Notes under the pieces: generated by a model
Database searches by the model: none
Told to the model about the DNA's origin: nothing
Seen by the model: the letters and a program-made list of their open reading frames with translations, nothing else
Program-made: the position numbers and the translations under genes
Shown: positions 1 to 64,000 of the stretch, piece by piece
Numbering within the stretch: position 1 is the stretch's first letter
Layout of the letters: the number at the start of each line of letters is the position of its first letter
DNA from: Xanthostigma xanthostigma
Taxonomy: Eukaryota; Arthropoda; Insecta; Raphidioptera; Raphidiidae
DNA length: 64,000 bases
Direction: 5' to 3'
NCBI GenBank assembly: GCA_963575645.1
Contig: OY754465.1
Span: 1,116,001 to 1,180,000 of the forward strand

Positions 1-713
1 ATAAAATAGGCAATTCTTATGCGTTGACACATCATAATTGACTTTGACTATTATTAGTATTACAATGTTTTATAGTAAGTATTAGGTCTATTATCTGTAG
101 ATAATTCATGTTTAGTTTGCATTGCACATAACTGTGATCGACAGGAAGCGATGAACAATACTGAATAAATGTAAACAATAATTATGCATAGGCACTTAAA
201 GAATTACGAATGTTTTTTTTTTTTGTTCAACAAGTGATAACTTAGCAATCGTAATTACCCATTTTAGTTTTCTAGAAAGAACGGCCAGGAGGCGACCTTT
301 ACTTTGTTATATTTCGAATATAAAATGAATATAGCCCATCCCTATTTAATACCTGCAGTCTAGTACATGTCTGTGTTGGTGTACAAACACATGTAATAAG
401 TAGTATGGATATCACTGTAGTATAGGCATATGATAATTTGGTTCTCTTTGTCAATCCTTCTCACATGTGTGAAAGATAGAGAGAGAGCATTCAATTCTCA
501 TAGACCACAATATATTTGTTGTACTATTATGAATGAAATGTTTCAAAATCTTTCCTCACCACACGCCGCAAAGTACAGTTTCCCCACTGAGATCGGCAAA
601 CGGGCTCTTAACCCTCCTGCATCGAGAGGAATCATAAGCTAACTGTAGTGTACAGTAATATGGATAAGATGTTAGCACTTCAACACATTTTTGCGTTCTT
701 TTTGTGACATTGG
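1..713. other. AT-rich stretch without recognised genes
   Basis: I see no coding frame with family resemblance. Only short A/T runs and scattered stop codons are present. Confidence 0.5.
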
Positions 714-858
714 GGCGTTTTCGGCATCGAGAACTGCCCCGGGGCAGGGCAGGCCGAATGGACAACTATTGGCTAAAGAAATTTGTTTATTGTTTTTTAA
801 TCAATAGTTATCCATTCGGCTTGCCTTCCCCCGGGCAGTTCTCTATGTCGAAAACGCC
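714..858. repeat. 145-bp hairpin (fold-back element)
   Basis: GGCGTTTTCGGCATCGAGAA at the left pairs with the reverse complement ending in AACGCC at 858. The arms are GC-rich (CCCCGGG cores and GCCGAATGG/CCATTCGGC) around a short AT loop. The duplex is nearly continuous, as in a small MITE made of terminal repeats only. Confidence 0.8.
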
Positions 859-1626
859 ATAAATGTTAAGTTAACTAAACAAAATTTGCTAGAGTAAATC
901 TAGGACGCTGAATTTTTATTGAAAAAGCTTTAAAGCTTTAAATTATTTACTCGTCTTCAACATATTTTTTAAATTTGATCATGAGCAAATGATACATTTC
1001 GAATTTTCCCGCGCCCTGTACAAAGCAAACTGTTACTAAACATAACTCAAGGTTAAACAAAAGACAGACGTGTGATATTTAAATTTAGATGCACGAATTT
1101 TAAAATATTCAAAAGAAAATCCAAAACACAAATATTTTTCAGTAACGTGATAAGCACACATTCTTACAAGAGACCTCGAAGTGGAATTTTTCAACAAAAG
1201 CTTAGCGAATTGTTTCGAATCGTATATAATAGTATAAGCTCAACTAGTACACCATGTGATTCTATGTTCAAATTATTATTAACAACTGTTTATTACCTAT
1301 AACAACAAAGAATTAAATTATTCATACCGCTAGGAGTTCATTATCAATAAAACAATATTTTAAAAAAATATTTGTTACAATAGGAATTCGGTTTCAGTGT
1401 TCAATTATTAGAAATTGTTTGATAACAGAATAATTTCTCTTGTATACAAATCAATGAGAGCATTTCAACAATAAAAATGCCATATAAAAAATTTATTTTG
1501 ACTAGAAAAATGCAGGCTTTTTCAGAGACTACTAAATTAAGTTCGTATCAATTTGTTTTATCAGTTTCGTTTTTATGGGCTCTGTTGGAACGTCTTTAAG
1601 TTCAAAATATTAAATACTCCGAATTT
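859..1626. other. AT-rich stretch without recognised genes
   Basis: No conserved coding frame or clear repeat boundary was recognised. Confidence 0.4.
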
Positions 1627-1872
1627 TTGACGTGATAACGTCTTAAAATTGATGAAACACCAGCTGCACGCACGAAAAAGTGTAACGCCGTAACGTTCCG
1701 CCTGACCCTGTGCGTGCAAGCGAGAGCGCAATATAAGCGATAGAGAAGCACGATCGGCCCAAGTTTGACAGCTACTAAAATTTACGTTATGTATTATTAA
1801 ATATGATATTCGAGCGGAATACGTTATCACGTAAAACTATCGTCCGTAAACCGACTTTACAGACAACCAATT
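1627..1872 (+). mobile_element. dispersed repeat with ACGTGATAACGT ends, copy 1
   Basis: It starts with the ACGTGATAACGT motif and ends near TTATCACGTAAAACTATCG plus CCGACTTTACAGACAACC. It shares the GCTGCACGCACGAAAAAGTG and CCTGACCCTGTGCGTG blocks with copies near 2.2, 39.3, 46.7 and 57.1-57.7 kb. The two 12-bp motifs are inverted relative to each other. The class of element is not recognised. Confidence 0.7.
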
Positions 1873-2261
1873 TTTTTTTAGTATAACACTTAACGTGGTA
1901 AAAAACGCAAAAAGAAAAATGTGTGAAAATTGGTGATGAATTAATATTTAAATAAATAAATGATATCTGAGGTTTGTTTGGAATCCTTAAGGGGTAACCA
2001 AATGACGGACCGCGGTCTGGATTCGGACCGCCGACCCATTTTGTGCGGACCAAGAAGAATCTAAGAATATCAATATTTAATGCCAATAGCTTGTACCAAC
2101 AACTCCAGACTTCAGACAGATTGTTCAGAGTAAAAAAATGTCATTTTAGCGCATTAATATTACGAACTTACTTTGTTATTTTTGACGTGATAACGTCTTA
2201 TAAATTGATGAATCACCAATCTTATAAATTGATAAAACACCGGCTGCATGCACGAAAAAGT

Positions 2262-2362
2262 GTAACGTTCCTAACGTTCGTAACGTAACGTTCCTAACGT
2301 TCGTAACGTAACGTTCCTAACGTTCGTAACGTAACGTTCCTAACGTTCGTAACGCGTAACGT
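2262..2362. repeat. 23-bp tandem repeat, about four copies
   Basis: The unit is built on CCTAACGTTCGTAACGTAACG and is repeated head to tail, apparently by expansion of the CGTTCC region of the surrounding dispersed element. Confidence 0.85.
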
Positions 2363-2382
2363 TCCGCCTGACCCTGTGCGTG

Positions 2383-2610
2383 CTTTTCTCGAAAACGGCC
2401 CTAACGATTTGGATGAAATTTAATGAAAAGGGATTTTGGGGGGCAAAAAATCGTTTTAGCTAGGTCTCATCTCTCGAAAAAATCGTTTTCTTACAAATTT
2501 TATCATTATAAAAATCAATTTTTTGACGTATGAAAATACTTAAATATTGTAAGTAGGTTTTGGAATTTTATATTATAAACAGTGAAACAATTGTTTTATA
2601 AATATTATGA
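2383..2610 (+). repeat. dispersed repeat shared with 37706-37940
   Basis: Both begin CTCGAAAACGGCCCTAACG and continue with GGGATTTTGGGGGGCAAAAA, TAGGTCTCATCTCTCGAAAA and TATGACAGTTAATC. The style is that of the 5' part of small Helitron-like elements, which is an inference. Confidence 0.6.
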
Positions 2611-3639
2611 CAGTTAATCTTTGAGACTTAAAATAAATACGAAAGAAAGAAAGTTAAAAAAAACAATTATATTATAGGTGGTGAGTAATTTAAATAAATA
2701 AAATTAACCTAAATTTGAAGCGAAAGATGCAATATCATAGATTCGAATTATTATATGTAGAATTTAGGTTATGTATTACGGAATACGTTATCACGTAAAA
2801 CTATCGTCCGTAAACCGACTTTACAGGCAACCATTTTTTTTTTTAATTAGATGTATCCTTAATAAAACAAATATTAATAGTTCTTTTCGTTTTATTTTGG
2901 TAGCTAGTCATCATCCACCAAACGGCCGCGACAGATGTATGTATGTTTTTAAACGGACTCGCAATGAAACTGATTGGTGATCCCTGGTCTATTTTATTCC
3001 AGTCTGTCTTTCCTTTAGCTATTTTGGCGCATGGAGGAGACCCAAATTGAAGTACGATCTTTTAATTTTTAGGTATCAACACAATTTTTCAATGCGGAAA
3101 ATTCCGTTATCTGAACAGTCTTTCTGTAGAGTCATTGACTGTCGCAGGTAGTTAACATTAATTCTTACATCCCCTCAATTTCAATTCTATTAAATGTCCC
3201 GGTTACAAAAAAACACCAACCCTCTTTAAACTAGCATAAACTATAAAAAGAACGAAACACTTACATTTTATAAACAGCTGTCTGGCTCAATTTCAGAGGT
3301 TCGTGTAACACGATGTATACAAGAAAATCACAAATGTTCTAGTCTATTCTAACAACAATATCATGTGTAGTGTAAACAACTCGATATCTTGTTTCTGGAA
3401 AATCTTTATTATACCTTACACACAGAAACACGTAACGCAACAAGAGGGTTGTTTTTTCCCAGACGTCAAGCCGATATTGTTCGATAAAGACAGCTATATG
3501 CTGTACCTATCTAAACAAACACTACTAGCTTTATAATTCACACGAATTATTGTAGAAAAAACACAATACACGATTTCTATAATCTTTTCGGCTGTCAAAA
3601 ATTGATTTTGTTTTCCGAATTATAGAAAAAACGCAAGCA

Positions 3640-3910
3640 GCACACTGACAGTCAGCTGTGACGTAAAAAAGTTACGTCAAAATTGCACTGCCCACTTTGC
3701 AAGACGAACGTTCACGCTGAACTGATCGAAGCAGGCGGCAGCAGTGTTTTTGGTGCTTGCTGCACTAGTAGAGGTTGAGCGAGAATCGAGTAATGCGCAA
3801 GAGAGTAGCAGACATATTATGCGCCGTCTCACTTCGCGCACATAAACGTCAATCTTTTGTTTCTATAGCGAGTAGCGACTGAGCCAAGGCTAGCACAACA
3901 TCAATTGAGT
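3640..3910. promoter_or_regulatory. GC-enriched CpG-rich island, possible promoter
   Basis: This stretch is richer in G, C and CpG than its surroundings. On the minus strand a donor-like AAAT/GTAAGTG lies at about 3264. A promoter with an untranslated exon of a minus-strand gene to the left is possible, but nothing coding was found there. An unrecognised transposon would also fit. Confidence 0.2.
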
Positions 3911-4143
3911 TGTTAAAGGCAGGGGAGACGATACTTATTGCAATAATTTGCTATCTGCAAGAAAAATCGCACCCCGTTGCGTCGGATACGTGAGGGGGCA
4001 TCCTTTTATTCTTTCGAACGGCAATGATGAAAAGCGTATCGGTATGCTCTGCGCTCATATTTATATCTGTTGCATACAAAAATCAATATTTTTGAAGTAA
4101 AACTTCTTTAGGCACGCTTGACTTGGGGAGTAAGCTGATGAAT

Positions 4144-4320
4144 GCCTGACGAAATCGTTTACGGAAGTGCATCATATCGCGATGCCTGACGAAATCGTTT
4201 ACGGAAGTGCATCATCGGAGTTGAGAGGGAGATATAAACTAGTGAGTGCGACAAAGACGGAGCATTAAGTTGAGAGGGAGATATAAGTTAGTGAGTGCGA
4301 CAAAGACGGAGCATTAATAC
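4144..4320. repeat. two adjacent tandem duplications
   Basis: A 40-bp unit containing CCTGACGAAATCGTTTACGG is repeated twice, followed at once by a roughly 50-bp unit containing GTTGAGAGGGAGATATAA, also twice. The two units are unrelated. Confidence 0.85.
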
Positions 4321-4844
4321 AACTATTTGACGTTTAAAATGAAGACGGCTGTTTTTGTTGGTATCAAAAATATATTTCATCGAATTTTGCTGCATTTTGT
4401 AATGGGAAATTATGTAGGTTAGTTAATAAATCCTTTTAAATGTATTATAAATTATGCTAATAAATATATATACATATTTTGCCTATTAATTAATCAAAAA
4501 TTATATTTTGTAGATATGTGCTACAGAGTGAGGTTATATTGTTTTCGATAAGCTTTGAGACGAACCGACTGCGTATTATTGTTCGTTTATGAATTTAACA
4601 TGAGCAAATTTGAGGTATTTACGCATTATTCTTAATAAATATATTTAAAATAATTACGGCAGGAAGAAGTTTTACTTCGGTCGTGTGGTCTAAAGCGCAC
4701 TCGTTTTTTTAAGTTTTATTAATAATCACACAAGAATATCACTCACGAAAGGTGTCAAGCAAAATATTTATTCCCAAACTGATTCTACAAATTTAAAGTA
4801 TTTCGTATTTTCTAGCCAAGTGTTCGTATTATTTTCAGTTTAAT

Positions 4845-4912
4845 TGTTTTATTATTATGATCCTGGGAGAGTAATTACCCCCATTATCCCCCCATATCTA
4901 CGCCCTTGGTTC
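4845..4912 (-). mobile_element. partial hAT-like MITE end (GGGCGTAGAT family)
   Basis: It ends CCCCATATCTACGCCCTTG and shares the polypyrimidine block and terminal motif with the complete copy at 13008-13285. Only this end is preserved. Confidence 0.5.
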
Positions 4913-4916
4913 TTGT

Positions 4917-5049
4917 AGACACAATATTGTGCCGTGTTATCCGTGAGGCCATGGAGGATGGTGATCGTGTCCGAGATAGTGTTAGATTTGGATTATACTG
5001 CCCTCAAAATGTAATGGAAAGTGATTTTCCACATGGAGAAAATGCGTGA
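4917..5049 (+). pseudogene. short coding-like remnant of unknown protein
   Basis: After an acceptor-like tcttgtag, a frame of about 44 codons contains CRVIREAMEDGDRVRDSVRF and CPQNVMESDFPHGEN before TGA. Its composition is protein-like rather than random AT translation. I do not recognise the family. It could be a final exon, a retrocopy fragment or chance. Confidence 0.25.
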
Positions 5050-5438
5050 ACGTGTGTAGAATTTTCTTTTAATCATGGTACCGATTTGAATGAAGTTTAT
5101 AATATTGTTGTATTAGTATAGAGCCTGTTAATGTAGAGAGCTACTTTTAGAGATTCGTTAAAAAAACATTAAAAAATTCAACAAATTATATTTCTTGTAA
5201 CAGGTACAAAATAAGTAAAAACTAAATTTATAATTAAAACCCGGAAATGTCACTTTCTTTTAAATAGAATATTAATTATGAAGCGTATAAAAATATACAG
5301 CAGATAAAAATTCGCTTACAGAAATACTAAATGTTAGATGCATTAATTAGTATTTCCTACATTTTTCAAAGCTTAAAAGAGATTGCAATTAAAAAATACG
5401 CTTTAAATTTTAAAACGAAGTGAAATGCATTTAATAAG

Positions 5439-5598
5439 TTCGTTCCAAGCAGCCGCGAACGGTAATAAAACCGTACACAGTCTTGTTACTGCGCAAGACT
5501 GTCTTGCGCAGTATCGATTTTTGAGCTAGTGTGCAAATTAGTCTTGCGCAGTGACAAGACTGTGTACGGTTTTATTTCACGGCTGCTTGGAACGAACC
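5439..5598. mobile_element. 160-bp hairpin MITE, GTTCCAAGCAGCC family, copy 1
   Basis: CGTTCCAAGCAGCC at the left pairs with GGCTGCTTGGAACG at the right, and the pairing continues inward through CGTACACAGTCTTG and TGCGCAAGACTG. Related hairpins lie at 11157-12097 (interrupted), 11380-11520 and 58481-58617. Confidence 0.85.
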
Positions 5599-5991
5599 TA
5601 ATGACAAATAAAGAAAGTGGGGAAGTGGGCAAGCGCATGCTCCGTTCTCGCACATGCGCAAAACATAATGACGCAGCCAGACGTATGTATGGCTGCACCG
5701 TCATTCTTTTCCAGACCCCTACTAGCAATATAGGAGTATAAAGTACATGGTTCCAATTTAGAATTGATACATATGCTTCCAATTTTTAATTAATTTCGCA
5801 CACTGAACTCAAATCACCGAATACCCGAAAAATGATCTACTTCGAATATAAATTAACAATTAAACGAGAAGAGACTATATATATTTTTTTTGCAAATCAT
5901 ACTTTTGACTGCTGAGATTTCGCCTCAATATAAAACAAAGATGGCGATCTTATGTATATGTATACCTACTGTCTATAAGTAGATATATGTT

Positions 5992-6702
5992 TAAAGAGGT
6001 TGATGCGTTACAGTCCCAATCAAAAGTAAGTCGAATTCTAAATGGGAACTTTTCCATAATAAATTTTTACAAAAGGTTATAAGTCGATGATACCAATAAA
6101 TTATTGTCATAAAGGTATAAATAATATTTTTTTTTAATATTAACAAATTATTTCAGTATTTGACTTAATGGACTAACTTTTGAATTTTTTGTACCAAGTT
6201 AGGTTAGAAAAAATAAATTTATGTAAATATCTGTATTTTACATATTTTTGCAGTAAATAATTAAAAAAAGAAATTAGAAGTTATAAAAATTAAAATTAAA
6301 TCATTAAAAAGTTGAAAATTCAGTTAAAATTGTCAAGAATAAAAGTCCATAATCGAAAAGTGCTAAGGTTTAATATTTTTTTTATTGATTAAAAGTCTCC
6401 TAATTAAATTGGAAAAAATATTAAAATATGCGTAAGACATCGATGCTATACATAGTAAGTTTTCGGAACTGCTGACATTCTTTGATTATTTGCAAAAAAT
6501 TAAAATGTACCGTTTGCATGCTAGGTTGACATATTTTCCATAAGACTACATGTAAAAGTTTTTTTTAATTTTTAACTTTATAAATCTCCTAATGATTCTG
6601 GATTTTTTACAGAAAATTTTGTCATACAAAAATCTATTAAAAAAACTTTATTTCAGATTTTTTTCATTATCTTCATAAAACGGCCCAACCTCCTTAATGC
6701 AT
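5992..6702 (+). mobile_element. TTAA-flanked inverted-repeat element, left twin
   Basis: It is bounded by TTAA/AGAGGTTGATGCGTT on the left and CGGCCCAACCTCC/TTAA on the right. The terminal repeats are short and imperfect. The whole roughly 700 bp recurs in opposite orientation at 6877-7766. TTAA flanks suggest piggyBac-like mobilisation; no transposase is present. Confidence 0.65.
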
Positions 6703-6876
6703 ACCTATCTTATATAGTGGTTTATTCCAACTCACATGGTTCGACAATCGATTTAATTAACAGACATGTACGGATTTTTTTCTCGAACAACGGGACAAAA
6801 TTACTAGGATCAGTCAAAATTCGCAACGAGTTATAAGACCCGACGAAATGATCTGGCTTACTTATTTTATTATTTT

Positions 6877-7766
6877 GTTAAGGAGGTTGAGCCGTTTTAC
6901 GAAGATAATGAAAAAAATCTTTTTTTAATAGATTTTTTTATGACAAAATTTTCTGTAAAAAATCCAAAATCATTAGGAGATTTATAAAGTTAAAAATTAA
7001 AAAAAAACTTTTACATGTAGTCTTATGGAAAATATGTCAACGTAGCATGCAAACGGTACATTTTAATTTTTTGCAAATAACCAAATAATGTCAGCAGTTC
7101 CGAAAACTAACTGGGTAAAAGCATCGATGTCTTACGCATATTTTAATATTTTTTCCAATTTAATTAGGAGACTTTTAATCAATAAAAAAAATTCTTAAAC
7201 CTTAGCATTTTTCGATTATGGACTTTTATTCTTGACAATTTTAACAATTTTAACTGAATTTTCTACTTTTTAATGATTTAATTTTTATTTTTATTACTTC
7301 TAATTTCTTTTTTTTTTTAATTACTTATAGCAAAAAATACGTGAAATACAGATATTTACATAAATTTATTTTTTCTAACCTAACTTTGTATAAAAAATTC
7401 AAAAGTTAGTTCATTAAGTAAAATACTGAAATAATTCAAAAATATTAGGAGCACTGTGGTTTGAATCTAATAAAAAATAGAATAGAATAGAATAAACTAA
7501 CTTTAGTTTAGTGTATTGCTGAAGATGAGAGCATAGCTCTCGAAATGTACATCCACTAATAAACTTGTTGTGGTAAGAAGTAACTATTCTATTTTTTACT
7601 GAAATAATTAATTAATATTAAAAAAAAATATTTATTTATGCCTTTATGACAATACTTTATTGGTATCATCGACTTATAACCTTTTGTAAAAAATTATTAT
7701 GGAAAAGTTCCCATTTAGAATTCGACTTACTTTTGATTGGAACTGTAACGCATCAACCTCCTTAAA
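6877..7766 (-). mobile_element. TTAA-flanked element, right twin, with a 150-bp insertion
   Basis: It is the reverse complement of the left twin, flanked by TTAA on both sides. A piece at about 7440-7600 is absent from the left twin and is flanked by the direct repeat ACTGAAATAATT. That insert contains GCTGAAGATGAGAGCATAGC, a pattern common near the ends of retroelements. Confidence 0.65.
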
Positions 7767-8141
7767 TACCAAATTTGAAGGTATTAAAATTTCAATACGC
7801 CTCAAGGACTTTTTTTGCAAATAAAATTTTACGGTTTGGCTAGGCCCCACTACCCTTAACAGCCAGGTCTTCGATTTTGTGTTCTGCAGACATTACAAGA
7901 GCAAAGTGTTGTACAAATTTTTATGCTGCCTCAAATACTAATCCAAAAATGTTTGATAAATGATATAGCTTTTGAACTATATAGAAAATGCGCAGGGTAT
8001 TATCAATTTCAGTGGAATTATACTAACCACATAAGGTATTACCCAGTCCTCGACGAGGTACAATAGAAAAAACGTTTAGTCACATAACGCCTCCATCAGA
8101 AAAAATCAATTTCCGAATGGTGGTACCTATAGAACATTATG

Positions 8142-8466
8142 ATACGCGCCACGAATCTAAAAGGCTCGGAAGTTAGATGCGAATGCGGGCTTGCGCTTGT
8201 ACAGTCTGTTGAAAAACTACAAACTCGCAACTCAACAAAACTAAAATAGCAATAACAACTTGACATTATAGCGTACTCGACTGTACTTTAAAGCAGGAAA
8301 GCGACAAGTGACAAAGGCAACGAGCGATCACGGCCAAACACCGACGAGCGCACGTTCCGTGCAGGTAGCTGGGAGGTGGTGGGAGTATCGACGGCTCTAA
8401 AATGTGTCTTTGCGACGCTGTTTGTGACTAACTTCCGAACCTTTTAGAACCGTGGCGCGTATTATA
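8142..8466 (+). mobile_element. 325-bp TA-flanked MITE, ATACGCGCCACG family, copy 1
   Basis: The terminal inverted repeats are about 35 bp, beginning ATACGCGCCACGAATCTAAA and mirrored at the right as GTGGCGCGTATTATA. The interior has GCAGGAAAGCGACAAGTGAC and GACGAGCGCACGTTCCGTGC. Other copies are at 13374-13683 (reverse), 19071-19338, 20884-21364 and 30142-30469. Confidence 0.9.
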
Positions 8467-8533
8467 CTACTACATCATTTGTTCGGTAGGTACTACATAT
8501 TTTAAACGAGTTTCGTAAATTTAGTGTACAGAC

Positions 8534-9060
8534 TAGTGATGTGCCGGATATCCGTATCCGCGGATATCCGAGGGAGAAGAAAGATCCGTATCCGTTAGTT
8601 TTTTGCGGATATTTTACGGATCATTTACCTTATTAATTTTCAATTCATATACATGAAATTTTATACATATAGGTGATTAGGTAATAATGAAAACCTGTTA
8701 AATTCCATTCAGATTACTTTTTTTTTTAAATCGTATTTGGCACCTTTATATTGCAAACATTTATCGTAGTGAGTACCATACTAATAGTACATAACTCAAA
8801 GGTACTAAATCAACTATCTTTATAATGAGATATTGCACATCGATCTTTGGAAAGAGACAATCTGTTATGAGAGTTAACTCTTAAAGAGGTCAATAACTTT
8901 TTCCCATAACTGATAGTCTCTTTCCAAAGGTCGATGTGCAATATTTACCGCCGCGTACTCTAAGAAAGTTAGTATCCGTATCCGCGGATCTTGAAACTAA
9001 AAATCCGTATTCAGATCTGTATCCGCGGATATACATTTTTAACGATCCGGCACATCACTA
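8534..9060. mobile_element. hAT MITE, 527 bp, TSD GTACAGAC
   Basis: The ends are TAGTGATGTGCCGGAT and its complement. The exact 8-bp duplication is at 8526-8533 and 9061-9068. The subterminal regions repeat GTATCCGCGGATATCC-like blocks, as hAT transposase-binding regions often do. There is no coding capacity. Confidence 0.95.
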
Positions 9061-9395
9061 GTACAGACAGAATTAAGATACATATATATTATAGCATTTA
9101 AACTTGCAAGTCGATAAAAAGCATTCAATTTAGTGAAAACGTTAAGTGGCATCGGGCGGCAATAAGATACAAAGGCTTAGAGAGTCTCTCTCGCGGATCG
9201 CCTCTGCCCACTGGTGACCGCCAACTAAACGCTTCGGGTGGTGCAGCTGCGTGAGAAATGAGAAATTTGTGTTGTCATAATCGACATTAAACCGAACTGG
9301 CATGTACATATGGTAACTATAAAATGATAGATCGTGACATTGCTGATTAATGATTAGAAACGAATTGCACAGGTACGAATATGGAGCGTTAGAAC

Positions 9396-9879
9396 TAGGG
9401 TTGCCAGATTAGGAAATCAAAATTTCTGGACAATATTCTAAAATATCAGGACCAAAGGATTTTCGGCTGGACAAAATAAAAATCTGCATTAATCAACCGA
9501 AACACGACATATAATTAAGTAATATGTACTTAGGTATTATTGTTATAAGAAAAACGAAAATTTGAACTATTGAGCTGAACAGCTGAAATTGGTACAAAAA
9601 CAGAGGTAGCTTAATCTAACAGTCAATGGTACCTATCAAGTCACTTTTTTGCCACATATATTTAGTATTTCCCTTAGCCGCCTTTATCATTTTAGAACCT
9701 TTCTCTGTATTTAGAAAATATTTAAAATTAGTAGTTTCCTTCAAAGTTTAATCGAATTATTAGCTCTGGCGGTGCATGTTTTTTATTTTTAGCTGGCCAA
9801 TTTGACTAAAACCGGGACACTGGACAAAGTGTAAAATTGCTGGACAATCCAGCCAAGTCCCGCCAATCTGGTAACCCTA
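9396..9879. mobile_element. hAT MITE, 484 bp, TSD GTTAGAAC
   Basis: TAGGGTTGCCAGATTAGG at the left is mirrored by CCAATCTGGTAACCCTA at the right, with GTTAGAAC at 9388-9395 and 9880-9887. It belongs to the same end family as 43981-44395. Confidence 0.95.
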
Positions 9880-10030
9880 GTTAGAACGGTAAGTTTTGGA
9901 ACGAGTGTATTTCGGACGAAAACCAGAAAAGGGCACGAACTGCGACATATAATTTTTTTGATGACAATCAGAAAATTATCGAGTCTGTTGTGTTTACGAT
10001 CGCGATTAATGGCCGGTTTCTAATTATAAT

Positions 10031-10835
10031 AAAAACTAGTGTACCCGCGCAAAACATTTTGCATGTATTTTCATAATGTTTTCAAAAATCGATATTTTGA
10101 TACAGACCTACGACAATAATTTTATTGCTCTTGCATTAGTTTCCATTTACAGTTATTTTTCTTTTGATTTAGCTTGATCCATCAAGTTGTCTCTATATTT
10201 AATTGGTTATAAATTCAAGGAAAATGTATGAGATCTGTTCATCGTTGTCATGATTACCCCGCAAGAACTGTCACAATTCATTTTTAGAAAATATAACCTC
10301 ATTTGATACATTTACGATTTTCACTATATTTTTCTGATCTGAGACCAAATTTTAGACTTGGTACAGTCCATGCAATATTTAAAAACTCTATTTTGGCATT
10401 AAATTAACATAAACTTACGCGTTCTTAAATTATTTGGAAAATAAAATAAAATTTATTTGTGTAATAATATTTGGAATATTTGCGCTAAAAAACCAACTAA
10501 TTTAAATATACACTTCAATTGTCAAAGTCGACTTGTCAAACTGTTTGTAAAATCTCCGACATACGTACATATTTGCATTTCTCTCACACTCATGTCTCGT
10601 GAACATCTAAGTTTTTTCTCTCTTTACGTTCCTCTTCACCCCGCTCCCCCCTCGTCTTTTTTACTATTATCGCTTGAAAGAAGACCTTTCAAAGAAATTT
10701 CACCAAAAAAAAATTAGTGATAACAGATCTGTGGACTAAAGGCTTTAGTTTAAAAAAAAATGTGTCAATCGGTTGAGTAGGGATTGCTGGCGGATTGGCT
10801 AGAGAAATAGGACTTGTGTTTTAAATATATAGATG
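10031..10835 (+). mobile_element. probable non-autonomous retroelement (SINE/LINE tail type)
   Basis: It opens with ACTAGTGTACCCGCGCAAAA and closes with a run before TTTAAATATATAGATG, a start and end style common in insect non-autonomous LINE-like repeats. There are no coding domains. The boundaries are inferred. Confidence 0.35.
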
Positions 10836-11170
10836 AAAACTTTTTAGTTCAAAACATAAATTGTATCATCAACGAGCACATTAATCATCATGGTATAAGC
10901 CACCATCTGATGCCGGTACTTCAACACAACTGCTTGTATGAAACTATCGCTCAATTATTCCATTATGTTTGTTAAGAGACAGTTGTTCATCTATCCAATT
11001 CATTGAACAAAATGTTTTAACAACGCTATAAAAATACACTTTTAATTCCTAAGGTGATTGTTCATCAGCTGTCCAAGATTAAGATGACACCTTCTTCGCC
11101 TGCATAGCTCCGTATTAGAAGCATTTGAATGTTTGTGCGTGCATACAAAATAAATTAGGTTTGTTCCAAG

Positions 11171-11934
11171 CAGAGCTGGGCGGTACTGAGTACAAGTACT
11201 TGGAAAAAGTACTTTAAGTACATATTTTTGTACTTTGTACTTTGTATTCCGAGTACTTTTAAAAATTGTACTTGGTACTTGTACTTGTAACGATCTGTTG
11301 AATGTACTTTGTACTTTCAGCTTGTTTCTAAGTACAAGTACCTACATTAATGTTCTTGTGGACATTTCTGGGTACCCTGTTTGTTCCAAGCAGCCAGCAA
11401 ACGGTAATGAAACCATCAACCACATGCGCAGTAGCTAAAAAGATACTGGAACACGTTTTAGCTATCTGCGCATGATGGTGATGGTTTCGTTACCGTTTGC
11501 TGGCTGCTTGGAACAAACCTATTAATGCAGGGTTTCTTGAAACATTGCTTTTTGTCTTTATTTAGTTGTTTATTTTTCTATTTTCAGTATTTTCAATTTT
11601 TTGTTTTTGTATTTATTCACATTTAATAGAAATAAAATATAATTCATAAAAACATTTTGTGCGTACGTCACTCTCTGTGTATTTTAATTTCATAAATAAT
11701 CGAGCTTGTAGGGTTTGTTTGTAGTTTGTACCACAAAGGTGTACTGAGGCTGGGTGTACCACATTGTGTCCAATGTACTTGTAAAAAGTACTCGTAAAAT
11801 CCAAGTACTTGTACTCAGTACATGTACTCAGTACTTAGTCAAGTACTTTGTACTTTGTACTTATTGGACGAAAATGGAAAGTACTTTGTACTTGGTACTC
11901 CAAGTACATTTTCATTGTACTTGGCCCAGCTCTG
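11171..11934. mobile_element. hAT MITE, 764 bp, TSD GTTCCAAG
   Basis: The ends are CAGAGCTGGGC and GCCCAGCTCTG, with GTTCCAAG at 11163-11170 and 11935-11942. Both subterminal parts are dense in GTACTTTGTACTT and CAAGTACTTG motifs. Another hairpin is inserted inside at 11380. Confidence 0.95.
11380..11520. mobile_element. hairpin MITE nested in the hAT element
   Basis: TTTGTTCCAAGCAGCCAGCA is mirrored at the right by GCTGGCTGCTTGGAACAAA around a loop with two TGCGCA-type blocks. It is a different subfamily from the outer element it ultimately sits in. Confidence 0.85.
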
Positions 11935-12373
11935 GTTCCAAGCAGCCGCGAACGGTAACAGAACCATACACAGTCTTGTCAGTGCGCAAGACTATCTTGC
12001 GCAGTATCGATTTTTGAGCTAGTGCGCAGGACAGTCTTGCGCAGTGACAATACTGTGTACGGTTCTGTTACCGTTCGCGGCTGCTTGGAACAAACCTATT
12101 AATTCACGTGAAAAACAGTTCCGAAAAACTCTAATTTCTAAGAAAAACTTTATTTCTATTTTTTGATGGTAACGCTTTCAAAATAAACTAGAAGTATGTA
12201 ATCATTCTTCCATTATGATTTTGAGCCAGAATTTTATATATTATTTGATCTAAATAAATTATTTAAAATTCACTCACATTTCTATACAGAAAAAATAAAT
12301 TTCAAAAAAAAAAGTTGCACAAGTTTTTGTCAGTATTTTTTTAACAAACATTTTTAATGAATTTAATAAAATC

Positions 12374-12760
12374 TTATCATATACTTTTATTCTATACCGA
12401 GCATAGGAATAAAATCGCATTCGAACTATTAGGGTGCAAACATATACTTCTGTCTTTTTTTACGCCGTAAGCACTGGCGTATCCAGGAGGGCAAAACAAG
12501 CACGGGAGACCCGGCTTAAGAAATTTCTGTTTTGCCCCCTCCTGGGCCAAAAGCTGGGTACGCCCATGTTAACGTCATAGAAAAAGACACAGTTTTTGAA
12601 ACAGAGATACTTTATTCAGATTGAATGCAAGTACATCAACCAATCCTATCATCGGAGAAATCAGGGAATTACATCGAAGAAAGAGACGCAGGTATATTTT
12701 CGATAAGCTTCGTTGCGCACATTGAGTAGATATAGGCAATGATTCATATAGGTTATTATT
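12374..12760 (+). repeat. 400-bp repeat with inverted partner at 26995-27392
   Basis: The stretch from TATACTTTTATTCTATACCG through GACGTTAACATGGGCGTACC-type sequence to GGCAATGATTCATATAGG recurs in reverse inside WRN intron 4. It contains a CACTGGCGTATCCAGGAGGG end typical of small hAT-like repeats. Confidence 0.75.
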
Positions 12761-13007
12761 AAATATATGATTATTATTATTACGATTTTAAATTTACTCA
12801 CCAGAAAGTTGACGAACACAGTAACACACTTCCGATTGGCTTAACACCCACGGCGAAAATCCATAGTCAAGTCCGCAAAAAATCTAAAAAAAGAAGATTT
12901 TTCATTAAATAAATTATTTGAAAGATTTGATTTCTCGACACTTCTGAAAAATTTTTGGTCAAATCCTTGAATGCTTCTAGAACTCGTTGACAAATTCGGG
13001 TTAGATT

Positions 13008-13285
13008 CAAGGGCGTAGATAGGGGGGGTAAAGGGGGTAATTTACCCCCCCCCCCCGGATCATAATTATAAAAAACTAAAATTGAAAATAATACGATAAT
13101 ACTGGCTAAAAAAATAAAATTTAGAAACACTTTTTCAAAAAAAAATTTGTAAAATTGGTTTGGAAATTAATATTTTGCTTGACATCTTCTTTTGGGAGTA
13201 TTCTTGTGATATTAAAAAAACTTAAAAAAAATATTGATTTTTTTTGCTTTAGCCTCTCCAGAAAAATAAAATATCTACGCCCTCG
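13008..13285. mobile_element. hAT MITE, 278 bp, TSD GTTAGATT
   Basis: The ends are CAAGGGCGTAGATA and TATCTACGCCCTCG, with GTTAGATT at 13000-13007 and 13286-13293. The left subterminal has G and C homopolymer runs. A second copy near 30120 is broken by another element. Confidence 0.92.
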
Positions 13286-13373
13286 GTTAGATTATTGGAA
13301 CCAAATATGAATTTTGATACCTATTTAAGAATTTATCACTAAACCAGTCCCGAGTAAGTTCTCAGTGAATTGT

Positions 13374-13683
13374 ATAGTACGCGTCACGGATCTAAAAAAT
13401 TCGGAAGTTAGTCACAAATAGCGTCGCAAAGGCACATTTTAGAGCCGTTGTGACTTCCCAGCTACCTGCACGGAACGTGCGCTCGTCGGTGATTGGCCGT
13501 GATCGCTCGTTGCCTTTGTCACTTTCCTGCTTTAAAGTACAGACGAGTACGCTATTGTCAAGTTGTTATTGCTATGTTAGTTTTGTTGAGTTGCGAGCTT
13601 GTAGTTTTTCAACAGACTGTACAAGCGCAAGCCTGCATTCGCATCTAACTTCCGAGCCTTTTAGATTCGTGACGCGTATTATA
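13374..13683 (-). mobile_element. ATACGCGCCACG-family MITE, copy 2
   Basis: It is the reverse-oriented relative of the 8142 element, with the same terminal repeats (TACGCGTCACGG, GACGCGTATTATA) and the same interior blocks. Confidence 0.88.
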
Positions 13684-15834
13684 ATGTTGTTAAAACATGG
13701 ACGTTTAAAAGACAAATTTTCTTGTGATGGGGATTAGTTTCAGAAATTGTTAGAAAATTCTACCAATCATCACGCAGTTTTAACACTTCGAGGATTTTTG
13801 TAGGGCCAACAAACGCTTTGCAACTAAGACAAGCTGAAATAAATGAAAATGCAATTTTTAAAGTTGAAATACGATATTTCTTGCAACAGTGGATTGGAAA
13901 TGTACTGTGACTGATGCGAAGGAGCGACGAAGCAACACAAGCAAAGTGATATACTAGGTATCGCGTTATTTTACCTAAAACAAACTGTAAGAATAGAAAA
14001 ATGATATTCAGTACGATTGTCCTTTGTTTATCGCAACTGTAGCTTGACTTCTTGCGCCACTCAGCTGACGGGGGAAAACTTTCAAAAAAGAAATTAGGAA
14101 ATTAAACAGTCTCCATCAGTTATAACGAATCCCTAAAATAGGCTTGTTATAATATCTACGTTCTCTACTCAGCGCTACGTATTATTGCAAATATTAATTG
14201 TTTACAATTATGGAAGTTCAAGTTACACACGTCATTAAAAAAATCGAAAAAGAAGCATGACATGTGTTAGGCAGTACCTAATTATGCCAGTAGATCAAGT
14301 GTAAATGTTGATATAAGCTTGCATTCCTACCCTCGACGTGGCAAACACAAAGTCAATGTGAAAAATTATTTTGGAAATGTTGAAAAAGTGAATTATATTG
14401 AATATTTTGAAATGGACTCCGTCTTCAGGTAAAACCCCAATATCCAAAGCTTGCAATACGCGTAATAAAGAAAAATAAAACATTTGACTCCCATTATGAT
14501 TCAAAATTAAATGAGAAAAAAGGAAATTGTATTTTTTTTCATAAAAATGATTTAATTCGGAAAATTTTGTAAACAGGCATTCTCTAAGTCCCGAGCTTAA
14601 GGACGTTTACTCTACCCACCATAAGTCAAGGTAACTATTATGAATAACCTAGTATTTTTTTATCTCGTAAGTGATAACTGATATCAGACTGCAGATAAGA
14701 AGTCATATCGCACTATTATTTAAACAATCACTACGAACATTATCACCAGATAATTAGATTAATATACTTACAGCCCAAAATTTCGTAAATTACTTTGTCA
14801 TTTTAATATATAGGTACTAACTACCATTTCTAATTTCTGTTAGCATATCACGCATTAATACCGCCTAAATTATAATACGTGTAAAATACAATAAACAAGT
14901 TTAAAAAAATGGAAAAATATAACAATATTATGCAATAATGAAGCAACAGATGCATCTACAAATATAACAAGCTGCATTTTTTTTGTTTATATATTGCACC
15001 TAATTAAATATCGTCAGTAACATTGTCATTGCATAAAAACCTGTTTTTATGATTCAACACAAACTTGTTAAAATATAAGCTTTCTTTGAAATTATGATTA
15101 GCTCATTTTATCCTGCTTTTTACAAGTTTCAGATAATATGTGTGATTAGGATAATAGTTCTATTAAAGGCGGGGGTCTAGGTTTATGTAGAATGAACGAG
15201 AAAAAAATCAGTCACTGATCGACATGCACAGAGACCTGCCCCAACTGCAATAATCGCGTAAACTTATATAAAGACATAATTATTGGATTCTGTTTGATGA
15301 ATATGATTTAATTAGTAGAATAAATATTCAATGCTGACAAAATTATTGCGAAAAATGACTGGATAAATAATAGGAAAACAAAGAAAACATTAACGTCATA
15401 ATGTGCCAAGAATATCTAAGATTACAGAGGACATACCTATTCAATCACAACACAGATTTGTCTCAAATTTCCGTAAAAAATGCGTCACTAAATAATTTTA
15501 CAGTATTTATTTTAGCAAATATTTAATAAAAAACAGGATAACAGTCTTCCATGAAGTACACTAATTCGAAAACACCACTTTACAACGACCAACATTAAGG
15601 TATTTATAAGAACTAAGTAAATATTCCCACCAAAGGCACAAAAGTAAAAAAATAACAGTAACTTTGTTCAAAATAATTTTTACATTCGCAACACTGCGAG
15701 TCTTGCAGCGGGGGGCAAAACGTGAATTTGTTATGAAATGGCTTGTCAGTTCGAAAGTTAGGTTAGAATTGTTATATGTACTTTCTTGGTAAAATAATAC
15801 TGAATCGTATGATTTAACTTTTAAATAAAATATA
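13684..15834. other. intergenic stretch before the LYR/MTRFR genes
   Basis: AT-rich sequence without a recognised coding frame or dated element. The promoter of the LYR/MTRFR transcript should lie near its right end, but no TATA box or initiator can be singled out. Confidence 0.5.
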
Positions 15835-16882
15835 ATGGAAGTACCGAGTAGTACTCAAGTACTTCGCCTTTACCGACAACTTATAAGGTACGGACAGAAA
15901 CTGCAATATACAGATAAAAACTACTATTATAAACGTGTCATAGCGGAGTTCAAGAGAAACAGAAGCTTGGAAGATCCAAAGGAAATAAAATTCCAGTTTG
16001 ATGTAGGTATCTTTAAATTCTGTTTATTGTTAATAGACTCAAGAATGCAGCGGACTCGAAATGGGATTATATAATTTTAGGGTTATGTTGCGTACAAACA
16101 GATCATGTAAAATTGCAAACACAAAACTTGTTATGCCGGCACTTCACATGGCTATTTGTGTTTGTGTATTTGGCAAACAATTACCAAGTGTGGAGGGTCT
16201 ATTTGACAAAGTGTTGGCCTTATTTGCCTATTTGACAAATAAGGCCGATACCAAATACGCGTTATCGTGCGCTTGTCGGTTTTTCGAGGCACATCAAAAG
16301 AGTCAAATATGGCATTTAAACCGTCCACACAATGGCTATATTCAGAAGCGCACGCGTCGTGAACCTGTACGGACGTGCAGTATTTTTGTGTTTGTGCTGT
16401 GAGCGAGAACTGGAACAATTACTATTGAAAATGAATTGGGACAATGAAACAGTGCTAAAATTCCTAGAATTTTGAACCTGCGTTCTGCTGCCAAATGTTT
16501 GTGATTGCTATTTGACTGCCATGTGTGGATGGTCGTATTTGCCTGCCATGTGTGGATGGTCGTATTTGCCTCTATTTGCATGTTTGCCTTGAACGTCATA
16601 TATTTTGCCAAATACAACAAACACCCAATAGCGAACACAAATAGCCATGTGAAGTGTCACCTTTAAAGTAGGGATACTTATTAATGCTAGAGACCTTCGT
16701 CATATTAAACTATACCAAACCAAATATGGAGGAAAAAAGTTGATCTAAAATGTCATTAACCTGATAGAAACAAAATTATGGCTATCCGGCTATGTCCCCT
16801 TCTAACCATTCTGTTATATAAAGATTTTCCTTATTTTTTCTAGAAAGGACACAGTCTTTTAAAACGCAAATCGGTAATGTAG
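15835..16882 (+). CDS. MIEF1-MP: LYR-motif mitochondrial microprotein, homologue of the MIEF1 upstream-ORF microprotein; two exons
   Basis: Exons 15835-16002 (56 codons, donor GAT/gtaggt) and 16844-16882 (12 codons plus TAG, acceptor tttttctag/AAAGGA), phase 0, give 68 residues. The N-terminal half carries the LYR motif (VLRLYRQLIRYG, residues 9-20), then YTDKNYYYKRVIAEF (residues 25-39) and the NRSLEDP segment. Exon 2 reads KGHSLLKRKSVM, matching the KG..L end of the human 70-residue microprotein encoded upstream of MIEF1. That protein sits with an acyl carrier protein on the assembling mitoribosomal large subunit; the same role here is inference. The start has A at -3 and G at +4. The stop TAG (16880-16882) lies one base before the MTRFR start, so both frames probably share an mRNA. 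The intron (16003-16843) holds a 0.5 kb inverted-repeat element. An LYR protein of another subfamily is possible, but length and exon-2 match argue for this one. Confidence 0.85.
16139..16659. mobile_element. inverted-repeat element in the LYR intron
   Basis: ACTTCACATGGCTATTTGTG at the left is mirrored by CACAAATAGCCATGTGAAGT at the right. Inside, a 29-bp unit containing CTGCCATGTGTGGATGG is duplicated near 16520-16580. The long frames on both strands here are shadows of the repeat. Confidence 0.85.
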
Positions 16883-16883
16883 T

Positions 16884-17303
16884 ATGGCGGCATCAAGACG
16901 CTTTTTCTCAATTAAAACATTGGTCAACACATTTGTCCGTTATAAACATACAATAGATTATTCCCATGTGCCAGAATTGAACGAGAAAGATCTAGAAGAA
17001 ATGAGCGTACGCGGAAGTGGTCCAGGCGGTCAGGCTGTGGCAAAAACGGCAAACAAAGCTGTTCTAAAACATATTCCGACCGGGATTACTGTTTATTGTC
17101 ACGAAACAAGGTCATTAGATCAAAATAGAAAAAAAGCACGATTATTGTTAATAACTAAATTAGACAATTTAATTAATAAAGAAAATAGTGTAGAAGCTCA
17201 AATGAAAAGAATACAGGACCAAAAAAGCGCTAAAGCCAAAAGCAAACGAGAAAAGCTGCTTCAAATGAAATTGGAATGGAAAAAAAGGGAAGGTTTCGAT
17301 TAA
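16884..17303 (+). CDS. MTRFR: mitochondrial translation release factor in rescue (C12orf65 family)
   Basis: A single uninterrupted frame of 139 codons. Residues 1-22 (MAASRRFFSIKTLVNTFVRY and on) are basic, hydroxylated and free of acid, as expected of a mitochondrial presequence. The domain begins at VPELNEKDLEE, followed by VRGSGPGGQAVAKT with the GGQ tripeptide that enters the peptidyl transferase centre, then the conserved HIPTGI, CHETRSLDQNRKKAR and a lysine-rich tail of about 40 residues that in the family lies in the ribosomal mRNA channel. It lacks the codon-recognition domain of true release factors, as family members do; those work with MTRES1 to free peptidyl-tRNA from split mitoribosomes. 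The start at 16884 is one base after the LYR stop, and no extra exon is needed. Reinitiation after the 68-codon frame, or a promoter inside the upstream intron, would be needed for expression. No AATAAA is evident right after the stop. Confidence 0.95.
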   Translation: MAASRRFFSIKTLVNTFVRYKHTIDYSHVPELNEKDLEEMSVRGSGPGGQAVAKTANKAVLKHIPTGITVYCHETRSLDQNRKKARLLLITKLDNLINKENSVEAQMKRIQDQKSAKAKSKREKLLQMKLEWKKREGFD

Positions 17304-17827
17304 ATAATTCGAAATATTAACATTAATGTAGAGTTTATTTGTACTTTTAATAGGAATGTATGAAAAATACAAAAGTTAAACAATTTTAACTGTTCTATTT
17401 TTTTATGAACATAATAATTTTAATGATTTTTTCAAAAATATGAAACATTTCAAGAGATTCTAAACAGCTGTATTCCAAAGTATTACAGAAATCATATTTG
17501 AACAAGTCTTTGAGCCTGAAAAAATCAATTATACGACTCAAAATCTACAATTATTATGAGTATGATTGAGGGCGGAGGGTCCAAATGGCTAGATATTTGG
17601 CCCTGGTGCCTATTCGTAGCGCCACAGCTCTTAATCCTACATACTGGGACTTTCAGTTTCTTGTTAATAGCAGTTAATTAAAAAAAGAAACAATTTAGGA
17701 ATGTAAGTTGGCTCGCATATATTTCTGATTGCAGAATAACACACAAAAAAATCTCAAAACGGTAAAAAAAGGGTGGCATAATTAACAAACTAAAATCAGG
17801 ACAATCCGTACAAAATCACCACAACAA
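17304..17827. other. tail-to-tail interval between MTRFR and WRN
   Basis: About 520 bases hold both 3' untranslated regions. I see no strong polyadenylation signal for either gene and no recognised repeat. Confidence 0.6.
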
Positions 17828-20800
17828 TTATAATTTTAAACGTTTTGCGGAAGGTTCTTTATCTTCCAAACACTTGTCCACCATATTATCAATTTCTTCC
17901 ATATCATTGACATCTAAATCAAATCCATCATCATCATCCCAAATACTGTCATTTTCAGTTTTTTTACTGGCAGTTAAATAACTATTTGTATAGCGCGGCG
18001 GAGAATCTTGTAAAAAGTCATCATCATCAGACTTTTTTCCCTCAGAAATACTTTCTGATTCGTTGTTCAAAGATGAGGAAACTGTATGTTTCTCTTTATC
18101 ATCATATTTTAGTTCTGCGTGGTGTACAGACAACTGCTCTTTTTCTATAGAACTATTTTCCTTGCGTTCATTTGAACTAGCCTCTTCTTTATCACCAGAA
18201 CTCAGTTCAAACCTTTCTTTTGTTACATTGGTTTTTGGTTCATCCTCTTCTTCGTCGCCAGAACTCAACACAAATTGTTCCGGTTCATTTTTTTTACTTG
18301 GTAGCGGATCATACTCTTTATAAGGTATATTCAAAGAGTCCAATTGCTGACGAATTTTTAAATAACCACAGACTGCGTTGATATGACCCCACTCTATTTC
18401 TTCAGGACACAAATCTTTAATTTTTTTAGCCGAGGAAAAATCTACACAAGAGAAATGCCACACTTTTAGCGAGTAAGAATAAATGGTTAGACACAACGCA
18501 GACTAACTTTCCTATATACAGATTGTATCAAATCAAAACGGTCCAAAGAACATTCTGTGTGTAAGACAGAGACGATATTATATAAAGCACTAAAGCAGTA
18601 AGTAAGAATGAGATAAATGATCGCTAATAGTTACTGTGGTTATACAATCTGATAGTATCGTCTTTGCTTTCTACAGTAAAAATCACAATTTTATCAAATG
18701 TCAGTATTCACTAGTGAAATTATTGATAAAATGGCTATTTATTATAATCGGTTAGGATATTGTTTGGCAGAACGTGGAGGTCTTTTTGAAAATTTAATAA
18801 ATTAATTATTAAAAGTATTGTTAAAACTTTCGTACCAGATATAAATAATAATATGAATTAATATTACGGTTTAGTTGTTTTAATTGATAAATTGGTAAAA
18901 AGAGTTACAGTGTACGTAATTATTTATTTACGTAACCACAGTAACTATTAGCGATCATTTATCTCATTCTTACTTACTGCTTTATATATCGTCTCTGTCT
19001 TACACACAGAATGTTCTATGGACCGTTTTGATTTGAACAATCTGTATATGATGAGTGGACCTATCCAGTATAATACGCGCCACGAATCTAAAAGGCTCGG
19101 AAGTTAGATGCGAATGCAGGCTTGCGCTTGTACAGTCTGTTGAAAAACTAGACTCGCAACTCAACAAAATTAAAATAAAAACTTGACAATAGCGTACTTG
19201 ACTGTACTTTAAAGCAGGAAAGCGACAAGTGACAAAGGCAACGAGCGATCACGGCCAGTCACCGACGAGCGCACGTTCCGTGCAGGTAGCTGAGAGGGGG
19301 TGGGAGTCTTAACGGCTCTAAAATGTGCCTTTGCGACACCCAAATTAAAGTTTTTTTTAAAGTATAAATATGATAACACTATTTATCAAAACTTACCAAA
19401 ATTAAGTTGTTTAATTGCTCTTAATATTTTATTTATGATAATTTCTGAAAGTCCAATATCTTTTAATTTAATTGGAGCGCCTGCTTTCATGACATCTACT
19501 AAATGATTTTCAATTGTAGATTTTGCCAAATTTCTACAAAAATTCAAATATTAAGGTTAATTATTTAAAATGCAGGAAAAAAAAATTATAATGAACAAGC
19601 GGGCGTCCCGGTTTCACCTGGGTACAAAATTATATGATTTATTAATACATAGTCTCTCTATCTCTCCTCTCTCTGTAAATATTATATTAACCTTCCCATC
19701 TATGCAACCATCCATACCCAACCACGTAACAACTTAGTAGGTGAAAAATTTGTTTTGGATAGGATTAGCACAAAATTCGTTCTTAGTGGGTGTCTATGTC
19801 AAGAAAGGATTAACTGTGCCAAATTTCAAGTTGATTGGGCGCATAATGTTGGAGATCTAGTGATGAGTCAGTCAGTGAATCAGTGAATGGTGTGTCGCTT
19901 TTATTATCTATACTAATATATAAAGCTGAAGAGTTTGTTTGTTTGAACGCGCTAATTTCAGGAACTACTGGTTCAAATTGAAAAAAAGTTTTTTTGTTGG
20001 ATAGCCCATTTATCGAGGAAAGCTATAGGCTATATAAAATCAGGCTACGACCATTAGAAGCGGAGCATTAATGAAAAATGTTGCAAAATGTATCTCAAAA
20101 ACAAGCTTCTATTCAGGTGAAATGCACTAACTAAATATACTCATATTAGCGTTGTCAGAATACAACGGCGGCTAGCTCAATCGGTAGAGCACACGACTGT
20201 CAATAACAGGGTCGTGGGTTCGAGCCCTACGTTGGGCGAATACATTTTTATTTTCTACATTGCTTTCTTCTAAGGCTTACATTTAAATTTATTTTAATTT
20301 TATTTAATTAATTAAAAAAAAATTATTAGTTAAAAAAAGTATAAATACTGCTTTTTATCGACATAAACTTTTGAACGGTAACTCCGATAATCATGAAATT
20401 TGGACACAACATTCATCTCGGTAAACAAAGATGAATGTGTGTACTCATGTTCTTCCCTTCCCCATTCGTTCTTTTACACCCGGGTGAAACCAGACGGGAC
20501 CGCTAGTATAATAATATATAGATATGCACCTCGTTTTCATGATCTCTTGTATTGATAGTCCATTTTTAAATAACGCGTACGTTTCTTTAGCTGAAGCAAT
20601 AGACTTTGAATTCGGTAAGCTGTGCCATTTTGAATCAGAATTAAACACAGTATTACTGCTTACAGGTACAGCCAGTATTTGTTTTCTGTCTGTAGGAGCT
20701 TTATTCTTGTCTGTATATTCTTTAATAAATTCAACAAATTTCTGCCCAAACTTCGAAATTTTTGCCTCGTTGAAATTATTTACTGTAATAAAATTTAAGT

Positions 20801-23800
20801 GGATTAATCACCTCCGTTCTGAATAGTTCCCGAATTTAATTTCGAAATAATTTTAGTTTAATAAAAGCACACAATTTAAAAAGTATAATACACGCCACGA
20901 ATCTAAAAGGCTCGGATGCGAATGCGGGTTTGCGCTTGTACAGTCTTTTGAAAAACTACAAACTCGCAACTCAACAAAACTAAAACAACAATAACAACTT
21001 GACAATAGCGTACTCGACTGTACTTTAAAGCAGGAAAGCGACAAGTGACAAAGGCAACGAGCGATCACGGCCAATCACCGACGAGCGCACGTTCCGTGCA
21101 GGTAGGTGAGAGTCTAAACGGCTCTAAAATGTACCTTTGCGACGCTGTTTGTGACTAACTTCCGAACCTTGACAATAGCGTACTCCACTGTACTTTAAAG
21201 CAGGAAAGCGACAAGTGACAAAGGCAACGAGCGATCACGGCCAATCACCGACGAGCGCACGTTCCGTGCAGGTAGGTGAGAGTCTAAACGGCTCTAAAAT
21301 GTGCCTTTGCGACGCTGTTTGTGACTAACTTCCGAACCTTTTAGATCCGTGGTGCGTATTATACATACAGTGCCGGTAAAAAAATAGAAACAACTTACGG
21401 TTACACTGACGGAATTCATCGATGTTTTCCGGTCTGTAATTTAATAATTCTATAAGAGAGCTATCGGTAGCGACCATATGAGGAGGACAATCGATTTCAG
21501 TTGCAATCGTATTGCGAAAGGATCTCAAAGCTTGGAAGAAATTCATATTATAATCTTGTACTTCTTTTGGATCAGTGTCCTCGTAAACTTTAATGCTGTA
21601 GTTAGAAACCGATGACTTTTTTGCATTGACACCGGCTGCCATACTCTCTAAATATTTTCTTGACCATCCATTCATAGCTCTGCAAATATAATTGAAATAC
21701 AAAGATATTTTTCATGAAACGATATTCTAGATTTATTTGGTTGAGGAACAATTGAATAAAAAATAGTTGGCAAAACCAAAAGTGCACATCCCGCAAGTTT
21801 TCCACTGTATGATAAAAAAATAACAATTAAAAAATATTTTTAATAAATTTAAAAAGATTTAAAAATTTACAGAAATAAATAATTAAAAATTGAAAAAATA
21901 TTTTTTTTAAGTTTAAAAAAAAAAAAAATTAAGAACTATACATAATATAATATATAATTAATATCAAGTGGAATAAAATAAAACAAAATAAAAAGAAAAA
22001 AAAAGAAAAAAATTAATGATTTCGTAAGGAATCGAACCCAGGACCTTGCCCTTGGGGATCCAACGGCATAACCATTACGCCACGGCGGCCTAATACGTGT
22101 AGCGGTGTTATCACGGTATAGAAGTGTAGCACTTGTTTTAAGGATTACACTATATTTACACAGCAATTATTATATTGTTTTTAAACTATTAGCTGTCAAA
22201 AATAATAAAAAATAAAACTGTTTATAAAAATTAAACTACTGAACACATTTTAGCGAATTTAAATAGGGTTCTGGTCTGATAGTAAACAAAGTGAATAAAA
22301 TATAACCCAAGGCAATCCGACCAAAATTGCGATCTGTAGAGTCGTGACGTACGTACGTACATACGTACAGACCAACCGACAACTGCTGTTTGTGATTTTC
22401 AATTACAATTTTAATAGTATTTATGAACTCAAATTGATTTAAAAATGGTTCTATTTTATAGATTAGAATCTCCTCTTTTCAAAAAGCTTCAATTTGAATG
22501 GATTTCGTGTGAAATTAACTTAGATATAACTTCTTATATGAACGAAAGTCAGCTCTGACGCACAAAGCGATAATAAAGCACATACCGCTAGTTTAGCGGT
22601 ATGTGCAATATAGTTTAAAAAAAACTAAAAAACACGCTTTATATCGAACTAAAAGGTAAAAATAGTATATTACACATCTAGGGAAGTAAAGTAAGAAATG
22701 TCTGAGATCACAAATAATTGTTGGCCGAGGCGAAGCCGAGGTCAACAAAGATGTGATCTTAGGCTTTCTTACTTTACTTCCCGTGGTGTGTATACTATTT
22801 TTTTGCTCGACGTAGGCAGGGAGAGGCAACTTCGTTTAGCGCAGCGGGACGAAAGTGGACGCTTTCTGCCCGTCGAGCAAAAAATAATTTTTTTAAAATA
22901 AGCTTAAAAAGCGTGGGGCACTTTGTTCCACATTTCCGTACATCGAGCGCCCCAACGCTTTTTAAGCTTATTTTAAAAAAATTATTTTTCACTTTTTAGT
23001 TCGATATAAAACGTGTTTTTTAGTTTTTTTTAAACTATATTTATTTTTCACTTTTTAGTTTGATATAAAGCGTATTTTTTAGTTTTTTTTTAACTATATT
23101 TTATTTTCCACTTTTTAGTTCGATTTATTGTCAAAAATTTGCCGAAAAAAAAAACAATTTTTTTTTCGGCGTGGACGGGATTAGAACCCACGACCCGTGA
23201 TTCCGAGAGTTGACGTCAGCGAAGACCCGTGCCTTAGACCGCACGGCTGCCAGTGTACTTACTGTGCTGGCATATTATACCGCTATATAAACGACTTGCT
23301 GTAGTCCAAAAGAGTTTACAAACATACATACTTATACTGGGTGCGGCAAAGTTTGGAAACGGTCCGATATTTCCGGAGGGTTAGGTTTGCGAAAAAAAAG
23401 TTTGGTATAAAAGTTGATTGGTTTTCAGTTTGCAATCGTTTGGTCACTGAATCATCCCCCAACCCCTCACCCCCCACGTGGGGGTGAGGATGACTTTGAA
23501 ATTTAAATCGCGGATTCGGGTTCAGAGAGAGACTTTTGGCCGAAAATTTTTTCGAACAAAAGTTGCCTAATTTTGCTCTCTGAACCCGAATCCGCAAAAG
23601 AAAATTGGGGTCGCGATTTGAAATTTCAAAGTCACCCTCACCCCCAGGTGGGGGGTGAGAGGTTGGGGGATGATTCAGTGACCAAACGATTGCAAACTGA
23701 AAACCAATCAACTTTTATACCAAACTTTTTTTTCGCAAACCTAACCCTCCGGAAATATTGGACCGTTTCCAAACTTTTGCCGCACCCAGTATACATCTCC

Positions 23801-26800
23801 TTCAATACATATTTTTGGAACAAAACTTCTACTAACAATTATTACTCTATAGTTGAAAAAAAAAAAATACATCATCTGTTTTTTTAACTTACTTATATTC
23901 TACATCTATTCTCTTCAAGCAATTCAGCATTTCAGGTAATGGACGTAATTTTAATTCAGCTGGTGGATTCTTAAGAAAATCGGTACCCTTTTGAGATATT
24001 TTGATTCTGTAAACACCAAATGTGCTTTTTTTCTGGCCATATTGCCGATTATTTTCAGTATCTTTTATTAAAAATCGTTCATCTAATAATATTCGACCTG
24101 TACGAAAATATCAATTTTATTAAACATCTTCTGCCTTTTTGAAACTGTACTGTTTTAGCGCAACGATATCCATAACACACAATATTGTTTGAAATTGGTT
24201 TTCACTACAAATGTTTTTATTTATTTACCTAGTCCTTTCCACCAGTCTACGCTGACATGATTTCCAGCGCCGTGCAATTTATTAGTCGAAAATGGTGAGA
24301 TCTTGGCATTGTGGGATCCTTTCAGAAAAAGAGAATACGTGTCGATACCATATCTATTTCCAAGAGCATTTACTGCTTGTAAAAATAATTTAGCATCTTC
24401 AGAAAAATTGTACATTTTATTTTCATCTAATCCTTCATATTTGGGTTCACGATTTTGTAATCTACAAAAAAAATAAGGATATTATTATTTCAGTCTTTTA
24501 TCAGATTTATCACTTAATTAAAAAAATATTACTTCACACGAGAACATTATAATTTCAATCAAAATTTAGTAGTGATATTTTTGAGTAGAGAAGTCCATTG
24601 GTAGCTATTTAAAAAATAAATATAGTTTAAAAAAAACTAAAAAACACGCTTTATATCGAACTAAAAAGTAAAAAATATTTTTTTCAAATAAGCTTAAAAC
24701 AATAATGAATAAAAAATACTAGTATTATTGTGAAAAAAGCGTGGGGCGCTCGATGTACGAAAATGTGGAACAAAGCGCCCCACGCTTTTTTCACAATAAT
24801 ACTAGTATTTTTTATTCATTATTGTTTTAAGCTTATTTTAAAAAAAATATTTTTTACTTTTTAGTTCGATATAAAGCGTGTTTTTTAGTTTTTTTTGAAC
24901 TATATTTATTTTTCACTTTTTAGTTTGATTTATTGTCAAAAATTTGCCGAAAAAAACAAACTTTTTATTTCGGCGTGGACGGGATTAGAACCCACGACCG
25001 GTGAATCCGAGAGTTGACGTCAGCGAAGACTAGCGCCTTAGACCGCTCGGTCAACGATTGCTCTTACAGTAGTGGCATAACATACTAACAGTAATAAACC
25101 ACTTGCTGTAGTCCAAACGAGGTTACAAACATACATACATACAAACTTACAAGTGAAACTAATACAAAGCGTGTAATTAGAGTTACAATGAAAATATAGT
25201 AATTGGCTCTACACGCTTGTCAATAATTATTTTCTACTTTTTAGTTCGGTTTGCTATTAAAGCGTTTTTTTTAAACTATAATTTATTTTCTTCATTTTTA
25301 GTCTCAAAACGACATTAAAAGTAATTTTTATCAAAATTTTCAAATTAAAATTTTTTTTCAAAAATTTTTAAATTCAAATTTATTTTTATGAAATAATTGT
25401 ATTGTCATCGGCCCTTGACACGTGTGCAAATTTTCAAGTTAATCAGACTTTTTGAAATTAGTGAAAATTACGCTGAAATATTCCTTTACATACATACATA
25501 CAGTTAAAGCTAATAAAAGCGTGTTAAGAATACGCCAACAGCTTGCACGGATTCCAGGACAATCACTAAACAAAGCAAATATTAAGCAGCTTAAAAAAAT
25601 AAAAACACTTACTTCTTAGTACAATTATCACAGCACTTGTCTTTCGCTGTGCCACTCAAGCTCTTCCCGTTGAAATAAGAAATGATTATATCCCGACGAC
25701 ATTCTGTCGTATATAAATACTCATTTACAGATTTGAATTTATCTTCTTTATGTTTTTTAATACTGGCCGACAAATCTTGCCTTAATAAACTATGAATCTG
25801 TTCGTCTCTTCGCGACGCAAAAACAACACAATGAGCCGGTAACCCGTCCCGACCAGCGCGCCCAACTTCTTGATAATAGCTTTCAATATCTTTAGAAATA
25901 CCCCAATGTATGATCAAGCGTACATCCGGTTTATCGATGCCCATTCCAAAAGCGATCGTGGCTACTATAATTTTAATTCTGTCTCGGATAAAATTATTAT
26001 GCACTTCTTTTCTGACTGATAACGATAAACCGGCATGATACACCTCGCACTTATAACCGCATGCTGAAGAAAAATACCAATGTCGCTGTTAATCAGGTTA
26101 AAGAGATCATTGGGTTTACATCTGAGACGGGCGGGCCCACAGGAATTTTGGGAGTCAATTGGCTATATAAGTTTATATACAGTATGTAAACGCGTAAGGT
26201 GCACATAGGGAAATTAGCATTGGGAAAAAATACTTGGATCAGAGTTAGCCATGACTGCATTAATTGTTATTTCTATTGAATTATCGTGGTAATCTTGAGG
26301 ATTTCTATTTTATTTTGATTTATTTTTATTTTACTTGGCTTTTTTAATAATAAAAAGCTCTTATAAATCATTATTTTAATTTTTTTTTGTACAAAAATAC
26401 AACTCCATCTGTTTGGAAACATTTCATTCAAAAATTGTGTGACTGGTATGACGTACAGTGACTTGATCAAGTCACTGTAGTATGACGTATGCGCGTTGGT
26501 AAATCAGTGACCCAATGTCTTTAGGTTCAACACGAATAGGCGGAGATATTTGATCTCGAACCATATTTAAGTATCTTTGGGAATTTAATGTCCCATTAAT
26601 AAAAAAAGTCCGATTATGTTGTAATCATTTGAATATTTTCTTCGGTAGTATACACATTCATTTTGCAAAAGAATATTATCTGTCAAACTGAAAAACAAGA
26701 TTTCAAGGCTCACTCTGATCCAGTCATTTTTTCCCAATGTTAATTTCCCTATGTGCACCTTACGTGTTTACATACTGTATTTTTTGTTTACTAGTTATGT

Positions 26801-28869
26801 CCACTATGAACACAGTTATTTCCACGATGGACACAGTTATCTCCATGATGGACACAATTGTGCGTTAAAAACATCTTTCTGTGAGTAATCTAAATTGGGA
26901 TTGCGATCGGTCACTTGATCAAAATCAATGTGAACAATATTTATGTCAACATTTCTGTTGAGAAACATTGCTAGCATTTTGTTTACTGCATATATCTATT
27001 AATTAACTATATGAATCATTGCCTATCTATTCAATGTGCGGTGAGTGAACGCAACAAAGCATATCGAAAATATATCTGCGTCTCTTTCTTCGATGTAATT
27101 CCCTGATTTTTCCGATGATAGGATTGGTTGATGTACTTGCATTCAATCTGAATAAAGTATCTCTGTTTCAAAAACTTTGTCTTTTTCTATGACGTTAATA
27201 TGGGCGTACCGAGCTTTAGGCCCAGGAGAGGGCAAATTAGAAATTTCTTAAGCCGGGTCCCCCGTGCTTGTTTTGCCCTCCTGGATACGCCAGTGCTTAC
27301 GGCGCAAAAAAAGACAGAAGTATATGTTTGCACCCTAGTAGTTCGATTGCGATTTTATTCCTATGCTCAGTATAGAATAAAAGTATATGGTTTACTGTGA
27401 GGGAGGTAAGTTTTTACAAGATAACTGTGATACTTACATTTTAATTCGGAAGCAACCGTTTCCGTCGCAGATCTCGAAATACAGTATATTATTACAGATC
27501 CATTAACGTTCGACAAATATTTATACAACTGTTCGACAACGTCATTTGTACGATTGAGTTGAACTTCAAAATATAAGTTAGGTCTATCAAAACCCGTGTT
27601 AAAAATCTTAGGAGTTCTAAAAATAATTCACCCAATCGTAGAATAAAAAATAAACGAAATAAAAACATTGAAATACCAAGTACCTCAGACACAAAGATTT
27701 TACAATATCTTTGCAAACGACAGGAGTTGCTGTGGCAGTTACGGCTAATACAGGGACGGTTGGGAATATTTTCCTTAAATTCCCTAATCTTTGAAATGCC
27801 GGTCTAAAATCGTGTCCCCATTGTGACACGCAATGCGCCTCATCGATAGCAATTAAGGTAATGTTACAACACGATTCTAGATTGCTTAAAAAACCTTCGC
27901 CGTATTCTCCCGTGGCAAATTCTGGAGTTAAGTAAATAAGTCTGTATTTTCCTGCCATTATATTTTGATTAGTTTCTGCCTTTTCCGTTTGAGCAGTTCC
28001 TAAGAAGCAGGCAGGTATATTTGACACCTTAAATATATCATATCATTATCATTTTATAACTTAAGTCCACTGCGCACGAGGCTGGAATTGCCGCTAGGTT
28101 CCTCTCTAGATTTCACTACTAGTTCTCTAGCGCTGGTTTTCTTCATTGCTCTGCAGGTAGAACGGTAGCAAAAGTGCATGTTCATTGTCTCTGAACAGAA
28201 CACACAATATGGCATAGTGTTTGTTTGTTCAAGTTGCCCACGTGACAAGATACTGCTTCCTGACTGGTTTTTGCTCATACCTAGCAAGAAAAATTGTCCC
28301 TGTTCTAATTTTAAAATCTATCTTGTGAGCTAACAGGCAAGCCCGCAGTGACGTCATTTCCAGCTTCGTACCCAGCCTACGGGCCAGCAGAAGTCCAAGC
28401 AGTGTTTCTAGCCTCGTGTGCAGCGGCCTTTAAGGAATAAAATACGGAACGCGTTTTAAAATAAGTTATTCGAACCTGCATTGAAAGCACTTGATCTTCC
28501 ATTAATGAAATAAGTGGGGAAATTACTATTGTAGTTCCACCCGTGAATATGGAAGGATACTGGAAGCATAGTGATTTTCCGTATCCAGTTGCCATTACGG
28601 CAAGACAATCCTTTTTATCTTTTAAAACTGTATATATTATTTCCCATTGCGTTTCACGAAATTGTTTATGACCAAAATGTTGAAATAACAGTTTTAAGTC
28701 AAATTCGGATGGTTGATTGCTGATCTGTAAACATATTACTAAAAGTAATTTTCTAATTTTTAATTTGAACACTATGTTAATACTGCAAATAAAACTTACC
28801 TGAAAAGGTACCTAAAAAAGTTAGTTTATTTCTTACCTTTTTTTCCTTGAAAAGAGATGAATCTCCCAT
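17828..28869 (-). CDS. WRN: WRN-type RecQ DNA helicase without exonuclease domain, 11 exons
   Basis: Exons, 5' to 3' on the minus strand: 28869-28837, 28724-28476, 28027-27684, 27616-27438, 26063-25613, 24461-24229, 24097-23893, 21679-21399, 20782-20530, 19533-19397, 18441-17828. They sum to 2979 bases, 992 residues, with every junction in phase. Seen: Walker A ATGYGKS (about 56-62), DEAH (156-159), SAT-like TATAT, an arginine-finger QEVGRAGRDG, zinc cysteines near 390, 412/413 and 416, an RQC winged helix (about 420-565, DWWKGL), HRDC (about 610-685), a C-terminal helix-turn-helix like that of WRN (about 744-830), and an acidic tail with two LSSGD repeats ending in KRLKL, a likely nuclear signal. 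SNIPACFLG and LIAIDEAHC identify WRN rather than BLM or RECQ5. An in-frame TAA lies upstream of the ATG and only 11 codons precede the helicase, so no exonuclease is fused. Intron 2 has a weak donor (GTTCGA) and acceptor (TTAAG). Confidence 0.93.
18514..19049. mobile_element. 535-bp fold-back element in WRN intron 10
   Basis: TATACAGATTGT at the left pairs with ACAATCTGTATA at the right. The arms run through CAAAACGGTCC, CATTCTGTGTGTAAGACAG and GATAAATGATCGCTAATAGT to a central AT-rich loop. Confidence 0.88.
19071..19338 (+). mobile_element. ATACGCGCCACG-family MITE, copy 3, right end truncated
   Basis: It starts TAATACGCGCCACGAATC and breaks off after GTGCCTTTGCGAC, so it lacks the right terminal repeat. 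The break lies 58 bases from the end of WRN exon 10. Confidence 0.85.
19602..19905 (-). mobile_element. possible Helitron-like fragment, reverse orientation
   Basis: GCGGGCGTCCCGGTTTCACC at the left resembles the complement of a Helitron 3' end, and the right part has GTCAGTCAGTGAATCAGTGA before the next element begins. The boundaries are uncertain. Confidence 0.4.
19907..20506 (+). mobile_element. Helitron-like non-autonomous element, 600 bp
   Basis: It begins TCTATACTAATATATAAAGC after an A and ends in CTAG before a T, the A/T insertion rule of Helitrons; GTGAAACCAGACGGGACCG lies just before the end. It matches the 358-bp copy at 46173-46530 at both ends but carries about 240 extra bases containing a tRNA-like sequence. 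It lies in WRN intron 9, 23 bases from the donor. Confidence 0.85.
20166..20238 (+). pseudogene. tRNA-Lys-like sequence inside the Helitron-like element
   Basis: TAGCTCAATCGGTAGAGC (A box) and GGGTTCGAGCCC (B box) match tRNA-Lys, as do the AGGGTCGTGG and ACGTTGGGCG segments. The anticodon stem does not pair (CACGA against TAACA) and the acceptor stem is poor, so it is a relic or SINE head rather than a working tRNA. Confidence 0.75.
20884..21364 (+). mobile_element. ATACGCGCCACG-family MITE, copy 4, with internal duplication
   Basis: Both terminal repeats are present. The inner block from TTGACAATAGCGTACTC onward (about 168 bp, 20999-21166) is repeated in tandem at 21168-21335. The element ends 34 bases from the WRN exon 8 donor. 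Confidence 0.88.
22028..22094 (-). pseudogene. tRNA-like sequence (SINE head or relic)
   Basis: Read on the minus strand, TGGCGTAATGGTTATGCC is A-box-like and GGTCCTGGGTTCGATTCC is B-box-like, with a T-rich tail downstream. The anticodon arm does not fold convincingly. Confidence 0.5.
22608..23300 (-). mobile_element. composite repeat: 60-bp tandem units plus tRNA-Leu-like head
   Basis: Inverted arms flank a GCGTGGGGCAC core (22608-23040). Three tandem units of about 60 bp built on CACTTTTTAGTTCGATATAA follow (to 23130), then a minus-strand tRNA-Leu-like sequence (23163-23256) with GTGCGGTCTAAGGC and GTGGGTTCTAATCCC. A related assembly lies at 24618-25170. Confidence 0.65.
23333..23793. mobile_element. 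461-bp near-perfect hairpin MITE
   Basis: TATACTGGGTGCGGCAAAGT at the left is mirrored by CCGCACCCAGTATA at the right, and the arms stay paired almost to the centre, including C/G-rich CCCCCACGTGGGGG-like blocks. It sits in WRN intron 7, inside a CATA-repeat tail of the preceding element. Confidence 0.9.
24618..24906. repeat. 289-bp near-perfect hairpin in WRN intron 5
   Basis: The arms begin ATATAGTTTAAAAAAAACTA and meet at GCGTGGGGCGCTCGATGTAC. It is the palindromic portion of the composite repeat that continues into a tRNA-Leu-like segment. Confidence 0.88.
24966..25060 (-). pseudogene. tRNA-Leu-like SINE head
   Basis: On the minus strand GACCGAGCGGTCTAAGGCGC and GTGGGTTCTAATCCC are clear A and B boxes, with a long variable-arm region (ACGTCAACTCTCGG). 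The upstream TACA repeat and downstream A-rich unit fit a tRNA-derived SINE. Confidence 0.7.
26178..26779 (+). mobile_element. Tc1/mariner-like element with transposase remnant, copy 1
   Basis: The ends are TACAGTATGTAAAC and GTTTACATACTGTA, about 35 bp each and including GGTGCACATAGGGAAA. On the minus strand VIPVTQFLNEMFPNRWSC resembles the FLNE.FP.RW segment of DDE transposases. A small palindrome is inserted at 26454-26479. Confidence 0.75.
26454..26479. repeat. 26-bp perfect palindrome insertion
   Basis: TACAGTGACTTGA is followed by its exact reverse complement. GTATGACGTA stands on each side (26446-26455, 26480-26489) but only once in the two sister elements, so 34 bases were added here. 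Confidence 0.9.
26995..27392 (-). repeat. inverted partner of the 12374-12760 repeat
   Basis: It shows sequence identity in reverse to 12374-12760, including GATACGCCAGTGCTTACGGC and TTTCTATGACGTTAATATGG. It ends 45 bases from the WRN exon 4 donor. Confidence 0.75.
28058..28432. mobile_element. MITE in WRN intron 2, related to 62108-62390
   Basis: AAGTCCACTGCGCACGAGGC at one end is mirrored by GCCTCGTGTGCAGCGGCC at the other. The same terminal sequence occurs at 62370-62390. It nearly fills the intron. Confidence 0.65.
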
Positions 28870-29968
28870 TTTAACCAATCGATTCGATGTACCATGAATT
28901 ACAAAAACTATTTTATGACAGCTCAAAAACCAAATATTTTACCCGCTCTTTTCGATATCTTTTTGAGAAAGCAAAATTGCAACTACAATAATGAAGTTGG
29001 CTGTACTTTATCAGTTTACTGCCAATACTCTACAGTTATACAATTTTCCTAAAACACAATAATTTAATTCTGTTTGAGTCGTAAGTAACATTATATAATA
29101 AGTCATGGATAAATTAATTTAAATTCATTGGTGATCTTGTCGAACTATAATTAAAATGTGAAATTAAATATTATGCAATTTTCTAATTATATATTTATAG
29201 GTTGTCATCCTGATTTGGGTTACTTCATTTGTGTCACTTCACAATAATTTTGACAGCTGTCAAATACGATGTTTGAACACTATTAATAACGACTTGTGAT
29301 AATTTGGTGACATTTTAGGTGAATATTGTGTTAAATATCTATTAAACAATGAACAAAAAGTTGTTATCGTTTGAGGCAGGGACGTATTTGCAAAACTTGC
29401 GCTCTGGGCAAAGATTACTGTCCCCTTTCAGATCCATTTTCTCTGCGTCATAAACAATATAGCTTGTATTGTGCCGTTCCAGGCAAATATGTCCCCGATC
29501 CGAGTTAGGTAACATTCTACGGATTGGGCACTTACGATTTTTGGTTATCTTTTAGACCAGGGGTGGGCAAATCTTTTGATCGTCGGGCCACATTGCGGAT
29601 GAAAATTGGACCGTGGGCCAAACAATTTCTTTTCCTAATTTTATGTATAGTTTTTTTGAAACAACAATTTCAAGTTTTTAAACACTATTTACTATTTTTC
29701 TAAAATTCTTTTTATGCGCCAATTTATATTGGCAAACAGTAATATTTTTGCTTTTAATAATCATTTTATAAAATGCTTCGCGGGCCGGAGAAAATTCTAC
29801 TGCGGGCCGCCATTTGCCCAGGCCTTCCCTTGCACTTTACCACCACGTGAAAAACTGCACCGCCCAGCAAGAAACTCTCGCCCTGCGACAAACTGAAATC
29901 ATATGTGACCAATCTGTAGAATATTACCAGAGTTTAATTCCAAAATCTGTTTCAGTATTTAAAGGAAC
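28870..29968. promoter_or_regulatory. head-to-head interval of WRN and sarcoglycan
   Basis: About 1.1 kb separates the two start codons, so both promoters should lie here. A decayed hAT repeat occupies 29558-29823. No TATA box stands out. Confidence 0.5.
29558..29823 (+). mobile_element. decayed hAT repeat (CAGGGGTGGGCAAA type)
   Basis: The left end CAGGGGTGGGCAAATC and the inner GCGGGCCGCCATTTGCCCA are the familiar ends of a widespread hAT repeat. The right terminus and target duplication are lost. Confidence 0.6.
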
Positions 29969-32900
29969 ATGATGAATCTATCCGCCAAGTTATGTATATT
30001 ATTCTTTTGCTTTACCAACATTGAATCAAAATCCGTATGGACAGCTGAAGTATTTACAATAGAAATCACGCCCTGGATGTTTAACTGGACTGATATAGGT
30101 GTGTTATTAATAAAAAAAAATTAAGGGCGTAGATATGGGGGGTATAATACGCGCCACGAATCTAAAAGGCTCGGAAGTTAGATGCGAATGCGGGCTTGCG
30201 CTTGTACAGTCTGTTGAAAAACTACAATTCCGCAACTCAACAAAACTAACATAACAATAACAACTTGACAATAGCGTACTCGACTGTACTTTAAAGCAGG
30301 AAAGCGACAAGTGACAAAGGCAACGAGCGATCACGGCCAATCATCGATGAGCGCACGCTATGTGCAGGTAGCTGGGAGGTGGTGGGAGCCTCAACGGCTC
30401 TAAAATGTGCCTTTGCGACGCTGTTTGTGACTAACTTCCGAATCTTTTAGATCCGTGGCGCGTATTATAAAGGGGATCCCCCCAGGACCATAATAATAAA
30501 AAATAGAACTGAAAATATTACGAATACCTAACTAAAAAACAAAATTTAGATTGCAATAGCATATTTTGTAACATAATTCGTTTGGGAATTTTCTTTGACA
30601 TCTTCCTTCGTGAGTATTCTTGATGGATATTAATAAAACTTAAAAAAAAATTGATTTAGGTATTTTACCCGCAAAACCATTGCACCTACTTAACCCCAGA
30701 TGAAACTTTTAAGACTCAATAGGGTTATTATATTTTGATAAATAAACAATCATGCTTACAGAAATGCCAGATCAGTTTATATATCAGCCGTCTCTTGTTA
30801 ATAAGCCGGATTTACCAAATTGGATCAGTTATATCAAGATAAATTTCACGGGCTATCTTTACGGAGTGCCGCCAGATAATCCCAATACAGAGATAGAGGT
30901 AAACTTCTTTCATTAACATTTTACAAGTTTGAAACCAAATACATTGATTATCAATATGTTTTCGCGATCCTGAAAGTATTTGGGTGGAACCAAAATACCG
31001 ATATATAGTCAGTAATATATTTAAATTCAAAAAGCCGCCTGGGGCTACTCAAAAATTGTTCCTCCTTCGTGACGTATTATTATAATTTATAGGGCACAAT
31101 ATAGGTACCTATTTAAAATTCAACTCAGATTTGCACCCGGACTACTACTAGTAGATTTGATTAGCTAATACAAACACCTACTGAGTAGTATATTGTGCGA
31201 CTAGTGAGAGAAGGAGAAGATTCCATGAGCGTGAAATTTGCCGCACGAGCGTAGCGAGTGCGGTAAAACGCACGCGAGTGGAATATTCTCCTTCGATCAA
31301 TGGTCGCACATAATACTTTATTCAACTAGCAGGAGTAATATGTAATCGGGGCCCTGATAAAAGAGGGAAAAATAATAAATCACTTCATTGATGCTGTTTT
31401 CATATATACAATACCGCCTACCACGTTCCTATTGGTCCAGAAGCTGCGTGCAGTTTTTTTTCATTATTTCACGCTTGGGCTTGCTACTGAGTTTCTATTG
31501 GTCCAGAAAATTCATTATCACACGGTACGGCTTATTATTAGCACTCTACGCGTCAATATGAAGTAACTTATTATTTCTCCCGAGTTTAGCAGGGCCCCGA
31601 AATTACATATTACTCACGCGTGTTGAATAAATAAAATTATCGATCAATTTTTCAGACAAATATATTAACAAAAAAATATAATTAATACATTAACGTTTCG
31701 ATATTAAAAAATCTTTCACGAATTTCATTAAGAATAAATAGAAAGTAAATATCAATTACTTTTTATATTTTTAGATCAGTTCTGAAGAAGATCCAAATCC
31801 GGATTGAAACGTTTATGTATTAATTATATTTTTTTGTTAATATATTTATCTGAAAAATTGGTCGATAATTTTATTTATTCAACACGCGTGAGTAATATAT
31901 AATTTCGGGGCCCTGCTAAATTCGGGAGAAATAATAAATTACTTCATGTTGACGCGTAGAGTGCTAATAATGAGCCGAAACTGTACGGTAATGAATTATT
32001 ACTGCATAGTTTCTAGACCAATAGGAACGCGGTAGCGATTTGTATATATGAAAACAGTATCGCAATTCAGCGAAAGTCAGGGCCATCTTGTGTGCATCGA
32101 GGGCGGTGGGTACGTCAATCAATGAAGTGATTTATTATTTTTCCCTCTTTTATCAGGGCCTTGATTACATATTACTCGTGCTAGTTGAATAAAGTATTAT
32201 GTGCGACCATCGATCGAAGGAGAAGATTCCATGAGCGTGTTTGCCGCACGAGCGTAGCGAGTGCGGTAACACGCGAGTGGAATCTTCTCCTCTCACTAGT
32301 CGCACAATATACTATTATTGAAGAGTTCTAATCAGACGTTAATCAAAGATTGACCTACTGAGACTTCTTTTTATACTATATTTGGAATGATTATTTTTAG
32401 GTGGAAGTTATTGCACTGAGCCGCTTAAATTACGAAACTCGCCGAATTTCGTTTCCCATTTTTATAAAACAAAAACAGAATCCAGCTACGCACGAAGTGC
32501 AACTGAAAGTGGATAATTTGAATGTTTATCATATGTTCAACGAGAGACGAATGCAACGACTTAAAGAAGTGTTTTGGAAGAGGTTATGGAGAGATACGAA
32601 AGACGATCTTTACGTAACATTTCTGCAATCGGCAATTCAACTTGGTGCTCGTCTGCCCCTTAAACCCAACGAAGGAGAAGGGTAAGTTTACGAATACAAC
32701 TAACTTTTGCCCGCAGCTTTGGTCGCACGAACATCTAGTTGGCTGACAGATTTGTTCGCGTTTTTGTCGGTTTTGACTGGAACCTTTAACTCAAGCATAG
32801 CCAGATAAGAAGGACCGCTTTAGGTTTGGGTATTACGGAACTGAGCATGTATATGCGTTTAGGGTGAGAGATTGTGTGTTCGTTTGTTTGTATGTGCGTT

Positions 32901-35900
32901 TGTGCACTCGACCAATGTCGCCATTTATCTGGAAAACGGTTTGATCAATTCAGGTGCGGTTTTCTGTAAAGGGCTTTTACCCACGACGGAACGGAGCATG
33001 TATATGCGTTTAGGGTGAGAGATTGTGTGTTCGTTTGTTTGTATGTGCGTTTGTGCACTCGACCAATGTCGCCATTTATCTGGAAAACGGTTTGATCAAT
33101 TCAGATGCGGTTTTCTGTAAAGAGTTTTTACCCACGACGGAACGGAGCATGTATATGCGTTTAGGGTGAGAGATTGTGTGTTCGTTTGTGTGTTTGTTTG
33201 TTTGTTCGTTTATTTGTATGTGCGTTTGTGCACTCGACCAATGTCGCCATTTATCTGGAAAACGGTTTGATCAATTCAGATGCGGTTTTCTGTAAAGGGT
33301 TTTTACCCACGACGGAACGGAGCATGTATATGCGTTTAGGGTGAGAGATTGTGTGTTCGTTTGTTTGTATGTGCGTTTGTGCACTCGACCAATGTCGCCA
33401 TTTATCTGGAAAACGGTTTGATCAATTCAGATGCGGTTTTCTGTAAAGAGTTTTTACCCACGACGGAACGGAGCATGTATATGCGTTTAGGGTGAGAGAT
33501 TGTGTGTTCGTTTGTGTGTTTGTTTGTTTGTTCGTTTATTTGTATGTGCGTTTGTGCACTCGACCAATGTCGCCATTTATCTGGAAAACGGTTTGATCAA
33601 TTCAGATGCGGTTTTCTGTAAAGGGTTTTTACCCACGACGGAACGGAGCATGTATATGCGTTTATTAATGATGCCATTACAATAGGCAGACAAATATTCC
33701 GAAAACACGTTGCTCTATGTCTAGTATGGTTTGCTTATTCTAGGTAGTGACTAATACACCATTAATTAAAATATAATATTTATATCAATGCTTATACTTC
33801 CCAATATAACATAAGCGGTGCAGTTTTTTTGAGTGGGGCGGATATGCTTTACATTGTTTCATTGCTTTGCTGCTCCATTAAGCGAACTGTACTATTTCAG
33901 AACTGTAATAGGCCCCACTCACGATCAAACTTCATGCCACAGTTCAGTGTTCAGTGAAGTTGGACCGATTAATCGAAAGACTGACTGGCACCACACACAG
34001 TTCATGCAAACTGCTCATTTTTTTAAATTTTTTGTGTTCAGTTTGGTTCAGTTGTTGGCATACACTCGTCGAGTATAGATATATAAAATATATATTATAT
34101 ACATACTATAATATTATACTATAGATAATTAATAAGAACTAAATGAGTTATTTAAATGGTGAGGATTGGCTGTTCATAGCTGTGGGATTGTATTTAAAAC
34201 AGGGAAATAAGAAAAAAAAGAAGAATATGGGTGAAAAATTTGTTAGAAATGCGTGATTCAAGAAGTCATGTTTATTTGATTAATGAATTACATCTTGAAC
34301 CGCTTGATTGGAATAATTATTTACGAATGGATGAATTAACTTACAATTATTTATTGGAATTAGTTACCCCATTTATTAAGAACCAGTACACAAATATGCG
34401 AAAATATATTTCTGCACAAGAAAGACTTGCAGCAACATTGAGATTTTTGGCTTCTGGTTGTACCAAACACAGAACTCCAAAAACTGAACTGAAAAAAACA
34501 CACACATACAGCAGTTTACTTGAACACTGAACTAAAAGTCGTTCAAAAATCAAGATGCATTTGATAAGTTCATGCCTGACTTCAGTGTTGGTTTCAGTGT
34601 TTATTTGACCCACACATTATCATGCTTCACTGAACTATAAGTTTGAACACTGAACTGTGGCATAAAGTTTGATCGTGAGTGGGGCCTATAATATAGCTAT
34701 TGTAGAAAAGAGGACAGATGTCAACCTTTTGAATAGGTACTCGTATTCTATTTTATTTCAGGACTATTGTTTGTTACAGGGTAGTATTGCGGTTAGGAAG
34801 TCAACAACCATTTTCAACTGAATTAACTGAATTGCAAGAAGAGGTAAAGCCTCTGTGGAAACTACAATCGTGTCCCAGAGACTTCAAGTACACAACTGTT
34901 GAGAGATTGTTCCGGGAAGCTGGTTTCGAACTAGACTGGTGCGCTTTTAGACTGGTGTGTAAATTATAGAAATATTTACGTCACAAGTTCAATAATCCGA
35001 TGACCGATAGTCTAAAATATTTAATTATTTTTTCGCCGTTAAAGAACTTTTTTCGCTTCTGGTCTGTTTGACCTTAAGAATTATTGTCTCAAGTTCAGTA
35101 AAAATTACTCAAGACACCTGCTTTTTAATTTTGACATGCACAATTATCATAGATATATATTAATAGATAGCTGATACCTATCCTTGAGCATTGTGCGGAA
35201 TGGTTCCAATTAGAAGCCATTTTGTACGTGGAAAACGCCGTAAAAAGCGCGCGGGATTCAAAAAGATTAAACATTCTATAATATGATGTTAATGGAAAAA
35301 CAATAAAACTCGCAGTAAACAGTGATATTTCGCTCCAAAACCTATTTTTATATTGAAACGTTTTAAAAATTACAAAACTGAGCATAAATATAATATAAAA
35401 GCTTAGAACATTTTACATTGCCAGATTGGCATCAATGCTTGTCAACCTTGATAACAAATTGACAATGTGTATGTTCTAAGCTTTACATTATATTTATGCT
35501 CAATTTTGTAATTTTTGAAACGTTTCAGTATAAAAATAGGTTTTGGAGCGAAATATCACTGTTTACTGTGAGTTTTGTCGTTTTTCTCAATAAAATCATA
35601 TTATAAAATAATTAACATTTTTGAACCTCGCGCGCTTTTTACGGCGTTTTCCACGTACAAAATGGCTTCTAAAAGGTACAGGAGGCGCTACTGTATCCGC
35701 AATCTATTAAATATATATCTATGCACAATTATATTCTTTTCATAATGAATAATGTAAGATTTTTTTTCAAATTAGTTAGAAAACGATGATGGATCAGCAA
35801 TGCAGCACTCGAGTTCACATAATGAAAATGATCTGACTGACAACAATAACAATTTTAAATCGAACCATCATACCAATGTAAATCATCATCAATATAACAA

Positions 35901-38542
35901 ATGGACATCGATCGGCAAAGACGAAGTGCCACAACGTAGCTACATCAATGAATTTGTTTTTACTATTGTCATACCAATGCTCATTTTGCTAATACTGGTG
36001 CTCGTATTATCGCTGATATTGTGCTTTCATCATGAAGGAATGTGAGTATAATGTCTTGTTTTAAATTATTTTCATTTAAAAATTAGAAATGGTGAGAGGA
36101 AAAACGCTCGATCTAAAATATCGATGCCCGATGGAGCCTATGCAAACACTTATTTTAGGATCATTAGGAGATGATTAGAATTCTTCATCCTATAGGTTCG
36201 ATACTCCTTCAAGAAAATCGTTGATTGATTTATTATTAATTTATTTATTCCTTTGCCTCACTTATGATCAGTGGTGTTGTGCTATTTTTTTTTTACCGGA
36301 ACGCATATATATAATTATATAGACAGGGCCGATCCTGGGTAGGCGGCCGCTCTGTGCGGTCTCATGTCCCAAATTTGACGACGGGGTGGGGGGGATTTCC
36401 CCCAATTTTCGCCCGTCGCCAGCATCGGCCCTGTATATAGCATAAAAAGGAAAGGAAACGAAAATCATTACGAAACCCATTTTGTGTATATGTATATATA
36501 TCTATATATATATTTATTACAATAATAGGAACGTTTAATAAAAATTAGTTAACAAATTATAAAATACGCATAGTAGATACTCAAACAATATTGCATAAAT
36601 ATTTTTAACAATACATGAAAACACTAATGGTTTTTATAAAATATTCCAAATAGGATTATATTCAGGATCTTGTGGTTGAATTTCTCGTGATCAGAAATCA
36701 TCTTTAGTTCCGGAACGCGTTCCTGTCCAAAAAGGAAGTACCGGAACGACGTTCCGGGAGCGTTCCGGCTCGACAACACCACTGCTTATGATTTTGAACG
36801 CCCTGAATAAATATTATAAACTAAAAAAAGTTGATTTTTCAAGATTTGTAGACAATTATCTGAGTAAATATTTGTATTTTTAATGGGTAATAATTTTCTG
36901 ATCGCATTAGTTGCAAACCAATCTTCAGTGATCCATGGACGTATGTTTTTACGTGCTCGATATATCGAACTCTATAATTTTATTAGTGAAATAAATGATA
37001 TTTTTCAGAAATGACACTTTGAGTGATGAGTTTTTTGACTCAGTATTTCATATCTGTGTTGAAGAAGACAGGTAAATTTGTAAGCAGTTTGGGTTTTTAC
37101 TGACAGTTTTGTGTGTGATTCAAATAACATGTTTGACGGTTTTTTTAACTCTTTTATTATCTGCTGGCTGAAAGTTTTGAGTGTTCAAAGGAAGAAATTG
37201 TTTATTTTTAGATTTTAATAACTCTTTTTCATCTCATCAAAAAAAAAATGCTTAGATGTGACAAACTTTAGTTGTCAAATCTATCATAATAACGTTCGAG
37301 TTTAACTTGGAAACCGATAAACCGATATCAATCCAGTTTTTACGGGAGTGCTTTAGAACTTAGACTATAATATATTATCACGCTAAGACATGTACGGGCT
37401 ATTCCAGGCTAAACGGCTGGTGTTAGCTACAGACAGCACGCTTGCAACGTCAGACAGGAGTTGTTAGAAGTACTTAGCTTAACAATCATCGCTTAATTTT
37501 AAAATTGTAATCACACTGTCATGGGGGTGCAGGCTACACCGGGCTTTTTTAAAATGTAAGGTCTAGTTTTTCAAAATTTTGTAAAAACTAGAATCAAGCA
37601 TGCAATGTGAAATAACAATTTTTTTCGCGAGGAATAATAGTCCCTATAATATTAAACGAGCTAATCTTGTATCTACCTATCTATCTATGTACCTATGTCC
37701 CTAAATATTTTCTCGAAAACGGCCCTAACGATTTGGATGAAATTTATTGAAAAGGGATTTTGGGGGGCAAAAAATCGTTTTAGCTAGGTCTCATCTCTCG
37801 AAAAAATCGTTTTCTTACAAATTTTATCATTAAAAAAATCAATTTTTTGACGTATGAAAATACTTGAATATTGTAAGTAGGTTTTGGAATTTTATACAAA
37901 CAATGAAACAATTGTTTTCAAAATATTATGACAGTTAATCTTTAATTACTATCCAGGTACTTAGTACTTTATTTGGCACATGATTTTTTTGTGAGCAATT
38001 GCACAATGTTCCGATGGTTTTAGGCCAATAACAATTTTTCAAACACACTTTTCCCGATGACAACGTCCTGATTTTTGATATTAAACTTTATTTTCTTAAT
38101 GTTTGTGATTTCGAAATTAATATTTTTGGCGAAATTATTAATATAGTTTATAAGGATTTCTAACAATAAAGATTTATTATTATTATGAAAGGTTCCTTTT
38201 ATTGCAAATTAACTAACGAACAAATTCACGTTCTCTTGAAAGATTATGCTTCCTACCACCGCTCTATATGTATTTTTAAACAGTTCCATTTCGTTTGTTG
38301 CCAGTTCAAAGCGTAGCACATCGTCGTCTCGAAACTATCAGCAACAATGTTTGCGATCCTCGCACGAATACGACAGGTCACTGAACACGGCAAGCGTTGG
38401 ACAGACAACGGCGGGATCGATATCGTTGCGGAGCCACACAAATAGCCCGAACAGCAGTTTGGCGCATCAACATCATCACGACGGATATCTACGACCCAGC
38501 CCGCCGCCCTACGTCCCCACGCATCACAAACAACAATTCTGA
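29969..38542 (+). CDS. SGCE: alpha/epsilon-sarcoglycan, 7 coding exons
   Basis: Exons 29969-30098, 30762-30898, 32401-32681, 34780-34954, 35776-36041, 37009-37071 and 38305-38542 total 1290 bases (429 residues plus TGA), all in phase; vertebrate epsilon-sarcoglycan is about the same length. Residues 1-22 form a signal peptide (CILFFCF core). Exon 2 has the family hallmark QPSLVNKPDLPNWISYI; exons 3-4 give the ectodomain with RMQRLKEVFW and the conserved cysteine pair in LQSCPRDF and ELDWCAFRL. Possible N-glycosylation sites are NWT and NFT. A single span lies at about 301-325, followed by a roughly 100-residue cytoplasmic tail rich in Ser, His and Gln and ending in PSPPPYVP, a PPxY motif. The product should join the dystrophin-associated sarcoglycan complex at the plasma membrane. 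An acceptor-like tttcag just before the first ATG suggests an upstream untranslated exon. The introns hold hairpins, a tandem array, a Harbinger fragment and a nested hAT pair. Confidence 0.93.
30120..30670. mobile_element. GGGCGTAGAT-family hAT MITE interrupted by another MITE
   Basis: Its left piece (AAGGGCGTAGATATGGGG) and right piece (from AAGGGGATCCCCCCAGGACC) match 13008-13285 and are separated by the element at 30142-30469. The right end has decayed. Confidence 0.75.
30142..30469 (+). mobile_element. ATACGCGCCACG-family MITE, copy 5, nested
   Basis: The complete element has both terminal repeats and is inserted at a TA within the G-run of the GGGCGTAGAT element; the host sequence resumes directly afterwards. 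It lies in sarcoglycan intron 1. Confidence 0.9.
31185..32326. mobile_element. 1.14-kb fold-back element in sarcoglycan intron 2
   Basis: The arms of about 430 bp start with AATAGTATATTGTGCG-type sequence and hold GCCGCACGAGCGTAGCGAGT, so most of intron 2 can fold back on itself. The centre (31630-31890) carries ATAAATAAAATTATCGA and GAAGAAGATCCAAATCCGGA, shared with 45080-45180 and 60018-60300. Confidence 0.85.
32842..33664 (+). repeat. tandem array with 151/175-bp alternating units
   Basis: TGTGCACTCGACCAATGTCG recurs at 32901, 33052, 33227, 33378 and 33553: spacings 151, 175, 151, 175. The longer unit has an extra GTTTGTTTGTTCGTTTATTT block. The 326-bp dimer is thus itself repeated. It lies in sarcoglycan intron 3. 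Confidence 0.93.
33909..34688 (+). mobile_element. PIF/Harbinger element with partial transposase, TSD TAA
   Basis: TAGGCCCCACTCACGATCAA at the left is mirrored at the right by GATCGTGAGTGGGGCCTA; TAA flanks both sides (33906-33908, 34689-34691). Inside is the N-terminal part of a HARBI1-like transposase. Confidence 0.88.
34143..34530 (+). pseudogene. truncated, frameshifted Harbinger transposase
   Basis: An opening frame (MSYLNGEDWLFIAVG, from 34143) shifts near the A-rich run at about 34210 into WVKNLLEMRDSRSHV. It then reads NNYLRMDELTYNYLLELV, FIKNQYTNMRKYISAQERLA and TLRFLASG, the start of the HARBI1-type nuclease. It ends before any catalytic residue, running into terminal-repeat sequence. 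Confidence 0.8.
35151..35720. mobile_element. 570-bp fold-back element in sarcoglycan intron 4
   Basis: AGATATATATTAATAGAT at the left pairs with ATCTATTAAATATATATCT at the right. The arms include GTACGTGGAAAACGCCGTAA and ATATTTCGCTCCAAAACCTA and pair closely through to TTAGAACAT at the loop. Confidence 0.88.
36269..36784. mobile_element. hAT MITE, TSD CTTATGAT, in sarcoglycan intron 5
   Basis: The ends are CAGTGGTGTTG and CAACACCACTG, with CTTATGAT at 36261-36268 and 36785-36792. Subterminal CCGGAACG motifs are repeated at the right. A smaller hAT element is nested inside. Confidence 0.95.
36324..36433. mobile_element. 110-bp hAT MITE nested in the 36269 element
   Basis: CAGGGCCGATCCTGGG is mirrored by GCATCGGCCCTG. 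The flanks TATATAGA and TATATAGC match at 7 of 8 positions. Confidence 0.85.
37706..37940 (+). repeat. dispersed repeat shared with 2383-2610
   Basis: Nearly identical to the earlier copy from CTCGAAAACGGCCCTAACG to ATTATGACAGTTAATC, here in sarcoglycan intron 6 without the ACGTGATAACGT surround. Confidence 0.7.
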
Positions 38543-39288
38543 CTAGTCAAGCCTCCAGAACGGACTTGGTTCTGTTAGATAAACATATCAGCCTGGGTCT
38601 GTTCTGAACACAACCATATCATCGACCGAAAACAAACGACTCTTAAAAATGGATTTTTTTAGCTATCGACTGCCAAGATTACCTGGGCCTGGTACCAATT
38701 TATATTTTCAGTGTATTATTATGCAGCTATGTTGTATAATCATGAACTGAAAATCTAGTTGATACTTTTTAGCATTGAACCTTGAAGGGTTTGTAACTCG
38801 TCCGTAACAAGTAGATAGCTACCGAGTAGCTAATGACTTGGAAAATTAAAATGTTTTTAGTAACATTACTTAATTATAATATAATATTTTGTTATGCAAT
38901 GTCAGACCGGCTCTACTATCAATGGCAACTCGGGAAAACCTAAGTTTTCGCGCTATTTCGAATAAAAATGATTAATCCGGTTTATGCTCGATTTTTCTTG
39001 ACGGTAATTCAGTGCTAAAAGTACTTTTATTTTAAATGAACATATGTTCAAAGTCAAAGCATTTTATTATCTACTAAATCTACTCATTACAACTGAAGAT
39101 CCACCTAATAAATAGATATATTTTTGTCCTTATTAGATATCGTGTCTATCGTGATAATAATATTAAGAAAAATAGCAGCATTGCGGACGTCGTACATTAA
39201 ATAAATCTAATATTTTGTCTACAATTCTGCGATTTTACTTAATATTATTTTGCTTTTTTTGAAGTCTGAAATTCGCAACATAAAATAA
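38543..39288 (+). other. probable sarcoglycan 3' untranslated region
   Basis: Non-coding sequence after the TGA. An AATAAA at 38961 is the first candidate polyadenylation signal; others follow near 39108 and 39199. Confidence 0.45.
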
Positions 39289-39291
39289 TTT

Positions 39292-39712
39292 TTTGACGTG
39301 ATAACGTCTTATAAATTGATGAAACACCGGCTGCACGCACGAAAAAGAGTAACGTTCCGCAAGCAGGAGCGCGATATAAGCGATAGTCTCTCTCTTCTCG
39401 CGTGACGTCAGAGAGTAGTGTGCGTTCAACATTTTTTTCCGGCTGTTCCAGCGAAAGCTACATCTGACAGATGGCCAGATAAATTATACGGTTTGTTAAC
39501 AAATATATAATATATATACATTCTTTTAAATGTCTTTTATAATTGCTTAAAAATATGTATTTTGCTTTGGTTGATCAAATTATTAGTCGGTAAAAATATA
39601 GTTTGACAGCTACTAAAATTTAGGTTATGTATTATTAAATATGATATTCGAGCGGAATACGTTATCACGTAAAACTATCGTCCGTAAACCGACTTTACAG
39701 ACAACCAATTTT
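39292..39712 (+). mobile_element. dispersed ACGTGATAACGT repeat, copy 3
   Basis: It has the left and right blocks of the family, with a longer middle containing CGCGATATAAGCGATAGTCT. It lies downstream of sarcoglycan. Confidence 0.7.
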
Positions 39713-42700
39713 TTTAACAAAATGATCTTTACTTTGGCAAGTAATTAACCAGCGACATATAAGATAAGGATGCAAAAGGGATAGAACCAGGAACCAAAAT
39801 CAAGAACCGCACCGTATTTACTCAATTTAGCTAACCGGAAACCGAATATAATATAATCTCAGATCACCCGTTACTGCAAATGTAAATTTCGAAAAAACCG
39901 AAATTAACACTGAAATACAAATGTTGTTACGTGCGCACTTAAATAAAACCATCGATCAAAATTTGCAACCAGCAATATACACAAATGCAAAATTGATGAA
40001 TTTGACGATACTCTACTCATGGAATTAGTTTCCGACTACTAGACTTTGGTTTCAATTTTTCCATTTGATGAACCGTAATCAAAAATCGAATTTAGGTTTG
40101 AAATCTATAACCGGACCAACATGAATTTCGGTCTCGGTTGTTTAAATAAACGTTAAGATATCATGAATAAGCTTTGGGGCATTCTTAGCAGGTAAGATGA
40201 ACAAGATGGCCAGGAAGAACTACCGAGATGGGTTGGGTAACTTGGGTTACATAGAATAGGTGGAACTACAACGAACATATATTTTAGATAATCAGAATGC
40301 CCTTCCGGCGCTACAGGATATAGATAATAGTCGAGTTTTTATTGTTACAAAAATTTTCATAGTGGCATTGATGGGAAATGTATTTTGATCATTAAGTATA
40401 GGCGTATGGCTTTTTATAGGTGATCTCGTTCCTAAGTGTAAAGATGACAAGAAAGAAAATAAGTTATTTTGTAGCTTACCATTGATGTCATACCGTAACG
40501 AATCCAGTAATCATGAACACTATTTTTTATATGTGGTTCCACACCACCATTATGACTTTTTATAGAACTGACCACAACACACTTCGCTTAGCAGGCACAT
40601 ACAGAACTGACGTGAAAAAAGAAATAAGACTTGAATCAACAAACCACTCATCTATCATTTGAATCTGAAAATATAGATGCTTTTAAGTTTTAACCTCAGT
40701 TATCTGGCGCGTATAAATTACAATCTCTCTTCTAATATGAAATGATTGATTTGCAATGTTTTGTTAGCGTAAAAACTAAAATTGCAACTGTACGAAATAA
40801 ACTTATTATAATATTTTGCTTCCTTCATTATAATCATTATCATTCCCGAATTTGCAGGAAATGTTTCCAAAAGATATTTCTACTTATTTCGCAAATATAA
40901 TATTTAAACTGACTTTCTATTTTCAGTTATGTGTATGTCTGCACTTGCCACTCTGTATTATATTTAATCCACTTAAGTTTATATGAAAAAGCTCTTTCTG
41001 AAGAAAATTTTAAAGCACACTTCAAATACGACCGTTACACAATTCACAAATAACAACTGAACTGTGTTTACAAACGTTGTTTAGAGATGTCCTCATCGCG
41101 TGTTTTTGTTTATACGCATGCGCGAGTTTCGATATGTCGTGCAGTCTTTTAAAGTAAGCAAATTGCTAAGCGGCTACATTACTGCGTGATTGTAAACTAG
41201 ATAAAAAAAATTAATAAAATTGGATTAATATTTTTAAATGTGTTTCATCATTTGCTGTGTTTATTTTAGTATAACAGTATTTTATACAAAAATTAGTTTG
41301 ACGAAAGAAGAATATTTTGTATAATAGGTATAGGAATTGTGAATATTATTGAAAACTGAATAAATATTATATTATGCTGCCTGAGTTGCTGGTATCTTGA
41401 GCCGATCGCATTGCTCCAATTTTAGCTCTAGTCATTGCTGTTACAACAAAAAATTGCCAATTTTAATTTAACTGCTATAGTTTCTATGTTTTTGTTATGT
41501 ATGATTATTTTAATATTTTATTTGTTTTTATATATATTTTACGTATTTTTCGACTATAGAAAAACCGTCATTTAATGACGACTTTTGTATAGTTTTTCTA
41601 TATAAAAAGGTGAAATATTGATGCAATTGTTTTTACTTTTTTATTGTTTGCATTTATAACGTAAAACAACTTAAAATTTTTAAATTTTTATGCTAGTCAT
41701 GCGTTATGAAAAACTCTAGTCGTTTTTATATAGGTACCTATTCGTTTTTAAAACAATTTTATTTTGTTGAAAACTTTAAAATGATATTATTATTACTATA
41801 TATTATATTATTTATTTATAGATTGTTGTGTCTCCCTTTTGTTACCGTGTATTCTTTAAGCTGGATGGTCTAACTTTACAATTATTAATTATTTATTTCT
41901 TTTGTGTATTGAACATTGCTGTAAATAAATATTTATTGTTTTGTCATGGATGTTAAAATATATTAACATTTTAGTATATCAATAACTTTTAAGACTACGT
42001 AATATTGTTTGATCATTAATAATTATCAAATACGTACAAAATAGTGTTTGTTCATAAGTGTTGTTACAATGTTATCAAATATAGATAATAATTAATAAAA
42101 AATAATATTAGACTTGCATGTTATAACAGTCTTGTTTAGATTTTTCGATGGCTATATGTCTATGTTACGGGCATCTTTAGCAGCGCCTACCCTAGCCCTT
42201 GATCAAGGTGGAGCGAGATTGTCTTTCACATCACATAAATTTTATTTCAGTTTATCGTAATAAAACGGAATAAGACTTGGCTGACTACAAACAACTCAAG
42301 TGTACCCCGCCGCCTGCCACGCCGCCCCCACCCGGCACTTCACAAAAGGCGTCATCAAAATTTTATTTTTCTCTCGAAATTGTTTTTCGCATTTGACATT
42401 TTGGCGCCCCTTGCCACCTAGCGCCTCTTCTCGCTCTACCCCTGCAGGGCCGACTCTGATCTTTAGTCTTGAAGAAGATATTGCAGCTTGATAGACTAGC
42501 TCGATGTGAAATAAAATAATCCACACGCATTCATTGATTCAGAACTACGTTACGTCTGCATTTCACAACGGGATTTGATTTTAAAATAACCTTATTAATA
42601 ATTATTGTTTGTTAAGTAATAGGGTAGTTATTAGTTAATGATTGTTGATGTACAATTGGGCTTTTGAATGAAATTTTTTTTTGTCATAAATGGAAAGATA

Positions 42701-43372
42701 TATGTATATAAGTTTTATAACAAAACTATTTTTCTTTTTTTTATTTTCGTTATAATTCAAAAGTTATATCAAATTAAAAATAAATTTTTGTACCCAGTTC
42801 CGAGAACGCGCCGACATTTCCCGAACATAATGTGACGTCATAATGTTTTAGTCAATACGCATGTAGAAGCCATTGATAGTATACTGCGTATATACATTTT
42901 ACCATTATGACGTCACAACTGTCAAAAACAATTTTAGTGCGTTTGCAGTCACGTGATTTTTTTAAACATTTTATCAATTTTAAATTGCTTATAATTAATT
43001 TAAAAAAAGTTTTTTGAAAGTTTTTCGCATCGATTATCAATATTATTTATAATAAAGTTTTAAAATACAATAAAAAAATCGATAATTATTTTTTTTTCAA
43101 AAGCCTAATTTAGCTGCCGTCTAACGTAGAAATTCAAATAAATACGATATTGTTTTCATTATTGTTCTTCGATGTATTTGTAACGATATGAAATATGTAA
43201 GTTTTGAAATAAATAGGAATACTAGAGTGTTAAAAATTTGTTGGTTATATTTATTGACTACCTACCAAAAACATAAATGTGAAATAAGGGACTAAGTTCC
43301 GTACCTACAAAAAAGAATTGAGATCTAGTAGAATGAGAAGTTTTTACTTGGCAAGTTTTCACACATGAGTCA
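39713..43372. other. intergenic stretch without recognised genes
   Basis: AT-rich. A GC-rich patch at 42286-42480 reads CGCCTGCCACGCCGCCCCCA on one side and a hAT-like GCAGGGCCGACTCTGAT on the other; only one terminal motif was found, so I do not call an element. Confidence 0.4.
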
Positions 43373-43830
43373 TCTATATATATAAAAGGAAACCGTGACT
43401 GACTGAGTGACTGACTCACTGATCTATCAACGCACAGCTCAAACCACTAGACGGATTGGGCTGAAATTTGGCACACAGATAGTTATTATGACGTAGGCAT
43501 CCGCTAAGAACATTTTTTTGAAAATTCAACCCCTGAAAGGGTGTAACGGGGGTTCAAATTTTGCATGGAGAAATCATATAAGATAGATGTATCAATTCGA
43601 AAAACCGCTGGATTACTCCTGTCAACAAATAAATAAACACGTGTTTCGTGCTTTTTCAAAGACAAACCCTTCAGAGGGTGAAAAGAGGTAAATAGTCTAA
43701 AAATCAACATGGGTGTCATTTTCATGGTTTGCCGGGAAGTTGATCTCGTGAATGTCACCAACTTATCAATTTTAAAATTTATTACACTTGAACAAAAAAA
43801 CGGAACAGGTTTTTGAAAATTCAACCCCTG
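43373..43830 (+). mobile_element. probable Helitron-like element, 3' end not fixed
   Basis: It starts TCTATATATATAAAAGGAAA after an A, followed by a CTGA microsatellite and the AACCACTAGACGGATTGGGC, AAATTTGGCACACAGATAG and TCAACCCCTGAAAGGGTG blocks common in insect Helitron-like repeats. The CAACCCCTGAAAGGGTGT block occurs twice (about 43529 and 43822). Confidence 0.5.
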
Positions 43831-43980
43831 AAAGGGTGTTAAAAAATAAAGACATTGTAATAATGTTTACTTTATTTTTCCCACGAAAACATGAAATTTC
43901 GGTTTCGGTTTTGGCCGAAACTGAGACTGAAGCCGAAATTCGGACATTAAAAAGTATTTTAGAGTACCTAATCCCGTTCC

Positions 43981-44395
43981 TAGGGTTACCAGATGGTCTG
44001 AATGAAAAAACGGGACATTTTACAGACACCCCCCCCCCCTATTGATAATTGAAGAATGAAAAAATATTTTTGAAATTTCTGTGTGTATCAATCCACAATC
44101 GATATCTATTGAAATCGTGTAAATTAATATGAGACGAACACGATTTTGAATAATTTGAGGATAGAAATATAGTGAAAAAAGAGACTTAATAATTATAGTG
44201 GTCAGTATGTTTATTTGTTCATAACACATCAATCATGAATATATACATGTGTAAAATATACTTCGAGACACTTTTTTCTATTTCCTGAAGTACAAACCGG
44301 GACATTTGCATAGATTTTGAAAAAATTCCGGGACACCGGGACAGGAGGACGAAAACGGGACATGTCCCGGAAAACCGGGACGTCTAGTAACCCTA
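43981..44395. mobile_element. hAT MITE, 415 bp, TSD CCCGTTCC
   Basis: TAGGGTTACCAGATGG at the left and CTAGTAACCCTA at the right, with CCCGTTCC at 43973-43980 and 44396-44403. CGGGACA repeats lie near both ends, as in the related element at 9396. Confidence 0.95.
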
Positions 44396-44403
44396 CCCGT
44401 TCC

Positions 44404-46172
44404 TAGAGAAAGTGCTATAAAAGCGAGTTAATTGCAAGCTCATAATATTAGCAAATGAAAGGTAATTTTTGAGTCCATTCAGAACGTGGACGACTTTATA
44501 ATAATTTATAACATGATAGTATCTAGTCAGTCCGGTCGAGCAATGATTGTTGCAGCTCACAGTTGACTTACCTACAATCACTTCTAGTATGGTTTGGACC
44601 ACGCGAGCTGCTTGCGAAAAAATCCGTTATTCTTCAATAATATTCTGTTCTAGTGACTTTTATAAACTGCGGTTAATTATAATTGCACTAATTCTTAATT
44701 TACGTGAATAAAAAGAAGAAAAATATAAAATCTAATGAAGTTTCAATGTGTCGATTGTTGTTATAAATTAATTTAATTATTAGAAGATTTATTTTCAAAT
44801 TAACGTGCAGTTTGGTATGGTGTTTTGAATAAATTAGTTCGAATCGAATTTAAAATTATTTAATATTTTTAAAAATTTATAAGTGACAGTAAGTTGATAA
44901 CATAAATTTTTTTTAAATTGACGACATTTTTAGCAATAATATAAACACGTTAATTGAGTATTTTCTAGACTTTTTCTTGGTCGAATTTTCTATAACATTC
45001 AGAGACAACGTTTCTATAGCGTCCAGAGGCAATTGTTAAATCAAAAACTTCGTCAAAAGTTTTTTAATTAATTTATAGGTACAACACACTATTCAATAAA
45101 TAAAATTATCGACCAATTTTTCAGACAATTGTTTGAAAAATTGGTCGATAATCAGACGTTAATCAAAGATTTGGACAACACACTATTATTGTTTATTAGA
45201 TAGTTAATATTTTTTTACTTCCACAACGGTTATAGCTTTTTGTTGCCGATCACTCATTATTGTAATAATTGTTGCTTGGCCCTTTTTGTTTAGCGAGATT
45301 ATTATTATTCTGAAAATTAATAGTACATGCATTTTAGATGGAAAATAGCCAAATAGAAGAAACAGATAGATTTTTTATTTGTGACTCTAAAGAAGAGTAT
45401 AAAAACGTCATAGTACCTACTTAAAAATATAAAATTATAAAAGCATTTCTCGACTAAATATAGTTCGTTAAAAGTTTCGTAATAAATAAAGTATTGTAGA
45501 CTTTTTTGATAATGAACTCTCAAGAGTGTTAGGAATAAGGTTCTAAAACGTTCCAACCTATATAATAGTTCCTTTTTGAGCGAAAAAACATCCCTGGGGC
45601 CGACCCGCTTTGAGTATTGCTCATATACCTTCTAAATCGTTATAGAGCAAAAATTGTAAAGCAAAGATTTTTCTACACTGTGTGATAATTATTTTTTTAA
45701 ATGTTCTTCACTGTCTTTTTGAGCTCGACACTATTATTTTGGGCCAGACCAAGTCTATAAGTCGGAAATCCGGAACTGATCTTAAATCTTCTTTATAAGC
45801 AAAATAAAATGTACATTTTTACGTTCACACGCACTCTATTATGTACATATATATCAAAGATTTTATTCAGATCGAATGAAAGTTTTTTGATCTGAATAGA
45901 CTGTCTAAAAGTAGTATAACAGGACAGAAGTATTAATTATTATTTATAACAACTTATGTAAGTTATATAAGGTACCTACCTTCCTAGATATCATTACCAT
46001 GTGCGCAAAATTTCACATTAATCATTATTAATTTCATTTTATGTATGTTATATGTTCAATTAAAATTTTGTCTGTATTTAAACTAGGTTCATACATAAGT
46101 ATAACACATAACCGTTATATATAATAATAATTATGGCATAATTCTACAATTTAAACGTTACATATATCCAAA
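44404..46172. other. intergenic stretch with one short retroelement-like piece
   Basis: At 45091-45178 the ATAAATAAAATTATCGACC end and the AATCAGACGTTAATCAAAGA end of the 60-kb element are joined almost directly. Otherwise nothing was recognised. Confidence 0.45.
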
Positions 46173-46530
46173 TCTATACTAATATATAAAGCTGCAGAAG
46201 AGTTTGTTTGTTTGTTTGGTTGAACGCGATAATCTCAGGAACTACTGGTTCGAATTGAACATTTATTTTTGTTGGATAGCCCATTTATTGAGGAAGGCTA
46301 TAGGCTATATAATATGACGCTATGACCAATAGGAGCGGAGCATCAATGAAAAATGTTGCAAAATGTAATTCAAAATTTGTCCGCCCGACAAAAACTTTTG
46401 AACGGTAACTCCGATTATCATGAAATTTGGACGCAACATTCATCTCGGTAAACTAAGATGAACGTGCGTACTCATGTTCCTCCCCCCCATTCGTTCTTTG
46501 CACCCGGGTGAAACCGGACGGGATCGCTAG
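46173..46530 (+). mobile_element. Helitron-like element, 358 bp
   Basis: TCTATACTAATATATAAAGC follows an A at the start, and GGGATCGCTAG precedes a T at the end. It shares the whole length with the 19907 element except that element's tRNA-containing middle. Confidence 0.85.
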
Positions 46531-46679
46531 TGTTTTATGTATTGTGATCTAAAGTTTTGTGACGGTTCTTATGTCAGAATGGTGTTTCATGTACCCATGA
46601 ATGAGAATCACTGCTACTAGAAAATCACTGATATGCTACTAGTTATTACAAATCATTGTGATGATAATATATTCGTGGT

Positions 46680-46882
46680 TTTTGACGTTATAACGTCTTA
46701 TAAATTGATGAATCACGTCAATATAAAAAGATGAAACACCGGCTGCATGCACGAAAAAGTGTAACGTTCCTAACGTTCCACCTGACCCTGTGCGTGATTA
46801 TTAAATATGATATTCGAGCGGAATACGTTATCACGTAAAACTATCGTCCGTAAACCGACTTTACAGACAACCAATTTTTTTA
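46680..46882 (+). mobile_element. dispersed ACGTGATAACGT repeat, copy 4, shortened middle
   Basis: The left block joins directly to TATTAAATATGATATTCGAG and the right block after CCTGACCCTGTGCGTG. Confidence 0.75.
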
Positions 46883-46984
46883 TCACGAAGTCATTTTACA
46901 CAAATATCGATTTTACTTTAAGTAGGTATATTTATTGAGATGAAATAATGTTATAGTTTTACCCGCGACAAATTAATTTTGATA

Positions 46985-47211
46985 ATTCGGAACCCAAAGG
47001 AATGGTGAGACCTCTGGTGAGAAATGCGCCGAACTATCCTAAGGGGGGCTTTTAACAGGTAAACTATGGAGGCATACGGTAAACATTGATTTAGAGAAGC
47101 ATGATGGAGGCTAGGTTAGTTCTGAATCAATATTTACCTGTTAAAAACCTCCCTTAGGACAGTTCGGCGCATTTCTCACCAGAGGTCTCACCATTCCTTT
47201 GGGTTCCGAAT
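46985..47211. mobile_element. 227-bp hairpin MITE
   Basis: TTCGGAACCCAAAGGAATGG at the left is mirrored by CCATTCCTTTGGGTTCCGAA at the right, and the pairing runs inward past AATGCGCCGAACT to a roughly 100-bp loop. Confidence 0.9.
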
Positions 47212-47480
47212 ACCTATGATGTCATTTTTAAATCTTAAACTTATTTAAAACTTAAAAAATGGAATTCTAAATTCTATATTTTTATTTTGTTTCAACCACA
47301 GTGCTCTTAATATTTGTATTTAAAACTTGTAGAATCTTCGGTTCTCGGAGGAAGCCCTGCTTCTTATTATCAAGCTTATGGCTTCACTTCATTACCGAAT
47401 TTTACCAAAAAAAGAAAAATGAGCTCTTCTTGTCAAACATCCTCCCAAAATGTAGTTTCAATGCGATCATCAATTTGACT

Positions 47481-48872
47481 CAGGGCCGGCGGATAATGTT
47501 TGTACAGTGGGTAGTACTACCTACTCGGTAAATTCCGAGTGGGGAATTTACCCACACGGAATTCTGCAGTACCTTATGATTATGACGTCTAATGAATATG
47601 ACGTCTCGCGAATATGGCGTCTGATGAATATGACGTCGGATGAGTATGACGTCTGATGGATATGACGTCTCACGAACATGACGTCTGATGAATACGACGT
47701 CTGATGAATATACGTCTCACGAATATGACGTCTGATGAATATGACGTCTGATGGATATGACGTCTCACGAATATGACGTCTGATGAATAAGACGTCTGAT
47801 GAATATGACGACTCACGAATATGACGTCTGATGAATATGACGTCTCACGAATATGACGTCTGATGAATATGACGTCTGATGATTATGACGTCTCACGAAT
47901 ATGACGTCTGATGAATATGACGTCTGATGAATATGGCGTCTGATGAATATGACGTCTGATTAATATGACGACTCACGAATATGACGTCTGATGGATATGA
48001 CGTCTCACGAATATGACGTCTGATGAATATGACGACTCACGAATATGACGTCTGATGAATCTGACGTCTGATGAATATGACGTCTGATGAATATGACGAC
48101 TCACGAATATGACATCTAATGAATATGACGACTCACGAATATGACGTCTGATGAATATGACGTCTGATGGATATGACGTCTCACGAATATGACGTCTGAT
48201 GAATATGACGTCTGATGAATATGACGACTCACGAATATGACGTCTGATGAATATGACGTCTCACGAATATGACGTCTGATGAATATTACGTCTGATGGAT
48301 ATGACGTCTCACGAATATGACGTCTGATGAATATGACGTCTGATGAATATGGCGTCTGATGAATATGACGTCTGATTAATATGACGACTCACGAATATGA
48401 CGTCTGATGGATATGACGCCTCACGTTTATGACGTCTGATGAATATGACGACTCAAGAATATGACGTCTGATGAATCTGACGTCTGATGAATATGACGAC
48501 TCACGAATATGACGTCTGATGAATATGACGTCTCACGAATATGGCGTCTGATAAATATGACGTCTGATGGATATGACGTCTCATGAATATGACGTCTGAT
48601 GAATATGACGTCTGATGAATATGACGTCTGATGAATATGACGACTCACGAATATGACGTCTGATGAATATGACGACTCACGAATAAGACGTCTCACGAGT
48701 ATGACGTCTGATGAATATGACGTCTGGTGAATATGAGTAGAAATATCCCTTTCCCGGAAAATAGAAACTTTACCACTTCCGGGAAATAGAAGTTATAACA
48801 CTTCCGGAAAATAGAAAATATATATTTTCCGGCCAACTACCCATTCGGGATGAACACAATCTGCCGGCCCTG
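47481..48872. mobile_element. hAT element expanded by an internal minisatellite
   Basis: CAGGGCCGGCGGATA at the left is mirrored by AATCTGCCGGCCCTG at the right. The flanks ATTTGACT and ATTTGACC match at 7 of 8 positions. Most of its 1.39 kb is the 16-bp array; the right margin has CCGGAAAATAGAA repeats. Confidence 0.88.
47576..48737. repeat. 16-bp minisatellite, about 70 units
   Basis: The unit is GAATATGACGTCTGAT, with recurring variants GACGTCTCAC and GACGACTCAC interleaved in a higher-order pattern. Nearly every unit holds TGACGTC, the core of a CREB/ATF site. Open frames here are only products of the repeat. Confidence 0.95.
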
Positions 48873-49736
48873 ATTTGACCTATATCGTGTTCACAGACAA
48901 ACGGATGAACAGACATGTTTTTTTGGATACTGAGGACCTCGAAACTAAAAGTGAATTTTGACCTAAATTAGTACTATTCCCCACTTGTGCTATATGGTAA
49001 ATTGAAATATTAACAAAACGTAATTCAACTTGAAATTGCAGATATGTTTTAATAGATTTCTTTTCATGACAAAATTCGTATAAATTTCACGCACAATAAT
49101 ACAAATCGAAGGGTACTTGTGTACTATAATAGTCATTTATGTGTAATCTAATAATGTGTAACAATTTAAGAATTAGAATACTGACTTTTGGCTGTGCGTG
49201 CAACAATTAATAATTAAACGGTGAAATAATTAATTTTATGTAGCTATGCCGATTATCTAACAATTGGTAAAATTGAGTATTTGTTTGTCGAGGTGACGGG
49301 TTGCAGGCGAATAAAATAATTGGGAAAAGTTTGTACGTGTTTTCTTTTTGAAAGTTTATTTATAAATACTTATAGAAATTATTGTATTGTCATGGGTTCT
49401 TAATACCTAAATTTCATATTATTCAGACGTCTGGAAATGGATGAAAATTAAATTGAAAGATTCCATCATTCCATGAATACATACATACATACATACATAC
49501 AACTGAAGTTAATAAAACTGTGTTAAAAACTATTAATAAATATGGTCACCATCTAAGTCCTAAGGTCGTTTTCAATTTCAAAATCTGATTTTTAGTCAAA
49601 TTTTGTTAGTGTTACTTGAATATTTTGATGTATCTATGTGTTGGTACTTATACCTATTATTTTTAACTTTATTTTAAATAGATCAACTTTTAAAACAATG
49701 CGGTGATAAATAAAAAAACAAAACAGTGAATGAACT

Positions 49737-52700
49737 ATGTTATACTTACGTGAATTAAATCAAGTTATAACATGTTTTCTACTATGTATATTTTTTACTG
49801 GTAAGTAATTTACATAAAGTTTATATTTTACTAAAGATCAATTCTTAAAAGAAAATTTTTAATAAAGAATTGATACGATTTTCAGCTTATTTTTATTATT
49901 AGACATATTCCATTATAAAAAAATATTAATAATGTTTTTTTTGCAAATAATTTTATTTCCAAATCACCACTAAGTAGTAGGTAATTCTTCTCATTTTTGT
50001 AAATATTGAATTTAATTAAAATCATACACGATGCTTTCGATATTTAAAAATTATTTCACTTGCAAGAAAGTGCATGAAACAAACGTCTGTATGTCTTTTG
50101 GTTTAAAAGTTATTTGCGTTTATAGTTTTCAGAAAATCAAATAACACCTTGGAATGGCCGTAGTTTTCAAACTAAAAGAGATACAGACGTTTGCTTACGC
50201 TCATTGAATTCCGCGTATTTTTTTCTGTAAGCATTCTCAATTTCCAAAGTAGGTATATTAAAGAATTCGATTTTTGCAATTTTTTCAAGGCATACCCCTT
50301 TAAAAAAATGCGATTTTTGACGAAAACCGTTATCTTTTAGAGCTTTTGCAAAATCATCATGCTTAAATAGAAAAAAACACGCTGAATCCAGCATGGTCGA
50401 AAAACGTCGTGTGTCGTCCAAAAATTTTCGAACTAAAAAAAATAGTGTTTAACCATCCCCCTCTCCTTTTACAAGTGACGCCACTGACTTAGTGGCCCAC
50501 GAGCTAGTACTGAAAAAATAATTAACAAAATTTGACGCACTTCTAAAAATGACTCCCCTCAAATGTTCCGTCGCCAATCGTTGTAGGTCTTTTAGTTACA
50601 GAGAAAAGAATAGGGAACACTTTGATTCCACCTTTTGGGGATCGGAACCTTAATAAAAATGATGGGGCCGAAGATATATACGTATTTATTTTCTTTTATT
50701 TACTAATCAGACGTTGGGAATGCCTGTTGATTTAGAAAAACACTGAATCAGTCTGACTACTGAATTCAAAAAATTGGGAAATTTATGATCCCTTGCTTAT
50801 TGCAAGTCAAAAATTTAATTACTAAAAAAAGTTCACATATTTTGTCCGCATGTTATGCACAAACAAATACAATATGTAAACGCGTAAGGTGCACATAGGG
50901 AAAAAATACTTGGATCAGAGTTAGCCATGACTGCATTAATTGTTATTTCTATTGAATTATCGTGGTAATCTTGAGGATTTCTATTTTATTTTGATTTATT
51001 TTTATTTTACTTGGCTTTTTTAATAATAAAAAGCTCTTATAAATCATTATTTTAATTTTTTTGTACAAAAATAAAACAAAAAAACAACTCCATCTGTTTG
51101 GAAACATTTCATTTAAAAATTGTCTGACTGGTATGACGTATGCGCGTTGGTAAATCAGTGACCCAATGTCTTTAGGTTCAACACGAATAGGCGGAGATAT
51201 TTGATCTCGCACCATATTTAAATATTTTTGGGAATTTAATGTCCCATTAATAAAAAAAGTCCGATTATGTTGTAATCATTTGAATATTTTCTTCGGTAGT
51301 ATACACCTTCATTTTGCAAAAGAATATATTATCTGTCAAATTGAAAAACAAGATTTCAAGGCTCACTCTGATCCAGTCATTTTTTTCCCAATGTTAATTT
51401 CCCTATGTGCACCTTACATGTTTACATACTGTATAACAATTATGTTTCCGGATATTTTAAATTTTAATCCACTCGCAGTTGTGTTCATGAACTCTATGCA
51501 GAAAACGAGTCGGTTCAGATAATAAACGTATAATTTTATGTTTTGGTGATAGTAGGTCAAGTTCACTTACAAGATACAGTTAATTTACTTATGTTTGGAC
51601 ACAAAAACCAGTTACCCATGCCATTACTACGTTAATAGTGATGTGTCCACATGACTCCTTTATTGGGAGCTGGCTCCGTGCGCTCAGCTCACTAAAAAAA
51701 GTCGATCAGAGCGAGTCGTTCAAAGGAGCGACACTAGACAGTACGCACTACACAAGAGAGCAGTCTGCAGAGGTGTGAACTGTCATCATGCAGGCTCAGA
51801 AGTCACGTAGCATTGCACAGCACAATACACACACTCAGCTCTGAGCTCATTTTAATATGATTCTGATCTTATATTATTATTTGCATTTCGGATAAACTAC
51901 AAAGTATAATAAAAGCTTAACAATAATAATGTTTATTGTTATATCTTTGTCAACGACGTCAATGTGAATGGTTTAAGTCACTGTATAAGCTATTGCACTT
52001 ACAGTGTGTCAATCAAAATTAAATGACAGCAAAGTTAACTCCGTACGTGCAAAATTCACTAGTGCCTCTGTGGCCTGTGCTGTGTGCGCTCTGTAAATGT
52101 GCGAATGCAACAGTACAGAATAGCTCAGCACAGAGCAATGGCGCTCGGAGTGAGTCATTCACGACAAAAAGAGCGACTCGCTCCGCTTCGTGAAAGGAGT
52201 CGTTCATTATGAACGACTCGCTCAGGAGCGACACATCACTATACGTTAAAAAAATATTTTAAAATGTATTCCTAAAAGTAGATATTTTCGTATAATGCCG
52301 GCTGTACACAATGACAAAGTGTCTTTTTTATATAATGTGCGTATCTGAGTCACGCAATATTGTCTCGTGCAACGAGAAAAGATCACAACCAATATTTTCT
52401 TATTTATTAAAAAAAAAAGGTAAATGATGTGGCAGACACGATCAAAGTGAATACCACTCATAACCTCACTTCTCCGATTCATTTAATTTTGTTTTTATTT
52501 TCCATTGTTACGTCTTCGATCATTCAAATTAATGTTTTTGTTTGAAAACTGTTTTGGTGAAATATGACTATTATTTTTGATATTTTTATTTTGTGAAACA
52601 ATAAACCTTATTCTTATTACAGTAAGATTATAAAGTTTAAAAATGATTGTTGTTTTTCATTAAATATAACTGCCTTATTTTGTTGTCTATATTTTATTTA

Positions 52701-55700
52701 ATAAAGGTTAAGGTTATTAATGTTTAGTACCTACTAACTTAATTTTAATAATAAACTGAAATTTCAAACATACAGTGTAAACTCTTTATAACGTCCTTCG
52801 TTATAACGAAAAACTCCCTATAACGTCGAAATTTTTACGATTTGGTTGGTTTACCTTAAAACCTATACATTAATACCCTCTTTATAACGCAACAGCCATT
52901 CTCTATTACGAGGAAATATGTTCATATTTAGGCGTCAGCAAATGTTTACAGACATAAAGAGGACCATTCTGAACCATCACCATCTATTCAACAAGCACAT
53001 GATGACGCCAAACTTATCGAAAAATTCCTATTATTTAATGAAGATTATTCCACCACATTGAAAAATTGGTTATTTTTCTTTCTTCCCTCCATATAACGAA
53101 AATTCTTTATAACGAAAAAAATGTTCGGTCCCTTAAAATTCGTTATAAAGAGATTATTCAGTACATTGAAGATTATTGTTAATTTGGTTGTTTTTCTTTC
53201 TTCACTCCATATAACGGTAACTCTCTATAACGATAAAAAATGCTCGGTCCCTTGAGTTTCGTTATAAAGAGTTTACACTCTAATTTATTTTTTAATGACT
53301 TACGCACATGATGTGAGCGGTTCACTGGCAAATGATGAACGGCTCACGTCTACCCAGATGATAGTCGATAATTTCCGTATAAAAACAAAGACATGGTCTA
53401 CTTCACATAAAACGATATAATACCTATATAATTTTCTTTATCAACCAAAAAAAAATCATAGCATGCTCCATAACATATTGTGTTGTAAGTTATATACAGT
53501 ATGTAAACACGTAAGGTGTACATAGGGAAATTAACATTGAGAAAAAATGACTGGATCAGAGTGGGCCTTGAAATCTTGTTTTTCAATTTGACAGATAATA
53601 TTCTTTTGCAAAATGAATGTGTATACTACCGAAGAAAATATTCAAATGATTACAACATCATCGGACTTTTTTTATTAATGGGACATTAAATTCCCAAAAA
53701 TACTTAAATATGGTGCGACATCAAATACCTCCGCCTATTCGTGTTGAACCTAAAGACATTGGGTCACTGATTTGCCAACGCGCATACGTCATACCAGTCA
53801 GACAATTTTTGAATGAAATGTTTCCAAACAGATGGAGTTGTTTTTTGTTTTATTTTTGTACAAAAAAAATTAAAATAAAGATTTATAAGAGCTTTTTATT
53901 TTATTAAAAAAGCCAAGTAAAATAAAAATAAATTAAAATAAAACAGAAATCCTCAAGATTACCACGATAATTCAATAGAAATAACAATTAGTGCAGTCAT
54001 GGCTAACTCTGATTTAAGTATTTTTTCCCAATGCTAATTTCGCTATGTGCACCGTACGCGTTTACATACTGTATGTACAATGTACATACCAATTAATAAT
54101 AAAAATCGCAGGATTGTGAACAAAAAGTTAGATTTATTAATGTACGACGTTTCGTCTATAGATTTAGACTTTTTCAAGTACAAAAGAAAATTCAAAACAA
54201 TAATTATTATAATTATTGTTTTGAATTTGAGAAAGCGATAAACACGATATATAATATATGTCTCTTTCTGGCCTACCTTGTTGTATGTTGTTAAACAAAG
54301 ACGGAATGGCTACCGCAATTGCTGCTATCTCTTTCTGTCATTTCGCTCGCGCAGTCTGGACTAGCACTCCATATATCTACACCTCAATGATAAACAGATC
54401 ATTCAGCGATCCATAAAATTAATGGAAAATGAGAAGTAAATATTTGGTTAGCAGTTATTAAATTTGACTAGCAACAAAAATCAGCCGTAAAATCATTTGG
54501 TCAGCATACAAAGATTTTGTTTGCAATAAATAAAAATCGGGTGGCAATCCATGTTCTGCAAAGAATATTAATAAGGGTCAGTACTTTAATCATAAACGGG
54601 CAGTTAGCAATATTATGTATCTGCTTAATAAACAGTTGCGCAGCAAAATGGTTACTTGGTCAGCAAGATTTCAAAATTGATCAGCAGAGAAACATGTTTA
54701 TCTCATTGGTATGCATATTTAAAATATGGTTAACAATATAAACAATTACGCGGTCGTGTCGATGTGATGGCGTTTTCTTTGCGCAGTAAAAAAGGGAAGG
54801 CGATTGGATGGCGTTCTTTAAAAAACAATTATGAGGTCGTGTCGAAGCGATGGCGTTTTTTCTGCACAGTGAAAAGAAGAAGACGTTTCGGGGGAGTTCT
54901 TTAAAAAACAATTACGGGGTCGTGCATATAAAGTGAAATAGTAATACAGTAATTCTACACTAGTTTCTATGACGTGTATATTTGATTTCAGATTGGTTAG
55001 ACAGTGAAAGACGAAAAGTAGTTCCATTTTTTTACGTTTTTTTTTTTGAACGTCAAAATTTAGCGTTTTCTATGACTTAAAAAAAAGTTAAAATTTGGAC
55101 ACTTCTAGTTATCGTACTGGACCCTGCGCATGACAAGTAAAGTACATAGATATTTTTGCTGGACTTTTATTTGCTGTACAAAATTGAATATTTTGCTTAC
55201 CCTCTGAGTGTTTACCAAAATTTTATTTAACATGGGTCACTCATTGCAGCTTATATATTTAATCAGCTGTACATATATTTTTACAGCTGTCCAGAATGGC
55301 ATAAATTGCTGATTAGGTTAGAAGTGTTTGCTAACCATGAGTTGCTGACCAATTAGCTATTATGGCTGACCGATTACATTTTCCTGCTCACAAAAACATA
55401 AATATATGGCTAACCCATTAAATAACACCCATGGAAAATTATACTTTCAGGTATTGTTGGAGATTTTGGTATGTTCGACATTCGTTATTGGAGATGCGTT
55501 TTGAAGAAATCCAGTTTTTGTCCAGATAACGATATCAAGTTTTTTTTATACACACAGTGAGTTTTTATTCAAAATAATTAAGTCGGTAATTAATAATATA
55601 GCCACGAAGTCTGTAACCAGGAGACCTATGCTTGCTGTGTTTCGAGACGAGCCGTTTTCGGGCGCACGCGAGATGGCGCTGTCATCACTACCTGGGAAAA

Positions 55701-58700
55701 GTTCGGTTCTTTCCGCCTGTTTTCGCCATATAGTTATCAAAGCTGTTTAACTTCACAGACACTACACACATGTAAGCCATGAATGTGTGTGCGTTACCCA
55801 GTAGCTGACGCCATATTGGTTCATACGACAGATATTGGTCCACCGCTATGCCTGGCTACAGACTTTGTGGTGTTTATTTCTTTGTATAATGTTACAGATA
55901 CAATTATTTCACCTTTTACATTTAACAGATATCACACGCTTTCGAATATTATCGATGAAATCAATTATATTATTATGAAAACATAATTTATACATAAACG
56001 TAAAAATGTTATGTCACCACTTTTTTACACTCCGGAAATATTAATAAAAAAAATTTGAGCAGCAGATATCATAAACATGCATAAATGATCATCACAAAAT
56101 GTAAATTATCATTTCTATAATTAAATTATATTATATTTTGTTAATTTTAAATAGATTGATGCCAATAATATATGTGTATATTTTAATTTGTGTTATGAAA
56201 ACGCCAGACAGAAGTGGCTTTCAAAATTTTTGCTAAACTATGATTTTTTCTTAGAAGTTTTAACAATTTTTCATACCAGGGGTGGCAAACCTATGGCAGG
56301 TGTGACAGATTATTGTTGACACGGTATTGATAGAAGCGCAAAATCGAAGTGATTAAAAATATGCTAGATGTCAAGAAAAATACAACATATTCGCAAAATT
56401 CATATACTCACGTTATTATAATATCTATTTCATTACTCATGCGGGAAAAGTGGTATCTTTACGCATGCTGTTACGGTTGAAAAGTAGCTATTTTCATTTG
56501 CGTGCGGAAACTTTATTTGTCGCACTGAAATTATTGTTTGCCGCACGCAAATTCAGAGAAAAAAACAAAATAATAACGGTGTTATAATGTCAACGAAACA
56601 AACTGTCATTTGAAGCAGATTTGAGGTTAAAATTTTCGATTATGGACTTTTATTCTTGACAATTTTAACAATTTTAACTGAATTTTCAACTTTTTGATGA
56701 TTTAGTTTTTATTACTTCGAATTTCTTTTTTTAATTCGTAATAAAATTTTAATTTCAACTTAATTTAATTCGTAATAAAAAATAGTATGTGCAACTCGTG
56801 CGGCATTGTCGCACTAGTTGCACAATATACTAGATTCACAGTTCACACTATAACTGAAATTTGTTCGCAGCTAGTATTAAAAGATTTTGCTATGTACTAA
56901 TCAAGTATTTGTTTTTTCAGTGAATCTGGATCTAGAAGAAAAAGAATCGATGTCAAAAATTGGAATTCACTTAAATATACCGGCTGGAATTCAAACAAAA
57001 ACAACGTGATCATCATCCATGGCTTTAATGGAACTGAAAGCAAGACGCCTATATCACTGCTTAGAAATGGTAAACAAAAAATTGGTTGTCTGTAAAGTCG
57101 GTTTACGGACGATAGTTTTACGTGATAACGTATTCCGTAATACATAACCTAAATCTCCCAAAATTTGGTTTCAATCCGCTTATCCTTGGTGTCGGAATGA
57201 TAAGAAATGTCAAAAGTGACGTTTGCAACTGTCAAAGTATTATGTTCTAATAATAATTAGTTATTCCAATACTTAACTTAGAAGGCGTTGCATTTCACAA
57301 AATACTAATGTCAAAAAATTGAATTAAACATTAGAAATGCAGCCGTTTTCATGTTAAGACAAGACATACGTTATTTTCTAATTTCCATGTACGGCAAACA
57401 ATGCATTAGACAACATTGCATTTATACAGCTATTTTTCTATATAAATTTGTATAAAAAAACTGTTTAGGCAAATTCTGTTATACGAAATCTATGTAAAAT
57501 GTTCTCCTCTTTCGTTTAAGACTGGTTTCAAACCGATTTGATTTAAATTGAGCGAGAAATTAGCAAAAAGCACGCACAGGGTCAGGCGGAACGTTACGCG
57601 TTAGGAACGTTACGCGTTAGGAACGTTACACTTTTTCGTGCATGCAGCCGGTGTTTTATCAATTTATAAGATTGGTGATTCATCAATTTATAAGACGTTA
57701 TCACGTCAAAAGTAATTTATTCCGTTATAATATATTCGTTATTAAACAAATATCGTGCTTTAACATAATAATATATAGTTATTTGAAAACATTAGTGAAT
57801 TTAATGAAGCAATAGATAATATAATATATTATTCAATTATATTAGACAAGTTTAATACATTAGAAAACTAGTGACTTGTTTTAGGGTTATTGTTTATTGC
57901 AGTAAATCGAAAAGTACACTATATTTAAGGAAATTATAATAATTAAATTATTACATATTATTATGTTTTAATAATTATAGTTCTGACAAAAGAATACATT
58001 TCAATTTGTTGCATCTTGACTTCAAAAAAAGGAGTAGGTTCTTTATTCGATTGTATTTTTTTTTGGTATGTCTGTCTGTCGGTATTTTTACCGACTGTGC
58101 CGATTTCAATGATTCTTTTTTTATTCGATAGAGTATGTCTCAAAGCTGGTTCCATATAAATTTTAGCAAAATCGGTTCAGTAACTATTTAGAAAATCAAC
58201 AAAAATCAAAGAAATATTGCAAGAAGTCGTATAGTTGTCGGCGGGAACTTTGCTCTGCGGTTTCATTAGACAGTAAAAATGTTTCAAAATTGGTCCCATA
58301 TAAATTTTAGCAAAACCGGTTCAGCAGCTTTTTAGAAATCTAACAAAAATCAAAGTGCTCTAGCTTCCGCGCTTAAAGACATTAATGACTGAAGAGCGAG
58401 ATTTGATCGACTGCAGATTTTTAAAACCGAACTATATCGATTATTCGAAGAAATCACCAGCTAATGTTTACATAAATAAGGGTCTAGCAAACGGACACGA
58501 AACAATCATCCGCATGCGCAGTAGTTAAAACGAAACTGTATCGGTTTTGGAGCACGTCTTAGCTACTTGCGCATGACGGTGACGGTTTCGTGTTCGTTTG
58601 CTGGCTTGCTTGGAACATAGCAGCGCAAATCATTTCTTGAGAGTTGAGACAATGTATTATAAAAATAAACGTGAGTTATTAATTATACTTGCAAAGTCAA

Positions 58701-61700
58701 TAAGAAACTTTAATGATTTAATTTTCTTAACGGAATTGTGTTAGTTGTGCACTGCAGTTTAAAAATAAATTATAATAATTAAGTGAAACAAGTAAAAGAA
58801 TATGCACAGAGCCGGATTAAGAAGCGAAGGGGCTCGTAGGCGGGACCCTGGGGGGGGGGGGGGGCTATCTCCTACGTAAGGGGACGAAAATCAATTGAAA
58901 TAAGAATAGCATTTGAAAATGAACTTTTGAAATAATATGAAAAATTATTAATTTGTGACAACTCTAAATTCTGTTTGTTTTGAAAGCGTGCTGGATAAAC
59001 AGGATTTGGCCACAAATTGATTTTTTCTTGATTTTATATTATTTATTTTATTAAATTATGTAGATAAATAATTAAAGTACGTTTAATTTTGATAATAATT
59101 ATATTTTGAAAATTAAACAATGCTGTTTTAATAAAGTATTGTATATAGTATGTACAAAATCAAATTATAAAATTTTAACTCGATGTTCACACTCTGTCTT
59201 CGCTTTTGAATTTAAATGGATTTAGATTTTAAAAAAATAGTTTAATCGCGTCTTTTATTAATTTCTAAATATGAAAATTATTATTTATTTTCGTAAAAGT
59301 TTCTTGCATTGATGGCTTGGATCTTAACAATTTTACTTTTGAAAATTAATTTTTATTTATTTAATTTTAAACGTGATCGTTGAATGCGAAGGCAGAACTG
59401 TGAATTTTTATTTTTTGAAAAAGCAAAGATTAATTATAATTTTTGTAGCAATGCCAGTTTATTATGCAATGCCTATATATTATGTAAAATATCAAATTAA
59501 AGAAACAGAAAAAAATGTATAGTACTCCTAATATAAGCTGGCGTTGTTAGAAATTTATTTATGCTATGCCTGTAACTTGCAACATAAACACGATGTACCT
59601 TCACATTTTCTCAAATAGCATAACATAAATGAGAAAATTACAAAATGAAAATATTCTGTCACCTTCTGGAGATCTTAAAAGAAATTATGACGAAGAATTT
59701 TGAACAAAAAATTGACAATCTTGTAGCTTTCATGTTTGTATGATATGAATTTTTTTTCTAATCCAAAAAAAAAATCATTTTCATTTTTTTTTTATTCAAT
59801 TTCATTTTTTTTTTATTCATTTTTATTTTTTTCTCAATTTTTTCACTTTGGTGGGGCCCTAAGATTTGGGGGGCCTATAGGCGCCGCCTATAACGCCTAC
59901 ACAGTAAATCCGGCTCTGAATATGCATTTCCTTCATTTCGTTTTACTGATTTTAAAAAGAAAATACCTATACCTCAAATCTGTTATGATGAAGTCATTTT
60001 TACGAATATACTAACAGAATTCTTCAATAAATAAAATTATCGACCAATTTTTCAGACAAATATATTAACAAAAAATAAAAATTAATACATTGACGTTTCG
60101 GTTCGGATTTGGATCTTCTTCAGAAATATGTAATCTAAAAAATATAAAAAAGAATTAGTTTCTACTTATTTTACAATAGAATTAAAATTGAATTTCTTAA
60201 ATAATTTTTGAAAATTAAGAAAAATTAATAACAAAAAATTGGTCGATAATTTTATTTATTGAAGAATTCTAATCAGACGTTAATCAAAGATTTGAATACT
60301 ATAACAGAATAGTATTACATATTTATAGCACAAAGGTAATTAATAATAGTTACTTTTGTTATTAGAATGAATACTTTGATACTGCGACAATCTAGAGCGT
60401 TTTAAAACAGACACGCAGAACTTTTGTTACTTTTGACACAATAATAATAATTGTAAAGTTAGAAAGTAATTGTTTGTCTGGCTTGTCAACGATGTCACAA
60501 TTCTATTTGTGACAAATAAGTGCGCTTTCAAAAATCATTTTGGAAAGCTACTCATAAAATGTGAAATATTAACTTTTTTTATTTAGGTAATATACAGGAT
60601 GATTTTAAGATGCTTCTTTTTTTTTAAACAGCGTGTAGAAATCAAATAGACGACCAAATATTTCAAGGGACTTTTTTATCAAAACTCAAAAATAAAAGAG
60701 AAACATACCTCCAAAGTTTTAATTAAATTTTGAGGTCATTTATGGCGTTATGTTATATCACTATGGCGTTATGTTATGTCACTATGGAGATATGTTATGT
60801 CATTATCAAGTATTTAGAGAAATTGTTCGAAGTTGTCCCCGTTTTGTTGCGTGTTTCGTAGCTATGCTTCTGTATATGCTTGTAGTAGCAATAAGGACCT
60901 TCCGCGAATTATTTGGGATGCATTTTCGATTCGTGCTATCATTTCTTCGCGTGTGTTAATCGGATTTTTGAATTAATTAAATATAATTTTAAAAAAGGTA
61001 ATTAATTTTTGAAAGGCTGTTTCTCTCTTATTTTTGAGATTTGATAAAAAAACTACTTAATTTTTTTTTGAGGCTTCGGCAGCAAAGGCCATTAGCTCCA
61101 GGTTTAAAATATTTGTTCGTCTATTTGATTACTACACGCTGTTAAAAAAGAAGAATCAACTTAAAAATCACTTTGTTTAAACCACAAATTGCTTAGTTTT
61201 AATGGAATGAAGATTCATTTCTAACTGCCAAAAATGTTTGCAGCATACATCGAACGGGGTGACTACAACGTTTTTACAGTCGATTGGCAGCCACTGACTG
61301 TGTTCCCGTGCTACTTGTCAGCTTTGTCCAACACCCGATTGGTCGGCCAATGTGCCGCCATGCTCTATTCTTTCTTAACGCGTCACGGCGCCAGATCAAA
61401 GAAGACGCATTGCGTCGGTCACAGTCTGGGAGCACACATATGCGGCATGATAAGCTCACATCTCGACAAACCTCAGTATAAAATCATAGGCAAGTAGCCC
61501 CCCACATTATTTCTTTTTGTTACCAAACAATATTAGACGGAGAGCTGGCTACGGAGAAAATGGGTGACTCGGTGCAAAGCTGATTTGCAGAATAATAGGA
61601 GATAGTACAAGTAAGTAGGGAAAAAATTGCCAGAAGGCTAGGCGGAAGATAAAGAGCCGCCAGAAGGCGCTAATGTTGCGAAAAATCAGTGCACTTCTGG

Positions 61701-62643
61701 CAATTTCTATACTTATTCTGTAATTCAAAACTAGATTATATATTATATATATTATACATTATATTATAGTTATAAGGGCATACTGAAAATTCAAACATGA
61801 TATAATAATATTACATTCGACAAATATTCAAAATTATTAATGACATTTTGATAGAAATAAAATTAATCGTCATATATTTTTATTAAATTAAATAAATTAA
61901 TAAAATTACGTTGTTATAACAACGTAATTTTATTAATTTTATCAAAATGTCATTAATAATTTTGAATATTTGTCGAATGTAATTATTATATCATGTTTCT
62001 GGCAATTTTTTCCCTACTTACTTATACTATCTCCTATTATTCTGCAAATTTTCAGCTCTGCACCGAGTCACCCATTTTCTCCGTAGCCAGCTCTTAGCCA
62101 TATTAATAGGCTGTGTGTACGAAGCCTATTAGCGCCGCTAGTGAGTAATAGAGAAAAAATTGAACTCATTTTTTATGGAAATCGCGACATGTTTCTACGG
62201 TGATAATTCAAAAACTTTAGTTGGCCATGATGTGTCAAAAAAAAAAATGTAATAAGGAAAACTGATGTTAATTTGTTTACACTGACAGCGGAACGTCAAA
62301 TTAGGGCGCCAATGGTTTTTATTTTACTTAAAACTAGTAGTCAAGCAAGGAATCTAGCGGCAAATCTAGCCTCGTGTGCAGCGGCCTCATATACAAACTG
62401 ACTTGGCCTTTTCCAAGGTCAATTAAACTTTACCCTTAAATATTTTAATAGGTCTAGATCCGGCACAGCCGTTGGTCGACCAGTATGCATCACGGGAGTT
62501 TCGATTGACTCGGGACGATGCTCTACATGTCCAGATAATTCACACGAATGCGGGCTTCCTCGGCGAAACGGATGTCGTCGGACACGTGGATTTTTGTGTG
62601 AATGGCGGCCGTCTACAGCCCGGGTGCAAGGGACACAGATTAC
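49737..62643 (+). CDS. secreted pancreatic-type lipase, 5 exons seen, 3' end missing
   Basis: Exons 49737-49800, 55451-55556, 56921-57069, 61244-61489 and 62452-62643, linked in phases 1-2-1-1, give 252 residues and one base. Exon 1 is a signal peptide (LNQVITCFLLCIFFTG). Exon 2 holds SSFCPDNDIKFFLYT, typical of the family N-terminus; exon 3 has VIIIHGFNGTES, the oxyanion-side HGF motif; exon 4 has DYNVFTVDW and the nucleophile elbow GHSLGAH (Ser about 167); exon 5 opens with LDPA (Asp about 191) and continues to FCVNGGRLQPGC. The catalytic histidine, usually in a C-S-H context, has not been reached, so at least one more exon follows beyond 62643, probably outside the window. The family hydrolyses triglycerides or phospholipids; substrate cannot be told from here. 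Intron 4 uses a GC donor (ATAG/gcaagt). The end of exon 5 (AGATTAC/gttagt) is tentative: without splicing the frame stops one codon later. Confidence 0.85.
50167..50421 (-). other. isolated open frame of unknown nature in lipase intron 1
   Basis: Eighty-four codons with a mixed, protein-like composition (FFKGVCLEKIAKIEF) but no family I recognise. An inverted CAAACGTCTGTAT motif lies beside it (50080-50190), which suggests a repeat rather than a gene. Confidence 0.2.
50868..51433 (+). mobile_element. Tc1/mariner-like element, copy 2
   Basis: It has the same ends as 26178-26779. On the minus strand a frame reads RVEPKDIGSL and VIPVRQFLNEMFPNRWSC before running into AT-rich sequence. Catalytic residues are absent. 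Confidence 0.75.
51636..52241. mobile_element. hAT MITE, 606 bp, TSD TACGTTAA
   Basis: TAGTGATGTGTC is mirrored by GACACATCACTA, with TACGTTAA at 51628-51635 and 52242-52249. The subterminal regions repeat GAGCGAC, GAACGACTCGCTC and GGAGCGAC. Confidence 0.95.
52773..53280. mobile_element. pogo-like MITE
   Basis: CAGTGTAAACTCTTTATAAC at the left is mirrored by GTTATAAAGAGTTTACACT at the right, between TA dinucleotides. CTATAACG motifs are repeated inside. The last terminal base is mutated. No transposase is present. Confidence 0.85.
53495..54073 (-). mobile_element. Tc1/mariner-like element, copy 3
   Basis: Reverse-oriented copy of the 50868 element. On the plus strand it encodes IRVEPKDIGSLICQRAYVIP and VRQFLNEMFPNRWSC. 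Confidence 0.75.
54440..55430. mobile_element. element built of inverted GGTCAGCA / TGCTGACC motif arrays
   Basis: The left 250 bases repeat GGTTAGCA- or GGTCAGCA-like octamers every 15-30 bases; the right 280 bases carry the same motif in the opposite orientation (TTGCTGACC, TTTGCTAACC, TGGCTGACC). The boundaries are approximate. The class is not recognised. Confidence 0.6.
54745..54930. repeat. 77-bp tandem repeat, about 2.5 copies
   Basis: Units contain GGTCGTGTCGAAGCGATGGC and TCTTTAAAAAACAATTA and lie in the middle of the motif-array element. Confidence 0.75.
56278..56340 (+). mobile_element. hAT repeat left end (CAGGGGTGGCAAACC type)
   Basis: CAGGGGTGGCAAACCTATGG is a standard hAT terminus. 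No matching right end was found before lipase exon 3. Confidence 0.4.
57075..57715 (-). mobile_element. dispersed ACGTGATAACGT repeat, copy 5, beginning beside a splice site
   Basis: It starts with TTGGTTGTCTGTAAAGTCGG only about six bases after the end of lipase exon 3, and ends at 57715 with the GTTATCACGTCAAAA block. The middle differs from the other copies. Confidence 0.75.
58481..58617. mobile_element. hairpin MITE, GTTCCAAGCAGCC family, diverged copy
   Basis: AGCAAACGGACACGAAAC is mirrored by GTTTCGTGTTCGTTTGCT, with GGCTTGCTTGGAAC at the right. The outer left end is lost. Confidence 0.7.
58807..59918. mobile_element. hAT element, 1112 bp, TSD AATATGCA
   Basis: CAGAGCCGGATTAAG is mirrored by AAATCCGGCTCTG, with AATATGCA at 58799-58806 and 59919-59926. 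G-rich runs lie at the left and GGGGCCCTAAGATTTGGGGG at the right. No transposase frame is intact. Confidence 0.95.
60018..60300 (+). mobile_element. short retroelement-like repeat with inverted ends
   Basis: ATAAATAAAATTATCGACCA at the left is mirrored by TGGTCGATAATTTTATTTAT at the right. GACGTTTCGGTTCGGATTTG and GGATCTTCTTCAGAA resemble the end region of Penelope-type or other retroelements. It ends AATCAGACGTTAATCAAAGA, as at 32330 and 45150. Confidence 0.55.
60598..61172 (-). mobile_element. inverted-repeat element with decayed transposase tail
   Basis: TTTAAACAGCGTGTAGAAATCA-type ends are mirrored near 61120-61160. On the minus strand, NTREEMIARIENASQIIRGR followed by RNTQQNGDNFEQFL resembles the last residues of DDE transposases that end in NGGHFEHLL. 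It is interrupted by stops. A 21-bp unit with GGCGTTATGTTAT is repeated three times. Confidence 0.55.
61539..62095. mobile_element. 557-bp fold-back element in lipase intron 4
   Basis: AGAGCTGGCTACGGAGAAAA at the left pairs with TTTTCTCCGTAGCCAGCTCT at the right; the arms continue through GGTGACTCGGTGC and AATAATAGGAGATAGT to a partly palindromic loop. Confidence 0.9.
62108..62390. mobile_element. MITE related to the WRN intron 2 element
   Basis: The right end GCCTCGTGTGCAGCGGCCTC matches that at 28410-28432, and the left end AGGCTGTGTGTACGAAGCC is its diverged mirror. It ends 62 bases before lipase exon 5. Confidence 0.6.
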
Positions 62644-62816
62644 GTTAGTAGCTACTATTTGAGCACTGTCCACCTCTTTTTATTAAGTATCGAATAATGA
62701 CTCTCTCAGTCTTGTACATTTATCATTGCTTAGTTTATGTCAAAAAAGAGCAAAATCTGTTTGAAACTAACTCAGAATTACATGATTATGATACACGGCA
62801 TAAAAAATCCCTTATA

Positions 62817-63624
62817 GTCCAAGAGGCGGCTGTAGAAAATGTGTCGTCATAAGGTGGACGAACGAAAAAATTAGAGATGATAGTTAAGACCATAATTAAG
62901 AAAGATCGCTAAGGTTGCCTGCGAAAATCCTGCCGAAACAATGTTTTTTTAATTTGTTTATCAGTTAATAGACCAGTGAAGTTAGCTTTTGACAAGGACA
63001 AAATTAATAACAGAAAACAAATGATGAGGAAGGGAAGAAACTGGCGTAGAAATACAGAAACCAAAAATTCAAATGAGTAAAAGGCCGGAGGGCTGTGGGG
63101 GGTGCATTTTAGGGGTCAAACGCGTTTTTTCATTATTTCCGGCGAAAGTTGACCTCCAATCGAAAAATGTTGTATGGCAATGTTATATGTATTAAAAGGA
63201 TCTACAACTTTTATGAATATAACTTTTTCACATAACCTTAAAGATTCAAAGAAATATTGAAAAAACCGTATTTTAAGTTTTTAATTTTTTTCTCCCGAAA
63301 TAACGAAAAACCGCGTTTGACCCCTAAAATGCACCCCCCACAGCCCTCCGGCCTTTTACGCATTTGAATTTTTGGTTTCTGTATTTCTTACGGCAGTTTC
63401 TTCCCTTCCTCATCATTCGTTTTCTGTTATTAATTTTGTCCTTGTCAAAAGCTAACTTCACTGGTCTATTAACTAATAAACAAATTAAAAAAACATTGTT
63501 TCGGCAGGATTTTCGCAGGCAACCTTAGGATCTTTCTTAATTATGATCTTAACTATCATCTCTAATTTTTTCGTTCGTCCACCTTATGACGACACATTTT
63601 CTGCAGCCGTCTCTTGGACTATTA
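62817..63624. mobile_element. 800-bp fold-back element after the last lipase exon
   Basis: GTCCAAGAGGCGGCTGTAGA at the left pairs with TGCAGCCGTCTCTTGGAC at the right. The arms of about 310 bp include GCCGGAGGGCTGTGGGGGGT near the centre. Confidence 0.9.
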
Positions 63625-63790
63625 CGTTGCCGCTACATAGACTAGCCACTATTCAAAAAAGTTTCACTTATGTGTCTCTCAAACTGTACAATAAATTGCC
63701 TAATTATATCAAAATGCTGAAACTGGAAACTTTTAAAAAATCACTGAGGAGCCTTCTAACCAAAAACTGTTTTTACACTGTAGATTAATT
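63625..63790 (+). pseudogene. C-terminal remnant of a LINE reverse transcriptase
   Basis: LPLHRLATIQKSFTYVSLKL, YNKLPNYIKMLKLETFKKSL and NCFYTVD follow the pattern that closes many insect non-LTR polyproteins (SF...KLYN.LP...FK..L...FY.LDEF). Upstream the frame runs into the fold-back arm, so only the tail survives. Confidence 0.55.
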
Positions 63791-64000
63791 TTTGAATTAT
63801 GAATTTTAATGTGTAAATTTGACGTCACATATGAAGGGTACACGAGAAGAAGGCGGATTGTCAGTAAAAATTTGAAATTAATTTTTTTATGCCATCTTGT
63901 AGCCAAAAGTCGTAACTTTCTGTTGGTGTATTCATTTTAGACAAGAATACACTAGGTCAAAAGTTATAAGCGTTGAAAGAAATGCATCAGCAAGTAAAGA

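Follow-up and report, generated by a model that had tools for sequence, protein, structure and literature searches.

An AltMIEF1-type LYR microprotein and the mitoribosome rescue factor MTRFR in a probable conserved bicistronic gene of Xanthostigma xanthostigma

A 64,000-nucleotide stretch of the Xanthostigma xanthostigma genome (hereafter the window; GC content 33.35 percent) contains two ORFs separated by a single base, of which the first (ORF1) is predicted to encode an LYR microprotein of the AltMIEF1 type and the second (ORF2) the mitoribosome rescue factor MTRFR (Table 1). We consider it highly probable, from comparison with related proteins and transcripts, that this locus is a conserved arthropod bicistronic gene in which one mRNA carries both ORFs. 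The bicistronic mRNA as such is already known from arthropods, and the locus adds a case: the uORF has been on record since 2008 and LYR/RF-1 predictions since 2015. The value of the present analysis lies in joining these pieces: a so far uncharacterised fly uORF would belong with AltMIEF1 and would share its mRNA with MTRFR, and the human counterparts of the two proteins meet on the split mitoribosome.

Table 1. Features of the ORF1-ORF2 locus, in window coordinates
Feature	Position	Strand	Details
LYR microprotein AltMIEF1-type, exon 1	15835..16002	+	56 codons; LYR motif; F39 conserved
GT-AG intron, 841 nt, phase 0	16003..16843	+	position apparently common to relatives
MITE-like insertion in intron	16140..16656	+	perfect 23-nt terminal inverted repeats
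LYR microprotein, exon 2	16844..16882	+	KGHSLLKRKSVM, then TAG
Spacer base, ORF1 stop to ORF2 start	16883..16883	+	ATGTAG T ATGG
MTRFR/C12orf65, single exon, 139 aa	16884..17303	+	GGQ motif; short N-terminal region before RF-1 domain

As read from the sequence, ORF1 starts with the ATG at 15835 (MEVPSSTQVLRLYRQLIRYGQ...) and continues up to GAT at 16002. Joining the donor of exon 1 at 16002 (GAT/GTAGGT) to the acceptor at 16844 (TTATTTTTTCTAG/AAAGG) adds an exon of 39 bases, with the stop codon TAG at 16880-16882, and gives a spliced product of 68 aa. This product matches the Pfam family Complex1_LYR (Pfam accession PF05347; E 5.2e-13, 49.2 bits against a cut-off of 24.8). Its best match in the PDB is human AltMIEF1 (5ool_v; 4.7e-11, 45.7 bits), with LYRM4 far behind at 26.4 bits; the entry 'Predicted gene, 55359', which we take to be the mouse counterpart of AltMIEF1, is matched at 9e-10. 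A single-sequence search for LYR homologues gave no candidates, whereas an alignment-based search did, and many insect relatives among the best 120 of 190 proteins from the latter are named by NCBI 'MIEF1 upstream open reading frame protein' or 'mitochondrial ribosome and complex I assembly factor AltMIEF1'. By these matches ORF1 is predicted to belong to the AltMIEF1 (L0R8F8) subfamily, the other LYR proteins of solved structure being more distant.

The relatives also bear on the splice junction. Divided by sequence pattern rather than by taxonomy, 49 of the best 120 of 190 LYR relatives are vertebrate-type and the remaining 71 non-vertebrate-type. With one residue of slack allowed at the junction, 32 of these 71 have a [KR]G tail, 39 have V within one residue and none has neither. 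The V looks like the product of reading straight into a phase-0 intron, which begins with GT, and since all 71 relatives show one pattern or the other, the intron position appears to be old. A second in-frame splice pair lies four bases on (donor after 16006, acceptor 16848) and would give ..FDVGHSLL.. instead of ..FDKGHSLL..; because relatives conserve [KR]G, the comparison favours the first pair, although the exact site is slightly ambiguous. The content of the intron is local here, 517 of its 841 bases being filled by the MITE-like element. No clear target-site duplication was seen by eye at this element (16140-16656), and the window contains no second copy.

ORF2 begins with the ATG at 16884 and ends with TAA at 17301-17303. 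It matches the RF-1 family (Pfam accession PF00472; E 1.4e-20), with GPGGQ present, and at just 139 aa lacks a codon-recognition domain. Its nearest solved relative is human C12orf65 (7a5h_C, 1e-25; 2rsm_A, 4e-22), followed by RF1 at 1.8e-9, and its nearest database relatives are insect proteins; a tree of 43 MTRFR rows assigned the sequence to no supported group. ORF2 is accordingly predicted to be MTRFR/C12orf65 rather than another release factor. The initial annotation had named both proteins, had placed the splice junction so that it restores a conserved KG tail and had held that the arrangement is unlikely to be chance. The Pfam and PDB matches of the two products bear out both identities and the judgement against chance, and the splice coordinates are confirmed, with the restored [KR]G tail conserved among relatives.

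Two side observations concern MTRFR and its surroundings. MTRFR relatives of several insects (weevils, Timema, Lepidoptera, Nezara) have GGS instead of the catalytic GGQ. Among the best 120 of 223 proteins from the homologue search, six rows have GGS alone and five have one GGQ and one GGS motif (P0001, P0002, P0003, P0026, P0040, P0055/P0105, P0043, P0044, P0079, P0085, P0086); Ceutorhynchus has one GGQ and one GGS protein, on contigs of equal listed size. The GGS variants look like products of repeated duplication, one copy perhaps being inactive in release. Convergent with MTRFR, on the minus strand at about 20445-28811 of the window (perhaps from 17828), lies a RecQ-type helicase gene, presumably WRN-like. 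Its DEAD, Helicase_C, RecQ zinc-binding and HRDC matches, together with an HTH_40 match below the cut-off, fall in separate open stretches, and the stretch 17828-18502 has no Pfam match.

The pairing of the two genes recurs among database proteins. Seven of the MTRFR relatives (best 120 of 223), all from insects, have an LYR domain before RF-1 in one protein: those of six beetles (Zophobas, Phaedon, Abscondita, Tenebrio, Aquatica and Carabus) and of the mosquito Anopheles christyi. The junctions mostly differ among the seven models, and the MTRFR start is lost in four (Zophobas, Tenebrio, Aquatica and Carabus), while the Phaedon and Abscondita models seem to retain it. We read these models as predictions that bridge two adjacent ORFs, which falls short of proof of one mRNA. 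A Timema protein (P0026) opens with MKKGLSLLNSKR and continues into MTRFR; its ORF1-like tail (KKGLSLLNSKR) was recognised by eye, and it has no Pfam LYR call.

Contig sizes provide a further comparison, made on rows with a contig entry from the two lists (best 120 of 223 for MTRFR and best 120 of 190 for LYR), a selection that omits many vertebrate LYR rows. Four species have NCBI contigs for both proteins there (Tenebrio, Tribolium, Pyrocoelia and Ischnura), and in each of them the LYR and MTRFR proteins lie on contigs of equal listed size. The Pyrocoelia locus tags are consecutive (RI129_006174 and RI129_006175), and Tenebrio has two more MTRFR rows on other contigs (P0009 and P0073). Among short non-NCBI contigs there are four equal-size cases against 0.92 expected (P 0.014), a weak result on which we do not rely. 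Insect DNA of the locus was not confirmed with the LYR query in either the viral or the genome contig collection. The MTRFR query returned 59 loci at 28-50 percent identity from the viral contig collection, which we set aside as presumably viral or bacterial RF-1 proteins.

We take the Drosophila gene CG30100 to be the fly MTRFR, in keeping with its description as a release factor. Hayden and Bosco (2008) reported that CG30100, which they called a translation release factor, has a uORF for a conserved peptide of 70 aa, that both ORFs lie on one fly transcript, that Ka/Ks is 0.08 for the uORF and 0.09 for the mORF (both p below 0.0001) and that the association also occurs in an Ixodes (tick) EST (PMC2276209). 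From the size and location of this uORF, and from the Drosophila rows P0145 and P0180 of our search, we infer that it is AltMIEF1. The uORF protein and its pairing with MTRFR are, as far as database sequences tell, conserved in insects. The initial annotation had treated the two genes as belonging together and had suggested looking for the same adjacency in other insects. As far as database proteins and published ESTs go, the outcome is positive, and the LYR/RF-1 proteins in seven of the 120 relatives listed, the fly transcript and the tick EST all speak for the pairing.

How ORF2 is translated can be approached from the composition of ORF1. We think it reasonably likely that ORF2 is reached mainly by leaky scanning past the ORF1 AUG, a route that the initial annotation had left out; the two routes it had offered, reinitiation and a promoter in the intron, are both kept here as rivals. 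Within spliced ORF1, ATG occurs only as the first and the last codon. No out-of-frame ATG is present, against 0.65 expected under synonymous resampling, a difference that is not significant (P(0) 0.35). Among relatives, counted from the LY motif on, residues before it being excluded from all ORF1 counts, Met accounts for none of 1824 residues in the 32 non-vertebrate-type rows with a complete tail, 4 of 1755 in 39 exon-1 pieces and 2 of 2870 in vertebrate-type rows (best 120 of 190). The control was MTRFR itself, from GG[QS] to the end, in the 85 of 120 rows that have GGQ or GGS and no more than 150 aa (best 120 of 223), where Met makes up 102 of 7804 residues. A one-sided Fisher test of 0/1824 against 102/7804 gives p 4.4e-10, which is no true probability as the rows are related. 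With the rows thinned until they were less than 75 percent identical, the counts are 3/1656 against 66/4863 (p 3.6e-6, again for related rows), and a comparison with the thinned 57-aa core of MTRFR gives a modest difference (3/1656 vs 21/3021, p 0.012). Two LYR stretches from single genes, too few for a real control, have 1 Met in 64 (human LYRM4) and 0 in 54 (NDUFB9, presumably from a plant). The scarcity of Met in ORF1 relatives is the pattern that leaky scanning requires. The start context of ORF1 points the other way: with A at -3 and G at +4 (AATATAATGG), it is not the weak context expected for leaky scanning, and a good context should keep leakage low, which counts against this route. 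ORF2 likewise has A at -3 and G at +4 (TGTAGTATGG).

Two transcripts could also supply the two proteins, the LYR protein being made from a long transcript and MTRFR from a short one that starts in the intron or in exon 2. We regard this as unlikely, given that the intron is mostly an inserted TIR element and that both ORFs have been described together, on a transcript in the fly and in an EST of the tick (PMC2276209). The intron promoter of the initial annotation gains no support as a conserved element, 517 of the 841 bases belonging to the insertion, though a promoter of some kind may be present.

Termination-reinitiation, in which a ribosome ending at the TAG at 16880-16882 shifts one base to the ATG at 16884, would be suggested by the one-base gap and by the last codon of ORF1, which is itself ATG and gives ATGTAGTATGG. 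Reinitiation after an ORF of 68 codons over a one-base gap would, however, be unfavourable and unusual: ORF1 is long for this route, and there is no distance over which initiator tRNA could be reloaded. The terminal Met is not conserved, being present in none of the 32 relatives with a complete tail (best 120 of 190), and the RNA fold in 16844-16960 is ordinary (z -0.10). No Rfam match was found in 14000-19000. As the main route to ORF2, reinitiation therefore seems improbable to us.

There is only a slim chance that ORF1 acts chiefly as a regulatory uORF, its nascent peptide repressing MTRFR and its protein being secondary. In a human reporter the MIEF1 uORF did repress the main ORF, in part depending on its sequence (PMC7530721), but the whole LYR domain is conserved and the human protein has been solved as a component of a mitoribosome particle; the two roles are compatible. 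We give still less credence to alternative splicing that joins LYR and MTRFR in one fusion protein, of the kind that several database models show. A donor-like GTAATG at 16874 overlaps the ORF1 tail, and the Zophobas (P0033) and Timema (P0026) models pass from this tail into MTRFR at one common position, directly ahead of the H in the KH pair, a shared junction that is probably a prediction artefact. Against a fusion, the in-frame acceptors tested to 17059 are poor in pyrimidines, none exceeding 0.61 while the real acceptor reaches 0.89, junctions vary among the other database models, and Hayden and Bosco dropped genes with a fused splice variant but retained CG30100 (PMC2276209). That ORF1 and ORF2 are chance neighbours without a common mRNA has next to no probability, the pairing recurring across insects and in a tick EST, so that the relatives already contradict it.

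The structure searches with ORF1 and ORF2 led to one PDB entry, 7a5h, that contains both human AltMIEF1 and C12orf65. As reviewed in PMC8786322, this particle is a split mtLSU with peptidyl-tRNA, mtRF-R and MTRES1; the split mtLSU also bears the MALSU1-L0R8F8-mtACP module, which blocks subunit joining, and the AltMIEF1-containing module has roles in both mitoribosome biogenesis and rescue. The structure and the review together give the insect gene products human counterparts on the same particle, and by analogy the insect products would act on the mitoribosome as the human ones do. In the mechanism we envisage, the first AUG of a common mRNA would yield the LYR protein of ORF1, and ribosomes scanning past that AUG would yield MTRFR from ORF2, so that leaky scanning would fix the ratio in which the one message yields the two proteins. 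On the large mitoribosomal subunit the LYR protein would associate with mtACP and MALSU1, as its human counterpart does, and MTRFR would free the stranded peptide from the same subunit in its split state. We put forward only tentatively the fuller proposal that arthropods keep an operon-like unit for split-mtLSU rescue. In such a unit the amount of AltMIEF1, as anti-association factor, relative to MTRFR, as rescue factor, would be set by leaky scanning through an ORF1 almost free of Met, while in vertebrates the partner of AltMIEF1 is MIEF1.

If such a unit exists, AltMIEF1 would predate vertebrates and would take part directly in the rescue of mitochondrial ribosomes as well as in their assembly; a long-conserved mRNA common to AltMIEF1 and MTRFR would be independent evidence for the rescue role. 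The origin of MIEF1-MP has been placed within vertebrate evolution (PMC10032668), with which the arthropod relatives sit badly. CG30100 and its uORF offer a fly locus for direct testing of both the link and the translation route. In the open-licence literature we found no paper that equates the CG30100 uORF with AltMIEF1, or that links the AltMIEF1-MTRFR pairing, the fly uORF and the mitoribosome facts.

Among the known systems that resemble the locus is Drosophila CG30100, with a small conserved ORF of about the size of ORF1 upstream of a release-factor ORF on one transcript; the term LYR is absent from the main text of that paper (PMC2276209). Table 2 of Angerer (2015) contains predicted proteins with LYR and RF-1 (C12orf65) from three Drosophila, Anopheles darlingi and Solenopsis (PMC4381221). 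These have the same two domains as the locus described here, but were entered there as predictions of fused domains and attributed to LYRM4. Bicistronic genes of green algae, for which leaky scanning is the translation route, resemble the locus in a gap that is often short or absent and perhaps in the small number of start codons before ORF2; their ORF1 start contexts are described as weak, whereas that of the insect ORF1 is good (PMC11291117). AltMIEF1 (MIEF1-MP, MIURF) upstream of human MIEF1 is well studied (PMC7530721, PMC5703645, PMC4383229), and the comparison with that human locus drawn in the initial annotation holds. In both cases a related LYR protein is encoded upstream on a two-protein mRNA, but the human partner is a fission factor and the insect partner a ribosome rescue factor. 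The same microprotein would thus have a different bicistronic partner depending on the animal group.
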